A stretch of 56,846 nt of DNA. Source: Ignavibacteria bacterium (lineage in GTDB: Bacteria; Bacteroidota; Ignavibacteria; Tepidaquicellales; Tepidaquicellaceae). This document shows positions 1-56,846 of this stretch, one piece after another (within the stretch, counting starts at the first letter, position 1; every line of letters begins with the position of its first letter). The DNA lies in assembly GCA_016873795.1 (NCBI GenBank), contig VGWA01000004.1, positions 1 through 56,846 of the forward strand, written 5' to 3'. Position numbers and translations under genes: made by a program. The notes under the pieces were generated by a model. That model ran no database searches. It was not told where the DNA came from and saw only the letters and a program-made list of their open reading frames with translations.

Positions 1-1
1 C

Positions 2-148
2 AGACGCCCTACTGTAATTACTTCAAACTATACAATTTCGGATATTAATAAAATAAATCCTCGAATAGCGAGCAGATTATACAGTCCACTGCAATTTGAA
101 ATACGGTCAGTAAAAAAAGATTACAGAGAAAATAATCAAACTAAATAA
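2..148 (+). CDS. C-terminal end of a probable outer-membrane protein (partial)
   Basis: An open frame enters from the left edge and gives 48 residues before a TAA stop at 146-148. The fragment ends with the block PRIASRLYSPLQFEIRSV followed by a short charged tail. That block resembles the last strands of TonB-dependent or carboxypeptidase-like beta-barrel receptors of Bacteroidota, where a phrase about loop-strand length with SPLQFEI is common. The resemblance is from memory of the family and the fragment is short, so this is a tentative call. It runs towards the restriction-modification locus, which lies on the other strand. Confidence 0.4.
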   Translation, partial: RRPTVITSNYTISDINKINPRIASRLYSPLQFEIRSVKKDYRENNQTK

Positions 149-197
149 ATTTTTACCCCTGTAAAAGATTTAATTAAAAAATTATTAATGATTTTTT

Positions 198-2636
198 TTA
201 CTTCTGGTCACTTTCCCAGACTTTGTTTATTTCGTCTTTAATTTTTTGTTCGTAGATTGATATTAATTTTTTATTAGCGTCAATTAGTTTCTGCTCGTCA
301 TCAAGCCGTGCAACAATTTCTTTCTGTACTTCAAGCGGAGGAAGAGGGAGTAGAAAATCTTGTACTATTTTTTGTGATATATTTGGTTGAGCACCACCAA
401 CTGAAAAATTAATGAATGTTTTTGTTTCTTGCTTCAAAATATGATATAAAAATTCTGGTATTATTATACTATTGGGAAAAATACCACAAACGGCTTGATT
501 TGTAGAGGCGTAAATTTTCAAAATTCCAACTTGACCAACAGTAGCACCATATAAAGCGATTAAAACTGTATTGGGAGGAAATAATTTTGCAGATGACTCT
601 TTTAATCCTAATTCAGTAATTTTCTCTTCAGTATTATATATATAACCAGCAGATACCTCTCCACTTTTAACCCAATGAATATTACCATTCTCGAAATATT
701 CTTTTTTATTTCTTAATGGCGTTCCTCCCGATGAAGTTTTTAAAACTGAACCCAATCTTTCCATTTTCCATTTCGGGTCTATTTTTATTTGGGGTTTGTA
801 GTTTTCGACAATTTGCTTTGCTGAGTTAATTATTTTCTGGTATCCGTCAAGTTCGGCAACAATTTCTTTCTGTACTTCAAGCGGAGGAAGAGGGATTAGA
901 AAATTTTTATAATCTCTTGGATAAACATGGGGTTGTGCACCACCTTGTTGTAATTTATAAAAGTCATCTTGTTTGGATTTTAATATAAAATATAAATATT
1001 GACAGTTTAATTTATTTAAATCTTTCGGTTGAATTGTTGAACAATCGGAAGCAAATATTGGATTTTTAAAATAATTAATAAAACCAGCATATGCACCTGA
1101 AGAACTAACAGTAATCACTTCTCCACACCTATTTGCTTCATTATGATAATATGCTGCTGTTTGACCTCCTGCAATTACCGGTATATCACCTGCTTTAATA
1201 TTTTTTTTAGTTATTGATGACCCTCTTTCGATTTTACACAACTCACCCAACTCTACCATTTCCCATTTTGATACTATTTTATTTGTTTCCTTGTACCTCT
1301 CTCCCGACAGATTATATTCTCCTGACTCGGAAAGTTTTGATTTTGGAACAAGAACTGCCATCGGCTCGTATTTTTTTATCTGAAAATCTTTATATCCTGA
1401 CTTATATTCTAATAAGATTTTCACTGCAACAGGTAAATCGTTTTTTTCAATTTCTCTTCTCTGTGCACCTAAATCATATCCGTCATTTTCAACTTTAACA
1501 AATAATATATTATCGGAATGTTTTGCTATTGTGCGGTCAATCAACAATACACTCGTTTTCACTCCCGCATACGGATTAAAAACACCTGAGGGAAGTGAAA
1601 CAACCGCAAAAAGATAACCTCCGTCAACAAGCATTTTCCTTAATGATTTATATGCATTCGCAGACTGAAAAATTATTCCTTCAGGAACTATAATACCTGC
1701 TTTTCCTGTCGGATTTAAATGTTCGCATATATAATCCACAAACAACACCTCCGAACGGTTTGCCTGTATGGAAAAACGTTTATGAGGTCTTATACCACCT
1801 TTTGGCGTCATAAACGGAGGATTCGCAAGTATGCAATCATAATCATCATCCCATTTTTCCAGACTCGTAAGAGTGTCATATTCGTGAATTTTCGGTTCAG
1901 GAAACTCATGCAAAAACATATTCACTCTCGATAGCCGAACCATATCATGCGAAATATCATATCCGACAAAATTATTTTTTAAATTTTGCCTTTCTTTTAA
2001 AGTCAAAAGCGAACCCGATAATTTAGAATTTTTTGCAGTATTATTCCGCATAATATATTTATAGGCAGAAATAAGGAATCCCGCAGTTCCGCATGCAGGG
2101 TCTAAAACTTTATCGGTTTTCTGAGGCGAAATTATTTCAACAATAAAATCTATTATATGTCTCGGAGTTCTGAATTGACCTGCCTCACCTTGCGAACCGA
2201 GAACCGATAAAAGATATTCAAATGCATTACCGAGTTCCTCGCTGTGAGAATAAGAAAACTCATTTATCTGAGATAAAAACAATAACAATACTTCAGGATT
2301 TCTGAACGGAAGAAATGCACCTTTAAATATATCACGGAAGAAACCCGGAAGGTTAGGATTTAAATTCATTTTTTCAAGTCCTTCGCCATAGAGCATTACA
2401 CGCTCAAGACCAGACAATTTCAAATCAATTAAATTTTTCCAATCATATTTCTCATATTCTCCGATAAAGAATTTCGGCTTTCCACCTATCGAGACATTCT
2501 GTGCATCAATATCACTCATAAATTTGTATATCAGGGCAAGAGTTATTTGCTCTACCTGACCTGTGGGAGTCGGTATTATCCCTACGAGAATATTACGAGC
2601 ATTATCTATTTTTTGTTTTATTTCGGATGTAAGCAA
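198..2636 (-). CDS. Type I restriction-modification: fused methyltransferase and specificity subunit (HsdM-HsdS)
   Basis: Residues about 1-455 are an N6-adenine DNA methyltransferase: HsdM-type helical N-terminus, GQFRTPRHI at 153-161, SAM-binding motif I DPACGTAGF at 179-187 and catalytic NPPF at 272-275. The rest is two HsdS target-recognition domains, starting near residues 456 and 622, each ending in PLPPLEVQKEIVA plus a helical spacer. Separate HsdM and HsdS are the norm, so one 812-residue M-S chain is unusual. The start is TTG: an in-frame TAA lies four codons upstream, and later Met codons would remove conserved N-terminal sequence. It follows hsdR by 45 bp and would methylate the site that the HsdR complex cuts. 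No separate hsdS is visible in the window. Confidence 0.93.
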   Translation of the reverse strand: MLTSEIKQKIDNARNILVGIIPTPTGQVEQITLALIYKFMSDIDAQNVSIGGKPKFFIGEYEKYDWKNLIDLKLSGLERVMLYGEGLEKMNLNPNLPGFFRDIFKGAFLPFRNPEVLLLFLSQINEFSYSHSEELGNAFEYLLSVLGSQGEAGQFRTPRHIIDFIVEIISPQKTDKVLDPACGTAGFLISAYKYIMRNNTAKNSKLSGSLLTLKERQNLKNNFVGYDISHDMVRLSRVNMFLHEFPEPKIHEYDTLTSLEKWDDDYDCILANPPFMTPKGGIRPHKRFSIQANRSEVLFVDYICEHLNPTGKAGIIVPEGIIFQSANAYKSLRKMLVDGGYLFAVVSLPSGVFNPYAGVKTSVLLIDRTIAKHSDNILFVKVENDGYDLGAQRREIEKNDLPVAVKILLEYKSGYKDFQIKKYEPMAVLVPKSKLSESGEYNLSGERYKETNKIVSKWEMVELGELCKIERGSSITKKNIKAGDIPVIAGGQTAAYYHNEANRCGEVITVSSSGAYAGFINYFKNPIFASDCSTIQPKDLNKLNCQYLYFILKSKQDDFYKLQQGGAQPHVYPRDYKNFLIPLPPLEVQKEIVAELDGYQKIINSAKQIVENYKPQIKIDPKWKMERLGSVLKTSSGGTPLRNKKEYFENGNIHWVKSGEVSAGYIYNTEEKITELGLKESSAKLFPPNTVLIALYGATVGQVGILKIYASTNQAVCGIFPNSIIIPEFLYHILKQETKTFINFSVGGAQPNISQKIVQDFLLPLPPLEVQKEIVARLDDEQKLIDANKKLISIYEQKIKDEINKVWESDQK
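310..895. repeat. 40-bp perfect direct repeat flanking the second target-recognition domain
   Basis: Positions 310-349 and 856-895 are identical over 40 bases. Both copies encode the end of a target-recognition domain (PLPPLEVQKEIVA). The copies are 546 bp apart, exactly 182 codons, so recombination between them would remove one domain without shifting the frame. Confidence 0.95.
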
Positions 2637-2681
2637 TTCGGTATATTATTTTTTTAAGCAGATTTAGAAATGTATTAATTT

Positions 2682-5192
2682 TCAAATAAACGTATTAATA
2701 TTGATATTATCTTTTATATACAGAGGAATCTGAGTTAATCTTTGTTCGCCGAGACGAATTAGAATATCCTGATAAATCGGGTCAGCAGAAAAATATTCAA
2801 ATTCCTTTTTATTAATTTTCGTTCTTGCTTCCTCATCAAGTATATACAGTCTGAAAAATTCCTTAATTTCATAATAAAGATTCGGAGGAATATCAAATGC
2901 AACTTTAAATTTTTCGAACTCTTCCTCAACAATATCTTCCTTTGTCTTGAATTTTAACAGTCTGCCAAATATTTTATCAAGTATTTCCCATAAAGAAATC
3001 CTGCGGTCAATATTATAACTTTTTCTCAGTTTTTCCAGATTAAAATATTCTTCCGGTTTATCGAACAATTTTTCTTTAACAAATTTTTCCATTTCGACAT
3101 AATTACCTGAATCAACTGCTTCTTTAAATTCCTTATCAAATGTATAAGTTTCTTTTACCTTTGTCTCAAATTTTTCAGAATACAATTCCCTGTCAATCCG
3201 CATAATATCTCCGTTGAAAGTCAGAATTTCGATTGTCTTTAACGGGTCGGGAATATTTATTTCTACATCTACAATCGGAGGAGGAGGCGGAGGAGGAGGT
3301 TTTTTTCTGCCTCTTTCGGGAGGAAGTTCAATTACATCATCATAAGGGAATTTTTCTTCAAAGTACTCGCAATTAGCAAAGAAATCGAAAAGTTTAAAAT
3401 TCTCTTTTTCAAATACAATTTCCTCGCTATCTTTTTTATATTTAAACTTGAATTTTCTTGTACCTCTTCCTCTAATCTGAACAAAATCAGTCGGGGAAAA
3501 TATCGGTCTCATCAGACAAATATTCAAAATATCCTGACAATCATAACCCGTCGTCATCATTCCTACTGTTACGCTAACACGAGTTTTTGATGATTTATAA
3601 CCTTCAAGAAAATTCGTATATCCGTTTAGATTATTATTTGAAAAGTTGATTGTCATCCTCTGCGATTCGGGAATATCCGAAGTAATTTGAACAGCAAAAT
3701 CCGAATTATATTTTCCCGGATACATCTGATGGGCATATTCATTCAGGATACTTGTAATTTTTCGGGCATGTCTGCGGCTGACACAAAATATTATAGTTTT
3801 TCCAATTTCGCTTGTTATCGGGTCTTTTAAAGCATTCTGCATAAATGTATTTACAAATTCCTGATTTGTCTTTTCGGAAAAGAAACGTCTCTCAAAATCT
3901 CTCTGTGTAAATATAATTTCCTGTTCGTCTTCATCTTCCGTCTCAACCTGAACGGCATATCCTTCATCTGAAAGCAGTTGAGTAGTTATTTCTGTTCTGC
4001 AGTCAATTGCCAAAGGATTAACAAGGAAACCTTCTTCCACTCCTTTTTGCAGCGAATACCTGTAAGTCGGGATACCGCTTTCGCACCCGAATGTCGTATA
4101 AGTAGAAAGTAAATTTCTCCGTTCAAGTTCACGAGGGTCGGCATCCGATACATTTAAATTTTTTAAATAATCTTTTGGAGTTGCAGTCAATCCGAGTTTA
4201 TATCCGATAAAATATTCGAATATTGCACGAGAATTTCCTGATATAGAACGATGTGCTTCGTCTGAAATAATTAAATCGAAATCGAAAGGAGAAAATATTT
4301 TAAGAAACTTATTATCATAAGCAATGCTCTGTATAGTTGTAACAACAATTTGCGCATTCCTCCAATCATCACGGTTTTCCTTAAAAATCTTAGTTGTATA
4401 ATCAGGCGTAAGATAGTTAACAAAATTTTTCCTTGCCTGCTCTTCGAGTTCAAGGCGGTCAACGAGGAATAATATCCGTTCGGCATTTCCTGTTTTGAGA
4501 AATAATTTGATTAATGCGGCAGAAACAAGTGTCTTACCGGTTCCCGTAGCCATTTCAAACAAAAAGCGATTATTTCCTTTACTTGCGGATGACTGTAAAG
4601 ATTGAATTGCTTCAATTTGATATTCACGAAGAAAATTAAGATTATGTTCGGAAACATATATTTCACGGGTTGCCTCATTGACATACATAGGTTCGGAATT
4701 ATAATACGGATATTTTGTCGTAGTTATATAATCTTTTTTTACTGATGCATCAGCAAGTTTATTCGGGTCGGGTTTGAATGTATGTTGATGTAATAAAGTT
4801 TCAATACGGGGGAAATAAGATATTCGGGTAGGATTTCCTGTCTCCTTATCCCAGAAATAATGAATATTACCATTTGACAAAATTATAAATCTAACTTTCA
4901 GCGAATCGGCATATCTTCTTGCCTGTTCCTTTCCGGAAAGAGGGTCTTTATCCTCCGATTTCGCCTCAAGTATGCAAATCGGGAAACTCTTATCATCAAG
5001 TAGCAGATAGTCTATATAACCTTGTGTAACTTTCTCATAATTTTCCCCGAAATCATTTAATAATTCATCTGTAATTTTGACATTATTTTCAAGAATTACA
5101 TTAACACGACCTTTATCATTATCGAAAAAACGCCATCCTGCTTCTTCGAGAAGTTTATTTATTTTAATACGTGCTTTTGCTTCCTTTTGCAT
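2682..5192 (-). CDS. hsdR: Type I restriction endonuclease subunit R (HsdR), DNA translocase and nuclease
   Basis: The ATP-driven translocase and nuclease of the type I system. The N-terminal nuclease shows D61, then E76-A-K78, and a QxxxY motif at Q90-Y94, the usual HsdR/RecB-like arrangement. The SF2 helicase motor follows with Walker A ATGTGKT at 215-221, DEAH at 311-314, a TATP motif III and an RGRGTRKF motif VI. A run of eight prolines at about 631-638 joins the motor to the C-terminal helical region. At 836 residues it is shorter than EcoKI HsdR but all catalytic motifs are present, so it should be active. It is the first gene of a two-gene minus-strand operon with the HsdM-HsdS fusion. 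The ATG at 5190-5192 is the natural start. Confidence 0.95.
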   Translation of the reverse strand: MQKEAKARIKINKLLEEAGWRFFDNDKGRVNVILENNVKITDELLNDFGENYEKVTQGYIDYLLLDDKSFPICILEAKSEDKDPLSGKEQARRYADSLKVRFIILSNGNIHYFWDKETGNPTRISYFPRIETLLHQHTFKPDPNKLADASVKKDYITTTKYPYYNSEPMYVNEATREIYVSEHNLNFLREYQIEAIQSLQSSASKGNNRFLFEMATGTGKTLVSAALIKLFLKTGNAERILFLVDRLELEEQARKNFVNYLTPDYTTKIFKENRDDWRNAQIVVTTIQSIAYDNKFLKIFSPFDFDLIISDEAHRSISGNSRAIFEYFIGYKLGLTATPKDYLKNLNVSDADPRELERRNLLSTYTTFGCESGIPTYRYSLQKGVEEGFLVNPLAIDCRTEITTQLLSDEGYAVQVETEDEDEQEIIFTQRDFERRFFSEKTNQEFVNTFMQNALKDPITSEIGKTIIFCVSRRHARKITSILNEYAHQMYPGKYNSDFAVQITSDIPESQRMTINFSNNNLNGYTNFLEGYKSSKTRVSVTVGMMTTGYDCQDILNICLMRPIFSPTDFVQIRGRGTRKFKFKYKKDSEEIVFEKENFKLFDFFANCEYFEEKFPYDDVIELPPERGRKKPPPPPPPPIVDVEINIPDPLKTIEILTFNGDIMRIDRELYSEKFETKVKETYTFDKEFKEAVDSGNYVEMEKFVKEKLFDKPEEYFNLEKLRKSYNIDRRISLWEILDKIFGRLLKFKTKEDIVEEEFEKFKVAFDIPPNLYYEIKEFFRLYILDEEARTKINKKEFEYFSADPIYQDILIRLGEQRLTQIPLYIKDNININTFI

Positions 5193-6125
5193 AATTAAAT
5201 TATTAGTAAGAAAAATATTATAAACTTATAAATTTGCAGAAAATAAACTGATAATTCAATTGTTATTTTTAGTAGCAGTTTGTATTTCAGAAAAAATATT
5301 CGAAATCATATTCAGAAATACCTTTATTTTTAATTTAAATGCTTCACAATCAACGATAAAATTATTTTCGACTAATTTACTGACTTTGAAGTTAAAGTGT
5401 CTTATAATTGAGATATGACCATATTTTAATATGGCATAATATATTAAGGTAATTAGTAATATATTTACAAGAAATGATGATTATAATTGTGTGGAGTTAT
5501 ACTTTAATAAATTTTGATTTTTACGGATATTTGTTACCTCGTTGTTACTTATTCAAAATACATTAATAATATATAAATGATAAAACAATAATATATTTAT
5601 TGTTATTATTAATATAACAAATTAATCTACTAAATATAAATTTTCAATAGTATAAAATTTCTGCAGTATTAAAGTATCGGAACAAAGCACATTTGTCTAA
5701 TACAGAAAGGCAAAACACTTTTGCGGAAGAGGGACATTTTAATGTTGATACATAAAACGAAAAGTTAAACCTATATTCGGTTTAATTGAGGGAATCGCAT
5801 CAAACACAGGTTAAGTTATATTATCAAACAGTACCCCGGAATACTTCGTTTATTAAATAAATAACACAATATAAAATCGTTTGAGAAAACTTTTTTCGAA
5901 CAGCAATTAGTTGAAAAATTTTCAAATTTCCTGCAAAAACAGACTCACAAGTTTTTTAATCCGGCAGAAAGGTAAAGTCATAAATGAAGACATCAACCAT
6001 AATACAATCATGGACTAAATCTATGACTTAATCTCCGAAGAAATCAGGCAGTTTTCTTAATCCGAAAATCAGAATAAAATGACAGAATAATACAACTGAA
6101 AGTCAGGAGAGAATAATGTTTATTC
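5193..6125. other. Long AT-rich intergenic region without a recognisable gene
   Basis: About 930 bases between hsdR and the RNA-binding protein gene. All frames are closed by frequent stops. It is very AT-rich, with short self-complementary AT stretches such as the one near 5584-5602. Short open stretches between 5690 and 6110 look slightly protein-like but could not be matched to any family. The hsdR promoter should lie in the first 100-200 bases. The rest may be decayed sequence next to a mobile defence locus. Confidence 0.6.
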
Positions 6126-6413
6126 TCAGTCAAAATTCTTATTATACCCGCCTCTTTGTGTTCTTCTTTTCTCTTTCGGACGTGCTTCAGAAACCGATAA
6201 TTCTCTTGAACCTAAATTATAACCATTCAGGTTTTTAATGGCTTCTTTTGCTTGTTCATCATTTTCCATTTCAACAAAAGCAAAGCCTCTGCTTCTACCG
6301 GTATTTCTGTCGGTAATAATTTTAGCCGATGTAATTTCACCATATTTACCAAACAATTCGGACAATTCTTCTTCCGTAACCTTGAAATCAACATTTCCTA
6401 CAAAAAGATTCAT
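6126..6413 (-). CDS. Small RRM-domain RNA-binding protein
   Basis: A 95-residue single RNA-recognition-motif protein of the kind found in cyanobacteria and Bacteroidota, where such proteins bind single-stranded RNA and are often cold-induced. RNP-2 is LFVGNV at residues 3-8 and RNP-1 is RGFAFVEM at 42-49, with the aromatic residues used for RNA stacking. The tail after residue 78 is basic and glycine-containing (KEKRRTQRGGYNKN), typical of these proteins. It stands alone, with about 310 bp upstream that could hold a regulatory leader. Family assignment is firm; the RNA targets and cold induction are not visible from sequence. Confidence 0.95.
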   Translation of the reverse strand: MNLFVGNVDFKVTEEELSELFGKYGEITSAKIITDRNTGRSRGFAFVEMENDEQAKEAIKNLNGYNLGSRELSVSEARPKEKRRTQRGGYNKNFD

Positions 6414-6725
6414 AAATTTAAATTATATTTATTAATTAATAAAAATGCAGACAAATAATATCTGCGTTGGTTGTAATAATTTTTAAAGATTGTTTACAGA
6501 GTGGTTTATACCGCCGGTTTTTTAAATTTCAATATAGTAAATTAAAAAAATACAGATTTATATTATTTGAGTCATCGAGTAAAAAATTCTTTACAAGTAC
6601 AGAATATCAAAATATAAATCTTATCAAATATGTCAAATTATTTTATCAAATACTACAAATTAATTTTTCCTTTTTATGACATTTTTATTTGTAATTGTTA
6701 AGATATATTAATAAAGGGGGACAAT
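6414..6725. other. Intergenic region upstream of the RRM gene
   Basis: About 310 AT-rich bases between the RRM gene and the phosphatase gene. It should contain the promoter and 5' leader of the RRM gene. I see no terminator, repeat or further gene. Confidence 0.5.
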
Positions 6726-7475
6726 TTACACCTTTGTATTATCTTCTTTTCTTAAATTCTCCTGTAAGATTTCAATTATCTGCCCGTTTTTTTTATCAAC
6801 AACCGCACAAGACAATTTATATCCGTAAACACATCCGGTATCAATATTTATATAATGATTCTCTATATAATCTATTTCTCCTTTACAGGGAGTATGTCCG
6901 TGAATTTGCAATTTGTCCATTTTATCGGGCATATTTCTATTCCAAATCCAGTCGATTTCCTCTGAGTTATGTGTAATACCACCGTGTGTTATAATCACTT
7001 TTTCAAATTCATATTTAAAAGGAAGACTTTTAATAAACTTAAAAAAGTCAGAATCAATAAATTCTTCACGGAATTTATAAAATCCGAATATACTGGAGGA
7101 ATTAACAAAACTATACTGGGTTTTACGTCCCCCGTTAGAAACAAACACATCAAGATTTCTGTTGTTATAATCTAAATATTTACCTTCAGGATTTTCGATA
7201 ACACAGGTCGTTATATGTTCATGATTACCCATCACAGGTTTTATTCCGTTATCTACACAAAACTGCAGCACGTTTTTTGAGTATTCGCCCCTGTCTATCA
7301 AATCTCCAACCGAATAAATACTGTTCTTATCAACTGTTTTTAATACCTTATCATACAATTCCGATAAAGTATGAAAGCAGCCATGAATATCTCCAAAAAC
7401 AGCGATTTTAAGTGTATCTGTTTTTTGATTTCCATTGTTATTAAAATGCTTATTTATGTTGCTATTCGGATTCAT
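6726..7475 (-). CDS. PPP-family metallophosphoesterase (serine/threonine phosphatase or diadenosine tetraphosphatase-like)
   Basis: Calcineurin-like phosphoesterase with the full PPP signature: GDIHG at residues 28-32, GDLIDRG at 57-63, GNHEH at 83-87, then THGG and IHGHTP blocks that supply the remaining metal-binding histidines. Length (249 residues) and motifs fit bacterial protein phosphatases of the PrpA type and symmetrical Ap4A hydrolases (ApaH); sequence alone does not separate these. The N-terminal 20 residues are asparagine-rich and poorly conserved, so the true start could be slightly downstream. It lies 52 bp downstream of the macro-domain gene on the same strand and may be co-transcribed with it. 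Confidence 0.9.
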   Translation of the reverse strand: MNPNSNINKHFNNNGNQKTDTLKIAVFGDIHGCFHTLSELYDKVLKTVDKNSIYSVGDLIDRGEYSKNVLQFCVDNGIKPVMGNHEHITTCVIENPEGKYLDYNNRNLDVFVSNGGRKTQYSFVNSSSIFGFYKFREEFIDSDFFKFIKSLPFKYEFEKVIITHGGITHNSEEIDWIWNRNMPDKMDKLQIHGHTPCKGEIDYIENHYINIDTGCVYGYKLSCAVVDKKNGQIIEILQENLRKEDNTKV

Positions 7476-7527
7476 TATTGTTAAGATGATAAATACAAAC
7501 AGTTATAAATATTAACCGAAGGAGCGT

Positions 7528-8034
7528 TTACCATAAATTTTTCAGGTATACATTATATGTTAACTGGTCAAAACAAACAACCTCAACTTTTTCAACAGAA
7601 TTATTTTGTGAAAGAAAAGAATTTATTTCATTTAAAGCGATTTTAGATGCAATTTCGACGGGAAATCTATATGCACCTGTACTAATAGACGGAAAGGCAA
7701 CGGATTTCAAATTATATTCTTCGACAAATTTAAAAACGTTTTTATAACATTCAGCAAGGAGTACTTCTTCATTATTTTTTCCGCCGAACCATACAGGTCC
7801 GACCGTATGGATTACATATTTTGCAGGCAATTTATATCCTTTCGTAATTTTTGCCTGACCTGTTTTGCATCCGCCGAGTGTTTTACATTCTTCGAGAAGT
7901 GCAGGACCTGCGGCACGGTGTATTGCACCGTCTACACCTCCGCCTCCAAGCAGAGTCGAATTAGCAGCGTTAACAACAGCATCAACATTCTGTCTTGTAA
8001 TATCTCCAATTATTATAAATAATCTATTATCCAT
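7528..8034 (-). CDS. Macro-domain ADP-ribose hydrolase (O-acetyl-ADP-ribose deacetylase-like)
   Basis: A stand-alone macro domain of 168 residues. It shows NAANSTLLGGGGVDGAIHRAAG at about residues 22-43 (the asparagine and the glycine-rich loop that hold the ADP-ribose distal ribose and phosphates), and the second phosphate-binding loop STGAYRFP near 117-124. This is the MacroD/YmdB pattern, whose members hydrolyse O-acetyl-ADP-ribose and remove mono-ADP-ribose from proteins or nucleic acids. It sits downstream of the lipoprotein terminator, so it probably has its own promoter, and upstream of the PPP-type phosphatase. The in vivo substrate is unknown. Confidence 0.94.
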   Translation of the reverse strand: MDNRLFIIIGDITRQNVDAVVNAANSTLLGGGGVDGAIHRAAGPALLEECKTLGGCKTGQAKITKGYKLPAKYVIHTVGPVWFGGKNNEEVLLAECYKNVFKFVEEYNLKSVAFPSISTGAYRFPVEIASKIALNEINSFLSQNNSVEKVEVVCFDQLTYNVYLKNLW

Positions 8035-8050
8035 AAGAGAGTGAGTTAAT

Positions 8051-8084
8051 AAAAAGGGACGGCAGAAATTTAATTCTGCCGTCC
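8051..8084 (-). terminator. Rho-independent terminator of the lipoprotein gene
   Basis: An 11-bp perfect stem (8057-8067 with 8074-8084, six-base loop) is followed on the minus strand by CTTTTT. It starts 10 bases after the stop of the lipoprotein gene, so it ends that transcript and separates it from the macro-domain gene. Confidence 0.92.
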
Positions 8085-8093
8085 TGAGAAATT

Positions 8094-8732
8094 TTATTTC
8101 ATCTTGTCCATGTCTATAAAGTTGATATCTTTAGGCGGTTCAAAAACATCATCACCGAATTTCGCATCAGGTTCAAACAGGACAGCTGTAAATGTAGCGT
8201 CTTTATCAACAGATTTCAATACAACTTTATCCTGATAGACAGAAGCGGTACCTTCTTTATTTTTATAAATATCGCATTTATATCCCATTATTTCTTCCGT
8301 TCCCTCTTTTTTAGCATCTTTTAATTCTTCTTTAACATCAATAAATGTTCTATAATCTTTAAAATTGGGGTCTTTGGATATGTCGCTTTTCATAGCAATT
8401 TTTTCACCTTCCGATTCAGTTAAAATATAGAGAATTTTATCTTTTACCCACATAGTCATATTAAAAGTTTTCCCTGCTTCTTTTCCCGACATAATAAACT
8501 TTGCATTACTGCCTTTATAATATAATTCCATAGTACCTTTTTCCTTTTCCACAGCTATATCATATTTCAGGTGAACAGGTGTATTATCACCGATAGTCAC
8601 GTCTTTTTTTTCCGTAGTTTCAGTTTTAGCATCTTCCTTTTTAGTAACGTCCGAGTCCTTCTTTCCGCAACCGACAAAAAAGAACAAAACAATAAGTACC
8701 ATCAATACAGATAAAATTTTCAAAGATTTCAT
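8094..8732 (-). CDS. Lipoprotein of unknown function (DUF4412-like)
   Basis: A 212-residue protein beginning with a type II signal peptide: MKSLKIL, a hydrophobic core and the lipobox FVGC, making Cys22 the lipidated residue. After a lysine/threonine-rich linker (22-50) comes a beta-rich domain with YDIAVEKEKGTMELYYKGSN and a GYKCDIYK block, resembling periplasmic outer-membrane lipoprotein-sorting or DUF4412-type domains. It lacks the lysine-free +2 rule information needed to place it in the inner or outer membrane. A good ribosome site (AAAGGAAAAG) precedes the ATG. It has its own terminator and so is probably a single-gene unit. No specific function is recognised. Confidence 0.82.
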   Translation of the reverse strand: MKSLKILSVLMVLIVLFFFVGCGKKDSDVTKKEDAKTETTEKKDVTIGDNTPVHLKYDIAVEKEKGTMELYYKGSNAKFIMSGKEAGKTFNMTMWVKDKILYILTESEGEKIAMKSDISKDPNFKDYRTFIDVKEELKDAKKEGTEEIMGYKCDIYKNKEGTASVYQDKVVLKSVDKDATFTAVLFEPDAKFGDDVFEPPKDINFIDMDKMK

Positions 8733-8846
8733 AACTTTTCCTTTCTTATGTTTATAATTAATAAAATAACAATTTTTTTTGACATTAATTCCGACTAATA
8801 TCTGCTTAAATCCTTTTTAAATAAGTTTAATAGTTGTTAATACCGG

Positions 8847-10727
8847 CTATTTTTTTAAGTATTTAGCCAGAAATTTTTCCATTGATCCATAAAAATCGAA
8901 TCTGTTTTCTTCATTCAGGAAGCCGTGTCCTTCGTTATCTTTCACCATATATTCGACATCAATACCTCTTTTCTTCATTGCTTCAACCATTTGGTCAGAC
9001 TCATTGACATTTACTCTCGGGTCTCTTTTTCCCTGAGCAACGAACAAGGGTGCTTTAATTTTATCTGCATTTAGAGCCGGGGATGTGGCAACGAACTGAA
9101 GGCTATCTTTTACAGGGTCACCTACCATTTCGTAGAACATTTTGAGATAAAGTTCCCAATAAGGAGGAATAGTTTTCATAAAAGTAAAGAGATTAGAAAC
9201 GCCGACATAATCAACACCGCATGCATATAAGTCAGGAGTATATGCAAGTCCGGCAAGTGTAGCATATCCTCCGTAACTTCCGCCGTAGATAGCTACGCGT
9301 GTCGGGTCAGCAATACCCTGGTCTATCAGCCATTGTACTCCGTCTGTTATGTCATCCTGCATCTTCAGACCCCATTGTTTAAAGGAAGCTTCCCAGAATT
9401 TTTTTCCGTATCCTGTCGAGCCTCTGAAATTAACCTGCAGGACAGCATATCCGCGATTAGCCAGAAATTGCACTTCGGGATTATATCCCCATCTGTCTCT
9501 TGCCCACGGACCGCCGTGAACATTAACAACGACAGGCAGATTTTTCGGTTCGATGCCAACCGGTAGTGTGAGATAACCATGAATAGTCAAACCGTCCCTT
9601 GAGTTATATTTCACAGGTTTCATAGGTGTCATTTCATTTTCGTTAATCCAGGGACTCACTTCGGCTATTTTGGTTAATTTATCTTTTTTTATATCAAACA
9701 AATAATACGCGCCAAGTGATTTATCGCTGTAAGTTCTGACCAGCCATTTATCTTCTTCGTCATTCATTCCGGAGCCGGCAATTTCATATTCTCCGAGTTC
9801 TGTTTTCACCCTGTTATATCTCCGCGCAGTCTCATCATCCAAAAACTTAATTTGTCTTTTATCTGTAATGTAGGATATAACAGTTAATACTTTTCTTTTC
9901 TTTGAGTAACTTAGTCCGGTAACATCTACTTCAGGATTTTCGTAAATAAGTTCAAGTTCCTTGGCGTTTTTTATATCATATTTGACAATTGCTGCTTTAT
10001 CTCTGTCCAGATTCGAAACCGCATAAACGAATTCATTATCAAAAGTAAAAAACACTGGATTAAGAGTTTCCTTAAAGTTTGTTGTCAGAACGGGAGAAAA
10101 TTCTTTTTTTTCATCGTCTCTATATAAGATTGTTCTGTTAACACCGTCTGTTGCAATTGCAATTCTTATTATTCCGTTGTGATCGGTCACCCAGTCGGAA
10201 ATATTCCCAGGATTTTCCGCAACCATAGTCATTTCCCCGGTATTCACATTTAATTTATATACGTCAAATATTCTTGCATCTCTCTGATTCATACCAATTA
10301 AAATCTCATTTGGATTTTCCTCAAGTTCATCAACAAGTTCAACTCTCACTTTTTCCGGAGGGGTAAGCAGTTTAAGGTCGGTTCCATCTCTGTTTACCGA
10401 ATACAATTTATAATTTTCGTCTCCGCCGGTATCCTGAAGATAAAGGATTTTATTGCTGCCTTTCCAGAGGTATGCAATAATATCCCGATCTTTTTCGCTG
10501 GTTACTCTTTTTATATCCCCCGTTTCTATATCCTGAATAAAAATATTTAAACGGGTTTCGTAGGACGTGAGATATGAAAGATAGTTACCATCGGGAGATA
10601 TTCTGAAACCTGTTTTTTCCGGATTCTTAAAGAAATCTCTGACCGGAATTTCTCTAACCTGAGAATACAAACCCGAAACGAGTAAAACGCAGAAAAACAG
10701 CGTTACTAAGATTATTGTTTTCTTCAT
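8847..10727 (-). CDS. Secreted S9 family peptidase (prolyl oligopeptidase / acylaminoacyl-peptidase type)
   Basis: A 626-residue serine peptidase with a signal peptide (MKKTIILVTLFFCVLLVSGLYSQ). Residues about 30-370 form a beta-propeller of TolB/WD40-like blades (SPDGNYLSYLTS, KYDIKNAKELELIYE). The alpha/beta-hydrolase domain follows from about 385 with the oxyanion and nucleophile block GGSYGGYATLAG (Ser484), Asp569 in GKRDPRVN and His601 in EGHGFLNEEN, a complete triad. Such enzymes cleave short peptides and are periplasmic in Bacteroidota, where they help peptide scavenging. It is transcribed away from the thioredoxin-TPR gene; the 146 bp between them must hold both promoters. Exact cleavage preference cannot be read from sequence. 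Confidence 0.95.
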   Translation of the reverse strand: MKKTIILVTLFFCVLLVSGLYSQVREIPVRDFFKNPEKTGFRISPDGNYLSYLTSYETRLNIFIQDIETGDIKRVTSEKDRDIIAYLWKGSNKILYLQDTGGDENYKLYSVNRDGTDLKLLTPPEKVRVELVDELEENPNEILIGMNQRDARIFDVYKLNVNTGEMTMVAENPGNISDWVTDHNGIIRIAIATDGVNRTILYRDDEKKEFSPVLTTNFKETLNPVFFTFDNEFVYAVSNLDRDKAAIVKYDIKNAKELELIYENPEVDVTGLSYSKKRKVLTVISYITDKRQIKFLDDETARRYNRVKTELGEYEIAGSGMNDEEDKWLVRTYSDKSLGAYYLFDIKKDKLTKIAEVSPWINENEMTPMKPVKYNSRDGLTIHGYLTLPVGIEPKNLPVVVNVHGGPWARDRWGYNPEVQFLANRGYAVLQVNFRGSTGYGKKFWEASFKQWGLKMQDDITDGVQWLIDQGIADPTRVAIYGGSYGGYATLAGLAYTPDLYACGVDYVGVSNLFTFMKTIPPYWELYLKMFYEMVGDPVKDSLQFVATSPALNADKIKAPLFVAQGKRDPRVNVNESDQMVEAMKKRGIDVEYMVKDNEGHGFLNEENRFDFYGSMEKFLAKYLKK

Positions 10728-10873
10728 GACTTTTTTAAGTTAATTTTGAAAAAATAAATTTTTATAAATTTAACAATATTATTTATTTGTCTAAAGTCAA
10801 ATGGTATATTTTAAAATCACTTTTTAATCAATTTATAAATTATTAAATTTTCTGTAAATTAAATAACAAACAC

Positions 10874-11974
10874 ATGAAAAAAAAGCCAATTTTAATATTT
10901 TGTATTGTTTTTAACTTATTGTTTATAAACAATTTATTTTCCAATGCAACCATATTCTTACAAACAGATGAAGTAATATTTGAAGAAGGTAGTTACAACG
11001 AAGTTTTAAAAAAAGCCAAAGACGAGAATAAAATCGTGATGATAGATTTTTTTACAGACTGGTGCAAATGGTGCGTTGAACTGGACAAAAAGGTTTACAC
11101 AAATCCCGAGGTAGCCGAATTTGCAAATAAGAATCAGATTAACTGGAAAATAGATGCGGAGAAGGGAGAAGGAACAGAGCTTGCGAAAAAATATGATATT
11201 AGCGGATATCCGACAATATTATTTGTAAATCCGGACGGTGCAGAAATAGACAGAATAATAGGATACCTTCCGGCAGATGAATTCTTAAAAGAAATGAAAA
11301 TTATCAATGCAGGAACATTTTCATTCATCTCGATCAAGAAAGGGCTTGAGGTTTATCCGGACAATGTAGAGTTAAACTACAAAATGGCAGAAAAATTAAT
11401 AAACAGGGGAAATCTTGAAGGAGTGCAGGTCTATCTCGAGAAAGTATTACAATTAGATCCGGAAAACAATAAAGGATACACCGATGATGCTGCTTTACAG
11501 ATAGCGTACATTGACGGCTCTCCGGACAAAATAATACTTTTCCTTCAGCAATATTCCCAGACAGACAGATTAAAGGAGGCATACATAATACTTGCAGATT
11601 CATATGTTAAAAAGAACAACGACATAGACAAGGCACTTGAGCAGTATGATATTTTATTTCAAAAGTTCGGAAAAAGCAACGAATCAATAAATTCTTCTTA
11701 TGTATCGTTGATATTAAGCTATGCTTACGGAGAAACAAAGAAGAAAAACATAACGGATAATGAACGCAAGAAAGCAATTAAACTATGCACAGATGCTCAG
11801 GAATTATCGAAAGGAAGCGTAAATGAGGCAAGTATTTTTTACTATATTTCGGAACTCTACTATCAAATGAAAGATTATAATAACGCAAAAAACAACATAG
11901 AAAAAGCATTAGAACTACGTGACACAAAGGCATACAAAGAGCAGCAGGAAAAAATCGATAAGGCACTCCGATAA
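10874..11974 (+). CDS. Secreted thioredoxin-fold protein with TPR repeats
   Basis: A signal peptide (about residues 1-25, ending LFSNA) is followed by a thioredoxin-like domain to about residue 135. The redox motif is DWCKWC, with Cys64 and Cys67, and the cis-proline block is SGYPTILFVNPDG. DsbD-gamma and thioredoxin_7 domains share the WCxxC helix start and the KVYTNPEV sequence after it. From about 155 to the end the protein is helical with TPR-like repeats (for example GNLEGVQVYLEKVLQLDPENNKGY and MKDYNNAKNNIEKALELRD). It is probably a periplasmic thiol-disulfide protein with a partner-binding repeat domain. The deaminase gene follows at once, possibly overlapping its 3' end. Confidence 0.9.
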   Translation: MKKKPILIFCIVFNLLFINNLFSNATIFLQTDEVIFEEGSYNEVLKKAKDENKIVMIDFFTDWCKWCVELDKKVYTNPEVAEFANKNQINWKIDAEKGEGTELAKKYDISGYPTILFVNPDGAEIDRIIGYLPADEFLKEMKIINAGTFSFISIKKGLEVYPDNVELNYKMAEKLINRGNLEGVQVYLEKVLQLDPENNKGYTDDAALQIAYIDGSPDKIILFLQQYSQTDRLKEAYIILADSYVKKNNDIDKALEQYDILFQKFGKSNESINSSYVSLILSYAYGETKKKNITDNERKKAIKLCTDAQELSKGSVNEASIFYYISELYYQMKDYNNAKNNIEKALELRDTKAYKEQQEKIDKALR

Positions 11975-12455
11975 AATAAAAAGGCACACAGACGATTACT
12001 ATATGCGGAAAGCCATTGCACTTTCAACAAAAAACATTGAAAGTACAGACGGGGGACCATTCGGAGCAATAATAGTCAGGGATGGTAAAATAATTTCATA
12101 CGGAACGAACAAGGTTGTAACCAAGAACGACCCTACTGCACATGCGGAAATAGAAGCAATCAGGAGTGCGTCCAAGAAGTTAAAGAGTTTCAATTTACAA
12201 GATTGTACAATATACACAAGTTGTGAGCCGTGTCCTATGTGTCTTTCGGCAATTTATTGGTCAAAGATTGAAAAAATCTTTTATTCAAACACAAGAAAAG
12301 ATGCTGCTAATATTAATTTCAGTGACGATTACATATACAGGGAGTTGAAGAATAAAATCCAGGACAGAAAAATCAAAATGACACAGTTGTTAAGAAATGA
12401 AGCATTAAAAGCATTCGAGAAGTGGGAAAGAAAGAAAGACAAAATCACTTATTAA
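11919..12455 (+). CDS. guaD: Nucleoside/base deaminase, guanine deaminase-like
   Basis: Zinc-dependent cytidine/deoxycytidylate deaminase fold. The zinc and catalytic residues are His75-Ala-Glu77 and Cys105/Cys108 in CEPCPMC, numbered from the GTG at 11919. The surroundings (GGPFGAIIVRDGKII, NDPTAHAEIEAIR, LSAIYWSK, DDYIYREL) are closer to Bacillus GuaD than to tRNA adenosine deaminase, so conversion of guanine to xanthine is the favoured role. The start is uncertain. The GTG overlaps the upstream gene by 56 bases, while the first ATG at 12003 would cut the conserved first helix, where residues before DDYYMRKAI are usually present. It is probably translationally coupled to the thioredoxin-TPR gene. 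Confidence 0.88.
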   Translation: MTQRHTKSSRKKSIRHSDKIKRHTDDYYMRKAIALSTKNIESTDGGPFGAIIVRDGKIISYGTNKVVTKNDPTAHAEIEAIRSASKKLKSFNLQDCTIYTSCEPCPMCLSAIYWSKIEKIFYSNTRKDAANINFSDDYIYRELKNKIQDRKIKMTQLLRNEALKAFEKWERKKDKITY

Positions 12456-12470
12456 GAGGCAAGATCATTT

Positions 12471-13346
12471 TTAAAAATAGACATAGAATTTCAGATTCAA
12501 AGCAAGATTTTGAATTAACGAAGTCCTGTCAATAGAAAGCGGGCTTTTATCTTTTTTATCAGAATTAAAATATCCAGAGTATCTGATTTCTGTTTCTCCC
12601 CCGAAGAAGTCTGAAGGAGAATACCTAAAACCCAACCCAACAATAAAACCCGACAGCCATCTTTTTGTATTGTAGCTTCCGATTATCACATTATACCTGT
12701 TATAGTAATAGTAATAATCATAGGTATAATATTCTCTTACCCTATCGACTGATTCACTCATAAAACAAGTACTAAAACCGCCTTTCAGATAAAAAAATCT
12801 GTCCGAACCGAACGGACATAATTTCAGGGAAGCTGTAAAAGGTACAGCATATAATGTAGCATTATCATATCTATCCAGATAATCCCATTCTCCAATTGTT
12901 CCGGATTCATACTGTCTTGCTGCCCATCCATCCAGATGAAACAGAAAAGAGGTTTCAAATTCAGCAGAAAGGTAATTATTTATTTTATAACCGAACAAGA
13001 GGTCAAGTTGCAGCGGATAAATGAAAGACGGGTTATTATTGTTATAATAATAATCGTCATAATAATAATCGTTATCATAATAGCTCCTGAAAAAATCTAT
13101 CTGGAAGGTGCTGCCGAAGTCACCACCCAAATAAGACGAGATTGTTGTCCCGAATCCCATATAGAAATCCGGTTCGCCATTAACATAAGATAAACCCGCA
13201 GGAGAAATCCTGTTTTGAGAAAATCCGACAGACAGACCGGACAAGAATATGATTATGACATATAATAAAACGTTTAATTTTTTCACAGTATAATTTATTA
13301 TTATTGACCTGCTGTTTTTTTCGTTTTCAATTATATTTCTTTTCAT
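12471..13346 (-). CDS. Outer-membrane beta-barrel protein, porin-like
   Basis: Signal sequence with the hydrophobic stretch LNVLLYVIIIFLSGLSVGFSQ, then alternating hydrophobic strands ending in the typical terminal aromatic (NLKFYVYF). The strands are separated by tyrosine- and asparagine-rich loops, one a run of YYYDDYYYNNNN coded by near-repetitive triplets around 13040-13075. These are features of small outer-membrane barrels in Bacteroidota. The annotated ATG gives an odd 20-residue hydrophilic extension before the signal peptide; a GTG at 13286 (then KKLNVLLY) would give a more normal one. No function can be assigned. It converges with the deaminase gene with only 15 bp between them. Confidence 0.78.
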   Translation of the reverse strand: MKRNIIENEKNSRSIIINYTVKKLNVLLYVIIIFLSGLSVGFSQNRISPAGLSYVNGEPDFYMGFGTTISSYLGGDFGSTFQIDFFRSYYDNDYYYDDYYYNNNNPSFIYPLQLDLLFGYKINNYLSAEFETSFLFHLDGWAARQYESGTIGEWDYLDRYDNATLYAVPFTASLKLCPFGSDRFFYLKGGFSTCFMSESVDRVREYYTYDYYYYYNRYNVIIGSYNTKRWLSGFIVGLGFRYSPSDFFGGETEIRYSGYFNSDKKDKSPLSIDRTSLIQNLALNLKFYVYF

Positions 13347-13358
13347 ACATCAATAATA

Positions 13359-14504
13359 TTAAAAAATCATACGAATAACAATGCCGAGTATACCGCCAAT
13401 AATTATCAGATACAAAGTTTTAAGTCTGGCAAAAAACAGGACAATCAAAGAAGACACAAACAATACGATACCGGGAACATCCACAATAGAATCCTTCGAG
13501 AGAAAAACTGCCGTAGCCAATATTGCTCCGATAGCAGCGGCATTAATGCCTTTTAAGAAAGACTGCAGATAAAAATTTTTCTCAAATTTTTTTATTCTAC
13601 CTGCAATCAGAATCACAAAAATGAAAGTAGGTAAAAATATTGCAGCCGTTGCCACAATCGAGCCAGGTATTCCCGAAGTCATATATCCAATAAATGTCGA
13701 AGTAATAACAACCGGACCGGGAGTAATATTCCCAAAGGCAATTCCATCAATAAACTCCTTTGCAGTAAGCCAGCCATAGTTCTGAACGATTTCCTGCTGC
13801 AACGCACCGACGATTACATATCCGCTTCCGTATGTTAAAGCACCCACTTTCAAAAAAACAAGTGCAAGTTTAAACAAAAAAAATTTCGCTTCCTGAAAAA
13901 GTAAAAATAATTTCCCGATAAAAATCAAGATAACGGGAATCGAAATGGAACTCAGTTTTTTGTTATTAATAACGGAATAATAAAGGATAGTAATAATTCC
14001 GAGTGCTAATACAGTAAAGATTATATGAAACTTAAAAAAAACCGTAAACAACAAAGAAACACAAGCCACCAAATACAAAAAAAAGTCTTTTTTAAAAATC
14101 GATTTTCCGAGATTAAAGCCCGAATGTAAAATTATTGCAATAACGACGGGGCTAATACCGTAGAGAAAATTTTCATAATAAGTGTTTTTCCCGTAAAACT
14201 GATAAGAAACTGAAAAAATCAGCATTAAAACGAATGAAGGTATAATGAGTGCAATACCGGAAAAAAGTGCCGCCCAAAATCCGTTTTTAAAATAGCTGAA
14301 ATAGACACAAAACTGATAAGAAATAGGTCCCGGAGCAACTTGAGTATAGGCAAAAATGTTGGAGAACTCGTCTTGATTAATCCATTTTTTTTTCTCAACC
14401 ATATCTTTTCGGAAGTTATCTATTATAGCAAGGGGTCCTCCGTAAATTGTTGTGCCCACATACAAAAAATACTTTATTAAATCTATCAGCGGAATTTTTT
14501 TCAT
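13359..14504 (-). CDS. chrA: Chromate transporter family (CHR, ChrA-like) membrane protein
   Basis: Two homologous CHR halves of about 190 residues in one polypeptide, each rich in transmembrane helices. The first half has YGGPLAIIDNF and AYTQVAPGPISYQ, the second TYGSGYVIVGALQ and GNITPGPVVITSTFIGY; these glycine-proline motifs mark the family. Members export chromate, or transport related anions, across the inner membrane. I place the start at the ATG 14502-14504 (MKKIPLIDLIKYF). The longer frame back to 14564 would overlap the upstream dehydratase gene and adds a non-conserved tail. It is the last gene of the run from isocitrate dehydrogenase. Chromate as real substrate is not proven by sequence. 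Confidence 0.92.
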   Translation of the reverse strand: MKKIPLIDLIKYFLYVGTTIYGGPLAIIDNFRKDMVEKKKWINQDEFSNIFAYTQVAPGPISYQFCVYFSYFKNGFWAALFSGIALIIPSFVLMLIFSVSYQFYGKNTYYENFLYGISPVVIAIILHSGFNLGKSIFKKDFFLYLVACVSLLFTVFFKFHIIFTVLALGIITILYYSVINNKKLSSISIPVILIFIGKLFLLFQEAKFFLFKLALVFLKVGALTYGSGYVIVGALQQEIVQNYGWLTAKEFIDGIAFGNITPGPVVITSTFIGYMTSGIPGSIVATAAIFLPTFIFVILIAGRIKKFEKNFYLQSFLKGINAAAIGAILATAVFLSKDSIVDVPGIVLFVSSLIVLFFARLKTLYLIIIGGILGIVIRMIF

Positions 14505-14514
14505 TATAATAAAT

Positions 14515-14793
14515 TCAGAGTTTCTCGATTTCTTCGGCAATTTGCATATCTTTATCTGTAACACCTCCGGTAGAATGGGTCGAAAAGGATATTTCCACCT
14601 CAGAATATTTCATTATAATATAATCGGGATGATGGTCGAACTGCTGACAGAGTGCAGCAACGGAAGTAACGAGTCCGACCGTCTGCGGGTATCCTTTTGT
14701 TTTAAATTTCTTTTTGACAGAGCCGTTAGAAAAGTACCACCCGTTTAAATTCTTTAATTTTTTATTTATCTCTTTTTCCGAAAGTAATTTCAT
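14515..14793 (-). CDS. phhB: Pterin-4a-carbinolamine dehydratase
   Basis: A 92-residue PCD/DCoH-fold protein. It shows LNGWYF near residue 18 and the active-site segment CQQFDHHPDYIIMKYSEVEISFSTHSTGGVTDKD, with the two adjacent histidines and the later STH histidine that dehydrate 4a-hydroxytetrahydropterin. The enzyme regenerates tetrahydrobiopterin-type cofactor for aromatic amino acid hydroxylases, but in many bacteria it occurs without a hydroxylase and acts elsewhere, possibly in molybdopterin or pterin metabolism. No hydroxylase gene is present in the window. It starts 16 bp after the lipoate ligase gene and ends 11 bp before the chromate transporter start, so it belongs to the same operon. 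Confidence 0.95.
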   Translation of the reverse strand: MKLLSEKEINKKLKNLNGWYFSNGSVKKKFKTKGYPQTVGLVTSVAALCQQFDHHPDYIIMKYSEVEISFSTHSTGGVTDKDMQIAEEIEKL

Positions 14794-14809
14794 AAAAAAA
14801 GCGGTTTAA

Positions 14810-15820
14810 CTAAATTAATAAAAATTTTACAAACTCATCGACAGAAATATTGCCAAAATAGGCATTCATATCCACATGCTTAAGTGCATTTATAAAATTA
14901 TTTTCTTCATATTTTATATCAGTCAGGATTCGTTCAATATTTTCATTATCACCAAATCCCAGATAATCTCCGAAAAATTTAATATTTTTTACTTTCCCGT
15001 CTTTAACGTTAATTCTGGCATCTATTTGTCCAAACTCAAACCTTTTTATTTTCCTAATATTAAATTCCGGAGACCTTCCGTAATTCCAGTCCCAGTTTTT
15101 ATATTTCTCTTCTGATAGTTTGTATATATCTTTCCACTGTGTATCTGAAATTTCCACAACAGGAATTTCAGAATAGTCTTTAAACAATTCACTTATAATT
15201 TCATTTTTAAAATCGTATATACTGAATTTTTGATTTTTATGTATTTCTTTGAGGAATTCGGTAATGTTTGCCACTCTGCTTCTTATTGACTTTATACCTT
15301 TGCTTTCAATTTTATCGGTTCTGACATTCAGAGCTCTGACAACATCATCGAGGTTAGAATCAAACAACAAAGTCCCGTGAGAAAACATAGTTTTCAAATT
15401 AGTAAACTGTGCATTACCGGAAATTTTCCTGTCTTCCACTACTATATCATTTCTTCCGCTCAATTCCGCCTTAATACCGAGTTTTCGCAAAATATCGACA
15501 ATCGGTTGCGTAAATTTTCTGAAGTTATTCACGCTATTATCGGCATGTTTCGTAAGAAAGCTGAAATTTAAATTGCCCAGATCATGATAAACTGCCCCTC
15601 CGCCCGATATCCTGCGTACTATCTGAATATTATTCTTCTTAACATATTCCTCATTAACTTCTTCGACAGTATTCTGATGCTTACCTATAATTACGGAAGG
15701 CGAATTAATATAGAACAGGACATAAGACTCCTCCCTGAAGTCGAGGTTTCTGACACAATATTCCTCAAGAGCAAGATTTACCGATGCATCATGAATATCG
15801 TTATTGTTAATCAGTTTCAT
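14810..15820 (-). CDS. lplA: Lipoate-protein ligase A
   Basis: A 336-residue full-length ligase. The catalytic domain carries the family hallmark RRISGGGAVYHDLGNLNFSF at about residues 74-93, with the adenylate-binding glycine loop, and a SGRNDIVVEDRKISGNAQ block that holds the catalytic lysine. Residues about 245-336 match the accessory C-terminal domain, including NVKDGKVKNIKFFGDYLG. It activates free lipoate with ATP and attaches it to the lysine of 2-oxoacid dehydrogenase E2 and GcvH proteins. The gene starts 2 bp after the isocitrate dehydrogenase stop, so the two are surely one transcription unit, which links it to TCA-cycle dehydrogenase function. Confidence 0.96.
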   Translation of the reverse strand: MKLINNNDIHDASVNLALEEYCVRNLDFREESYVLFYINSPSVIIGKHQNTVEEVNEEYVKKNNIQIVRRISGGGAVYHDLGNLNFSFLTKHADNSVNNFRKFTQPIVDILRKLGIKAELSGRNDIVVEDRKISGNAQFTNLKTMFSHGTLLFDSNLDDVVRALNVRTDKIESKGIKSIRSRVANITEFLKEIHKNQKFSIYDFKNEIISELFKDYSEIPVVEISDTQWKDIYKLSEEKYKNWDWNYGRSPEFNIRKIKRFEFGQIDARINVKDGKVKNIKFFGDYLGFGDNENIERILTDIKYEENNFINALKHVDMNAYFGNISVDEFVKFLLI

Positions 15821-15822
15821 AT

Positions 15823-17295
15823 TTACTGTCCTTGTATCAGAGTAAATCCTGGTACTCCGTCAAACGTATAAAGATTTTCGACTTTAATAAATTCGAAGCC
15901 GGACTCCGTTAATTTATTCAGTAACTCTGTAATTTCCTTATGGTGAATAACCTCATTACCGGGTGATACAAATCTGCACCGCCAGTGGTCGGTACAAAAA
16001 GTTTCCGTAAAACCCTGAGGCCAGACTTTCACTCCCCTATTGCTGATAAGTAACAGTTTTAAGGATGAGGTTTTAATTTGTTTCAGCATATCCCCAAGTG
16101 CTTCAGCAGAGCCGAGGTTCCAGTCAATAAACACATCTACTCCGATTAGTTCTTTAATTTGTTTTTTGTAATTAAGAACGAGATAATTACTTTTTTCAGG
16201 TTTATTCAGGTCTTTCATTTCGGTTTTTTTAACAGCATAATCAACCTGTTTTAATTTTTCAGGTTTTGAACCCAAACGTTTAATAATTTCTTCCGTAAAC
16301 TGCTTTGTGTTAATTTGTTTTTTACTTATATTTTCTTTAAAAATATCCGGTGTATGCATTCCTTCTTCTATTAATTTCAGTAATGCGTTATGTATATTTG
16401 AGGCAACATCTAATTGTTTTATATGAACAAGCATCATAACCGAAGCGAGAAGCAGTCCGGAAGGATTAGCAATTCCTTTGCCTGCGATTTGCGGAGCCGA
16501 GCCGTGTACAGCTTCGAACATAGCACATTTTTCACCGATATTCATCGAGCCTGCAAGCCCGACAGAACCGGTCATTTGAGCTGCAATATCAGAAATTATA
16601 TCACCATATAAATTTTCCGCAACAATCACATCAAATTGTTCAGGTGAGGTGGCAAGCTGAGCTGCTCCAAAGTCCACTATATACGAATCTGCCTGAATTT
16701 CTTTATATTCCTTGGATATTTCATTAAACAGGTAGTGAAAAATACCATCTGTCATTTTCATAATATTATCTTTAACGAAACAGGATACTTTTTTTCTATG
16801 ATTCATAACAGCATATTCAAATGCATACCTGATAATTTTTTCAGAACCCGGTCTGGAAATTAATTTTATGCACTGAAAAACTTCCTGAGTCTGGCGGTAC
16901 TCAATTCCCGCATAAGTATCTTCTTCATTTTCCCTTACTATAACCACATCTATTTCCGGAAATTTAGTATCAATAAACGGATGATATGAAATGCAAGGAC
17001 GGACATTAGCAAACAAACCAAAAGTTTTTCGTATTGTAACATTAAGGCTTTTATAACCTTTGCCCTGCGGGGTAGTAATCGGAGCTTTAAGAAATACTTT
17101 TGTTCTTATCAGCGAGTCCCATGCCGATTTATCTATGCCGGATGTATTTCCTTTAAGATAGAGTTTTTCTCCAATTTCAATTACTTCCACATCCAGATTT
17201 GCCCCTGCATTTTCCAGGATTGTAAGCACCGAACTCATAATTTCCGGACCTATCCCGTCACCATAAGCAACCGTAACAGGTATTTTATTGTTCAT
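15823..17295 (-). CDS. icd: Isocitrate dehydrogenase, long form with C-terminal extension
   Basis: Oxidative decarboxylation of isocitrate to 2-oxoglutarate in the TCA cycle. The beta-decarboxylating dehydrogenase domain covers residues 1 to about 335: AYGDGIGPEIM, KAPITTPQGKGYKSLNVTIRK with substrate-binding Ser/Asn/Arg, VVIVRENEEDTYAGIEYR, the metal-binding aspartates in NLYGDIISDIAAQ, and the cofactor loop HGSAPQIAGKGIANPSG. Residues about 340-490 form an extra C-terminal domain typical of the Thermus/Rickettsia-type enzyme, so 490 residues is the expected length. NAD versus NADP use is not settled by the motifs. It heads the operon with lplA, phhB and chrA. The start MNNKIPVTVAYGDG fits the family. 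Confidence 0.95.
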   Translation of the reverse strand: MNNKIPVTVAYGDGIGPEIMSSVLTILENAGANLDVEVIEIGEKLYLKGNTSGIDKSAWDSLIRTKVFLKAPITTPQGKGYKSLNVTIRKTFGLFANVRPCISYHPFIDTKFPEIDVVIVRENEEDTYAGIEYRQTQEVFQCIKLISRPGSEKIIRYAFEYAVMNHRKKVSCFVKDNIMKMTDGIFHYLFNEISKEYKEIQADSYIVDFGAAQLATSPEQFDVIVAENLYGDIISDIAAQMTGSVGLAGSMNIGEKCAMFEAVHGSAPQIAGKGIANPSGLLLASVMMLVHIKQLDVASNIHNALLKLIEEGMHTPDIFKENISKKQINTKQFTEEIIKRLGSKPEKLKQVDYAVKKTEMKDLNKPEKSNYLVLNYKKQIKELIGVDVFIDWNLGSAEALGDMLKQIKTSSLKLLLISNRGVKVWPQGFTETFCTDHWRCRFVSPGNEVIHHKEITELLNKLTESGFEFIKVENLYTFDGVPGFTLIQGQ

Positions 17296-17494
17296 AATTT
17301 TAATTTAATATATTGTAATTAAATAATATAAGACAAAAATTTATAAAAATAAATTTATTAAATAAGACAAGAGGAACAGATAGTAAATAATAGACATATA
17401 ACATATAGAATATAAAATATAGTAAATAAAGATGGGGGAAAAAGTGAATGGAATAATAAAATTGGCAGGAGTTAGCCGGAGATATAAAAGTTAA

Positions 17495-18193
17495 TTAATT
17501 AAAATATTTTGGTCTTGCGTCATCTCTTATTTTTATATCATCAGGATTAATATTGTTTTCATAAGGTTCATCAATTTCCTCCTGTTCATCTTCCCATTCA
17601 TATTTAGGTGGAATATCCGTATTTCTGAAAATAAGAGCACAAACAATTCCGACCAATGCACCGCCAATATGTGCTTCGAATGACACACGTATATCAGTCG
17701 GAAAAATTCCCCATACCATACCCCCGTACAGAAAAGTAATCAGCAGAGAGACAGCAATTGACCTTTTATCTTTTCTCAGAAGTCCTGCAAAAAAAAGATA
17801 TGTTACAAAGCCATACACCAATCCGCTTGCTCCGATATGGTACGATTCTCTTCCAAGTATCCAGACAAAAATGCCATCGAAGAAATACACAATCCAGAAC
17901 ACTTTGTAAGCCGAAGTTCTGTAAAAGTACAACAAGAAAAAAAACAGAAACAAAAGAGTAGTAGAGTTCGAAGAAAGGTGAGAGAAGTCTTTATGTATGA
18001 GCGGAGAAAACAATATACCGATTAAACCGCTAATATGTCTCGGATACACGCCGAGTCTGAATAAATCGAATTGAAAAACAGAATCAAAAATTTTCACAAT
18101 CCATAAAAGCATAAGAAAAGAAACAGAAACAATCAGAGAATAAATTATTTTTTCTTTATCTTCTCTCAAATCATATTGAATTTCCGCAGTCAT
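17495..18193 (-). CDS. Rhomboid-family intramembrane serine protease
   Basis: A 232-residue membrane protein with six or so predicted transmembrane segments. The catalytic dyad is Ser123 in HIGASGLVYG and His175 in EAHIGGALVG. The upstream oxyanion pair is in HKDFSHLSSNS (His72, Asn76), with the usual ILFSPLIHKDFSH spacing. Rhomboids cut transmembrane helices of membrane proteins. The C-terminal 40 residues are an acidic cytoplasmic tail. It follows the YqiA-like esterase gene by 27 bp on the same strand, so both are probably co-transcribed. Substrates are unknown. Confidence 0.94.
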   Translation of the reverse strand: MTAEIQYDLREDKEKIIYSLIVSVSFLMLLWIVKIFDSVFQFDLFRLGVYPRHISGLIGILFSPLIHKDFSHLSSNSTTLLFLFFFLLYFYRTSAYKVFWIVYFFDGIFVWILGRESYHIGASGLVYGFVTYLFFAGLLRKDKRSIAVSLLITFLYGGMVWGIFPTDIRVSFEAHIGGALVGIVCALIFRNTDIPPKYEWEDEQEEIDEPYENNINPDDIKIRDDARPKYFN

Positions 18194-18219
18194 TAATTAT
18201 CGTTTATTGAATATAAAAC

Positions 18220-18795
18220 TTAAATTTCATCATAAAATCCCGATATTTCCGGAAGCACATCTTCGAATTTGGAAAATTCATGTCCTCTGTTATTCAAAAC
18301 TAAAATTTTTCCGGCATCCGGAAATTCCCGAAGTGCTTCTTTATAATCTATCAGTTCGTCATCTTCTGCAAGGAGAAGAAAAAAATTCGACGGATTAATT
18401 TCATATTTTGAATTGTGAACTTTATTTTTATAAATTTCTTTGAGTTGTTTGTTAAATTCTTTTTTCCATTCAAATTCTTTTTCGGTTGAATAATTTTTAT
18501 TAACACCGACTTTAGTTTTCAGTTTCTCCCAAGCACAAAGTGCAGGATTAATCAATACTGCTTTCAGGTTAAACTGTGCTGACAAAATAACCGAATAAAA
18601 TCCACCGAGGCTGCTTCCGATGAGCAGAATTTTTTCGTCGATACAGGAAATAATATTTTCAATATATTTTACACATTCCACAGGTTCTACAGGGAGGTCA
18701 GGAGTAAGGACAATATCTTTCCCGAAATAATCCTTTAAAATATTGCCTTTTCTTGAATTTCCCGAACTGGCAAAGCCATGGATATATAAAATCAT
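18220..18795 (-). CDS. YqiA-like alpha/beta-hydrolase esterase
   Basis: A short (191-residue) alpha/beta hydrolase of the UPF0227/YqiA type. YIHGFASSGNSRKG gives the oxyanion region, GSSLGG the nucleophile elbow (Ser62), AEDDELIDYKEA the acid near residue 150 and NRGHEFSKFED the histidine near 172, so the triad is complete. Family members hydrolyse short acyl or CoA thioesters; the physiological substrate is not known. The start at the MILYIHGF sequence is normal for the family. It is the upstream member of a pair with the rhomboid gene. Confidence 0.9.
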   Translation of the reverse strand: MILYIHGFASSGNSRKGNILKDYFGKDIVLTPDLPVEPVECVKYIENIISCIDEKILLIGSSLGGFYSVILSAQFNLKAVLINPALCAWEKLKTKVGVNKNYSTEKEFEWKKEFNKQLKEIYKNKVHNSKYEINPSNFFLLLAEDDELIDYKEALREFPDAGKILVLNNRGHEFSKFEDVLPEISGFYDEI

Positions 18796-19067
18796 ATTGT
18801 TATATTTTCAGTTTAACAATAATTTGCAAAGATTATAGTTTAAGTTCAATTCAAAGAAAAAAATCATAATTCAAATATCATAAAAATTTATTATGTTAGA
18901 TGAGTTTAAAATACCAAATATAATTTTGCCGTGTACTCAGATTAAAAAAATAAAATAAGATTATGGAATTTTTAATATAATTTAATTATTAATTAATAGA
19001 CTATATAAGTAAGTTTTATTAACTTTGAATATAACCGTAGGAGGAAATACGGGGATATTATCTTATT

Positions 19068-20069
19068 ATGATTAACGATAAATCTATAGTGAACAAAAAG
19101 AAAACAGTAGTCATGAAAGCGTTATTTATAACAATTTCAATAATAATATTATTATTTATTTCATTAAATTTTCCTGTAAGTCCGGATTACGGAAAAGAGA
19201 CCAAATCAATCAACCTGAAAGCGGACACAATCAGAAAGGATTTCAAATACGAACTTGGAAGTATCGAAGAGATTTATGAAGGTTACAATTGCAATGAGAT
19301 TATAGACATTTATTCCGAAGTAATTCCAAAAGGATTTTCCATAATTAAGTTCAGATACTATGTAATTTTTTCCGGTTTAAGCGAGGATATTACTTACAAC
19401 ATAATAGACAAAGACATAAGAAATACAATCGAAGGTATGAAGAACGGATATATAACAAAATTGCCAGATAAAATCATACCTGTATTTATATTCGAAAAGT
19501 ACGACGATTACAAAAATTTCTCGGTCAGTACGTTTGGAGTAGATGAAAATGATATTTCACCTTTTGGATTTTATAAAATATCAAAAAATATAATTGTGAT
19601 GAGATATGTTTCATGGAAAGGCAGTATCGGGCATGAGGTAACTCACTCATTAATGTTATATGATTTTCCGGAATCACCTTCATGGTTTGAAGAAGGAATG
19701 GCATCATTAAACGAAAAGGCTGTATTCAAAGACGGTGAACTTACGGGACAATTCAGCTGGAGGATATTATCGTTACGCAGAGCATTCGATGAAAACACAT
19801 ATACCGGTTTAAAGGAACTTATGAATACAAATGATGAGCAATTTTACGGAAAGAAGACTTCGTTTTATTACGCACAGGCGATGTATCTTTTGCTTTATTT
19901 ACAGGAACAAGGGCTATTAAAAAAATACTACAAAGAATTTAAAGAGACTGTAAACTCGGATAAAACGGGTATAAAACAACTCGAAAAAATCACAAAAAAG
20001 TCGTTAACAGAAATCGATACGGACTTAATCGAATATATTAAAAGTTTCAAACAGGAATGGAAAAAATGA
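19068..20069 (+). CDS. Membrane-anchored or secreted HExxH metallopeptidase (peptidase MA-like)
   Basis: The N-terminal hydrophobic segment ALFITISIIILLFISLNF (after residue 16) is a signal anchor or signal peptide. The catalytic domain holds His189-Glu-Val-Thr-His193 followed about 20 residues later by PSWFEEGMASLNE, the gluzincin arrangement of two histidines and a distal glutamate. Peptidase MA/DUF2268-type proteins share this layout. The domain is followed by helices with FYYAQAMYLLLYLQEQG. An AGGAGG lies at 19039-19044 but is 23 bases from the ATG, too far to be its ribosome site; an ATG at 19113 would begin directly at the hydrophobic segment. It overlaps the next gene by 4 bases. The substrate is unknown. 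Confidence 0.82.
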   Translation: MINDKSIVNKKKTVVMKALFITISIIILLFISLNFPVSPDYGKETKSINLKADTIRKDFKYELGSIEEIYEGYNCNEIIDIYSEVIPKGFSIIKFRYYVIFSGLSEDITYNIIDKDIRNTIEGMKNGYITKLPDKIIPVFIFEKYDDYKNFSVSTFGVDENDISPFGFYKISKNIIVMRYVSWKGSIGHEVTHSLMLYDFPESPSWFEEGMASLNEKAVFKDGELTGQFSWRILSLRRAFDENTYTGLKELMNTNDEQFYGKKTSFYYAQAMYLLLYLQEQGLLKKYYKEFKETVNSDKTGIKQLEKITKKSLTEIDTDLIEYIKSFKQEWKK

Positions 20070-21262
20070 ATAGATACGATTATATAATAATAGGCGGCGG
20101 AATAGTAGGATTAAGTACGGGTCACAAATTACTCGAAAAAAATCCAAATTTAAAAATATTAATTATCGAAAAAGAGAATGATGTTTCGAAACATCAGACC
20201 GGTAACAACAGCGGAGTAATTCATTCGGGAATATATTATAAGCCGGGAAGTCTGAAAGCATTAAACTGCAGGCGTGGATACAGGTATCTGATAGAATTTT
20301 GTGATAAGAATAATATTCCATACGAAATTTGCGGAAAGATAATAGTCGCGACGGAGGAGAAGGAATTACCGAAGCTGCAGGACATTTACGAAAGGGGAAT
20401 TCAAAACGGATTGACAGGACTGAAAATTCTCAGAAGTGAAGAAATAAAAGATTACGAACCCTACTGCACCGGTATAAAGGCAATTAATGTCCCACAGGCG
20501 GGTATAGTAGATTTCAAATTAGTATCGGATAAAATCGCTGTACAGATACAGAATAAGGGCAGTTACATTCATTTCCGTGAAAAAGTAACAGAAATAAAAG
20601 AAAAAACAGATTATGCAGAAGTAATAACGAACAAAGAGGTTTATCAGGCAAAAGCGGTTATATCCTGTGCGGGTCTTGAATCGGACAGAATTGCAAAAAT
20701 GACACACAGAAATCTTAATATTAGGATTGTACCTTTCAGGGGTGAATATTACAAGATAAAGGAAGAAAGAAAACATTTAATAAAAAATTTAATTTATCCT
20801 GTTCCAGATCCGCAGTTTCCTTTTCTGGGAGTTCATTTTACAAGAAGAATTGAGGGTATATATGAAGCCGGTCCGAATGCCGTATTTGCATTCGCAAGAG
20901 AGGGTTACAAAAAGTCAGACATTAATATTAAAGATTTATATGAATCAATGATGTGGACAGGTTTTTTTAAGATTGCGTTCAAGTACTGGAAAATCGGCTT
21001 AGGAGAGTTTTACAGGTCTTATTCAAAGAGTGCATTTGTCAGAGCATTACAAAGACTTGTACCTGAAATTAAAAAGGACGACCTCGAGAAAGGGGGTGCA
21101 GGAGTAAGGGCGCAGGCATGCGATAACAAGGGCAATCTTGCTGATGATTTTCTTATCGTAAAAGGGAAAAGAGTAATACACATCTGCAATGCTCCGTCCC
21201 CTGCGGCGACATCATCATTTTCTATTGGAGAAACAATTGCCGGGGAAATCTTTAACAGATAA
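20066..21262 (+). CDS. lhgO: L-2-hydroxyglutarate oxidase (FAD-dependent)
   Basis: DAO-family flavoprotein that oxidises L-2-hydroxyglutarate back to 2-oxoglutarate, a repair reaction for the by-product of malate dehydrogenase. The N-terminal YDYIIIGGGIVGLSTG dinucleotide fold is followed by KHQTGNNSGVIHSGIYYKPGSLKALNCRRG, a diagnostic LhgO stretch. The C-terminal GAGVRAQACDNKGNLADDF and HICNAPSPAATSSFSIGE close the FAD site. I chose ATG 20066 rather than 20057. It makes a 4-base ATGA overlap with the peptidase stop and puts the ACAGGA ribosome site about 10 bases upstream, while the first ATG is almost on top of that site. Confidence 0.95.
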   Translation: MNRYDYIIIGGGIVGLSTGHKLLEKNPNLKILIIEKENDVSKHQTGNNSGVIHSGIYYKPGSLKALNCRRGYRYLIEFCDKNNIPYEICGKIIVATEEKELPKLQDIYERGIQNGLTGLKILRSEEIKDYEPYCTGIKAINVPQAGIVDFKLVSDKIAVQIQNKGSYIHFREKVTEIKEKTDYAEVITNKEVYQAKAVISCAGLESDRIAKMTHRNLNIRIVPFRGEYYKIKEERKHLIKNLIYPVPDPQFPFLGVHFTRRIEGIYEAGPNAVFAFAREGYKKSDINIKDLYESMMWTGFFKIAFKYWKIGLGEFYRSYSKSAFVRALQRLVPEIKKDDLEKGGAGVRAQACDNKGNLADDFLIVKGKRVIHICNAPSPAATSSFSIGETIAGEIFNR

Positions 21263-21573
21263 AAAATGGGAAAAAACAAACAGCAGGACAATTTAAAAAA
21301 AAGAGAAAAATAATCAAAACACAGAGACACAGAAAAATAATTAAGAATATAAATTTTCATCGCTAAGACGCAATGTCGCAAGAGAAGCAAAACAAATAGA
21401 AAATAATAAAAAGTGAGAAGTGAAAAGTAAAGGGGTAAAAAGAAAATTTTGAGATTCCGAACCATCCGTCGCGGTGGACGGAATGACAGAAGAAAAGAGC
21501 AAGGTTATAATATTTCTTTTTAAATATTTTATCACATTGATTTTAATTATTTTAGCTATATACTTGTAAGTTT
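21263..21573. other. Intergenic region with degenerate repeats upstream of der
   Basis: No gene is seen. It holds a CACAGAGACACAGA-type run (about 21321-21335), a degenerate relative of the GACGCA element (about 21361-21380), three decaying GTGARAA heptamers from 21413 and a palindromic element at 21451-21490. The der promoter should lie in the last 80 bases. Confidence 0.7.
21451..21490. repeat. Palindromic GAGATTCCG...GGAATGACAGA element
   Basis: An outer pair ATTCCG (21454-21459) and CGGAAT (21479-21484) encloses TCCGTC/GACGGA (21465-21470/21477-21482); the pairings overlap, so only one forms at a time. It shares the GAGATTCCG start with the element at 32521 and lies about 85 bp upstream of der. 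Confidence 0.7.
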
Positions 21574-22938
21574 ATGCTGAAGACCATTGCAATTGTCGGA
21601 AGACCCAACGTAGGAAAGTCGACACTTTTCAACAGGATTATGGGGAAAAGAGTAGCCATCGTACATCACGAGAGCGGTGTAACACGCGACAGAAACTATG
21701 GTGAAACGGAATGGACGGGAAAAAAATTTATAGTTATCGATACAGGGGGTTTTATACCGGATTCAGACGAAAAATTCGATAAAGTCATCAGGGAACAGAT
21801 AAGAATTGCAATAGAGGAAGCGGACAAAATTATATTTCTTGTAGATTGTGAAAACGGACTGCATCCTATTGATATCGAATTCGGGAACATATTGAGGCGA
21901 TACAGTAATAAAAAAAATATATTTCTGGTCTGTAATAAGTCTGACAACGAAAAAAGGGATTTGAATTCTGCGGATTTTTTTTCATTAGGGTTGGGAGTTC
22001 CAATTACAATTTCTGCAATAAACGGAAGAAATGTTGCAGAGTTACTCGATGAAGTTTTAAAAGACATTCATGATACAGAAACAAAAACCGACGAAAAAGT
22101 AAAATTCGCAATAATCGGCAGGCCTAATTCAGGAAAGTCATCTATTGTAAATGCCATTTTAAATGAGGAAAGAAACATAGTAACCGACATACCGGGAACT
22201 ACACGTGACCCGATAGATTCAGTAATAAAATATTACGGAAGGGATATAATATTAATAGACACGGCCGGATTGCAAAAGAAAAGTTACTTCAAAAGAATCG
22301 AATCAATAATGTTTTATTCGAACGTAAGGACTTTTAAATCCATACAGAGATGCGACGTAGCAATAATAGTAATAGATGCAGCAATAATATTCGATAATTT
22401 TTCAAAAACACCCGACATAAAAACCGCACCATTTAAACTCGACAAACAGGACGTCAGAATAATCGAAGACACAGTAAATCAGAAAAAAGGAATACTGATT
22501 GTAATCAACAAGTGGGATTTGGTAGAGAGGAACTCACAGACCTCAAAGATAATCGAAGAAAAAATAAAGAATCATTTAAAGACAGAGGATTACGCACGTA
22601 TAATTTTTATATCCGCATTAACAAAGCAGAGAATACACAAAGTCATCGAGGAAGCATACAAAATATACACCGAAAAAAACAAGACAATCAGGACAAGCGA
22701 AATAAATCAAAAAATTCTTGAAGAGATAAAAAAAAAGCCGCATCCATCAGTAAAGGGAAAAGAAATCAAGATAAATTACATAACACAAATAAAATCAGAC
22801 CATCCGGTTTTTGCATTTTTCACAAACGAGCCCGGAAAAATAAATTTGAATTACAAGAGATTCCTTGAGCGAAAAATCAGAGGTCATTTTGGTTTTGCGG
22901 GTGTTCCGATTACGTTAACTTTTAAAAAGAAAAACTGA
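21574..22938 (+). CDS. der: Ribosome-assembly GTPase Der (EngA)
   Basis: Tandem GTPase essential for 50S ribosomal subunit assembly. The first G domain has GRPNVGKS at residues 8-15, VTRDRNYGE, DTGG and NKSD. The second starts near residue 178 with GRPNSGKS, then IPGTTRDPID, DTAG and NKWD. The C-terminal KH-like domain follows with the typical NPSVKGKEIKINYITQ-like sequence (here HPSVKGKEIKINYITQ), ending in FAGVPITLTFKKK. The length of 454 residues is normal. yifB begins 8 bp downstream, so der, yifB and the Sua5-like gene form an operon. Confidence 0.98.
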   Translation: MLKTIAIVGRPNVGKSTLFNRIMGKRVAIVHHESGVTRDRNYGETEWTGKKFIVIDTGGFIPDSDEKFDKVIREQIRIAIEEADKIIFLVDCENGLHPIDIEFGNILRRYSNKKNIFLVCNKSDNEKRDLNSADFFSLGLGVPITISAINGRNVAELLDEVLKDIHDTETKTDEKVKFAIIGRPNSGKSSIVNAILNEERNIVTDIPGTTRDPIDSVIKYYGRDIILIDTAGLQKKSYFKRIESIMFYSNVRTFKSIQRCDVAIIVIDAAIIFDNFSKTPDIKTAPFKLDKQDVRIIEDTVNQKKGILIVINKWDLVERNSQTSKIIEEKIKNHLKTEDYARIIFISALTKQRIHKVIEEAYKIYTEKNKTIRTSEINQKILEEIKKKPHPSVKGKEIKINYITQIKSDHPVFAFFTNEPGKINLNYKRFLERKIRGHFGFAGVPITLTFKKKN

Positions 22939-22945
22939 CAATTAA

Positions 22946-24478
22946 ATGATTAGTGAGATTTATACATCATCGACTTTCGGTGTGGAGGCATACATTATAA
23001 GAGTGGAGACACATCTTGAAAGCGGATTTCATAAATTCAGTGTTGTCGGACTGCCCGATAATACGGTAAAAGAATCACGCGACCGGGTGCGTGTAGCAAT
23101 AAAAAATTCCGATTTATACTTTCCCGATTTAAAAAGAATATCTATTAATCTGTCGCCTGCAGACATCAAAAAAGAAGGTACAGGTTTCGATTTACCAATT
23201 GCAATAGGTTTATTAACGGAAACTTCACAGATTACACTGGGGAAAATTAAAGATTACATATTTATCGGAGAATTATCACTCGACGGAAAATTAAGGCATA
23301 TTGCCGGCGTATTACCGATTGCCATAGAGGCAAGAAGAAAGAAATTCAAAGGAATAATTTTACCTGCAGAAAATGCAAAGGAAGCTTCGGTAGTAGAGAA
23401 TATAGACATTTTACCATTTAAGAATTTAAACGAAATAATCGATTTTTTAAACGGTAAGACAGAAGCAACCGCATATAAATCCGACATAAGAGAGGTTTTT
23501 AATGCAACCAAAAAATACCCGCTTGATTTTTCGGATGTAAAAGGACAGGCAGAGGTAAAAAGAGCAACTGAGATAGCCGCAGCGGGAGGACACAACATAA
23601 TTATGATAGGTCTTCCCGGTTCTGGAAAGACTATGCTTGCAAAGAGATTACCGGGTATTTTACCACCGATGACGCTTGAAGAGTCACTGGAAACAACAAA
23701 AATACATTCAATAGCGGGAATTCTTCCTCCGGATACATCACTAATAATCAACAGGCCGTTCAGGTCACCCCATCATACTGCGAGCGACGTCGCGATAGTA
23801 GGCGGAGGACCTTATGCAAAACCCGGAGAAATATCATTTGCACACAACGGAGTTTTATTTTTAGATGAATTAACAGAATTCAAAAGAAATGTATTAGAAG
23901 TATTAAGGCAGCCGCTGGAAGACAGGGTTGTAACAATTGCACGCTCCAAAGTCACGGTACAGTATCCATGCAGTTTTATGTTTGTAGCCGCAATGAATCC
24001 CTCCCCTGCCGGAACTGCAAAAGAAATGAGTATGTATTCCGATTACGAGATACAGAAGCATCTTTCGAAAATTTCTGGTCCGATACTTGACAGAATAGAT
24101 ATTCACATCCATGTTAATCCTGTTAAATACACCGAATTGACCAGTAAGCACGAGTCAGAGAAATCCGAAGCTATAAGAGAAAGAGTAATCAAAGCCAGAG
24201 AAATTCAATTGAGGCGATATAAAGGAATAAAAGGAATATTCTGCAATGCAAATATTACAAACAACGAGATAAAGGAGTATTGTAAAATTGATGCTGATTC
24301 GGAGAATTTAATGAAGATGGCAATAACAAAAATCGGTTTATCGGCACGTGCCTACAACAAAATTTTAAAAGTAAGCCGCACGATAGCGGATTTAAAAGGC
24401 GAGGATAAAATTTCGACGGCACACATCAGCGAAGCCATACAATACCGTTCGCTTGATAGAACCGAGTGGTTAGAGTAA
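22946..24478 (+). CDS. YifB/ComM family Mg-chelatase-like AAA+ ATPase
   Basis: A 510-residue protein with three family parts. The N-terminal Lon-like domain (SSTFGVEAYIIRVETHLESG, VGLPDNTVKESRDRVRVAI) is followed by an AAA+ core with Walker A GLPGSGKT near residue 222, Walker B FLDELTEF and the RPFRSPHHTASDVAIVGGG block. The C-terminal Mg_chelatase region has LSARAYNKILKVSRTIADL. ComM homologues are hexameric helicases that drive branch migration during natural transformation in Gram-negative bacteria. Whether this organism is competent cannot be said from this window. It lies 8 bp after der and its stop overlaps the next start. Confidence 0.96.
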   Translation: MISEIYTSSTFGVEAYIIRVETHLESGFHKFSVVGLPDNTVKESRDRVRVAIKNSDLYFPDLKRISINLSPADIKKEGTGFDLPIAIGLLTETSQITLGKIKDYIFIGELSLDGKLRHIAGVLPIAIEARRKKFKGIILPAENAKEASVVENIDILPFKNLNEIIDFLNGKTEATAYKSDIREVFNATKKYPLDFSDVKGQAEVKRATEIAAAGGHNIIMIGLPGSGKTMLAKRLPGILPPMTLEESLETTKIHSIAGILPPDTSLIINRPFRSPHHTASDVAIVGGGPYAKPGEISFAHNGVLFLDELTEFKRNVLEVLRQPLEDRVVTIARSKVTVQYPCSFMFVAAMNPSPAGTAKEMSMYSDYEIQKHLSKISGPILDRIDIHIHVNPVKYTELTSKHESEKSEAIRERVIKAREIQLRRYKGIKGIFCNANITNNEIKEYCKIDADSENLMKMAITKIGLSARAYNKILKVSRTIADLKGEDKISTAHISEAIQYRSLDRTEWLE

Positions 24479-25494
24479 TGACAAAAATCACAAAAAATAT
24501 CGATACCGCGGTAAAGGAAATCATAAAAGGAAACGTAATTGCTCTTCCGACTGAAACAGTTTACGGATTATGTGCGAATGCATTAAATATAAACGCCGTA
24601 TTGAAAATTTTCAAAATTAAGAACAGACCTAAGTTCAACCCCTTAATTGTTCATTTATACAATATAGAGCAGTCAGTAAATTATGTTAAAGAAATCCCTT
24701 CCGATGCCATTAAACTAATGGAAAAGTTCATCCCCGGTCCGATAACATTCGTGCTGAAAAAAAAACGAATAATTCCGGACATCGTAACCGCCGGGTTAGA
24801 TACCGTAGCCATTCGATTTCCCTCTAAGAAAGTATTCCGCGACATATTACGAATTTTACAGCTTCCGATAGCAGCACCTTCGGCAAATATATTCGGAAAA
24901 ATATCCCCGGTGGATGCAAAAGATGTTTATAATGAATTAAGGGGAAAAATTAATTACATTTTTGACGGTGGTAAATGTGAAATAGGAATTGAATCAACTG
25001 TAGTCGGTTTCCAAAACGATGAAGTATACATTTTAAGACACGGTTATATAACAAAAGAAAAGATAGAAAAAACCATAGGTAAAAAAGTTACACAAAAGCA
25101 AAACGTTATTTCACAACGCAAAACAAAAATATTATCACCCGGAATGTTATTATCGCATTACTCTCCAGATACCCCGTTATATATAACCAAAAATATAAGT
25201 GCTTTCGAAAAGATAAAAAACGAAAAAGAAAAAATTAATATACAATTAAAAAGGGGAGAAATTATTAAGACTGAAATTTACTCACATGATATCGGACTAT
25301 TAAATTTGTCAATTTACGGTTCTTATGAAAAAGCAGCTTCCAATTTGTTTTCAAATTTAAGGAAACTCGACAAGAAAGGTTACAAGATAATAGTTACGGA
25401 ATTGCTGGAGAACAGGAATCTCGGTACGGCAATAAACGAGAGGCTAATAAAGGCATCCTTAGGAACAATAGAGATTAACCAAAAATCTTTTTGA
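24478..25494 (+). CDS. L-threonylcarbamoyladenylate synthase (Sua5/YwlC type)
   Basis: Makes threonylcarbamoyl-AMP from threonine, bicarbonate and ATP for the t6A37 modification of ANN-decoding tRNAs. The catalytic domain (to about residue 195) has [55 protein letters not shown] and ESTVVGF. A linker and C-terminal Sua5 domain follow ([36 protein letters not shown]), so this is the long Sua5 form rather than short TsaC. I use ATG 24478, which overlaps the yifB TAA by one base (TAATG); the alternative GTG at 24466 adds four residues. Its 3' end overlaps the convergent dnaJ gene by 20 bases. Confidence 0.96.
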
Positions 25495-26629
25495 AAAAAT
25501 CTTTATCTGATTTCGTTTTAGATTTAGGGTTAAAATTTTCAGATTTTGCAAGTTCTTTAAGAATTTCTTTTTCTTTACCGGTTAACTTTGTAGGAATAAA
25601 GACATTCACAATAACGATTTGATCTCCTCTGCCAAAGTCATTCAAATGTCTGATACCTTTTTCTTTCATTCTTAACCGTTTACCGGGCTGAGTACCGGAT
25701 TCAATTTTCAGTTTTGATTTACCTTTAAGGGTTGGGACTACGATTTCAGCACCAAGCGCAGCATCGATAATACTGATATCCAGATTATAAATTATATCGT
25801 CACCGTCGCGTATAAAATATTTATGTTTTTCTTCTTCGATAACTACATTTAAATCGCCGCTATAGCCGCCCCTGATTCCTACATTACCCTGTCCTCTGAG
25901 AGGTATATAGTTACCCTCGACAACACCAGGAGGGATATTAATTTTTATTGTTGATTCATCTTTAATTCTTCCTTCACCCTGACAGACATCGCATTTATCT
26001 CTGATAATTCTTCCTTCTCCGTTGCAAGTCCTGCATTCAGACACATTAACAAACTGACCGAATATTGACCTTGTAGTTTGTCTGATTTCACCTGTACCGT
26101 TGCAGTTGGAACAGGACGCATAACCGCTTCCCGACTTAGCTCCGGAGCCGTTGCACACAGAGCACGTTTTATATTTTTTAACTTTAATTGTTTTTTCCGT
26201 TCCGTCAGCAATTTCTTCATAAGTAAGTTTCAAATTAACTCTCAAATCGCTTCCCGGTATTCCCTGTCGTCTTTGTCTTCTGCCTGATGAACGGCTGCTA
26301 CCGAAAAAATCGTCAAAAATACTGCCGCCTCCGAATCCGCTGAAAATGTCGCTGAAATGCGAAAATATATCATTAATATTATCAAATCCGGAAAATCCGG
26401 TTGCATTCACACCTGCATGTCCGTACGCATCGTATCTTTGTTTCTTCTGAGGGTCATTCAGAACTTCGTATGCTTCCGCACATTCCTTAAATTTTTCCTC
26501 AGCATCTTTATTTCCGGGATTTCTGTCCGGATGATATTTCATTGCCAGTTTTCTGTAAGCGGATTTTATTTCATCTTTCGATGCATTACGGGTAACACCA
26601 AGAATTTCATAATAATCTCTTTTTGTCAT
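25475..26629 (-). CDS. dnaJ: Molecular chaperone DnaJ
   Basis: Type I Hsp40 co-chaperone that delivers clients to DnaK and stimulates its ATPase. The J domain has the HPD motif at residues 33-35. A glycine/phenylalanine-rich region ([15 protein letters not shown]) follows, then four CxxCxGxG zinc-binding repeats: [24 protein letters not shown] and CDVCQGEG. The C-terminal substrate-binding domains ([18 protein letters not shown] and beyond) complete a 384-residue normal-length protein. It is downstream of grpE by 55 bp in the hrcA-grpE-dnaJ order. dnaK is not in this window. Confidence 0.98.
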
Positions 26630-26684
26630 AAGTACGTTATACTATTTTTTCTCTTTTTATTAACGGGTATACTTATTGTGATTT

Positions 26685-27284
26685 TTATTCGGTTGTTTTT
26701 TCAGGTTCTGCAGAAACCAAAACTTTTGAATGCCGAAGTACTTTATCATTTAAATAATATCCTTTTTCCACCACTTCAATCACCGTGTTCGGTTTGACAT
26801 CTTCTCTCGGAACCATTAAAAGTGCATCATTAAGATTCACATCAAATTCTTTTCCAAGGCAATCAATTTCTTTTAATCCTTCTTTTTCAAGTACTTTTTT
26901 AAATTTATCATACACCAATAAAAATGCTGTTTTTAAAGTTTCAAAATCGTTTGTTTCCTGCTTTTCCAGTGATTCAACAGTCCTGTTAAAATCATCATAG
27001 ACAGGTATTAATTCTCTTATAATTTTTTCCGATGAATATTTTAAATAATTTACGAATTCACTTTCAGAACGTTTTTTATAATTTTCAAATTCTGCCGCTT
27101 TTCGAAGGTAAGAGTCTTTTAAGTTTTCGATTTCCTGTTTTAATTTATCAATTTCCGTGGTTTCTACAGATTCAGCTGTATCTGCTTCCGTATTATTTGC
27201 ATCTGCGGGAATATTAACATCTTCCTTTTGGGGTGAAGAATGTTTTTTTTCGGTTTTAATTTTGATATCTTTTTTGTCTTTCAT
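26685..27284 (-). CDS. grpE: Nucleotide exchange factor GrpE
   Basis: Releases ADP from DnaK. Residues 1-50 are a charged low-complexity arm, followed by the long dimerising helix (TTEIDKLKQEIENLKDSYLRKAAEFENYKKRSESEF) and the DnaK-contacting beta-domain with DVNLNDALLMVPREDVKPNTVIEVVEKGYYLNDKVLRHSKVLVS. At 199 residues it is typical. It lies between hrcA and dnaJ on the minus strand. The gap of 334 bp to hrcA is wide for one operon and suggests a separate promoter for grpE-dnaJ. Confidence 0.97.
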   Translation of the reverse strand: MKDKKDIKIKTEKKHSSPQKEDVNIPADANNTEADTAESVETTEIDKLKQEIENLKDSYLRKAAEFENYKKRSESEFVNYLKYSSEKIIRELIPVYDDFNRTVESLEKQETNDFETLKTAFLLVYDKFKKVLEKEGLKEIDCLGKEFDVNLNDALLMVPREDVKPNTVIEVVEKGYYLNDKVLRHSKVLVSAEPEKTTE

Positions 27285-27618
27285 ATTTATTGTCTCCTGA
27301 TATTATTAAATGTTTTCTATGATACTTAATAATTAAGTTCATAGATCAATCTGTCGAATTAACATTGAACATGTCCCGTAATCTAAAAGTTAAAAAAAGA
27401 AGAGATATTGAAAACTAAAGTCAGGACTAAGGTCAGGACTAAAGTCAGGAATTTTCAGAATGACAGAATTGCGTAATCTTAGTTCTTACAAGTCCTGATA
27501 ACAGGATTTCGTAACCCTGTTTCTGATGAATTCAGATTTAATTTTACTTTTAATTAACTTTAACTGCTTTTAATTCTTTACATGGTTTCAGCGGTGTCTT
27601 TATTCAACACAAAATCTT
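27285..27618. other. hrcA-grpE intergenic region with a 12-bp tandem repeat
   Basis: No gene is seen. Three copies of ACTAARGTCAGG stand in tandem at 27414-27449, followed by a TCAGAATGACAGAA stretch like the dispersed palindromic elements. No inverted repeat of the CIRCE type is present. Confidence 0.65.
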
Positions 27619-28656
27619 TTAAAAATCTTCCGTGATAAGCCGCGAAGTATATTCAATTAAGGAAATCATTTTCGGATAGTCAATTCTTTTAGGACCTATA
27701 ATTCCGATATTTCCTTTAACATCTCCGAATTTATAAGTAGTACAGATTATACTGTAATCTTTTAATTTTTCTTCTGTATTTTCGGAACCTATGGAAATAT
27801 TGATTTCATCTTTATCTTTCACCGTATTCTGAAATATATGTATTACCAGATTTTTATTTTCGGATATCTCTATTATATTCTGCAATTTTTTTGGGTCGCC
27901 AAATTCCGGTTGTGTAATTATTTCCCCGGTTCCGGATATATAAATTTTATTTCCTTTTTCTTCCTCACCATAAATTTTATCTATTGAATTAATGAACAAT
28001 TGTATAAGGTTCAATTCCTGTAAATTTAAATCGCTTATTCTTTTCGAATAAGTATCCCGAATTTGTTTCAAAGTCAGTCCGTGCAATTTTTCATTCAAAT
28101 ACCTTGCAAGATTTTCAAGTTTTATTTGTTGAATTTCCACATCCACTTCGAGAATTACTGTTCTGACGATACCCGATTTAAGATTAATGACAACAAGTAT
28201 TTTATTATAAGAAACGCTTATGAGTTCCAGTTTTTCAAATATTCCGGCACTTAAAAAAGGTTGAGTTACTATGGCAAGTTGATGGGAAATTTTTCCGAGT
28301 ATCTTTGATGTTTCGCTGTAAACATCATCATCCTGTATCGAATAATTTTTAATTTCTTCAAGCTGCTTTTTAAAAATACTTTTCTCTTTATCACTTAAAT
28401 TACCTTTACTCATAAGCAAGTCCACATAATATCTGTATGCTTTATCGGTCGGAACTCTTCCGGAAGATGTATGGGGTGTGTTAAGTAAATCTTTGTCTTC
28501 AAGGTCACTCATTACATTTCTTATAGTAGCCGAAGACAAGTTTAAATCAGTTTTTTTGGATATTTCCCTTGAACCGACAGGTTGAGCCAGTTTTATAAAA
28601 TTTTCCACTATGTATCTTAAAACTTCTTTTTCTCTTTGTGTTAAAATATCACCCAT
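27619..28656 (-). CDS. hrcA: Heat-inducible transcription repressor HrcA
   Basis: Repressor of groE/dnaK operons through the CIRCE operator. The N-terminal winged helix (TQREKEVLRYIVENFIKLAQPVGSREISKK, then SSATIRNVMSDLEDKDLLNTPHTSSGRVPTDKAYRYYVD) is the diagnostic region. The GAF-like and dimerisation parts follow, ending with GNIGIIGPKRIDYPKMISLIEYTSRLI. Length is 345 residues, normal. It is the first gene of the heat-shock cluster. I searched its upstream DNA by eye for TTAGCACTC-N9-GAGTGCTAA and found no complete copy, so control of this cluster itself by HrcA is not supported here. Confidence 0.97.
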   Translation of the reverse strand: MGDILTQREKEVLRYIVENFIKLAQPVGSREISKKTDLNLSSATIRNVMSDLEDKDLLNTPHTSSGRVPTDKAYRYYVDLLMSKGNLSDKEKSIFKKQLEEIKNYSIQDDDVYSETSKILGKISHQLAIVTQPFLSAGIFEKLELISVSYNKILVVINLKSGIVRTVILEVDVEIQQIKLENLARYLNEKLHGLTLKQIRDTYSKRISDLNLQELNLIQLFINSIDKIYGEEEKGNKIYISGTGEIITQPEFGDPKKLQNIIEISENKNLVIHIFQNTVKDKDEINISIGSENTEEKLKDYSIICTTYKFGDVKGNIGIIGPKRIDYPKMISLIEYTSRLITEDF

Positions 28657-28987
28657 ACTTTATTTGTTCCTGTAAGTGAAAAAATCTAACTTAATTAACA
28701 TTTATTTCCGCAAAATCGTTTAAAACAACATTAATAGTCAAATTTAATAAAATCAAGTTATTATTTTAAGTCAGGAAAAAATTCATAAAATACAAATTTT
28801 CAACAGTGGTGCCGCCCCTATTGGGTTGCGAAAGAGTGCTCATGCCTATACAATTTCTACAAAGGTGGCACCCCAATTGGTGTGTGAAACAAAGATATAT
28901 TACTGTCTTTCTAATAATTTAATTATTGTTTATTTTTGTAAAGTTTATTTCATAAACAAAATAATATTTCCGCTGGAAAGAAATTGA
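28657..28987. other. Divergent intergenic region with a paired imperfect repeat
   Basis: It lies between hrcA and the outer-membrane protein gene and holds promoters for both. Two related GC-richer blocks, beginning GGTGCCGCCCC at 28808 and GGTGGCACCCC at 28864, share about 30 aligned bases and are 56 bp apart. Their function is unknown. Confidence 0.6.
28975..28980 (+). promoter_or_regulatory. Ribosome binding site deciding an ATA start
   Basis: GGAAAG ends seven bases before an ATA codon at 28988 that opens the signal peptide of the following gene. The only standard alternative in frame is TTG at 29021, which has no such site. Confidence 0.4.
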
Positions 28988-29704
28988 ATAAAAAAAATTA
29001 TTTTTAAGAAAAATCTCATATTGATTTTAATTTTCGGGGTGTTAATTCTTTTTGTATCAAATTCAAAAGCAAATTCTCAGATTGGATTAAATTTCGATGT
29101 TGGGATAGGATACAATGTTAATTTTGGAGATTTCGGTAACTTCTACAAGAATGATATTACGTTCGAAACTTATGCAGGTTATTATCTTTCATTTCTTGGG
29201 GTAGATATAACTCTCGGATTCAGTTACAACAGATTCAAATTCAATAACAGTTATTTCAATTATGAGATGAACAGAATAGAGCCGGGAACTTCTATAGCAG
29301 ATAATGAGTGGACTTGCACTGCAATTCCTTTAATGCTTGGTATCAGATATATAGTACCAAACAAATACGCAAGACCATATGTTACGCTTGAATTTGGAAT
29401 CCATTTTATGAAATACAACGAAAGAGTATCTGAATCATATACAATATTAACGAATCCCGGGGTGTTTAATTTGCCGTCAGAACCGGCTTCAGGAACGAAT
29501 CTTGGAGGTGCATTATGTATGGGATTTTTGATTCCTGTATCAACAAATGTGAGTTTAGATTTCGGGATGAAATTTCATTACATAAGGGGAGAATTCGCAA
29601 AAACATTCACGATAGCAAATTTAAATAATGACATTAAGGAGTTCAAACAGCGGAAAAACATTATGTTCCTTGCACTGAAATCAGGAATTAATATTTCTTT
29701 TTAG
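28988..29704 (+). CDS. Small outer-membrane beta-barrel protein with a non-standard start
   Basis: An outer-membrane barrel of about 230 residues. After the signal peptide it has alternating strands (IGLNFDVGIGYNVNF, YLSFLGVDITLGFSYNRF, PLMLGIRYIVPN, SNVSLDFGMKFHYIRGEF) and ends FLALKSGINISF with a terminal phenylalanine. The frame is open from just after a TGA at 28985-28987. Reading from ATA 28988 gives a textbook signal peptide with lysines KK and KK before LILILIFGVLILFV. Starting at TTG 29021 removes all positive charges. So either ATA initiates, or an ATG has mutated, or the base is a sequencing error. No function is known for this type of barrel. Confidence 0.72.
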   Translation: MKKIIFKKNLILILIFGVLILFVSNSKANSQIGLNFDVGIGYNVNFGDFGNFYKNDITFETYAGYYLSFLGVDITLGFSYNRFKFNNSYFNYEMNRIEPGTSIADNEWTCTAIPLMLGIRYIVPNKYARPYVTLEFGIHFMKYNERVSESYTILTNPGVFNLPSEPASGTNLGGALCMGFLIPVSTNVSLDFGMKFHYIRGEFAKTFTIANLNNDIKEFKQRKNIMFLALKSGINISF

Positions 29705-29780
29705 AGGTTGTATACACATTAACCCTGTAATATTTAATACCCTTATTTCATCCTGATTCCGTTAACACGGTATGCCTTTA

Positions 29781-30677
29781 TTAATTTCTTCTGATTTTAT
29801 GGTATATCACCCTGAAAACCTGAGATACGAATAGTCCCGTTGTAAAAAAGGGATACAATAAAACGTTAAAATTATGTTTTTTAAAATATTTTCTGCAGTC
29901 TTTATTCCATATTTTAATCATTCTTGCCCTGTCTCTGAACACGCTCGCTCCGATATGGTGTATTAATTTTGCCGCAGGGTCAAACATAATTTTATAACCT
30001 GCTTTATAAATATTTTTACAAAAATCCACATCATTAAAAAACATAGTATATTGCTCGTCCAGTCCCCCGATTTTGTCGAATACATCCTTTTTGACCATTA
30101 GTCCCGCTGCCATCGGCTGGTCGACCTGCCTGAGACTGTTATGGTCAAAATACTTCATCTTCCAGCGTCCGAAAAAATTACTTTTCGAAAAAATTCTTGA
30201 AAGAAACAGGAACTCAAAAAAAATGTCCCTGTATTTCGGAAAGGTCCGGCAGGAATGTAAAATATTATTTCCCAGAGAAATCTGCTGCGGAGCTACGGCT
30301 CCGATGTTTTCGTCGCTGTTTAAATGTTCATAAAGTTTTAAGACAGCGTCGCCCATTACCTGAGTATCGGGATTAAGAAACATTATTTCTTTCCCTCTTG
30401 ACGCCTTTAGTCCCTGATTGCATGCTTTTGTAAAGCCGAGATTTCCTTTGTTTTCTATCAGCGTGATTTCCTTATCAATCAGTTTTATAAAATTTTTTAT
30501 ATTATTAACTGTAGTGTCAACCGAGCCGTTATCAATAATAATCGTTTCAATTTTAATTTTTTCCTGAAGTGTTTTATTTTTATAAACTGCATTGAGGCAT
30601 TCCGCAATTTCTTCTTCACTATTCCAGGTAACAACAATAATCGTCAAATCATATTCATAAGATTTGTTTGTACTCAT
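29781..30677 (-). CDS. Glycosyltransferase family 2 (rhamnosyltransferase-like)
   Basis: GT-A fold sugar transferase, probably for surface polysaccharide. It shows TIIVVTWNSEEEIAECL at residues 12-28, IDNGSVD at 48-54, KGNLGFTKACNQGLKASRG, and the metal/nucleotide site LNPDTQVMG with NPDT at 102-105. The PMAAGLMVKKDVFDKIGGLDEQYTMFFNDVDFC stretch, with its GG-L-DE and D-D-C residues, is typical of WbbL-like rhamnosyltransferases. The acceptor is unknown. The C-terminal hydrophobic patch (LLYPFFTTGLFVSQVF) may attach it to the membrane. It lies 27 bp downstream of nadB and is probably co-transcribed. Confidence 0.92.
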   Translation of the reverse strand: MSTNKSYEYDLTIIVVTWNSEEEIAECLNAVYKNKTLQEKIKIETIIIDNGSVDTTVNNIKNFIKLIDKEITLIENKGNLGFTKACNQGLKASRGKEIMFLNPDTQVMGDAVLKLYEHLNSDENIGAVAPQQISLGNNILHSCRTFPKYRDIFFEFLFLSRIFSKSNFFGRWKMKYFDHNSLRQVDQPMAAGLMVKKDVFDKIGGLDEQYTMFFNDVDFCKNIYKAGYKIMFDPAAKLIHHIGASVFRDRARMIKIWNKDCRKYFKKHNFNVLLYPFFTTGLFVSQVFRVIYHKIRRN

Positions 30678-30704
30678 AAAAACTTTGTTTTCCTTTCGAA
30701 TTTT

Positions 30705-32363
30705 TTAGTAATTATCTTCTTTTTTTATAACAGTATCTTTTAAAAAATTGACATCGTCTTTTTCCGGGTAATCAAGCATAAAATGCAGTCCCCGTGATTC
30801 TTTTCTATTCAAAGCCGAAACAATGATTAAATAAGCGACAGTCAGAAGGTTCCGAAGTTCAAGAAGTTCGACCGATACTTTTGTTTTTTTATAAAATTCC
30901 TCTGTTTCTTCCCTCATCATTTTTGTACGTCTGAGTGCTCTTTCGAGTCTGTAAGTGTTACGTACAATGCCGACGTAATCATTCATTACCTGTTTAATTT
31001 CCTTTTTGTTATGAGAAATTAAAATCCATTCTTCAGTATTTTCTGTACCTTTATCGTCCCAGTCGAAAATCCGTTCATACCTGACCGTAACTGGAATTTT
31101 ATCTTCAAATGAATTGTAAGATATTTTTATTTCTTTAAAAATTGCATCGGCAAAAACGAGTGCTTCCAGAAGCGAGTTTGAGGCAAGCCGGTTAGCTCCG
31201 TGAACACCAGCCATAGCAACTTCTCCGCAAGCGTAAAGATTTTTAATATTTGTTATTCCGTTAATATTTGTTTTAATACCTCCGCAGGAATAGTGGGCTG
31301 CCGGGACTACGGGAATCATATCTTTTGTAATATCAATTCCTTTTTCAAGACATTTTTTATATATATTCGGAAAACTATTTTTAATTTTTTCCTCACCGAT
31401 AGCACTTAAATCAAGATATACAAAAGAATCTCCTCTTTTCTTCATTTCGGTATCGATTGCTCTTGCAACAATATCTCTCGGAGCAAGTGATTTTCTTTCA
31501 TCATATTTATGCATAAATTCAGCGCCGTCAATTGTTTTAAGCACTGCTCCTGCACCTCTGACAGCTTCTGAGATAAGAAATACCTGCCTGTCGTCTCTTT
31601 TTGTTTCCGTTGCGCTCTCATAAAGTGACGTTGGATGGAACTGTACAAACTCCATATTCGCAAGTTCGCAGCCTGCTCTGTAGCCCATTGCAAAGCCGTC
31701 TCCGGTTGCAATTGCGGGATTAGTCGTGTGCTGATACACCTGTCCAAGTCCCCCGGTTGCAATTATTGTTTTATTTGAAACTATTTTTTCAACCCTGTTT
31801 GTTTCTACGTTTAATGCATAGACACCATAGCAAATATCTTCAAAATTTTCTTTTAATTCACTTTTACTGTTTGATTCAGTTTTTAAATTTTTTGTCGTCA
31901 GCAAATCAATTGCAAAAAAATATTCGAAAATTCTGATATTATTATTTTTCGAGCAGCTATGAAGAAGTGCTCTTTCCACTTCCTGACCCGTTAAATCCAT
32001 TGAATGTACGATTCTATTCCTTGTATGACCTCCTTCTTTACCAAGTTTAAGCATCCCTGCTTCATAAGTAAAATTTGTACCTATTTCGATAAGTTCATTT
32101 ATTCTTGCAGGACCTTCTCTGACAATTTTTTCAACAGCTTTTACATTACATAATCCTGCACCGCTTAGCAGAGTATCTTTGATGTGCAATTCAAAATTAT
32201 CATCCTTGGACAGGACGCTTGCAATTCCGCCTTGTGCGTAGTTTGTATTAGATTCCGCTTTTTGTTTTTTCGTTATTACAATAACATTGCCTATTTCAGC
32301 CAATTTCAAGGCAAGAGAAAGACCGGCAATTCCGCTTCCAATTATAAGAAAATCGGATTTCAT
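30705..32363 (-). CDS. nadB: L-aspartate oxidase
   Basis: First enzyme of de novo NAD synthesis, oxidising aspartate to iminoaspartate. The FAD-binding start is DFLIIGSGIAGLSLALKLAE, with GSGIAGLSLA at residues 9-18. The succinate-dehydrogenase-like features follow: SNTNYAQGGIASVLS, LGKEGGHTRNRIVHSMDLTG, ATGGLGQVYQHTTNPAIATGDG, MEFVQFHPTSLY, APRDIVARAID and HYSCGGIKTNINGITNIKNLYACGEVAMAGVHGANRLASNSLLE. Length 552 fits. NadA and NadC are not in the window. The gene precedes the glycosyltransferase gene; the roughly 270 bp upstream hold heptamer and palindromic repeats. Confidence 0.96.
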   Translation of the reverse strand: MKSDFLIIGSGIAGLSLALKLAEIGNVIVITKKQKAESNTNYAQGGIASVLSKDDNFELHIKDTLLSGAGLCNVKAVEKIVREGPARINELIEIGTNFTYEAGMLKLGKEGGHTRNRIVHSMDLTGQEVERALLHSCSKNNNIRIFEYFFAIDLLTTKNLKTESNSKSELKENFEDICYGVYALNVETNRVEKIVSNKTIIATGGLGQVYQHTTNPAIATGDGFAMGYRAGCELANMEFVQFHPTSLYESATETKRDDRQVFLISEAVRGAGAVLKTIDGAEFMHKYDERKSLAPRDIVARAIDTEMKKRGDSFVYLDLSAIGEEKIKNSFPNIYKKCLEKGIDITKDMIPVVPAAHYSCGGIKTNINGITNIKNLYACGEVAMAGVHGANRLASNSLLEALVFADAIFKEIKISYNSFEDKIPVTVRYERIFDWDDKGTENTEEWILISHNKKEIKQVMNDYVGIVRNTYRLERALRRTKMMREETEEFYKKTKVSVELLELRNLLTVAYLIIVSALNRKESRGLHFMLDYPEKDDVNFLKDTVIKKEDNY

Positions 32364-32631
32364 TTAATAATATAAATTTACGTTAAGTTATTAAAATTAT
32401 TCTGTATTATAAATGTAGAACAGAGGCGCTTTTTTAAAATGTTAAATTTAAAAAAGTGAAAGGTTAAGCGGGAAGAGTCAAGCGTTAAAGTTTGAGATTC
32501 CGAAACAAATTCGGATTTGAGATTCCGAACTCCCGATAAATCGGGATGAATGCATTATATTTACAGTCAAGGTCATTCACAAGTTCGGAATGTCAGAGGA
32601 TAGAGAAATTTAGAATGCCGAATAATGATAA
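32364..32631. repeat. Intergenic repeat block: six heptamers and nested palindromes
   Basis: Six degenerate seven-base units (GTGAAAG, GTTAAGC, GGGAAGA and so on) run from 32456 to 32497. They lead into GAGATTCCG elements. The second element has a 10-bp outer stem, ATTCCGAACT at 32524-32533 with its complement at 32582-32591, around a 7-bp stem TCCCGAT/ATCGGGA (32533-32539/32542-32548). Confidence 0.75.
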
Positions 32632-33786
32632 TTACAGAACTTGTTTAATTCTTTTGATTGCTTCTTTAATATTATCTCTTGAGTTTGCGTATGAAAATCT
32701 CAGATATCCTTCTCCGTATTCTCCGAATGCAGTTCCTGAAAGAGCAGCTACATTTGCATTATAAAGAAGATGGTCATTCAGGTCTCTCGATTTATATCCT
32801 GTTTTTGTTATATTCGGAAAAGCATAAAATGCACCGTGCGGCATTATACAGGAAAAGCCTTTAATCGAGTTCAGACCTTCGACAATAATTGCTCTCCTTG
32901 CAATAAATTCTTCTCTCATTTTATCGGCACCGTCCTGCGGACCTTCGAGTGCTTCGACGCATGCCTTTTGTACAAATGCATTTGTACAGGAATTACTGTT
33001 AGTCATCAGGCGTGCAACCTTCGCGGCAAGGTCTTCATTCATTACACCATATCCTGCTCTCCAGCCTGTCATCGCATAGGTCTTTGAGAATCCGTCGAGG
33101 ATAACTGTTCTTTCCTTAAATCCGTCAATCTGAGAGATGCTGAACGGTTCTCCGTCGAAAACAAGTCGGCTGTAAATTTCATCGCTCAATACTATTATAT
33201 CTTTATCTTTTATAATTTCCGCAATTTTTTTAATATCTTTTTCGGACAAAATCCCGCCGGTAGGATTCTGAGGTGAATTCAGAATCAGCATTTTGGTTTT
33301 AGAAGTAATCAGATTATTCAATTCGGCAGGGTCAAAAGCAAATTCTTTTTCTTCTCTGAGTGGAATCGGGACTGCTTTCCCACCCATAAAATTAATCATA
33401 GATTCATATATTGGAAATCCCGGATTCGGATAAATTACTTCGTCCCCTTCTTCAATGAGTGCTATTATTGCATAAAACATTATCGGTTTTCCGCCGGGTG
33501 TCATAACCACTTCATCGGGAGTAAAATTCAGGCCTCTTGTTTTGCTGACATATTTTGCGATTGCTGTTCGTACTTCCAGTGTACCGGCAGATGGTGTATA
33601 ATGGGTATGTCCTTCATTAAGTGCTTTAATAGCGGCATCAATAATATTTCTCGGTGTATCGAAGTCAGGTTCACCTATTTCGAGGTGAATAACATGTTTA
33701 CCTTCAGCTTCGAGTTTTTTGGCTTTAGCAAGAACTTCGAATGCTGTTTCGGTTCCGAGGTTCGACATTCTTTTTGCGTATTTCAT
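32632..33786 (-). CDS. Pyridoxal-phosphate aminotransferase, class I (aspartate aminotransferase-like)
   Basis: Fold type I aminotransferase of 384 residues. The N-terminal ALNEGHTHYTPSAGTLEVRTAIAKYV and MTPGGKPIMFYAI segments, NSPQNPTGGILSEKDIKK (substrate and phosphate contacts), SDEIYSRLVFDG (the PLP ring aspartate and tyrosine) and DGFSKTYAMTGWRAGYGVM (Schiff-base lysine) are all present. The C-terminal LRFSYANS carries the substrate-carboxylate arginine. The group includes AspC/AspB-like and prephenate aminotransferases; the amino donor is not decided by sequence. It stands between repeat-rich intergenic segments and seems to be a single-gene unit. Confidence 0.95.
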   Translation of the reverse strand: MKYAKRMSNLGTETAFEVLAKAKKLEAEGKHVIHLEIGEPDFDTPRNIIDAAIKALNEGHTHYTPSAGTLEVRTAIAKYVSKTRGLNFTPDEVVMTPGGKPIMFYAIIALIEEGDEVIYPNPGFPIYESMINFMGGKAVPIPLREEKEFAFDPAELNNLITSKTKMLILNSPQNPTGGILSEKDIKKIAEIIKDKDIIVLSDEIYSRLVFDGEPFSISQIDGFKERTVILDGFSKTYAMTGWRAGYGVMNEDLAAKVARLMTNSNSCTNAFVQKACVEALEGPQDGADKMREEFIARRAIIVEGLNSIKGFSCIMPHGAFYAFPNITKTGYKSRDLNDHLLYNANVAALSGTAFGEYGEGYLRFSYANSRDNIKEAIKRIKQVL

Positions 33787-33887
33787 AATTATAAAATTTA
33801 AATTATTAAATAAGTAATTGTTATTTGTTGTTTCCTGTAAGATAAGGTATAATTTTCAATAAATAAACGAAAACCGATTTGCCATTA

Positions 33888-33950
33888 TTATTTAAAGGCA
33901 ATTCCAGGAGCCCGGCTTGTCGTCAGTCCAAACATGATCTTATACCTCAT
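33888..33950 (-). pseudogene. Fossil copy of the 3' end of the downstream membrane-protein gene
   Basis: Twenty codons read MRYKIMFGLTTSRAPGIAFK and stop. The last 15 residues match the end of the neighbouring protein (MFGLTTSWAPGIAFK, stop at 34004) except for one Trp-to-Arg change, with about 80 percent identity over roughly 50 bases. The copies lie 116 bp apart, pointing to a past tandem duplication that decayed. A GGAGG stands about ten bases before the ATG, so short-peptide translation is not excluded. Confidence 0.75.
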
Positions 33951-34003
33951 TCCCAAAGTCCTCCTTGACTTTAGTTTTGGAAATGAAAAACCGATACACT
34001 ATT

Positions 34004-35080
34004 TTATTTAAAAGCAATCCCGGGTGCCCAGCTTGTTGTCAGTCCGAACATCATCTTCCCGTTATTTTTCAGGACAACCCAAAATCCCGGTGACAGATTG
34101 CCGAATTTAAACAAACCCGGATATACATTCAGACTCAGGCGGTTTTCGGTATAAACACTGTAAAACAACGATGTCATAAGCGAATTATTCCTGTCATAAA
34201 AGAATCCCAGGTCCCAGGCAATTGCAACTTCATATCTATTCGTACGGGGGTCGGTAACAAACCTGTCGCTTGCTCTTGCACCGACGCCGATTGAAATCGC
34301 ATCTCCCGAATCGAATTTATAACTCAGACCTGTAAGCGTCGTCATTCCGAAAAAATAAAACAGATGTATTTTCGGAATATAGGGTATTTTCCATTTCATA
34401 GAAAAATACTGTCCGTTATTTTCAAGCGACACAGTCGGGATAGTAAAAGACGGCTGCAGGGACCAGTCGGCAAAATTAAGTTTTTCGCTGAAAAACTTTT
34501 TTACGCCTTCAAAACTGAAAAGAATCGCACCCCCGAGATTGAAAATATACATATCAGAAATCACGCTTACATCATCCCCCACATAATCACCATTTTCGAC
34601 AGATTCGCACATATAGTCAATCATCATTTTAGTAGTAAATGCAAGTGTTTTGGGATAAGAAAATTTATTATACCTGTACCAGTCTTCGAGTGCCGCATAC
34701 GTAAGTCCGCCTCCGAGTAAATGGAGCTGATAATTGGGAAACCATTGTGATTCATCTTTCGAATATGCAAAGGGCAAGACCTCTCTTTTGAAAAAATTCC
34801 ACCAGCCGTATCTGTTTATAGGACCAATCGGGTTAATCAGATTTTGTCCTACATTTTTAAATCCCGTTCCGTAAGGATATTTTAAAATATTTTTTGAATA
34901 TTTATCGTATTGAATAATATCATATCCGCTGTTAAGAAAGAAGTTAATCGGATTATACATCGATTCCGAACCATATTTTTTTCCTGTATAGAAATAATAT
35001 TTTTGCGAAAAAACTTCGTTTACTTGTAATGTAATAATAATAAACATTACTAACGGCAGGATTTTTTTTACGGCAGACAT
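34004..35080 (-). CDS. DUF2279-like envelope protein of unknown function
   Basis: About 358 residues from the ATG at 35078-35080, which opens a signal peptide (VKKILPLVMFIIITLQVNEVFSQ). The longer frame to 35170 reads through the neighbouring tRNA and is not real. The middle region has NYQLHLLGGGLTYAALEDWYRYN and SVISDMYIFNLGGAILFS, with a conserved histidine and polar residues in hydrophobic segments, as in DUF2279/YfiM-like putative membrane proteins. The C-terminal third alternates like outer-membrane strands (LGFFYDRNNSLMTSLFYSVYTENRLSLNVYPG). Its role is unknown. It lies just downstream of tRNA-Val and could share its transcript. Confidence 0.75.
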   Translation of the reverse strand: MSAVKKILPLVMFIIITLQVNEVFSQKYYFYTGKKYGSESMYNPINFFLNSGYDIIQYDKYSKNILKYPYGTGFKNVGQNLINPIGPINRYGWWNFFKREVLPFAYSKDESQWFPNYQLHLLGGGLTYAALEDWYRYNKFSYPKTLAFTTKMMIDYMCESVENGDYVGDDVSVISDMYIFNLGGAILFSFEGVKKFFSEKLNFADWSLQPSFTIPTVSLENNGQYFSMKWKIPYIPKIHLFYFFGMTTLTGLSYKFDSGDAISIGVGARASDRFVTDPRTNRYEVAIAWDLGFFYDRNNSLMTSLFYSVYTENRLSLNVYPGLFKFGNLSPGFWVVLKNNGKMMFGLTTSWAPGIAFK

Positions 35081-35111
35081 TATTATCAGCAGGATAATGT
35101 GTAAATTTTCG

Positions 35112-35185
<74 letters not shown>

Positions 35186-35368
35186 TTATCGAAGAATGTA
35201 AAAATATGCCTTTTTTATTGTATTTTCAAACCAATTTGAATTCACATATAACGAATATGGGGAAAGCGTTATGGGGGAAAGGGAAAGTAAAATGAGCTGT
35301 ATCGGGGGTACGGTTTTTGAAATTTTAAAAAATATATTGATATTATTTTTAGTTAGTATCATATGATA

Positions 35369-37858
35369 CTATTTTATTAATATCATTTTTTTTATCGTTA
35401 TAAACTCCTTTCCGAAAAATATTGCCGTGAATTTATAAAAATATATACCGCTTGCAAAATTCGATGCATTAAATACAACCGTATAATATCCTGCTGTATT
35501 CATATCGTCAACGAGTGTCTTTATTTCCCTGCCGGTAATATCATATATCTTTAAAATAACTCTGCCGTCATAAGGTAATTCGTAATCTATCTTCGTTACG
35601 GGATTAAACGGATTTGGATAATTCTGTGATAAATAATATTTCTGCGGTGTTCCGATTTCCACTATTCCGTTCAAATCGAAATATTGAAAATTCCCGTTAT
35701 AGTCAATTTGTTTCAGCCGGTATTTATATTTTCCCGATTGTAAATTTCTGTCAACAAAAGAATAATTTCTGATTTCATATATTGTTCCAATACCTTTGAC
35801 AAATCCTACTTTATTCCATTCATCATTCGATAAAGCGTTTTCTTTTCTTTCAATCTCAAATCCGTAATTATTTATTTCAAAACCCGTTGCCCAGTTTAAT
35901 GTCACATCACTTTTATTTACCGAAAAACTGAACGCTGTTAATTCAACCGGAGTTGTACTTTGGGGGTCGGTCAAATATATATCATCAAAATATCCGAAAT
36001 CGCTTGAACTTATGTTATGATTCCACAGACAGCCAAGATAAGTAAGCGAAGTAGAAGTATAAACTGAATTTGAAGTTGTGGTTCCTATTTGAGTTGTCGT
36101 ATTTCTCGGATCGCTTTGAGGAAAACCCGAGGTACTGCTTTCCGCATATAGCGTCCAGTTATCCCCTGCCGATGAATATTTCACTTTTATGCTTAAATAT
36201 TCTCCGCCGTAATCATTTCCCGAAATAATATTCGTAAATTTTGAATTCAAATTTACTCCGTTTGTAAAACTTGCAAGTCTTACAGGGTCTGTACTTCCTG
36301 AATTTCCAAGAACAACGGCATAGCCCTCTCCTGAAATTAAATCTGCCGTAGTTTTTCCTAAAATAAAGGCAATACCATAATTGGTCGCATCGAATCCGGA
36401 AGGGTCACTGCGGGTTTGTCTCATATTAAAAGCCCAGATAACATCATCAGTTGTTGTATTTAGTGTCAATGGATAACCGGACACACTGCTCATATTCAGA
36501 TATGCAAAATCTCTACCGGCAGTCGTACTGCCGAGTCTCAGCATATTACCGTTAATCGAAACCGAGGCTGGTGATGATGTTTCTGTTTCATCCCATAATA
36601 TAGAAGAAAAACTTGCCGATACATTCCCTATTGAATTATTATTACTCCTGTTAAAATCATCAAGTAGAGCGGTTGTATAAAAAATCTGATTGTTTGAATT
36701 ATTTGCTGTCGGAACAGTATTTCCGTCAATTTTATAATTTCTTGAAGTCCCGTCACCATTATATGAATACATCCTGAAATAATAAACAGTTGAAGGATTA
36801 ATATTTGTAAAAGTATAAGAATTTGAAGCCGCATATGAAATGTTTACAAGCGCCTTACCATCGGATAAATCGGCATCGTCGCTGTACACCTGTCCGTCAA
36901 TAGGAATAAAATAATTATTTACATTATATGCTTCGAGCAAATATCCCGAAGGCAATTGCGATTCCGAAGCGTCAGTCCAGCTTATAACAACGGAAGTTCC
37001 GTTCAAAACTGCCGTTAGATTCGTAACATAATTAGTAGGTTCAACTGCATAAGTCGGATTCAATTTTGTCAAATCATTAAAATTTATATAATAGACATAT
37101 TCAGGATGGTCAACAAAGGGATTTCTGTTTTGTTGGATAGACTGAACATAATTATTCCTGTCAACCTCCCATTTATCCGGCGGGTCCTGTATATGCCACT
37201 GCAGAAGAGTATTTAAATCCTGAGCCCCTTCGCCGAGTGCGGGTAATTTTGTTCCGTTAAGCCAGTTGAAATTCCATACATATCCGTCTATATCATCATA
37301 TCTAACACACATATACAAAAGAGACCTTGCCGCATCGCCTTTATGAATATTTCTCGGTTCATATACGTTATAATTACTTGAATTTTTTCCGTATTTCGCA
37401 TCATAAAAAGTACTGATTATAGTTGCTACAATTCCAAGGGGATGATTACTCCTGACATTATTTACATTATTATGTTCGGTCGGAAAAATATGATGCTGGT
37501 CAGCATACTGGTCGGTATTCGTATTTCCATAAGTCGGCTGCCAACTGTAACACCATGTGTGTTCACGGCTCATAACATCAAACGTAAAAGGCGGAGTATA
37601 AACATACTGATAAGATGAATATACACAATTAACCGCTCGCTGTCCGCCGCCGACACTGTAAGAAGAAAAATTATTTATATTCGTTGTAATATAATTACTA
37701 TAAGCAACTCTTGTGTATGGTGACCGTACTCTTGTTTTCAAATCAGAAATAAAAGAAGCAGAGGAAGGATTTATTGTTGAATAATAACTGTCGTCCTGAG
37801 ACCGGATATAACCGGAAGTTATTATTAAAACCAATATTGTGTAAAAAAATTTTTTCAA
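35369..37858 (-). CDS. Secreted endonuclease I with fibronectin III and T9SS sorting domain
   Basis: An 829-residue exported nuclease. After the signal peptide (MKKFFYTILVLIITSGYIRSQ) comes the endonuclease I/NucM domain with SREHTWCYSW (His100) and DQHHIFPTEHNNVNNVRSNHPLG (His122-His123, asparagines and arginine), the beta-beta-alpha-metal active site. A fibronectin type III-like domain lies at about 270-385 and a lectin-like beta domain at about 385-640. A linker with FEINNYGFEIERKEN precedes the C-terminal T9SS sorting domain, with YYLSQNYPNPFNPVTKIDYELP at about 740 onwards and ending ITIKKMILIK. It should be released or attached to the cell surface and digest extracellular DNA or RNA. 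It is one of three T9SS cargo genes in a row. Confidence 0.93.
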   Translation of the reverse strand: MKKFFYTILVLIITSGYIRSQDDSYYSTINPSSASFISDLKTRVRSPYTRVAYSNYITTNINNFSSYSVGGGQRAVNCVYSSYQYVYTPPFTFDVMSREHTWCYSWQPTYGNTNTDQYADQHHIFPTEHNNVNNVRSNHPLGIVATIISTFYDAKYGKNSSNYNVYEPRNIHKGDAARSLLYMCVRYDDIDGYVWNFNWLNGTKLPALGEGAQDLNTLLQWHIQDPPDKWEVDRNNYVQSIQQNRNPFVDHPEYVYYINFNDLTKLNPTYAVEPTNYVTNLTAVLNGTSVVISWTDASESQLPSGYLLEAYNVNNYFIPIDGQVYSDDADLSDGKALVNISYAASNSYTFTNINPSTVYYFRMYSYNGDGTSRNYKIDGNTVPTANNSNNQIFYTTALLDDFNRSNNNSIGNVSASFSSILWDETETSSPASVSINGNMLRLGSTTAGRDFAYLNMSSVSGYPLTLNTTTDDVIWAFNMRQTRSDPSGFDATNYGIAFILGKTTADLISGEGYAVVLGNSGSTDPVRLASFTNGVNLNSKFTNIISGNDYGGEYLSIKVKYSSAGDNWTLYAESSTSGFPQSDPRNTTTQIGTTTSNSVYTSTSLTYLGCLWNHNISSSDFGYFDDIYLTDPQSTTPVELTAFSFSVNKSDVTLNWATGFEINNYGFEIERKENALSNDEWNKVGFVKGIGTIYEIRNYSFVDRNLQSGKYKYRLKQIDYNGNFQYFDLNGIVEIGTPQKYYLSQNYPNPFNPVTKIDYELPYDGRVILKIYDITGREIKTLVDDMNTAGYYTVVFNASNFASGIYFYKFTAIFFGKEFITIKKMILIK

Positions 37859-38315
37859 TAAATATCAAACTTTTCTTATTTATCGTAACGATATGTACAA
37901 CGGTAAATCAGTATTTCGTTATTCCTTACCTGATAAACTAATCTGTGCTCGAATCAATTCTTCTTATCCATAAACCTGCTAAATAATATTTCAGCGGTTC
38001 CGGAGTCCTTTTCCTGTAAACTGTGTCCTCCGGATATGCTTATTTGTGTCGTTAATTCTCACTAAAATTTTTTTATCTTCAGTTAACCACGAAGTATATC
38101 TTCCCATTAGTTTTCTGGTAATTATTTTTTCTGAATTTGTTACAGCATTTTTGAAAACCGAATGTTTTCTTAAAAACTGAAAAAGGAACGTATTAACTAC
38201 GAAAAAAAATCACGTTCCCGATAAAATTCCATTAAAAATCAACCTGCATTTACAACTTTATAACTCTGTTACTTTTTAACTTAGTTAATTTTTAAATCTG
38301 TAATTTTATCAAACG
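37859..38315. other. Intergenic region holding a broken toxin gene
   Basis: Between the endonuclease and subtilase genes. Its left half is occupied by the decayed YoeB-type toxin described separately. To the right is an inverted repeat GGAACGT/ACGTTCC (38185-38191/38212-38218, 20-base loop). No antitoxin reading frame is visible. Confidence 0.7.
37876..38134 (-). pseudogene. Degraded YoeB/Txe-family toxin gene (type II toxin-antitoxin)
   Basis: Joining frames on the minus strand recovers, in order, WEDILRG, WLTEDKKILVRINDTNKHIRR, TPEPLKYYLAGLWIRRID and EHRLVYQVRNNEILIYRCTYRYDK followed by a stop at 37876. This parallels YoeB/Txe: WEDYxYW, DKKxLKRINxLIKDI, PEPLKxxLxGxWSRRID, EHRLVY, and the C-terminal CRYHY that holds the catalytic histidine and tyrosine. 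At least three frameshifts separate the pieces, and the terminal CRYHY-like block has become CTYRY, losing the histidine. The usual YefM/Phd antitoxin should lie upstream (38135-38315) and is not seen. The gene is dead; these toxins are ribosome-dependent mRNA endonucleases when intact. Confidence 0.85.
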
Positions 38316-41300
38316 TTATTTTATCAATACCATTCTCTTCACAGCCGTAAAATCATTCACTGTAATCCTGTAAAAATAAACTCCGCTTGCGAGATTCGAT
38401 GCATTAAATTCAACTGTATAATATCCTGCATTTTTTATTTCGCTAACAAGATTCTTTATTAGTCTTCCGGAAACATCATAAATTATTAAATCCACTCTGC
38501 CAATAAACGGTAAATCGTAATCTATTTTCGTCACAGGATTAAAGGGATTGGGATAATTCTGAGATATATCGTATTTCGCGGGAATTCCAACTTCCAATTC
38601 TTTACCTAATTCAAGATAAATAAAATTTCCGTTAAAATCAATTTGCTTTAATCTATACAAATATTTCCCTGATTCCAGATTTTTATCAGTAAATTCATAT
38701 GAAATTCGGGAATTCGTATTTCCTGCACCTTTTACAAATCCTGCTATTTCCCATCTCCCGCCGCTTTGTCTTTCAATTTCAAAACCCGAGTTATTGATTT
38801 CAAATAAAGTCACCCAGATTAATTTTACATCTTTTCTTAATACAGTTCCGGTAAAAGATTCAAGTTTTACAGGAAGAGGATTATCCGTTTGCTGCGATAC
38901 TTTGAAAACAGGTTTCGAGGGGTCGTTTGTTTCAATGTTTAAAACAGCATTTTCATAATAATCGGAATTTACTGATACATTTATTTTCTTATTAAACGGG
39001 TTGTCGGTCACAGGATTTAATCTGATTTTAAAAAGTCCGCTGTCATTCGGAGCAATTTCAGACGGTGGTTTATTTGTTACACTGAAATTAGACGCATATT
39101 GTCCGGTAAAGTAATACGAAGAAACGGTCAGGTTAGCCGTACCGGTATTTTTCAAATAAAAATCCGCCGTATCTACAATCATTTCCGGAAAGTAAACCAC
39201 TGAATCACTGATATAATCAAGTCTTGCACAGGGTGCCGATGTTCCGTTTGTTCTTGTAAAATAAACCCGTATGCTGTCGCAGGTTCCGGAGCCGGATGTC
39301 TGGTCATTATAGTATGTTGCTTTCCAGTTACCGTTGGCATTCAAGCCGTTAAATATTCTGAATACATATTCAGACTTAAAACTTCCGTTACTATAAGGCG
39401 GTGATGATTCTCGCCAGAATTTAGAGGCAGTATCCGACACCCAGGCACCTGAGATGTTATATCCAGAACCTCCATTTTTTGAAAACAGACACACTCTGTT
39501 TGTATTAGAGTTAGAATTAGAACCCCATAAAGTTAAATGAAAATATCCGTCATAATTATGTCTGAGATAAATTCTGGCAACAGTATTCAAGATTATATAA
39601 CTTCCTGCGCTTACGTTTGAAGACACTTTCATAGAATAAGAAGGAATTGTAAAAGAGGGAATACGAATTGATTCCTGAACAAATGAACCAATAGCATAGT
39701 AACAGACAAACAGCGTGTCCGGGGCACCTTTAGGAAAGTATGTTTGATTCCCGGAGTTATCTCTTGCTCTTAAATAATATCTTACCTGAGTTTCCCATCC
39801 GGACCCGGGAATATAAAAAGTAAAGTTATTACCTGAATTCGTCGAAGCATAAACTGAGTCATAAACGCTCCAGTTTCCCGCACCTTTCTTTTTGCTGAAA
39901 AATAAAACCGGTCTATTATTTCCCGACACCGGAACAGAACTACCGTTCTGGTCTACTATTTCTGCCGTGACAGATACAGGATAAGTACTCGATGTAGAAA
40001 ATACATTGTTATGATTTACAGACGGAGGAGTAACATCATACCCTGCTGCAAGTCTGACAGAATTATATGCATTGACTCTTCCGTAACCGAAATACGGATT
40101 CCATTTACCATAAGTTTTATCGGTTGAATAAGGAAAATTATCGATTTTCTCGGCTCCTCTCAGGAGGTATTCCGTAACCTGCAAACGTGTAAATGATGTA
40201 TTAACGGAAAGCACGAGTGCTGCGACGCCCGCGGCATTAGGACACGAACAGGAAGTTCCGTTGAAAGTCGAATAATAATTACCTGCGGTTCCGGATGCTG
40301 TATTATATCCTCCTGTGCTTTGAACATCGATGCTGTAGCAAACAGTCGGTGCAACAACGTCTATATCGCCGTTTGGACTTTCTCCATAATTTCCGCCCCA
40401 CCAATACTGGTTGCCGGTTCCCGTAGTTTTCTTCTGGTCGTGAGTCGTTGACGCTCCCACACAAATGACATTCGCAAGATAAGACGGATAGTTAGGGGGA
40501 TTTCTTCCGTCATTTCCCGAGGCAAAAAGAATTATGCAGCCCAGTCCGTTCCTTCCGTTATTTGCGGCATTATTAATTGCATTAGTTTTAGCGGTTGTTT
40601 CCGTACCTCCGCCCCAGCTGTTACTTAATATATCAATCCCGTTTACTCTTGCAGTATCAAATCCGCGAATAATTGCATTATCTGTTGTAGAGCCCGAACT
40701 GTTAAAAATCCTGACGGACATCAGTCTGCATGAAGGTGCAATACCGGCAATACCGAGATTATTGTTCAGCACACCGCCTATTAATCCCGCAGTACAGGTA
40801 CCGTGACTTCCGGAATCCCTCGGTACACCCCATTTATTCCAGTAGGCATCGAATCCGGGAAGCAAGTGATTGACTGCCTGAAAGTCGGGATGAGTTGAAT
40901 CTATTCCTGTATCGACCACTCCGACTTTAACGGCAGAATTCCCTGTTGTATAATCCCAGGCAAGATTAACATCCATATCCGCATCCGTTATTCCGTTTAC
41001 GGAAGTCGCATCTCCTCCGCTTGTACTTCCTTCAGTAGGAACCGACTGTCCGGTATTATTTAATGCCCATTGCGAGCCGTAATAAGTATCGTTCGGAGTA
41101 TAATTCAGCAGACAATATTCAGGATACAAGAAATTAGGTTCTGCAAATTCAAAGATACCGGATTTGAAATATACATCGGAAAGCTCAAGTGCATTTTTTT
41201 CAACTCCGTCGCCTGATTTTAGAAGAAAAGTCAGATTATCAACTACGTTTCCGATAATCCTTACATTATTCCGGGTGTTTATATAATCAAGCAGATATTT

Positions 41301-41732
41301 CTCGGAAATACTCCTCAGCTTCACTATAAATTCATCAGTCGGGATCTGAGTAACTCTTTCCGATTCTCCGTAATAGACGCAAGTAACAAATTTTACCAGA
41401 TTATTTTTACCGGTTAGTTTTGTCTTATAGTATTCCAATTTTTCTTTTGCATTATTTCTTACGAGATTTAAATGAACAACGAAAGATTCGTCATAAATCA
41501 ATTTATCTCCGTCCGAAATATAGGGAGCGAATTCCGATAGAATATATTCTTTCTGATATTTATGTTCATTAAGAATTACTGCGATTTTGTCTTCTCTTTT
41601 AGTAAGGTCAATTCTTCTGCCCTGGCAGTAATAATAATCCTGTGCAAAGGATGACAGGTTAAGTATCAAAAAAAACAAAAATCCCGAAAAAATTAATAAT
41701 TTTTTAATAGCTTTTCTATTTAAATTGTACAA
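38316..41732 (-). CDS. Secreted subtilisin-like serine protease (S8) with T9SS sorting domain
   Basis: An 1138-residue exported protease. The signal peptide lies in the first 30 residues, followed by a propeptide-like segment (about 35-205) and the S8 catalytic domain with Asp274 in VGVVDTGIDSTHPDF, His310 in GSHGTCTAGLIGG and Ser494 in NGTSCSCPNAAGVAALV, a full triad. Beyond about 575 lie beta domains: one with a proprotein convertase P-like pattern (SFTIPSYSMKV, WKATYYNDQTSGSGTCDSIRVYFT), then a choice-of-anchor D-like Ig domain (FYLKNTGTANLTVSSYYFTG). The T9SS C-terminal domain has YDISQNYPNPFNPVTKIDYDLP and ends FTAVKRMVLIK. It is probably surface-bound and degrades external protein. Confidence 0.95.
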   Translation of the reverse strand: MYNLNRKAIKKLLIFSGFLFFLILNLSSFAQDYYYCQGRRIDLTKREDKIAVILNEHKYQKEYILSEFAPYISDGDKLIYDESFVVHLNLVRNNAKEKLEYYKTKLTGKNNLVKFVTCVYYGESERVTQIPTDEFIVKLRSISEKYLLDYINTRNNVRIIGNVVDNLTFLLKSGDGVEKNALELSDVYFKSGIFEFAEPNFLYPEYCLLNYTPNDTYYGSQWALNNTGQSVPTEGSTSGGDATSVNGITDADMDVNLAWDYTTGNSAVKVGVVDTGIDSTHPDFQAVNHLLPGFDAYWNKWGVPRDSGSHGTCTAGLIGGVLNNNLGIAGIAPSCRLMSVRIFNSSGSTTDNAIIRGFDTARVNGIDILSNSWGGGTETTAKTNAINNAANNGRNGLGCIILFASGNDGRNPPNYPSYLANVICVGASTTHDQKKTTGTGNQYWWGGNYGESPNGDIDVVAPTVCYSIDVQSTGGYNTASGTAGNYYSTFNGTSCSCPNAAGVAALVLSVNTSFTRLQVTEYLLRGAEKIDNFPYSTDKTYGKWNPYFGYGRVNAYNSVRLAAGYDVTPPSVNHNNVFSTSSTYPVSVTAEIVDQNGSSVPVSGNNRPVLFFSKKKGAGNWSVYDSVYASTNSGNNFTFYIPGSGWETQVRYYLRARDNSGNQTYFPKGAPDTLFVCYYAIGSFVQESIRIPSFTIPSYSMKVSSNVSAGSYIILNTVARIYLRHNYDGYFHLTLWGSNSNSNTNRVCLFSKNGGSGYNISGAWVSDTASKFWRESSPPYSNGSFKSEYVFRIFNGLNANGNWKATYYNDQTSGSGTCDSIRVYFTRTNGTSAPCARLDYISDSVVYFPEMIVDTADFYLKNTGTANLTVSSYYFTGQYASNFSVTNKPPSEIAPNDSGLFKIRLNPVTDNPFNKKINVSVNSDYYENAVLNIETNDPSKPVFKVSQQTDNPLPVKLESFTGTVLRKDVKLIWVTLFEINNSGFEIERQSGGRWEIAGFVKGAGNTNSRISYEFTDKNLESGKYLYRLKQIDFNGNFIYLELGKELEVGIPAKYDISQNYPNPFNPVTKIDYDLPFIGRVDLIIYDVSGRLIKNLVSEIKNAGYYTVEFNASNLASGVYFYRITVNDFTAVKRMVLIK

Positions 41733-41785
41733 GTTGTTGTATAAAATAAAATAAATATTTTAAACATAAAATTCCATTTTTTGGA

Positions 41786-41878
41786 AGTGAGAAATGAAAA
41801 GTGAAGGGTGAAACGTGAAGAGTGAAACGTGAAACGTGAAGAGTGAAACGTGAAATGTGAAACGCTAAGAGTGAAAAA
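41786..41878. repeat. Heptanucleotide tandem repeat (GTGAARN, 13 units)
   Basis: From 41787 to 41877 the sequence is 13 units of seven bases, mostly GTGAAAC, GTGAAGA and close variants (one GCTAAGA, one ATGAAAA). It sits between the subtilase gene and the terminator of the giant gene. The same seven-base rhythm occurs at 21413 and 32456. Confidence 0.9.
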
Positions 41879-41908
41879 AAAGCCGTATCGGAGATACGGC
41901 TTTTTTTT
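41874..41908 (-). terminator. Symmetrical rho-independent terminator after the giant gene
   Basis: An 8-bp GC-rich stem GCCGTATC/GATACGGC (41882-41889/41893-41900) with a three-base loop, flanked by eight A on one side and eight T on the other. It is 31 bp past the stop of the giant gene and can work on both strands. Confidence 0.93.
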
Positions 41909-41938
41909 AAATAAATATTTTTAAGACGACAACTGACG

Positions 41939-44900
41939 TTATTTTACCAGTACCATTTTCTTCGACATCGAATATTCCTGACCGTTTCCGCTTGCTACAA
42001 ATCTATATATATAAGTACCGCTGGCGAGACTGCTGCCGTTAAGCGTTACGGTATGGAATCCTGCTTTTCTCATATCGCTGTTAAGAAGTTTCATAATTTC
42101 CCTTCCGGCGATATCATAGATAACGATGGTCACTCTGCTGTCGAAAGGCAGCGAGAAATCTATTTTCGTAGTAGGATTGAACGGATTCGGATAGTTTTGC
42201 GATAAATCATATTTCGTCGGCAATCCGACTTCTATATCGCCATCGAGTGTATAATATGTATAATGACCGTTATTATCTATTTGTTTGAGACGGTAATTAT
42301 ATTTGCCCGAATTAAGTTTTCTGTCGATAAACGAGTAACTTACAGGTTTACTTGAATTACCGGCGCCGTTGACAAAACCGACTCTTGTCCAGTTATTCAT
42401 TCCCTTGTCTGTTCTCTGAATCTCGAAACCGCTGTTATTTCTTTCTATATTTGTTATCCAGTCAAGTTTAACATCTCTCTGATTAACCGAAGCCTGAAAT
42501 CCGGCAAGAGTAACCATCAGCGGAGCTTCTTCGCTTGAATACGAGAAATGAGAGAATGAAGTCAAGCCGTAGACTTTAACCGAATCGCCCGGTACCCACA
42601 ACTGATACTGTCCGGCACCGGTTCCCTGTACGAGATACGTCAGCCAGATAGAGCCTCCGGAGGGTTTCTTGGCAAGCCGCAGAGTAGCAATATTCTGAAT
42701 TTTCAGTAATGTTGCAGGGTCAAAGTGCAGACAAATATCATAAGAATAACTTTCTCCGCCAATTGCTTCGAAATCAAAGTATCCGCATCCGTAGAAAGCG
42801 TCGGTTGTATCTCCGCCCGGATTTCTACCGGAGAAATATCTTGGTATAATAGTCGGGAACGGACCTGTGCCGTGCCAGGTTATTGTAGCAAGGAGTCTGC
42901 CTCCGAAGTAGAACAATGTAACCGCTCCGTCACCGGGAGTTCCCACCTGAGTTCCTTCAGGAGGAGTAGTAGAAGCATCGGGAGTAAATTCATAGGCACC
43001 AATGTCTGTTGGACCCGTATTTACCGCAACACTTCTCGGATTTGCAAGAATATCTTCATTAACAGATGCTATTTGAGTTCCTGTTCCGTTCAGATGCCAG
43101 CAGGAGTTATCCGTTATATCGGGCTGTAATAAATTTGTTCCCGTAAATACAACCAGAGCGGAAATTGAATTTGCATCCTTAGATGAATTTGTTTTCCACT
43201 GGTCAAATGTAAGATTTGATGTTGTTGTCCATCTTCCGACAGTACTGCCTGCCGAATAGAGGTTATTATAATTTGATAATGTCCATCCTGAAGCACCTAT
43301 TGCATTATCAACACAAAGATGCGCACCTGTTCCGCCTGTTCTTGTATTTAATAAGTAATTATTCTGCATAGCGGTAACATTTGATGTTGTGGAGTTACGG
43401 TAATATGCGGAAGTATTCGCGCTTCCGCTTGATACAGTTCCTGATATTCTAAATGTATTATAATACCAGTTTCCAGTATTATTGTCGCTGTAATCATACA
43501 CTCCGTAAATAATCACATCACCCGTTATATCCGAGCCAAGGTCAAACACATTATTTGAATATGTCCAGCTTGCTCCGAGCCAACTGTTATAACCGCAAAC
43601 CATCGAGGTATTATTTGTCGAGTTTGTATTAAATCCGTAGATTTTATTCTTTGCAACGGTTCCTGAAGATGTCGAGGAATTATTAAATATTCCCTGCAAT
43701 TTAATCTGAGTACCTGCGGTATTTGGATTTCCCGTAATGTTAAAGATGTTATTTCCAAATATCCAGTTTGTAGTATTGCCGTTTGAATTCGTATTATAAA
43801 TTCCCGAGAATACATTATGACCGCTGGCATTTAAAGGAGCATTCGCATCGCTGTCAAATACTTTTACAGTGTTGGTAGAAATATTATAACCGCCGGTACC
43901 TGCGTTAGATATTCCGGCAAATGTAGCGGTTCCGGAAGTCCCTGCCGTTAATGAAATATCGGTTACAGTATTTCCGGTACAGGTTAACGTTCCGGCTGTA
44001 TTAGTCGTCATCGCAATACCAAACGAATTTCCGCCGGTGGCGTTAGAGAATATATTTCTTACCGTATTATCCGTAACAGTGTTGCTGTATGCTGAATTGG
44101 AGGAGTTCGTGATGGAAATTCCCGTAAATGCAATACTCCCTGAAGTAGTTGGATTAATTTTAATATTTGCAACGGTATTTCCGGATATTGTTCCTGCCCA
44201 GCCGCTTGAAATTCCAGTTACCGGACCGACTGTTTCCTGAGATATATTAGGTATGATAACATTATCGGTATTAGAAACTAAATTGTTATTGACGGAATTT
44301 TCGTTTTCTGCCTGATTTACTCCGGAAATTGATTTACTTACTGCATCTTTTTTAATCCTGTCTGCTTCATCTCCCTTTTGTTCGGACACGTGTTTTGTAA
44401 CAGATTCTATTTCTTCAAGAGCGTTAGTAATTGCTTCGAAGTCACATTGGCTTCGTTTACCGGTAAACATTCTGATGTCCTGTTTGATTTCACCGGTTTT
44501 TAAGTTATTTGTTTCGCCTCTATAATTATTAATAATGTTGTTATTTTGAATAACATCATTTTTTGTAATTTTCGTAATTTTATCGAGTGAACTCGCAGGA
44601 CTTCCTACGGTATTATTTGTAATATTGGGAGTTCCGCTTGTTCCGTGGTATATACCGATAAACGTGCAGTTTCTCGTACTTGCTTTAAGCAGCTGCACAC
44701 CACCGATAGTATTATTCGAAATCGAACCTGTACCCGCTCTGACGTCAATTCCTTCAACAACCGAATAATATGTAGCACTTGCACCGTTTGCTGTAAATTT
44801 GATGCTCGGTGAAGTAGTTGCATTTACTGTATTATCGCCGATTGTATTGTTTGCTATACTAACGCTTCCAGCTGTTGTCCGGCTGAATATTCCGCAGAAT

Positions 44901-47900
44901 AGAATTGAGTTCGCGGCTGCGTCGCTTGTTGATGTTAGGTTGTAATTTTGTATTTTGTTATACGATACGGTAGTTGCCGAGGTTTGAGATGAAATATCGA
45001 ATATATCAACAACATAAATACCGCTTGAAGTAGTTGTCAGAGTATATGCCGAGCCGCCGCAGTTCGCCGCCGAACCGCCGATATTGTTGTGCATAATAGT
45101 ATGTCCGCTACCGCTACCCGAAGCAGTTACAACAATCATCTGCGCAAGTCCCTGCGCGGAATACGAAGTAGTTCTGTAAATACTATTGGAATCTATAGTC
45201 ATATTGTTGCATCTTCCGAATGCTATTCCTCTCGGGTTAGTAGATGCTGCATTTCTTCCGAAGTCATAAATATTATTTTTTCTGATTATAATATTATCGT
45301 TTGTCATCGAAGAATTATTCTGTCCATAAATCCAGACACACATATTGGGATTTTCACCGGCATAATTTTTTATGTTATTATTATAAATCAAAATATCATC
45401 ATTACCGGAAACAAGATTGGTTCCCTGTACGCTAATTACGCCGCCCGAAGTACTTTCATTATTACCTTCGATAGTCAGATATTTCAAACTTATATTTTTG
45501 GCATCATTTTGAATAAGGAATGTTTCGGCAATAGTTGAAGCAGTTCTTGTATTTCTGATTGCCCATTCCTTATTGCCTTCTCCGCCGGCTCTGCCGTCGA
45601 ATATAATATTATCCGCACCATTGAAGTATATCAATGGATTTCCGGTACCCGGGTCACCTGCTGTTTCCAATCCCGAAGCTTCACTTTGCGGTCTGAATGT
45701 AGCATAGAAACTTCCTCCGGACATCGAGAATTGCGTAAATGTGATAGGAAATACTTCGGTGTCGTCCGAGTAATCGGGTTGTAGTTCGAATATTATATCT
45801 TCCGTAAGGTCGGAAACGTTTAGTGTAGCCACTGCGGTAGTAATATCTGCAAAGGTAGCGTCATATCCGCCGTAGGGTCCGCTCGGACCGATTGCAAAGT
45901 AATATCCTGTTATAGCACCTGTAATCAAATATGAATACGGAGTCGGAGGAGTGATTATAGTATTTACATCGGTTGCAACTACTCCGGCAGGTTTAGATGC
46001 GATATTAACCGGAGTGCATATATCCTGTGCGATTACGTAGTAATACACAACATCGCTCTGTGCAACACCGCCCATATCTGAATTAACAATTACAAAATCC
46101 CAGGTTCCGTTTGTTCCGCTCCCGGATACAAGAGTACCCGGTTGTGAATACCAGGTACCGTTATTTTTATTGTAATATATTCTCGGTACGAGCGTTCCGG
46201 AAGTCGGTACACCCGTAGCGTCGGATATATTCGCAGTTAATGTTCTGTTGCTTGTAGAAGAAGTGTTTGAGAGTAGCGTATAAGTGATATCGGGTCCCGC
46301 TACATCAACGCCTTCTTCGTATGCTCCGATTGAAGGTGTTGTTCCGTCCCTTGTTACACCGAGTATATCGGTTGTTATACCGGTAATAGGAGTACCGGCA
46401 TCAAGCACCTGGGAAGATGTAGACGGTCTCAAATCAAGACTTGATATATATAACGGGTCTGATGAAATCGAATTTGCATCCTGTCCGCTGGCAGACTGCC
46501 ATCCTGCAAACGTCTGGTTTCCGCTGTAATAGCCGATTGTTAAACTGTTAGATGAGTACAAATCATTATAGTTCGAAGTTATATTAGTTACATCGCCGGC
46601 ATAGTAAGCATAATGTCCGGCTGTACCGCCGCTGCCGTTTTGTCTGACATCGCAAAATATGTTATCTTTTGTAATAACTGTTCCCGCGGCACTTTTCCAT
46701 ATACCATACGAACCTCTTGTGTTGCTTGCTTCTGCTGTACCGGATATACAAACGCTATTATAATAATTGTTATATGTACCGGTAGCGCCGGTAACACCGA
46801 TGCCTATCAGGAATAAATTATGAGACTGTCCATCATTTCCTAAAGATATTACATTATTATATACGTTATAGCCATATGTGGTTGCAGTACCATACTGATA
46901 TATTCCGCCTGCTGCATAAGCATTTGAAGTATTTGCTGCTCCTGTATTGAAACCTATATTATATATCTGATTATTGTAGCAATTAATTGCATAATCACCC
47001 TGTAAGTAGATTCCATAAACCCACGGTGCTGCGGTCGAATGAGTTGACCTTATGTTTTTAATTGTATTATTTGCAATATTGGATGTTGTATAAGCGTGAA
47101 TACCGTAAGGTGATGAAGTTCCGGCTATAACGACACTATCTATTGTGTTTCCGGTTAAGGTTCCGCAATTATAACTTCCGTCATATAGATAGAGACCTTT
47201 AAATATCCCTGTACCTGTATTAGTCTTTAAAATATTTTTAATGACGTTACCGTGTACTTCTGCAGGCGTTATATCTCCGACTGTCAGGTACATTCCGTAA
47301 AATGCTACTGCACCTGAGTTTTCCCAATTTCCTCCTGTGCAATATGGTCCTTTACCTCCGATATAATTATTCAATACTGAATCAGCGTTAGATGATGACG
47401 AATTAATGTCTATCGGATATGCAGTTCCTGTGGGCGGTGTTGTTCTGTTGTTATACAAATGATTTCCCTTAATTACCCATCCGTCACCGCTGTTCAAATA
47501 CACATAAACTCCCACGTAAGTGAAGTTAGAAATATAGTTTCCTTCGATTCTGTTGTAACTATTCAGTTTGGATGCAGTTCCGTACGAATATATTCCGCTG
47601 TAGTAACTTGTCGCTATATCCACGCTGTCTCTGATAACATTTCCTTTAATTGTATTGTAACTGTTACCGTCAGCCGCCGTTGAGGCACCTATATGGATTA
47701 ATCCGCTCAAAGTTGTTGTCGATGAAGTATTTCTTCCGATAATCCGGCAATTTTCGATTATGATATTATTAGAGCCGTTGATTAATTTAATTACCGGAGC
47801 GGTTGTATGATTATTATAAATCCAGAGGTTTTTAGTTCCCGCCGAAGACGGGTCTTCGCCGTCGATATTAAAATACGCCGCACCGTCGAACAGGAAAATC

Positions 47901-50900
47901 GCGGTAGAATTTTCGCCGAAAATTCTCATAGAAGTTGACGATGCTGGTTTAATCGTAACTGTATTATCCGCACTTGCGCCGTTAATAGCAGTGACTGTAA
48001 TCGGGAATATCTCGGACGGATAATCGGTATCCACAAGGGAGAATATTACGTCATCAAAGATTCCTCTTTCAACAGCATCGGCTACTGCCTCCGTAATAGT
48101 CGTATAGACGCCTCTCGGCTCGTCGCCTCTGGTTCCAGATTTTTTAAAGATTGGGTCATCCGAATAGACAACTGTCGGTCCTTCATAAGGTTTATCGCCT
48201 TCGTACAGCACCGCATATTTTTCTTCTACTTCTATTGTTTTATACGCCGGTGCTTTTTGTTTTTCGTCTCTTGTTATGTTTTTATCTTCCGTTCTATAAT
48301 TATTATTGTCAGACTTTTCAGATTTTGTTTTTGAATTATCGGAACCAAAGTCAAGTATATCAACAGATTCCGGTGTGTTATCATTGACTACATCCTGCTC
48401 TGCATCATTCTGCACTTCAATCTGCATCTGTACTTTTCTTGTGAAGAATTTATAATACAGGTTTTTTCCGGTATACTTATTAAAATCGCCAATACCGACG
48501 GTATAAGTACCGCCGAGAGGTGCACCTGTGACTTTATACTGATTCGGAGTTGTCGGTGCGGAAGTAATGGATGAAACCGAAGTTCCTTCAAATCCGGCAG
48601 AAGGATTCGAGCCTACATTCGGAGTAGTTTCCAAATCCTGTGCCACGACAAAATACTGTACATAGTCACCCTGCGATACCGCGCCGCCGTATATAATCGA
48701 ATAATTAATAGTAAAGTTTGTCGGAGAAGAGCCGACGTTTGCGGTCGTATATTTCCATCCGTTATCGGATGAAGTATTTCCGACGAACGCATTTGCATCG
48801 GTTGATTTCTTATAATAAATTCTCGGCAGGTTAGTCCAGTCAACCCCGCTTAATGCATCCGTTATAGTAACGTCGGATAAAGTTCTGTTGGACGTTGAAG
48901 TTGTATTTGCAAGCGGTGTATATGTAATTTCAGGCGGAGCACCGTCTCTGCCCTGTTCGTATGCACCCATAGAAGGAGTTGTTCCACTTCTGGAAATGCC
49001 GAGTATATCGGTAGTAATACCCGAAATCGGAGTACCCGCTGCAAGAACAGGCGAGCCTGTCTGAGGCTGGAGCACTGTTGTCGAGTTGTAGAGCGGGTCG
49101 GCATTGAGTGAATTTCCGTCACCGCCAGAAGCACCCTGCCAAGCTGCTAATGTTATCTGGTCGCCGCCTAAATAACCCAGTATCCCCTGTGGTCCGTTTG
49201 CATAGTAATCATTGTAATTTATATTAGCAAACGATGTGTTTGGAGCCGTTGAATAAATTGCATAGTTTTTGTCTGTTTCAACTGTTGTATTGTTCATACT
49301 GTTCTGGAAGATATTATTCCTCAAATCAACATTGGTAACCGTAGTTGTATTGAATAAAATTGCCGCAGTCAAAGTAGCAGTACTCCTTGCATATTCTCCG
49401 CTTAAATAGACTGAATTGTAATATATATTAACTCCGCCGGTTGTTCCGTCGAAATACATACCGACCATAGATGAACCGGCAAATGTTGACCAGCCGTCGC
49501 CTCCTATTTTATAGATAACGTTATTATCGAAAGTAAGTCCGCAGTTTGTACTTCCGACGCTAATATACATGCCTCTTCCGCCGTATCCTCCGGTACCTGT
49601 ATAAGTTATATTATTTATGTTGTTTTTACTTATCTGCGAATTCAACACATCTGTACCCAAATTTAATCCTATCGGAGTAGTCGTTGCGCCTATCTGATTG
49701 AATATCGTATTAGACAGGATAGTTGCACCCGTACAGTAGGCAAGATAAGTTCCATATTTTCCGTTATACTCCGAAGCATTTGAAGAGCCGATATAGTTTT
49801 CTTCAATCGTTAGTCCGGTTGAAGGATTTGTTGTTGTTCCGCTGACACCGATACCGCAGAATGAACGGCTGATATTGTTATATTTAATTGTATTATTATT
49901 ATTATCGGCGCCTGTCGAAGGAGTAGAAGTCAGTGTTGAGCCGCCGATATGAATGCCGTATGTATAAGTGCTTCCGGTTCCTGCAGTACCTGCTTTTATG
50001 TTACAATTTCTTATCGTGTTATTTGTAGCACCGAGTCCGTTGCCTAAACTTATAAGCATTATTGCACCCGTAGCACTTGAGGTGCTTGTATTTTCGATAG
50101 TCAGGTAATTTCCGCTGCCGCTGTATCTGCCGTCGAATGTAACCCTGTCGGCGCCGTTAAGTCTGATTAATCCCCCCGCATAAGTACCGGAGAGTGTTCT
50201 TTGTGTTGCGGCATCGGGTTGAATTGTAATTGTATAATTCGAGCCCTGAGGTTCTTCCGAAAACTGATTCAATGCAACAGTTCCCGGCTCGGTAATATTA
50301 CTTATAATGTTAACTGTTAAATTACCGGTCAGTACTTTACCGTTAATATCGGCGAAGAGTCCGTCTGTTCCGGTGAGAGTAGTATAATCTCCGGCTGTCC
50401 CGACGGTTTTAGTACCGCTGATACCGCCCAAAATCGTGTAACTTCTGATAGTGCCTGTCAGCGGGAATGCAGAAGAAGTAAGTTGTACATCAGACGGAGT
50501 GGAATTGAATACTCCGGAGTTAATACCGACATAAGGCGGAACCTGCAAATCCTGAGCAACGATGAAGTATTGTATCACATCATTAATCGAAACCGAGCCG
50601 CCGTTGATGATATTGTAATCAATCGTAAAACTGAAAGGCGTAGAGCCGCTCGGGGTTTCGGTATATTTCCATCCGTTATCGGATGAAGTATTTCCGACGT
50701 AAGTATTATTGTCGGTAGATTTCTTATAATAAATTCTCGGTTTATAATCCGAAACGTTTACTCCGCTCGGGTCGGTAATTTCGGCAAAATCATCAAGAGT
50801 TCTGTTTGATGTCGAAGTTGTATTTTGCAGTGCAGTATAAGTAATAGTCGGACCGGAAACATCCGCACCGTTTTCATAAGCACCGATTGACGGTGTCGTA

Positions 50901-53900
50901 CCGCTTCTTGTAACGCCGAGATAGTCGGTTGTAATTCCCGTTATCGGCGTACCTGCGGCAAGCACCGAAGCACCGAGATTCGGTTGTAAGTTAGTATTAG
51001 ATTGATATTCCGGATTTGCATTCAAAGAATTTCCGTCTCCTCCCGAAGAAGTTGCCCATTCAGTTAATGTCGTTTTATCCGCTCCGTAATATCCGAGTAT
51101 CCCGTATGTTCCGCTGGCATAATAATCGTTGTAATTTATTGTTCCGAATGTCGTTCCCGTTACTACATAAGCACAGTAACTTTTGGAACCTGAATAAACA
51201 AATTCTGTCGAGTTAGTAAATATATTATTGCGCAGGTCAATTCCCGTAGCAGTACTCGAGGTTATCACAAATGCCGCAGACATTCCAGCACTTGAACCTC
51301 CCGAAGGGGTACCAAAAAGATTTACAGAATTATAATAGATTTTATGATTCGTTCCGCCGGTTATTCTTATTCCGAATGCGTTGTAAGTTGTACTTATTGC
51401 CGAATAATTTGACGTTATCAAATCATAAATTATGTTGTTATAAATCTTAATTCCCGTAACACCCGTACCTGAAGCAATATTGATTCCGTATGTTCCCCAT
51501 CCTGATGTACTTGTTGATCTTAATCCGTATATTTTATTTTGATAAATATCCGCATCTGTTACGTACTGTCCGATATCTATTCCAGCATTATTGACAGAAG
51601 TGGACAACTGCAGGTTGAATATTTCATTTTTGGATATTACGGGAGAGGTTGCATTTTGTATATCTACTCCCTTAAATAATACATAATCCGATGCTGAACT
51701 GGAACCAATTTTATTTTTGGTTATATTCAATCCGTTGAGTTGACCGGTGGTTCCTGTTCCCGCTCCTCTTGCGTATATTGCATAATAACATTTTATAATT
51801 TCGTTATTTTGTATAGTAAGATTATCGTTATCGGCACCTGTACCGGAAGTAGAAATCGAAGTACCGCCGACGAAAATACCAAATGTAGAAGTTACCGAGT
51901 TCGAGCCGGCTTTAATCATACAATTCTTAATAATGTTATTCGTAGCCCCTGCGTTTTCTCCAAGCGACGAAACCCATACTGCGCAGGTATTAGTTCCCGT
52001 TCCTGTGTTTTCTATTGTTAAACTCCTATCGGTTCCTTTCGAGGTATTCGAGCCGTCGATTATGACATAATCGGCTCCGTTTAATTTAATGACTGCCGAT
52101 GTTGACGAGCCGCTGATTGTCGGGGTAGTGCTTCCCGCAGGTTTAATAGTGAGAGTATTAGTTGCATCCGCACCGGGATTCTGATTAATTGTAATCGGCA
52201 GTGTTTCGCCCGAATATGTAGCATCAATTAATGAAAATACAACCGGTCCGGATTGATATTTAGAATTATAGTCCGCAACGGCTGCCGTGAGTGTAGCGTA
52301 ATCTCCGGCTGCTCCGACAGTAAATGTACCGCTGATTGAAGCCACAATCGTGTAATTGTTGATAGTTCCGCCAATCGGGAAATCGCCCGATTCAAGAGCA
52401 CAGTGAGATGGTGTTTTAGCAAACGTACCCGAGTTAATTCCGACATTTGGTGTCGGAGCAAGGTCTTCAGCCGTAACGAAATACTGGATTACGTCGCCTT
52501 CAGAAACCGAGCCTCCGCCTCCGCCTCCGCCGTTATACAGAATCGAATAATCAATCGTAAAACTGAAAGGAGATGCATCACCGGGTGTTTCCATCCATTT
52601 CCATCCGTTATCGTCTGCCGTATTTCCGACGTATGCATTGTTATCCGTAGATTTTTTATAATAAATTCTCGGTTTGTAATCGTTAGTATTCACTCCGCTT
52701 GCATCGGTAATTGCCGCAAAATTGTTCAATTCCCTCTCTGTTCCGGCAGGAATATTACCAAGAACCGTATATATAATAGTAGGCGGCGACTGGTCGGACG
52801 GGATACCGGCAAATTCGTCCGCACCGACGTCCGGTGCGGTTGCGGGATAATCCACTCTATCGGGATATCCTGAGTTCGGATATCTTGCATGTCCGTCGTA
52901 GTCGTCCGTGATGTTCGGCGTACTGACAGTCGAGCCGCCGCTTTCGCATTGAGTATTTTGCGTTGTTTTTAAGTGCAGGTCATAGGGAGTTGATGTAATA
53001 TCCTCAAACGGCGGCAGTTCCCGGAATGATGCGGCATCCCTTGGAGTAACCCTTGATTTATATGTAGCCATTGTCTGGTCTGAGTTCGTTCCGTCATTGA
53101 ATATTAGATTACTTGCACCGGGTGTTCCTCCATGAAAATCATTATAATTTGATGTTGAAGCATAGTTTGTTAAAGTTGTAGAACTTCTTCTGTATGCAAC
53201 TGTCAATCCCGTTCCTGCGGGAGTCGAATTGTTTACAATAATATTATTTCTCATATCAAGTGCTGCAGTAGTAGAAACCGTACTTGTCGTATGATAAATC
53301 CCCGAACTGCCGAAGGGTGTGCCAGAAGAACTTGCGTTTAAAAATATAGTATTATAATATAGTCCAATTGTAGATAATGTAGTTGTACTTGTGATATATA
53401 TGCCATTAACCTGAGTAAACGGCGTTATTGTAGCACCTGTTGTTGCAGTTGCATTTAAATCACTTATGTAGTTATTATAGACATAATTGGTTGTACCTGC
53501 ACTGATTGTTATTCCGCTGACTAAAGTACCTGTACCCGTTGAAGGAGTACTTATTCCGAATATTCTGTTTTTATAAACGTTTGTTAATGTACCGCCTGTT
53601 AATGCAATACCTCTTATTACCGGACTTGCTGAACTTGTTGCAGCACCTATGGTAATATTTGTAATATTATTATTATAAATATTATTTCCGTTTCCTGCAG
53701 CAACTGCAATACCGCTGATTACTGGTGAACCTGTTATTATTCCCGTAAAATTCATAGCTGTAAATGTATTGCTGTAAATCTGGAACGGTCCGGTTGCTCC
53801 GACGTTAAAACCTATCATTGATGTCGGAGAAGTAGTGGATGAAGTTAGTGACAAAGAGTTTTCTGTCATTGTATATGCACCTGCACCTGTTGACGTTGCC

Positions 53901-55717
53901 TGATAACCTACTACAGTCGGTCCGGCAGAACTTATTGTGACAGAATTATTATTCATAGTACCGTATGAATAACCAGCCTGTATGCCAATTGAAGTACCTG
54001 AATGCGTTCCGCTAATATTTATTGTATTAGAGTTAATTGCTTTAACAGTTCCTGTTGCACTAACACCACCTAAAGTGTTAATTCCGTTTGCAACAGACGT
54101 TCCTGACAAATTAGTAAACGTAATTGCATTATTTGTGATAGTATGAGCAACAGTTGAAGGGGTTGTTGATTCATTTGTGCCTGTTATTGTTCCTGATGCG
54201 GCAACCCTATCTATTGTTATTGTGTTTAGATTAATAGTAATTCCGACAGTAATAGTGCCTGTTGTATGATTAACACCAATACAAGTACCTGTACTGCGAA
54301 TAGTTGAACCTGTTGTGAGTAACTGGTTAGAATTAACGTTAACTGTTCCAGAAGAAGCTCCAACATCAATATAAGTCATTGCACCGGAGCCGTAAGATGC
54401 AGTGCCTGTCGGGGCGCTTTGTTTAAATGTAATAATATTGCTATTAACTGTAACCGTAGTACCTACACCTGCAGCTGTTATTCCTGTTACTGCACGGGTA
54501 ATAGAACCTGTTGTTGTAGGATTTTGGGTTGTAGTAATAGTATTTGTATTAAGTGTATTCGTAGCTGAGGCATAGTTAGCTCTAATACCCATGATAGCTG
54601 CTGATGCAGCAGCAACTGTGGTGTTTGTAATATCTATGGTATTATTACTTCCAACTATTGTACCTGTGCTTAAACCATATCCATAATCCATTCCATAAAT
54701 TGCTGTCGTTCCGTTGTTTGTTAAAGTGATACTATTGTTGCTCCAGGTAGTTGTATAAGTAACGCCTGTTGCCGCAGTACCAATCGTAGTAACAATACCG
54801 CCTAAACCGCCTGATTGTGCATAGGTCAAGCTGTTAGATGCAATAGTATTATATCTAACATTGCTTCCCGCTCCGCCATTACGGAATGTAATACCTGCTG
54901 GAAGAACTGCGGAAAAGCGATTTAAGTTTGTGAATGTTGCTGTCGTTGCATTACCGAAAGTGATATTATTTCCGGTTCCTGCTGAGGTACCGCCTATATC
55001 AATACCGCTTTCAAAAACTGTTGCGGTAATTGGCGGACAAATGAAATACATTCCATAGGCTACACTGGAAATTGTATTATTATAGAATTTATTATTGGAG
55101 TTTGTACCTGTTGTAGCCGATGCTTCCAATGTTCCATGTGTAGAGGAATTTGAGGATGTTGATAAAATACCTATTGCATTCGGATAAGTTGAATTTAGCG
55201 ATATGATATTATTTTGGATTGTGTTATTCTGAGCACCATTTGTGGCAGTCGTCAGAAAAAGGGCAACTCCATATTCAGTCATTGTCTGAGAACCAATAGG
55301 AGTAATAACTGTATTGCCTGAATTTTCCTGCATAGTAAAATTCTGGATTGTGATATAATCACCTCCAATAATTTTAAAAATAGCATCCGATTGAACCCCG
55401 GCAACTTGTAAACCGGCAGTAATCGTAGTGGTCGTTGTGCCCTGAATGATGATTGTGTTCGTAGCATCGCCGGTCGCAGTTATTGAATAACCGCCTGCCG
55501 GTGCAGTTTCACCGCCAGAGGCCGCTGTAACAACTACCGGACCGGTGATTGTTAAACCATTTACAGCGGTAATTGCCGCTGCCAATGAACTGAACGGTGA
55601 GCCTCCAATAGGAGTTCCACTCATTGTAACAGTTGTACTTACTTGTGCAAAAGCACTTCCGCCCGTTATCAAGGACAGAATTAAAAGTGCCGCAAAAAGT
55701 AAAAATGACTTTTTCAT
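41939..55717 (-). CDS. Giant modular beta-helix surface protein with T9SS sorting domain (4592 residues)
   Basis: A signal peptide (MKKSFLLFAALLILSLITGGSAFAQ) is followed by about five right-handed parallel beta-helix modules, roughly 26-960, 1130-1600, 1767-2250, 2537-3120 and 3272-4250. They are rich in Asn, Thr, Ser and Gly, with repeated NNTI, YNNNI and GIYI rungs. Several open with a TVGTAGDYTTLT-type sequence and close with GTTPSIGAYE. Between modules lie related beta domains (ITYTxLxNTxSTSNRTL, PRIYYKKSTDxN, VIQYFVVAQDL). Two charged insertions, about 2425-2535 and 3709-3834, break the pattern. The C-terminus has an Ig-like part and the T9SS domain (YDLSQNYPNPFNPTTKIDFSLP, ending SMSKKMVLVK). 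It is probably a surface adhesin or polysaccharide-binding fibre; no catalytic domain is recognised. Confidence 0.93.
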   Translation of the reverse strand: MKKSFLLFAALLILSLITGGSAFAQVSTTVTMSGTPIGGSPFSSLAAAITAVNGLTITGPVVVTAASGGETAPAGGYSITATGDATNTIIIQGTTTTTITAGLQVAGVQSDAIFKIIGGDYITIQNFTMQENSGNTVITPIGSQTMTEYGVALFLTTATNGAQNNTIQNNIISLNSTYPNAIGILSTSSNSSTHGTLEASATTGTNSNNKFYNNTISSVAYGMYFICPPITATVFESGIDIGGTSAGTGNNITFGNATTATFTNLNRFSAVLPAGITFRNGGAGSNVRYNTIASNSLTYAQSGGLGGIVTTIGTAATGVTYTTTWSNNSITLTNNGTTAIYGMDYGYGLSTGTIVGSNNTIDITNTTVAAASAAIMGIRANYASATNTLNTNTITTTQNPTTTGSITRAVTGITAAGVGTTVTVNSNIITFKQSAPTGTASYGSGAMTYIDVGASSGTVNVNSNQLLTTGSTIRSTGTCIGVNHTTGTITVGITINLNTITIDRVAASGTITGTNESTTPSTVAHTITNNAITFTNLSGTSVANGINTLGGVSATGTVKAINSNTINISGTHSGTSIGIQAGYSYGTMNNNSVTISSAGPTVVGYQATSTGAGAYTMTENSLSLTSSTTSPTSMIGFNVGATGPFQIYSNTFTAMNFTGIITGSPVISGIAVAAGNGNNIYNNNITNITIGAATSSASPVIRGIALTGGTLTNVYKNRIFGISTPSTGTGTLVSGITISAGTTNYVYNNYISDLNATATTGATITPFTQVNGIYITSTTTLSTIGLYYNTIFLNASSSGTPFGSSGIYHTTSTVSTTAALDMRNNIIVNNSTPAGTGLTVAYRRSSTTLTNYASTSNYNDFHGGTPGASNLIFNDGTNSDQTMATYKSRVTPRDAASFRELPPFEDITSTPYDLHLKTTQNTQCESGGSTVSTPNITDDYDGHARYPNSGYPDRVDYPATAPDVGADEFAGIPSDQSPPTIIYTVLGNIPAGTERELNNFAAITDASGVNTNDYKPRIYYKKSTDNNAYVGNTADDNGWKWMETPGDASPFSFTIDYSILYNGGGGGGGSVSEGDVIQYFVTAEDLAPTPNVGINSGTFAKTPSHCALESGDFPIGGTINNYTIVASISGTFTVGAAGDYATLTAAVADYNSKYQSGPVVFSLIDATYSGETLPITINQNPGADATNTLTIKPAGSTTPTISGSSTSAVIKLNGADYVIIDGSNTSKGTDRSLTIENTGTGTNTCAVWVSSLGENAGATNNIIKNCMIKAGSNSVTSTFGIFVGGTSISTSGTGADNDNLTIQNNEIIKCYYAIYARGAGTGTTGQLNGLNITKNKIGSSSASDYVLFKGVDIQNATSPVISKNEIFNLQLSTSVNNAGIDIGQYVTDADIYQNKIYGLRSTSTSGWGTYGINIASGTGVTGIKIYNNIIYDLITSNYSAISTTYNAFGIRITGGTNHKIYYNSVNLFGTPSGGSSAGMSAAFVITSSTATGIDLRNNIFTNSTEFVYSGSKSYCAYVVTGTTFGTINYNDYYASGTYGILGYYGADKTTLTEWATSSGGDGNSLNANPEYQSNTNLQPNLGASVLAAGTPITGITTDYLGVTRSGTTPSIGAYENGADVSGPTITYTALQNTTSTSNRTLDDFAEITDPSGVNVSDYKPRIYYKKSTDNNTYVGNTSSDNGWKYTETPSGSTPFSFTIDYNIINGGSVSINDVIQYFIVAQDLQVPPYVGINSGVFNSTPSDVQLTSSAFPLTGTIRSYTILGGISGTKTVGTAGDYTTLTGTDGLFADINGKVLTGNLTVNIISNITEPGTVALNQFSEEPQGSNYTITIQPDAATQRTLSGTYAGGLIRLNGADRVTFDGRYSGSGNYLTIENTSTSSATGAIMLISLGNGLGATNNTIRNCNIKAGTAGTGSTYTYGIHIGGSTLTSTPSTGADNNNNTIKYNNISRSFCGIGVSGTTTNPSTGLTIEENYIGSSNASEYNGKYGTYLAYCTGATILSNTIFNQIGATTTPIGLNLGTDVLNSQISKNNINNITYTGTGGYGGRGMYISVGSTNCGLTFDNNVIYKIGGDGWSTFAGSSMVGMYFDGTTGGVNIYYNSVYLSGEYARSTATLTAAILFNTTTVTNVDLRNNIFQNSMNNTTVETDKNYAIYSTAPNTSFANINYNDYYANGPQGILGYLGGDQITLAAWQGASGGDGNSLNADPLYNSTTVLQPQTGSPVLAAGTPISGITTDILGISRSGTTPSMGAYEQGRDGAPPEITYTPLANTTSTSNRTLSDVTITDALSGVDWTNLPRIYYKKSTDANAFVGNTSSDNGWKYTTANVGSSPTNFTINYSIIYGGAVSQGDYVQYFVVAQDLETTPNVGSNPSAGFEGTSVSSITSAPTTPNQYKVTGAPLGGTYTVGIGDFNKYTGKNLYYKFFTRKVQMQIEVQNDAEQDVVNDNTPESVDILDFGSDNSKTKSEKSDNNNYRTEDKNITRDEKQKAPAYKTIEVEEKYAVLYEGDKPYEGPTVVYSDDPIFKKSGTRGDEPRGVYTTITEAVADAVERGIFDDVIFSLVDTDYPSEIFPITVTAINGASADNTVTIKPASSTSMRIFGENSTAIFLFDGAAYFNIDGEDPSSAGTKNLWIYNNHTTAPVIKLINGSNNIIIENCRIIGRNTSSTTTLSGLIHIGASTAADGNSYNTIKGNVIRDSVDIATSYYSGIYSYGTASKLNSYNRIEGNYISNFTYVGVYVYLNSGDGWVIKGNHLYNNRTTPPTGTAYPIDINSSSSNADSVLNNYIGGKGPYCTGGNWENSGAVAFYGMYLTVGDITPAEVHGNVIKNILKTNTGTGIFKGLYLYDGSYNCGTLTGNTIDSVVIAGTSSPYGIHAYTTSNIANNTIKNIRSTHSTAAPWVYGIYLQGDYAINCYNNQIYNIGFNTGAANTSNAYAAGGIYQYGTATTYGYNVYNNVISLGNDGQSHNLFLIGIGVTGATGTYNNYYNSVCISGTAEASNTRGSYGIWKSAAGTVITKDNIFCDVRQNGSGGTAGHYAYYAGDVTNITSNYNDLYSSNSLTIGYYSGNQTFAGWQSASGQDANSISSDPLYISSLDLRPSTSSQVLDAGTPITGITTDILGVTRDGTTPSIGAYEEGVDVAGPDITYTLLSNTSSTSNRTLTANISDATGVPTSGTLVPRIYYNKNNGTWYSQPGTLVSGSGTNGTWDFVIVNSDMGGVAQSDVVYYYVIAQDICTPVNIASKPAGVVATDVNTIITPPTPYSYLITGAITGYYFAIGPSGPYGGYDATFADITTAVATLNVSDLTEDIIFELQPDYSDDTEVFPITFTQFSMSGGSFYATFRPQSEASGLETAGDPGTGNPLIYFNGADNIIFDGRAGGEGNKEWAIRNTRTASTIAETFLIQNDAKNISLKYLTIEGNNESTSGGVISVQGTNLVSGNDDILIYNNNIKNYAGENPNMCVWIYGQNNSSMTNDNIIIRKNNIYDFGRNAASTNPRGIAFGRCNNMTIDSNSIYRTTSYSAQGLAQMIVVTASGSGSGHTIMHNNIGGSAANCGGSAYTLTTTSSGIYVVDIFDISSQTSATTVSYNKIQNYNLTSTSDAAANSILFCGIFSRTTAGSVSIANNTIGDNTVNATTSPSIKFTANGASATYYSVVEGIDVRAGTGSISNNTIGGVQLLKASTRNCTFIGIYHGTSGTPNITNNTVGSPASSLDKITKITKNDVIQNNNIINNYRGETNNLKTGEIKQDIRMFTGKRSQCDFEAITNALEEIESVTKHVSEQKGDEADRIKKDAVSKSISGVNQAENENSVNNNLVSNTDNVIIPNISQETVGPVTGISSGWAGTISGNTVANIKINPTTSGSIAFTGISITNSSNSAYSNTVTDNTVRNIFSNATGGNSFGIAMTTNTAGTLTCTGNTVTDISLTAGTSGTATFAGISNAGTGGYNISTNTVKVFDSDANAPLNASGHNVFSGIYNTNSNGNTTNWIFGNNIFNITGNPNTAGTQIKLQGIFNNSSTSSGTVAKNKIYGFNTNSTNNTSMVCGYNSWLGASWTYSNNVFDLGSDITGDVIIYGVYDYSDNNTGNWYYNTFRISGTVSSGSANTSAYYRNSTTSNVTAMQNNYLLNTRTGGTGAHLCVDNAIGASGWTLSNYNNLYSAGSTVGRWTTTSNLTFDQWKTNSSKDANSISALVVFTGTNLLQPDITDNSCWHLNGTGTQIASVNEDILANPRSVAVNTGPTDIGAYEFTPDASTTPPEGTQVGTPGDGAVTLFYFGGRLLATITWHGTGPFPTIIPRYFSGRNPGGDTTDAFYGCGYFDFEAIGGESYSYDICLHFDPATLLKIQNIATLRLAKKPSGGSIWLTYLVQGTGAGQYQLWVPGDSVKVYGLTSFSHFSYSSEEAPLMVTLAGFQASVNQRDVKLDWITNIERNNSGFEIQRTDKGMNNWTRVGFVNGAGNSSKPVSYSFIDRKLNSGKYNYRLKQIDNNGHYTYYTLDGDIEVGLPTKYDLSQNYPNPFNPTTKIDFSLPFDSRVTIVIYDIAGREIMKLLNSDMRKAGFHTVTLNGSSLASGTYIYRFVASGNGQEYSMSKKMVLVK
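48747..50699. repeat. 39-bp identical DNA repeat in the inter-module domains of the giant gene
   Basis: Positions 48747-48785 and 50661-50699 are identical over 39 bases and code for the same part of the inter-module domain (VGNTSSDNGWKYT). The DNA identity beyond protein need suggests recent duplication or gene conversion between modules. Confidence 0.9.
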
Positions 55718-56155
55718 AAATGTTAATTTAAAGTTATTAAAAATAATTTAAATTCCTTTTTGAGAAATAAATACTTATCGAAAAACATTATTAAAATGCA
55801 TTTCAGGTTAATAAAATATTACAAAACATAATCAAAATTAAATTTAGTTTATATAGAAAATTTTTAATTCAAGTGATTTTTTTGTAGGGGTATTCTTACA
55901 ATATTAATAGTTTTTTTTAACGCAAAGACGCAGGGGCGCAAAGCAATTAAAAAATTAAGAATAAAAAAAATAACACGGAGGAAAGAAACATGGAAAATAA
56001 TTAAAAATTAACAATGAAAAATTAAAGATAAGGGGAATTCAACGCAAAGACGCAGGGGCGCAAAGCATATAATATATAAAATATTACATATTGCATATAA
56101 CATGTAACATATAATTGATAAATGGGAGACAAATAGATTGAAAGTCAGGTCAGTG
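55718..56155. other. Intergenic region upstream of the giant gene
   Basis: AT-rich, with no gene. The promoter and leader of the giant gene should lie at 55718-55900. Two identical 27-base GACGCA-type elements occur at 55919-55945 and 56041-56067, then a low-complexity stretch of ATATAACAT type near 56067-56120. Confidence 0.7.
55919..56067. repeat. Two identical 27-bp elements with AACGCAAAGACGCAGGGGCG
   Basis: Copies at 55919-55945 and 56041-56067 are identical. Each contains three CGCAAAG/GACGCA-like steps. A degenerate relative is at about 21361-21380. They are non-coding and of unknown function. Confidence 0.85.
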
Positions 56156-56846
56156 ATAAGTGTTCGGAAAAGTAAGCCACGAATTAACACAAATTATTAC
56201 GAATCAAAAAAAGTTATATAAAAGATAAATGGCAAACAAAAAGACAGAGATAAGTAATCGGAAAAGTAAGCCACGAATTAACACAAATTATTACGAATCA
56301 AAAAAAGTTATATAAAAGATAAATGGCAAACAAAAAGACAGAGATAAGTAATCGGAAAAGTAAGCCACGAATTAACACAAATTATTACGAATCAAAAAAA
56401 GTTATATAAAAGATAAATGGCAAACAAAAAGACAGAGATAAGTAATCGGAAAAGTAAGCCACGAATTAACACAAATTATTACGAATCAAAAAAAGTTATA
56501 TAAAAGATAAATGGCAAACAAAAAGACAGAGATAAGTAATCGGAAAAGTAAGCCGCGAATTAACACAAATTATTACGAATCAAAAAAAGTTATATAAAAG
56601 ATAAATGGCAAACAAAAAGACAGAGATAAGTAATCGGAAAAGTAAGCCACGAATTAAACACTAATTATTACGAATTAAAAAAAGTTATATAAAAGATAAA
56701 TGGCAAACAAAAAGACAGAGATAAGTGTTCGGAAAAGTAAGCCACGAATTAACACAAATTATTACGAATCAAAAAAAGTTATATAAAAGATAAATGGCAA
56801 ACAAAAAGACAGAGATAAGTAATCGGAAAAGTAAGCCACGAATTAA
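56156..56846. repeat. 94-bp tandem repeat array, eight copies, running off the window
   Basis: Units begin ATAAGT and contain CGGAAAAGTAAGCCACGAAT. The CCACG anchor occurs at 56177, 56271, 56365, 56459, 56553, 56647, 56742 and 56836, so spacing is 94 bp except one 95. Copies are nearly identical along their full length; changes include CCGCG in copy 5, an insertion in copy 6, and a GTT/AAT difference after ATAAGT (GTT in copies 1 and 7). 94 is not a multiple of three, so it is not a protein repeat, and there are no variable spacers. Confidence 0.96.

Follow-up and report, generated by a model that had tools for sequence, protein, structure and literature searches.

The window analysed here is a stretch of 56,846 nucleotides (positions 1-56,846, forward strand, of contig VGWA01000004.1) from Ignavibacteria bacterium, whose genome (GenBank GCA_016873795.1) is a 2.7-Mb draft in 273 contigs. 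A fused hsdM-hsdS gene (MS; 198-2636, minus strand) lies at one end of the window, and the contig ends 197 bp past its stop. The gene begins with a TTG that agrees with the start of its homologues, and its 812 codons without a stop encode a single uninterrupted chain of 812 amino acids. The HsdM part (1275-2636, minus strand; approximately residues 1-454) contains the Pfam domain N6_Mtase at residues 133-454, with a score of 176 bits against a cut-off of 20.4. The motifs DPACGTAGF (columns 179-187) and NPPF (columns 272-275) are invariant across 31 sequences, and the protein thus has the N6-adenine methyltransferase with motifs I and IV of a Type I M subunit.

Two Methylase_S stretches (179.7 bits, Pfam cut-off 22) follow the M part on the same strand and represent two target-recognition domains, TRD1 (813-1271, E 2.1e-27) and TRD2 (261-773, E 7.4e-27). 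Between the motif that trails TRD1 and the start of TRD2 lies a central conserved region (774-855, minus strand) of coiled-coil helix and linker, which is kept in relatives and appears as a helix at residues 586-612 in the structural model. The chain closes with a conserved C-terminal tail helix (198-309, minus strand; residues 768-807 in the model), for which the family tail reads YEQKIKDEINK.W. The AlphaFold model of the whole chain (pLDDT 84, pTM 0.50) has individually good domains and a placement of M on S that is not settled, and Foldseek grouped the chain with the Type I M and S structures 7eew, 1yf2 and 2okc.

The gene is preceded, at a distance of 45 bp, by hsdR (2682-5192, minus strand), which encodes an EcoAI-like restriction and translocase subunit of 836 amino acids as a separate open reading frame and is the first gene of an R-MS pair. 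Both ResIII and HSDR_N_2 exceed their Pfam cut-offs in this protein, as in the adjacent HsdR of a Type I system, and its best NCBIfam match is NF046051 (the EcoAI/FtnUII family) at 250 bits, under the cut-off of 550 for that model. Elsewhere in the window, a single open frame of 4592 amino acids occupies 41939-55717 on the minus strand, and tandemly repeated units of about 94 bp fill 56155-56846 at the far contig end.

A natural M-S fusion family in Bacteroidota

Full-length fused homologues were found in many Bacteroidota and in one genome labelled Ignavibacteria. At E <= 1e-100, matches were present in 24 of the 391 genomes of a class sample and 20 of the 395 of a phylum sample, nearly all of them as fused frames, and an hsdR homologue with 51-58% identity stood on the same strand upstream of MS in all 20 neighbourhoods fetched. 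As judged from these sequences, a widespread R-MS family, carried by about 5-6% of the sampled Bacteroidota genomes, normally has M and S fused. An earlier note, made from the window sequence alone, had described the single 812-residue chain, which the uninterrupted frame with N6_Mtase and two Methylase_S stretches confirms, and had called M and S normally separate, which holds for Type I systems at large, whereas in the R-MS family fusion is the rule. Candidates for a natural M/S split near the family did not hold up, as G035 has a run of N at that place and G050 and G263 look frame-shifted, hence are poor evidence. In G263 (L111:6087-6202) the frame breaks in the first TRD-trailing motif, at a C-rich stretch CCCACCCCTCCC, which divides MS into M-TRD1 and TRD2; this break may mark a slippage site or come from a sequencing error.

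The neighbourhoods also differ in what lies around MS. Proteins of about 240 amino acids without a Pfam match are encoded directly behind it, sometimes overlapping, in L007 (3925-4647), L009, L013, L102, L105, L106, L110 and L111, and the corresponding slot in the window falls past the contig end. A DUF6602 protein is encoded in that position instead in L099 (8729-9418) and L100 (4978-5766). With one gene replacing the other, the third operon position looks like an exchangeable accessory slot. In Seramator thermalis (L013:5314-5772), an open reading frame that resembles an IS200-type transposase, as judged by its sequence alone, separates hsdR from MS.

With M and S in one chain, two TRDs and a separate HsdR, the window system has the build of Type IMS as named in Roberts et al. 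2012, which comprises one- and two-TRD forms (PMC3510504). An engineered EcoKI M-S fusion was active, with added free HsdM needed in vitro (PMC3510504), and engineered CC398-1 MSfus and M-half-S fusions were active as well, the half form reading a symmetric target as a dimer (Bower et al. 2018, PMC6158711). Those are laboratory constructs, whereas the window gene belongs to a natural R-MS family and, unlike the EcoKI fusion with its added HsdM, resides in a genome without a near free HsdM (nearest, 34%). Among solved structures, the best fold match and second-best sequence match was the Vibrio vulnificus YJ016 MTase (PDB 7eew), which likewise joins M and TRD in one chain but has one TRD where the window protein has two (22% identity). 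Type ISP enzymes (LlaGI) and AloI-type IIG enzymes also place a methyltransferase and one or more TRDs in a single chain (PMC3874165). Their nuclease is part of that chain, whereas HsdR here is its own open reading frame, and the single chain of nuclease, translocase, methyltransferase and TRD that defines Type ISP is not what the window encodes. The papers searched did not yield a named natural family of R-MS systems with two TRDs, though REBASE may well list such genes.

A 40-bp identity behind the two TRDs

A motif that we denote y stands behind each TRD. The copy behind TRD1 (y1; 856-895, minus strand), which encodes (I)PLPPLEVQKEIV, and the copy behind TRD2 (y2; 310-349, minus strand) are identical over 40 bp, in the same frame and with a spacing of 546 bp (182 codons), letter for letter as had been read from the sequence before. 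The identity is 46/47 when TTTCTA just upstream is included. With up to three mismatches allowed, these are the sole copies in the 2.7-Mb genome. Spacing between y1 and y2 ranges from 162 to 213 codons in relatives. Only y is an exact repeat, as the x region before the TRDs gives short matches such as AAATGG.AAATGG.

The repeat encodes a motif, PLPPLEVQKEIVA / PLPPLEVQKEIV, that is conserved in HsdS proteins, and since both copies specify the same 12 residues, protein conservation combined with codon bias could in principle produce the identity and be silent on recombination. However, all 12 codons common to y1 and y2 are identical, for which the probability from window codon usage is 8.3e-6 (about 5-8e-6 overall, by the codon usage taken), and a simulation with synonymous codons reached a run of at least 40 in 1 of 200,000 cases. 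Across 30 two-TRD relatives the same 36 nucleotides agree at only 18-29 positions, with 0-6 identical codons, and relatives that share 10 or 11 of the 12 motif residues reach only 24-29 of 36. We consider an origin from conservation and codon bias improbable on these numbers. In addition, no in-gene exact repeat longer than 16 nucleotides was found in the fused relatives or in 14 HsdS-type open reading frames examined from the same bacterial family, which rules out the 40-bp repeat as a feature of the R-MS family; among the relatives compared, it is unique to the window gene.

As codon identity goes beyond expectation and the repeat is absent in relatives, it is read as a recombination footprint and not as mere protein conservation. 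The 40-bp identity is, on this comparison of sequences, a property of the window gene that exceeds what protein conservation gives, and it suggests that recombination or conversion took place fairly recently. Family consensus gives an indication of its direction. In nine genes, the window gene included, y1 is PLPPLEVQKEIVAE, the typical family motif behind TRD1, and the motif behind TRD2 differs in the family, for example PLPPLATQQAIVAE or PLPPLEVQSRIVDK. The y1-type sequence PLPPLEVQKEIVA is carried at y2 by the window gene only. Probably, therefore, either y1 was copied onto y2 or TRD2 moved in from a TRD1 position and brought the motif behind it along, a direction that is taken from the consensus and not from an ancestral state. 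The window TRD2 has a relative at the TRD1 position in another genus (L058 TRD1, 52% identity).

TRD replacement and one-TRD forms among relatives

Codon-wise DNA comparison of relatives identified mosaic genes. Between L007 and L013, M and TRD1 are common, TRD2 is unrelated, and identity returns in the tail; the same pattern is seen between L050 and L054. Between L009 and L013 both TRDs differ, with M, the central region and the tail alike. A comparison of both domains among related genomes, which the earlier note had advised, therefore gave the pattern expected of exchange, with M near-identical and one or both TRDs replaced. Related TRDs with approximately 50-63% identity also occur in both positions between species, each represented by one genome. 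Four genes (L007, L009, L013 and L049) have one spurious extra "TRD" from the M-S junction, so that their TRD2 is numbered 3 and some cross marks are unreal; cross-position relationships are claimed here only from genes with exactly two motifs.

One-TRD fusions exist as well, namely L055 (about 643 amino acids from the homologous start), L056 (649) and L057 (624). On a tree of the M part, L055 and L056 fall within the two-TRD genes of one genus on very short branches. Their DNA tracks the central motif of their two-TRD siblings at about 90-95% over approximately 57 nucleotides and then departs into a tail of their own. Because of this tail past the breakpoint, the one-TRD relatives are not simple deletions between two identical motifs. 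A protein of about 411 amino acids without a Pfam match is encoded behind both one-TRD fusions at L097:5253-6488 and L098:404-1636. Taken together, the sequence comparisons make it well supported that this is a Type I-MS system diversifying by TRD replacement, and that the window gene could lose or exchange its second domain in frame, as had been foreseen, is realistic given that relatives show both swapped TRDs and one-TRD fusions.

This behaviour resembles domain movement (DoMo) in the hsdS genes of Helicobacter pylori and Streptococcus pyogenes, in which domains move or are lost through repeats of 19-53 bp on either side of the TRDs (Furuta et al. 2011, PMC3077401). Common to both are a repeated motif, tens of bp long, behind the TRDs, TRD replacement, cross-position relatives and one-TRD alleles. 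In DoMo, however, HsdS is separate, x and y are both repeats, and the variation is between strains of one species, whereas here S is fused to M, y alone is exact, and the variation is between species. Within the window gene, the exact 40-bp y lies behind each TRD and no corresponding exact x precedes them, so that a clean two-crossover movement has one good anchor only.

The earlier note had suggested phase variation, and a locus that switches specificity often within a population would fit a direct repeat within the size range that recombines in other hsdS genes, as well as the TRD exchange seen in the family. Switching Type I loci of the SpnD39III type, which also change specificity through hsdS recombination, have inverted repeats, typified by a length of 20 bp or more, between several hsdS genes and often a recombinase (Atack and colleagues 2020, PMC7394358). 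Unlike these, the window has a direct repeat inside one gene, with no second hsdS seen. We found no inverted exact repeat of at least 22 bp in the window and no second hsdS or recombinase at the locus, although the contig end limits this view to 197 bp past the gene. The genome yielded no donor copy or silent TRD cassette and no further copy of the motif, and the rest of the gene has no genomic matches above chance level. Moreover, deletion between direct repeats is one-way and cannot be reversed. Frequent switching is therefore quite unlikely, and the suggestion of phase variation is not supported. An assembly artefact is very improbable as the source of repeat or fusion. In its favour are the position of the gene, 197 bp short of a contig end in a 273-contig draft, and the 40-bp length of the repeat, which is close to that of k-mer overlaps in assembly. 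However, dozens of independent genomes, single-contig ones among them, have the fusion, and the alignment to the family runs on through the repeat across both TRDs and the tail, in frame and with normal spacing.

The best explanation overall, which we regard as probable, is an R-MS system whose TRDs are replaced, moved or lost at flanking motifs, the 40-bp repeat being the footprint of one such event. On this reading, the window gene would supply modification and specificity for a Type I-like restriction-modification system, with HsdM joined to a complete two-TRD HsdS in one protein and hsdR as a separate gene. Conserved motifs flanking the TRDs would serve as homologous crossover points at which TRDs are exchanged and the M part is kept. 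We infer that the event took place in the window lineage and that recombination of the RecA type was its agent. The repeat could have arisen by gene conversion of the TRD2-trailing motif by the TRD1-trailing one, or a TRD2 block may have come in from a TRD1 position with the motif that trails it. While present, it would be a substrate for an in-frame deletion of 546 bp, giving a one-TRD enzyme of 630 residues that is expected to dimerise on a symmetric target; this predicted product has the same build as the one-TRD relatives. As relatives swap TRDs without any in-gene 40-bp repeat, the repeat is not required for exchange, and it seems to record a past exchange rather than to serve as a dedicated switch.

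Implications of a fused M with two TRDs

In its class, the window gene is a natural Type IMS member with a real and statistically strong recombination footprint at the TRD-trailing motif. Fusion and TRD shuffling are both of known kinds, and beyond them the window gene represents a restriction system of the usual sort. What was engineered as Type IMS thus exists in nature as well, widespread among Bacteroidota and with either two TRDs or one, and the fused M-S format allows TRD replacement.

Type I methyltransferases contain two M per S, and the complete Type I enzyme is an R2M2S1 complex that cleaves in an ATP-dependent manner and places 6mA at a bipartite target; the fused gene supplies one M with two TRDs per chain. 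Enzyme activity and stoichiometry are here presumed from the gene; a native dimer of such chains, with four TRDs in all but only two of them on DNA at any one time, is conceivable but unlikely. If it did form, one gene could give more than one target specificity without a change in DNA, and TRD loss at the repeated motif would fix one specificity. A single M facing two TRDs is equally puzzling in AloI (PMC3874165). The R-MS family therefore offers a natural test bed for how one M serves two TRDs, and for a proposed path from Type I to Type II enzymes.
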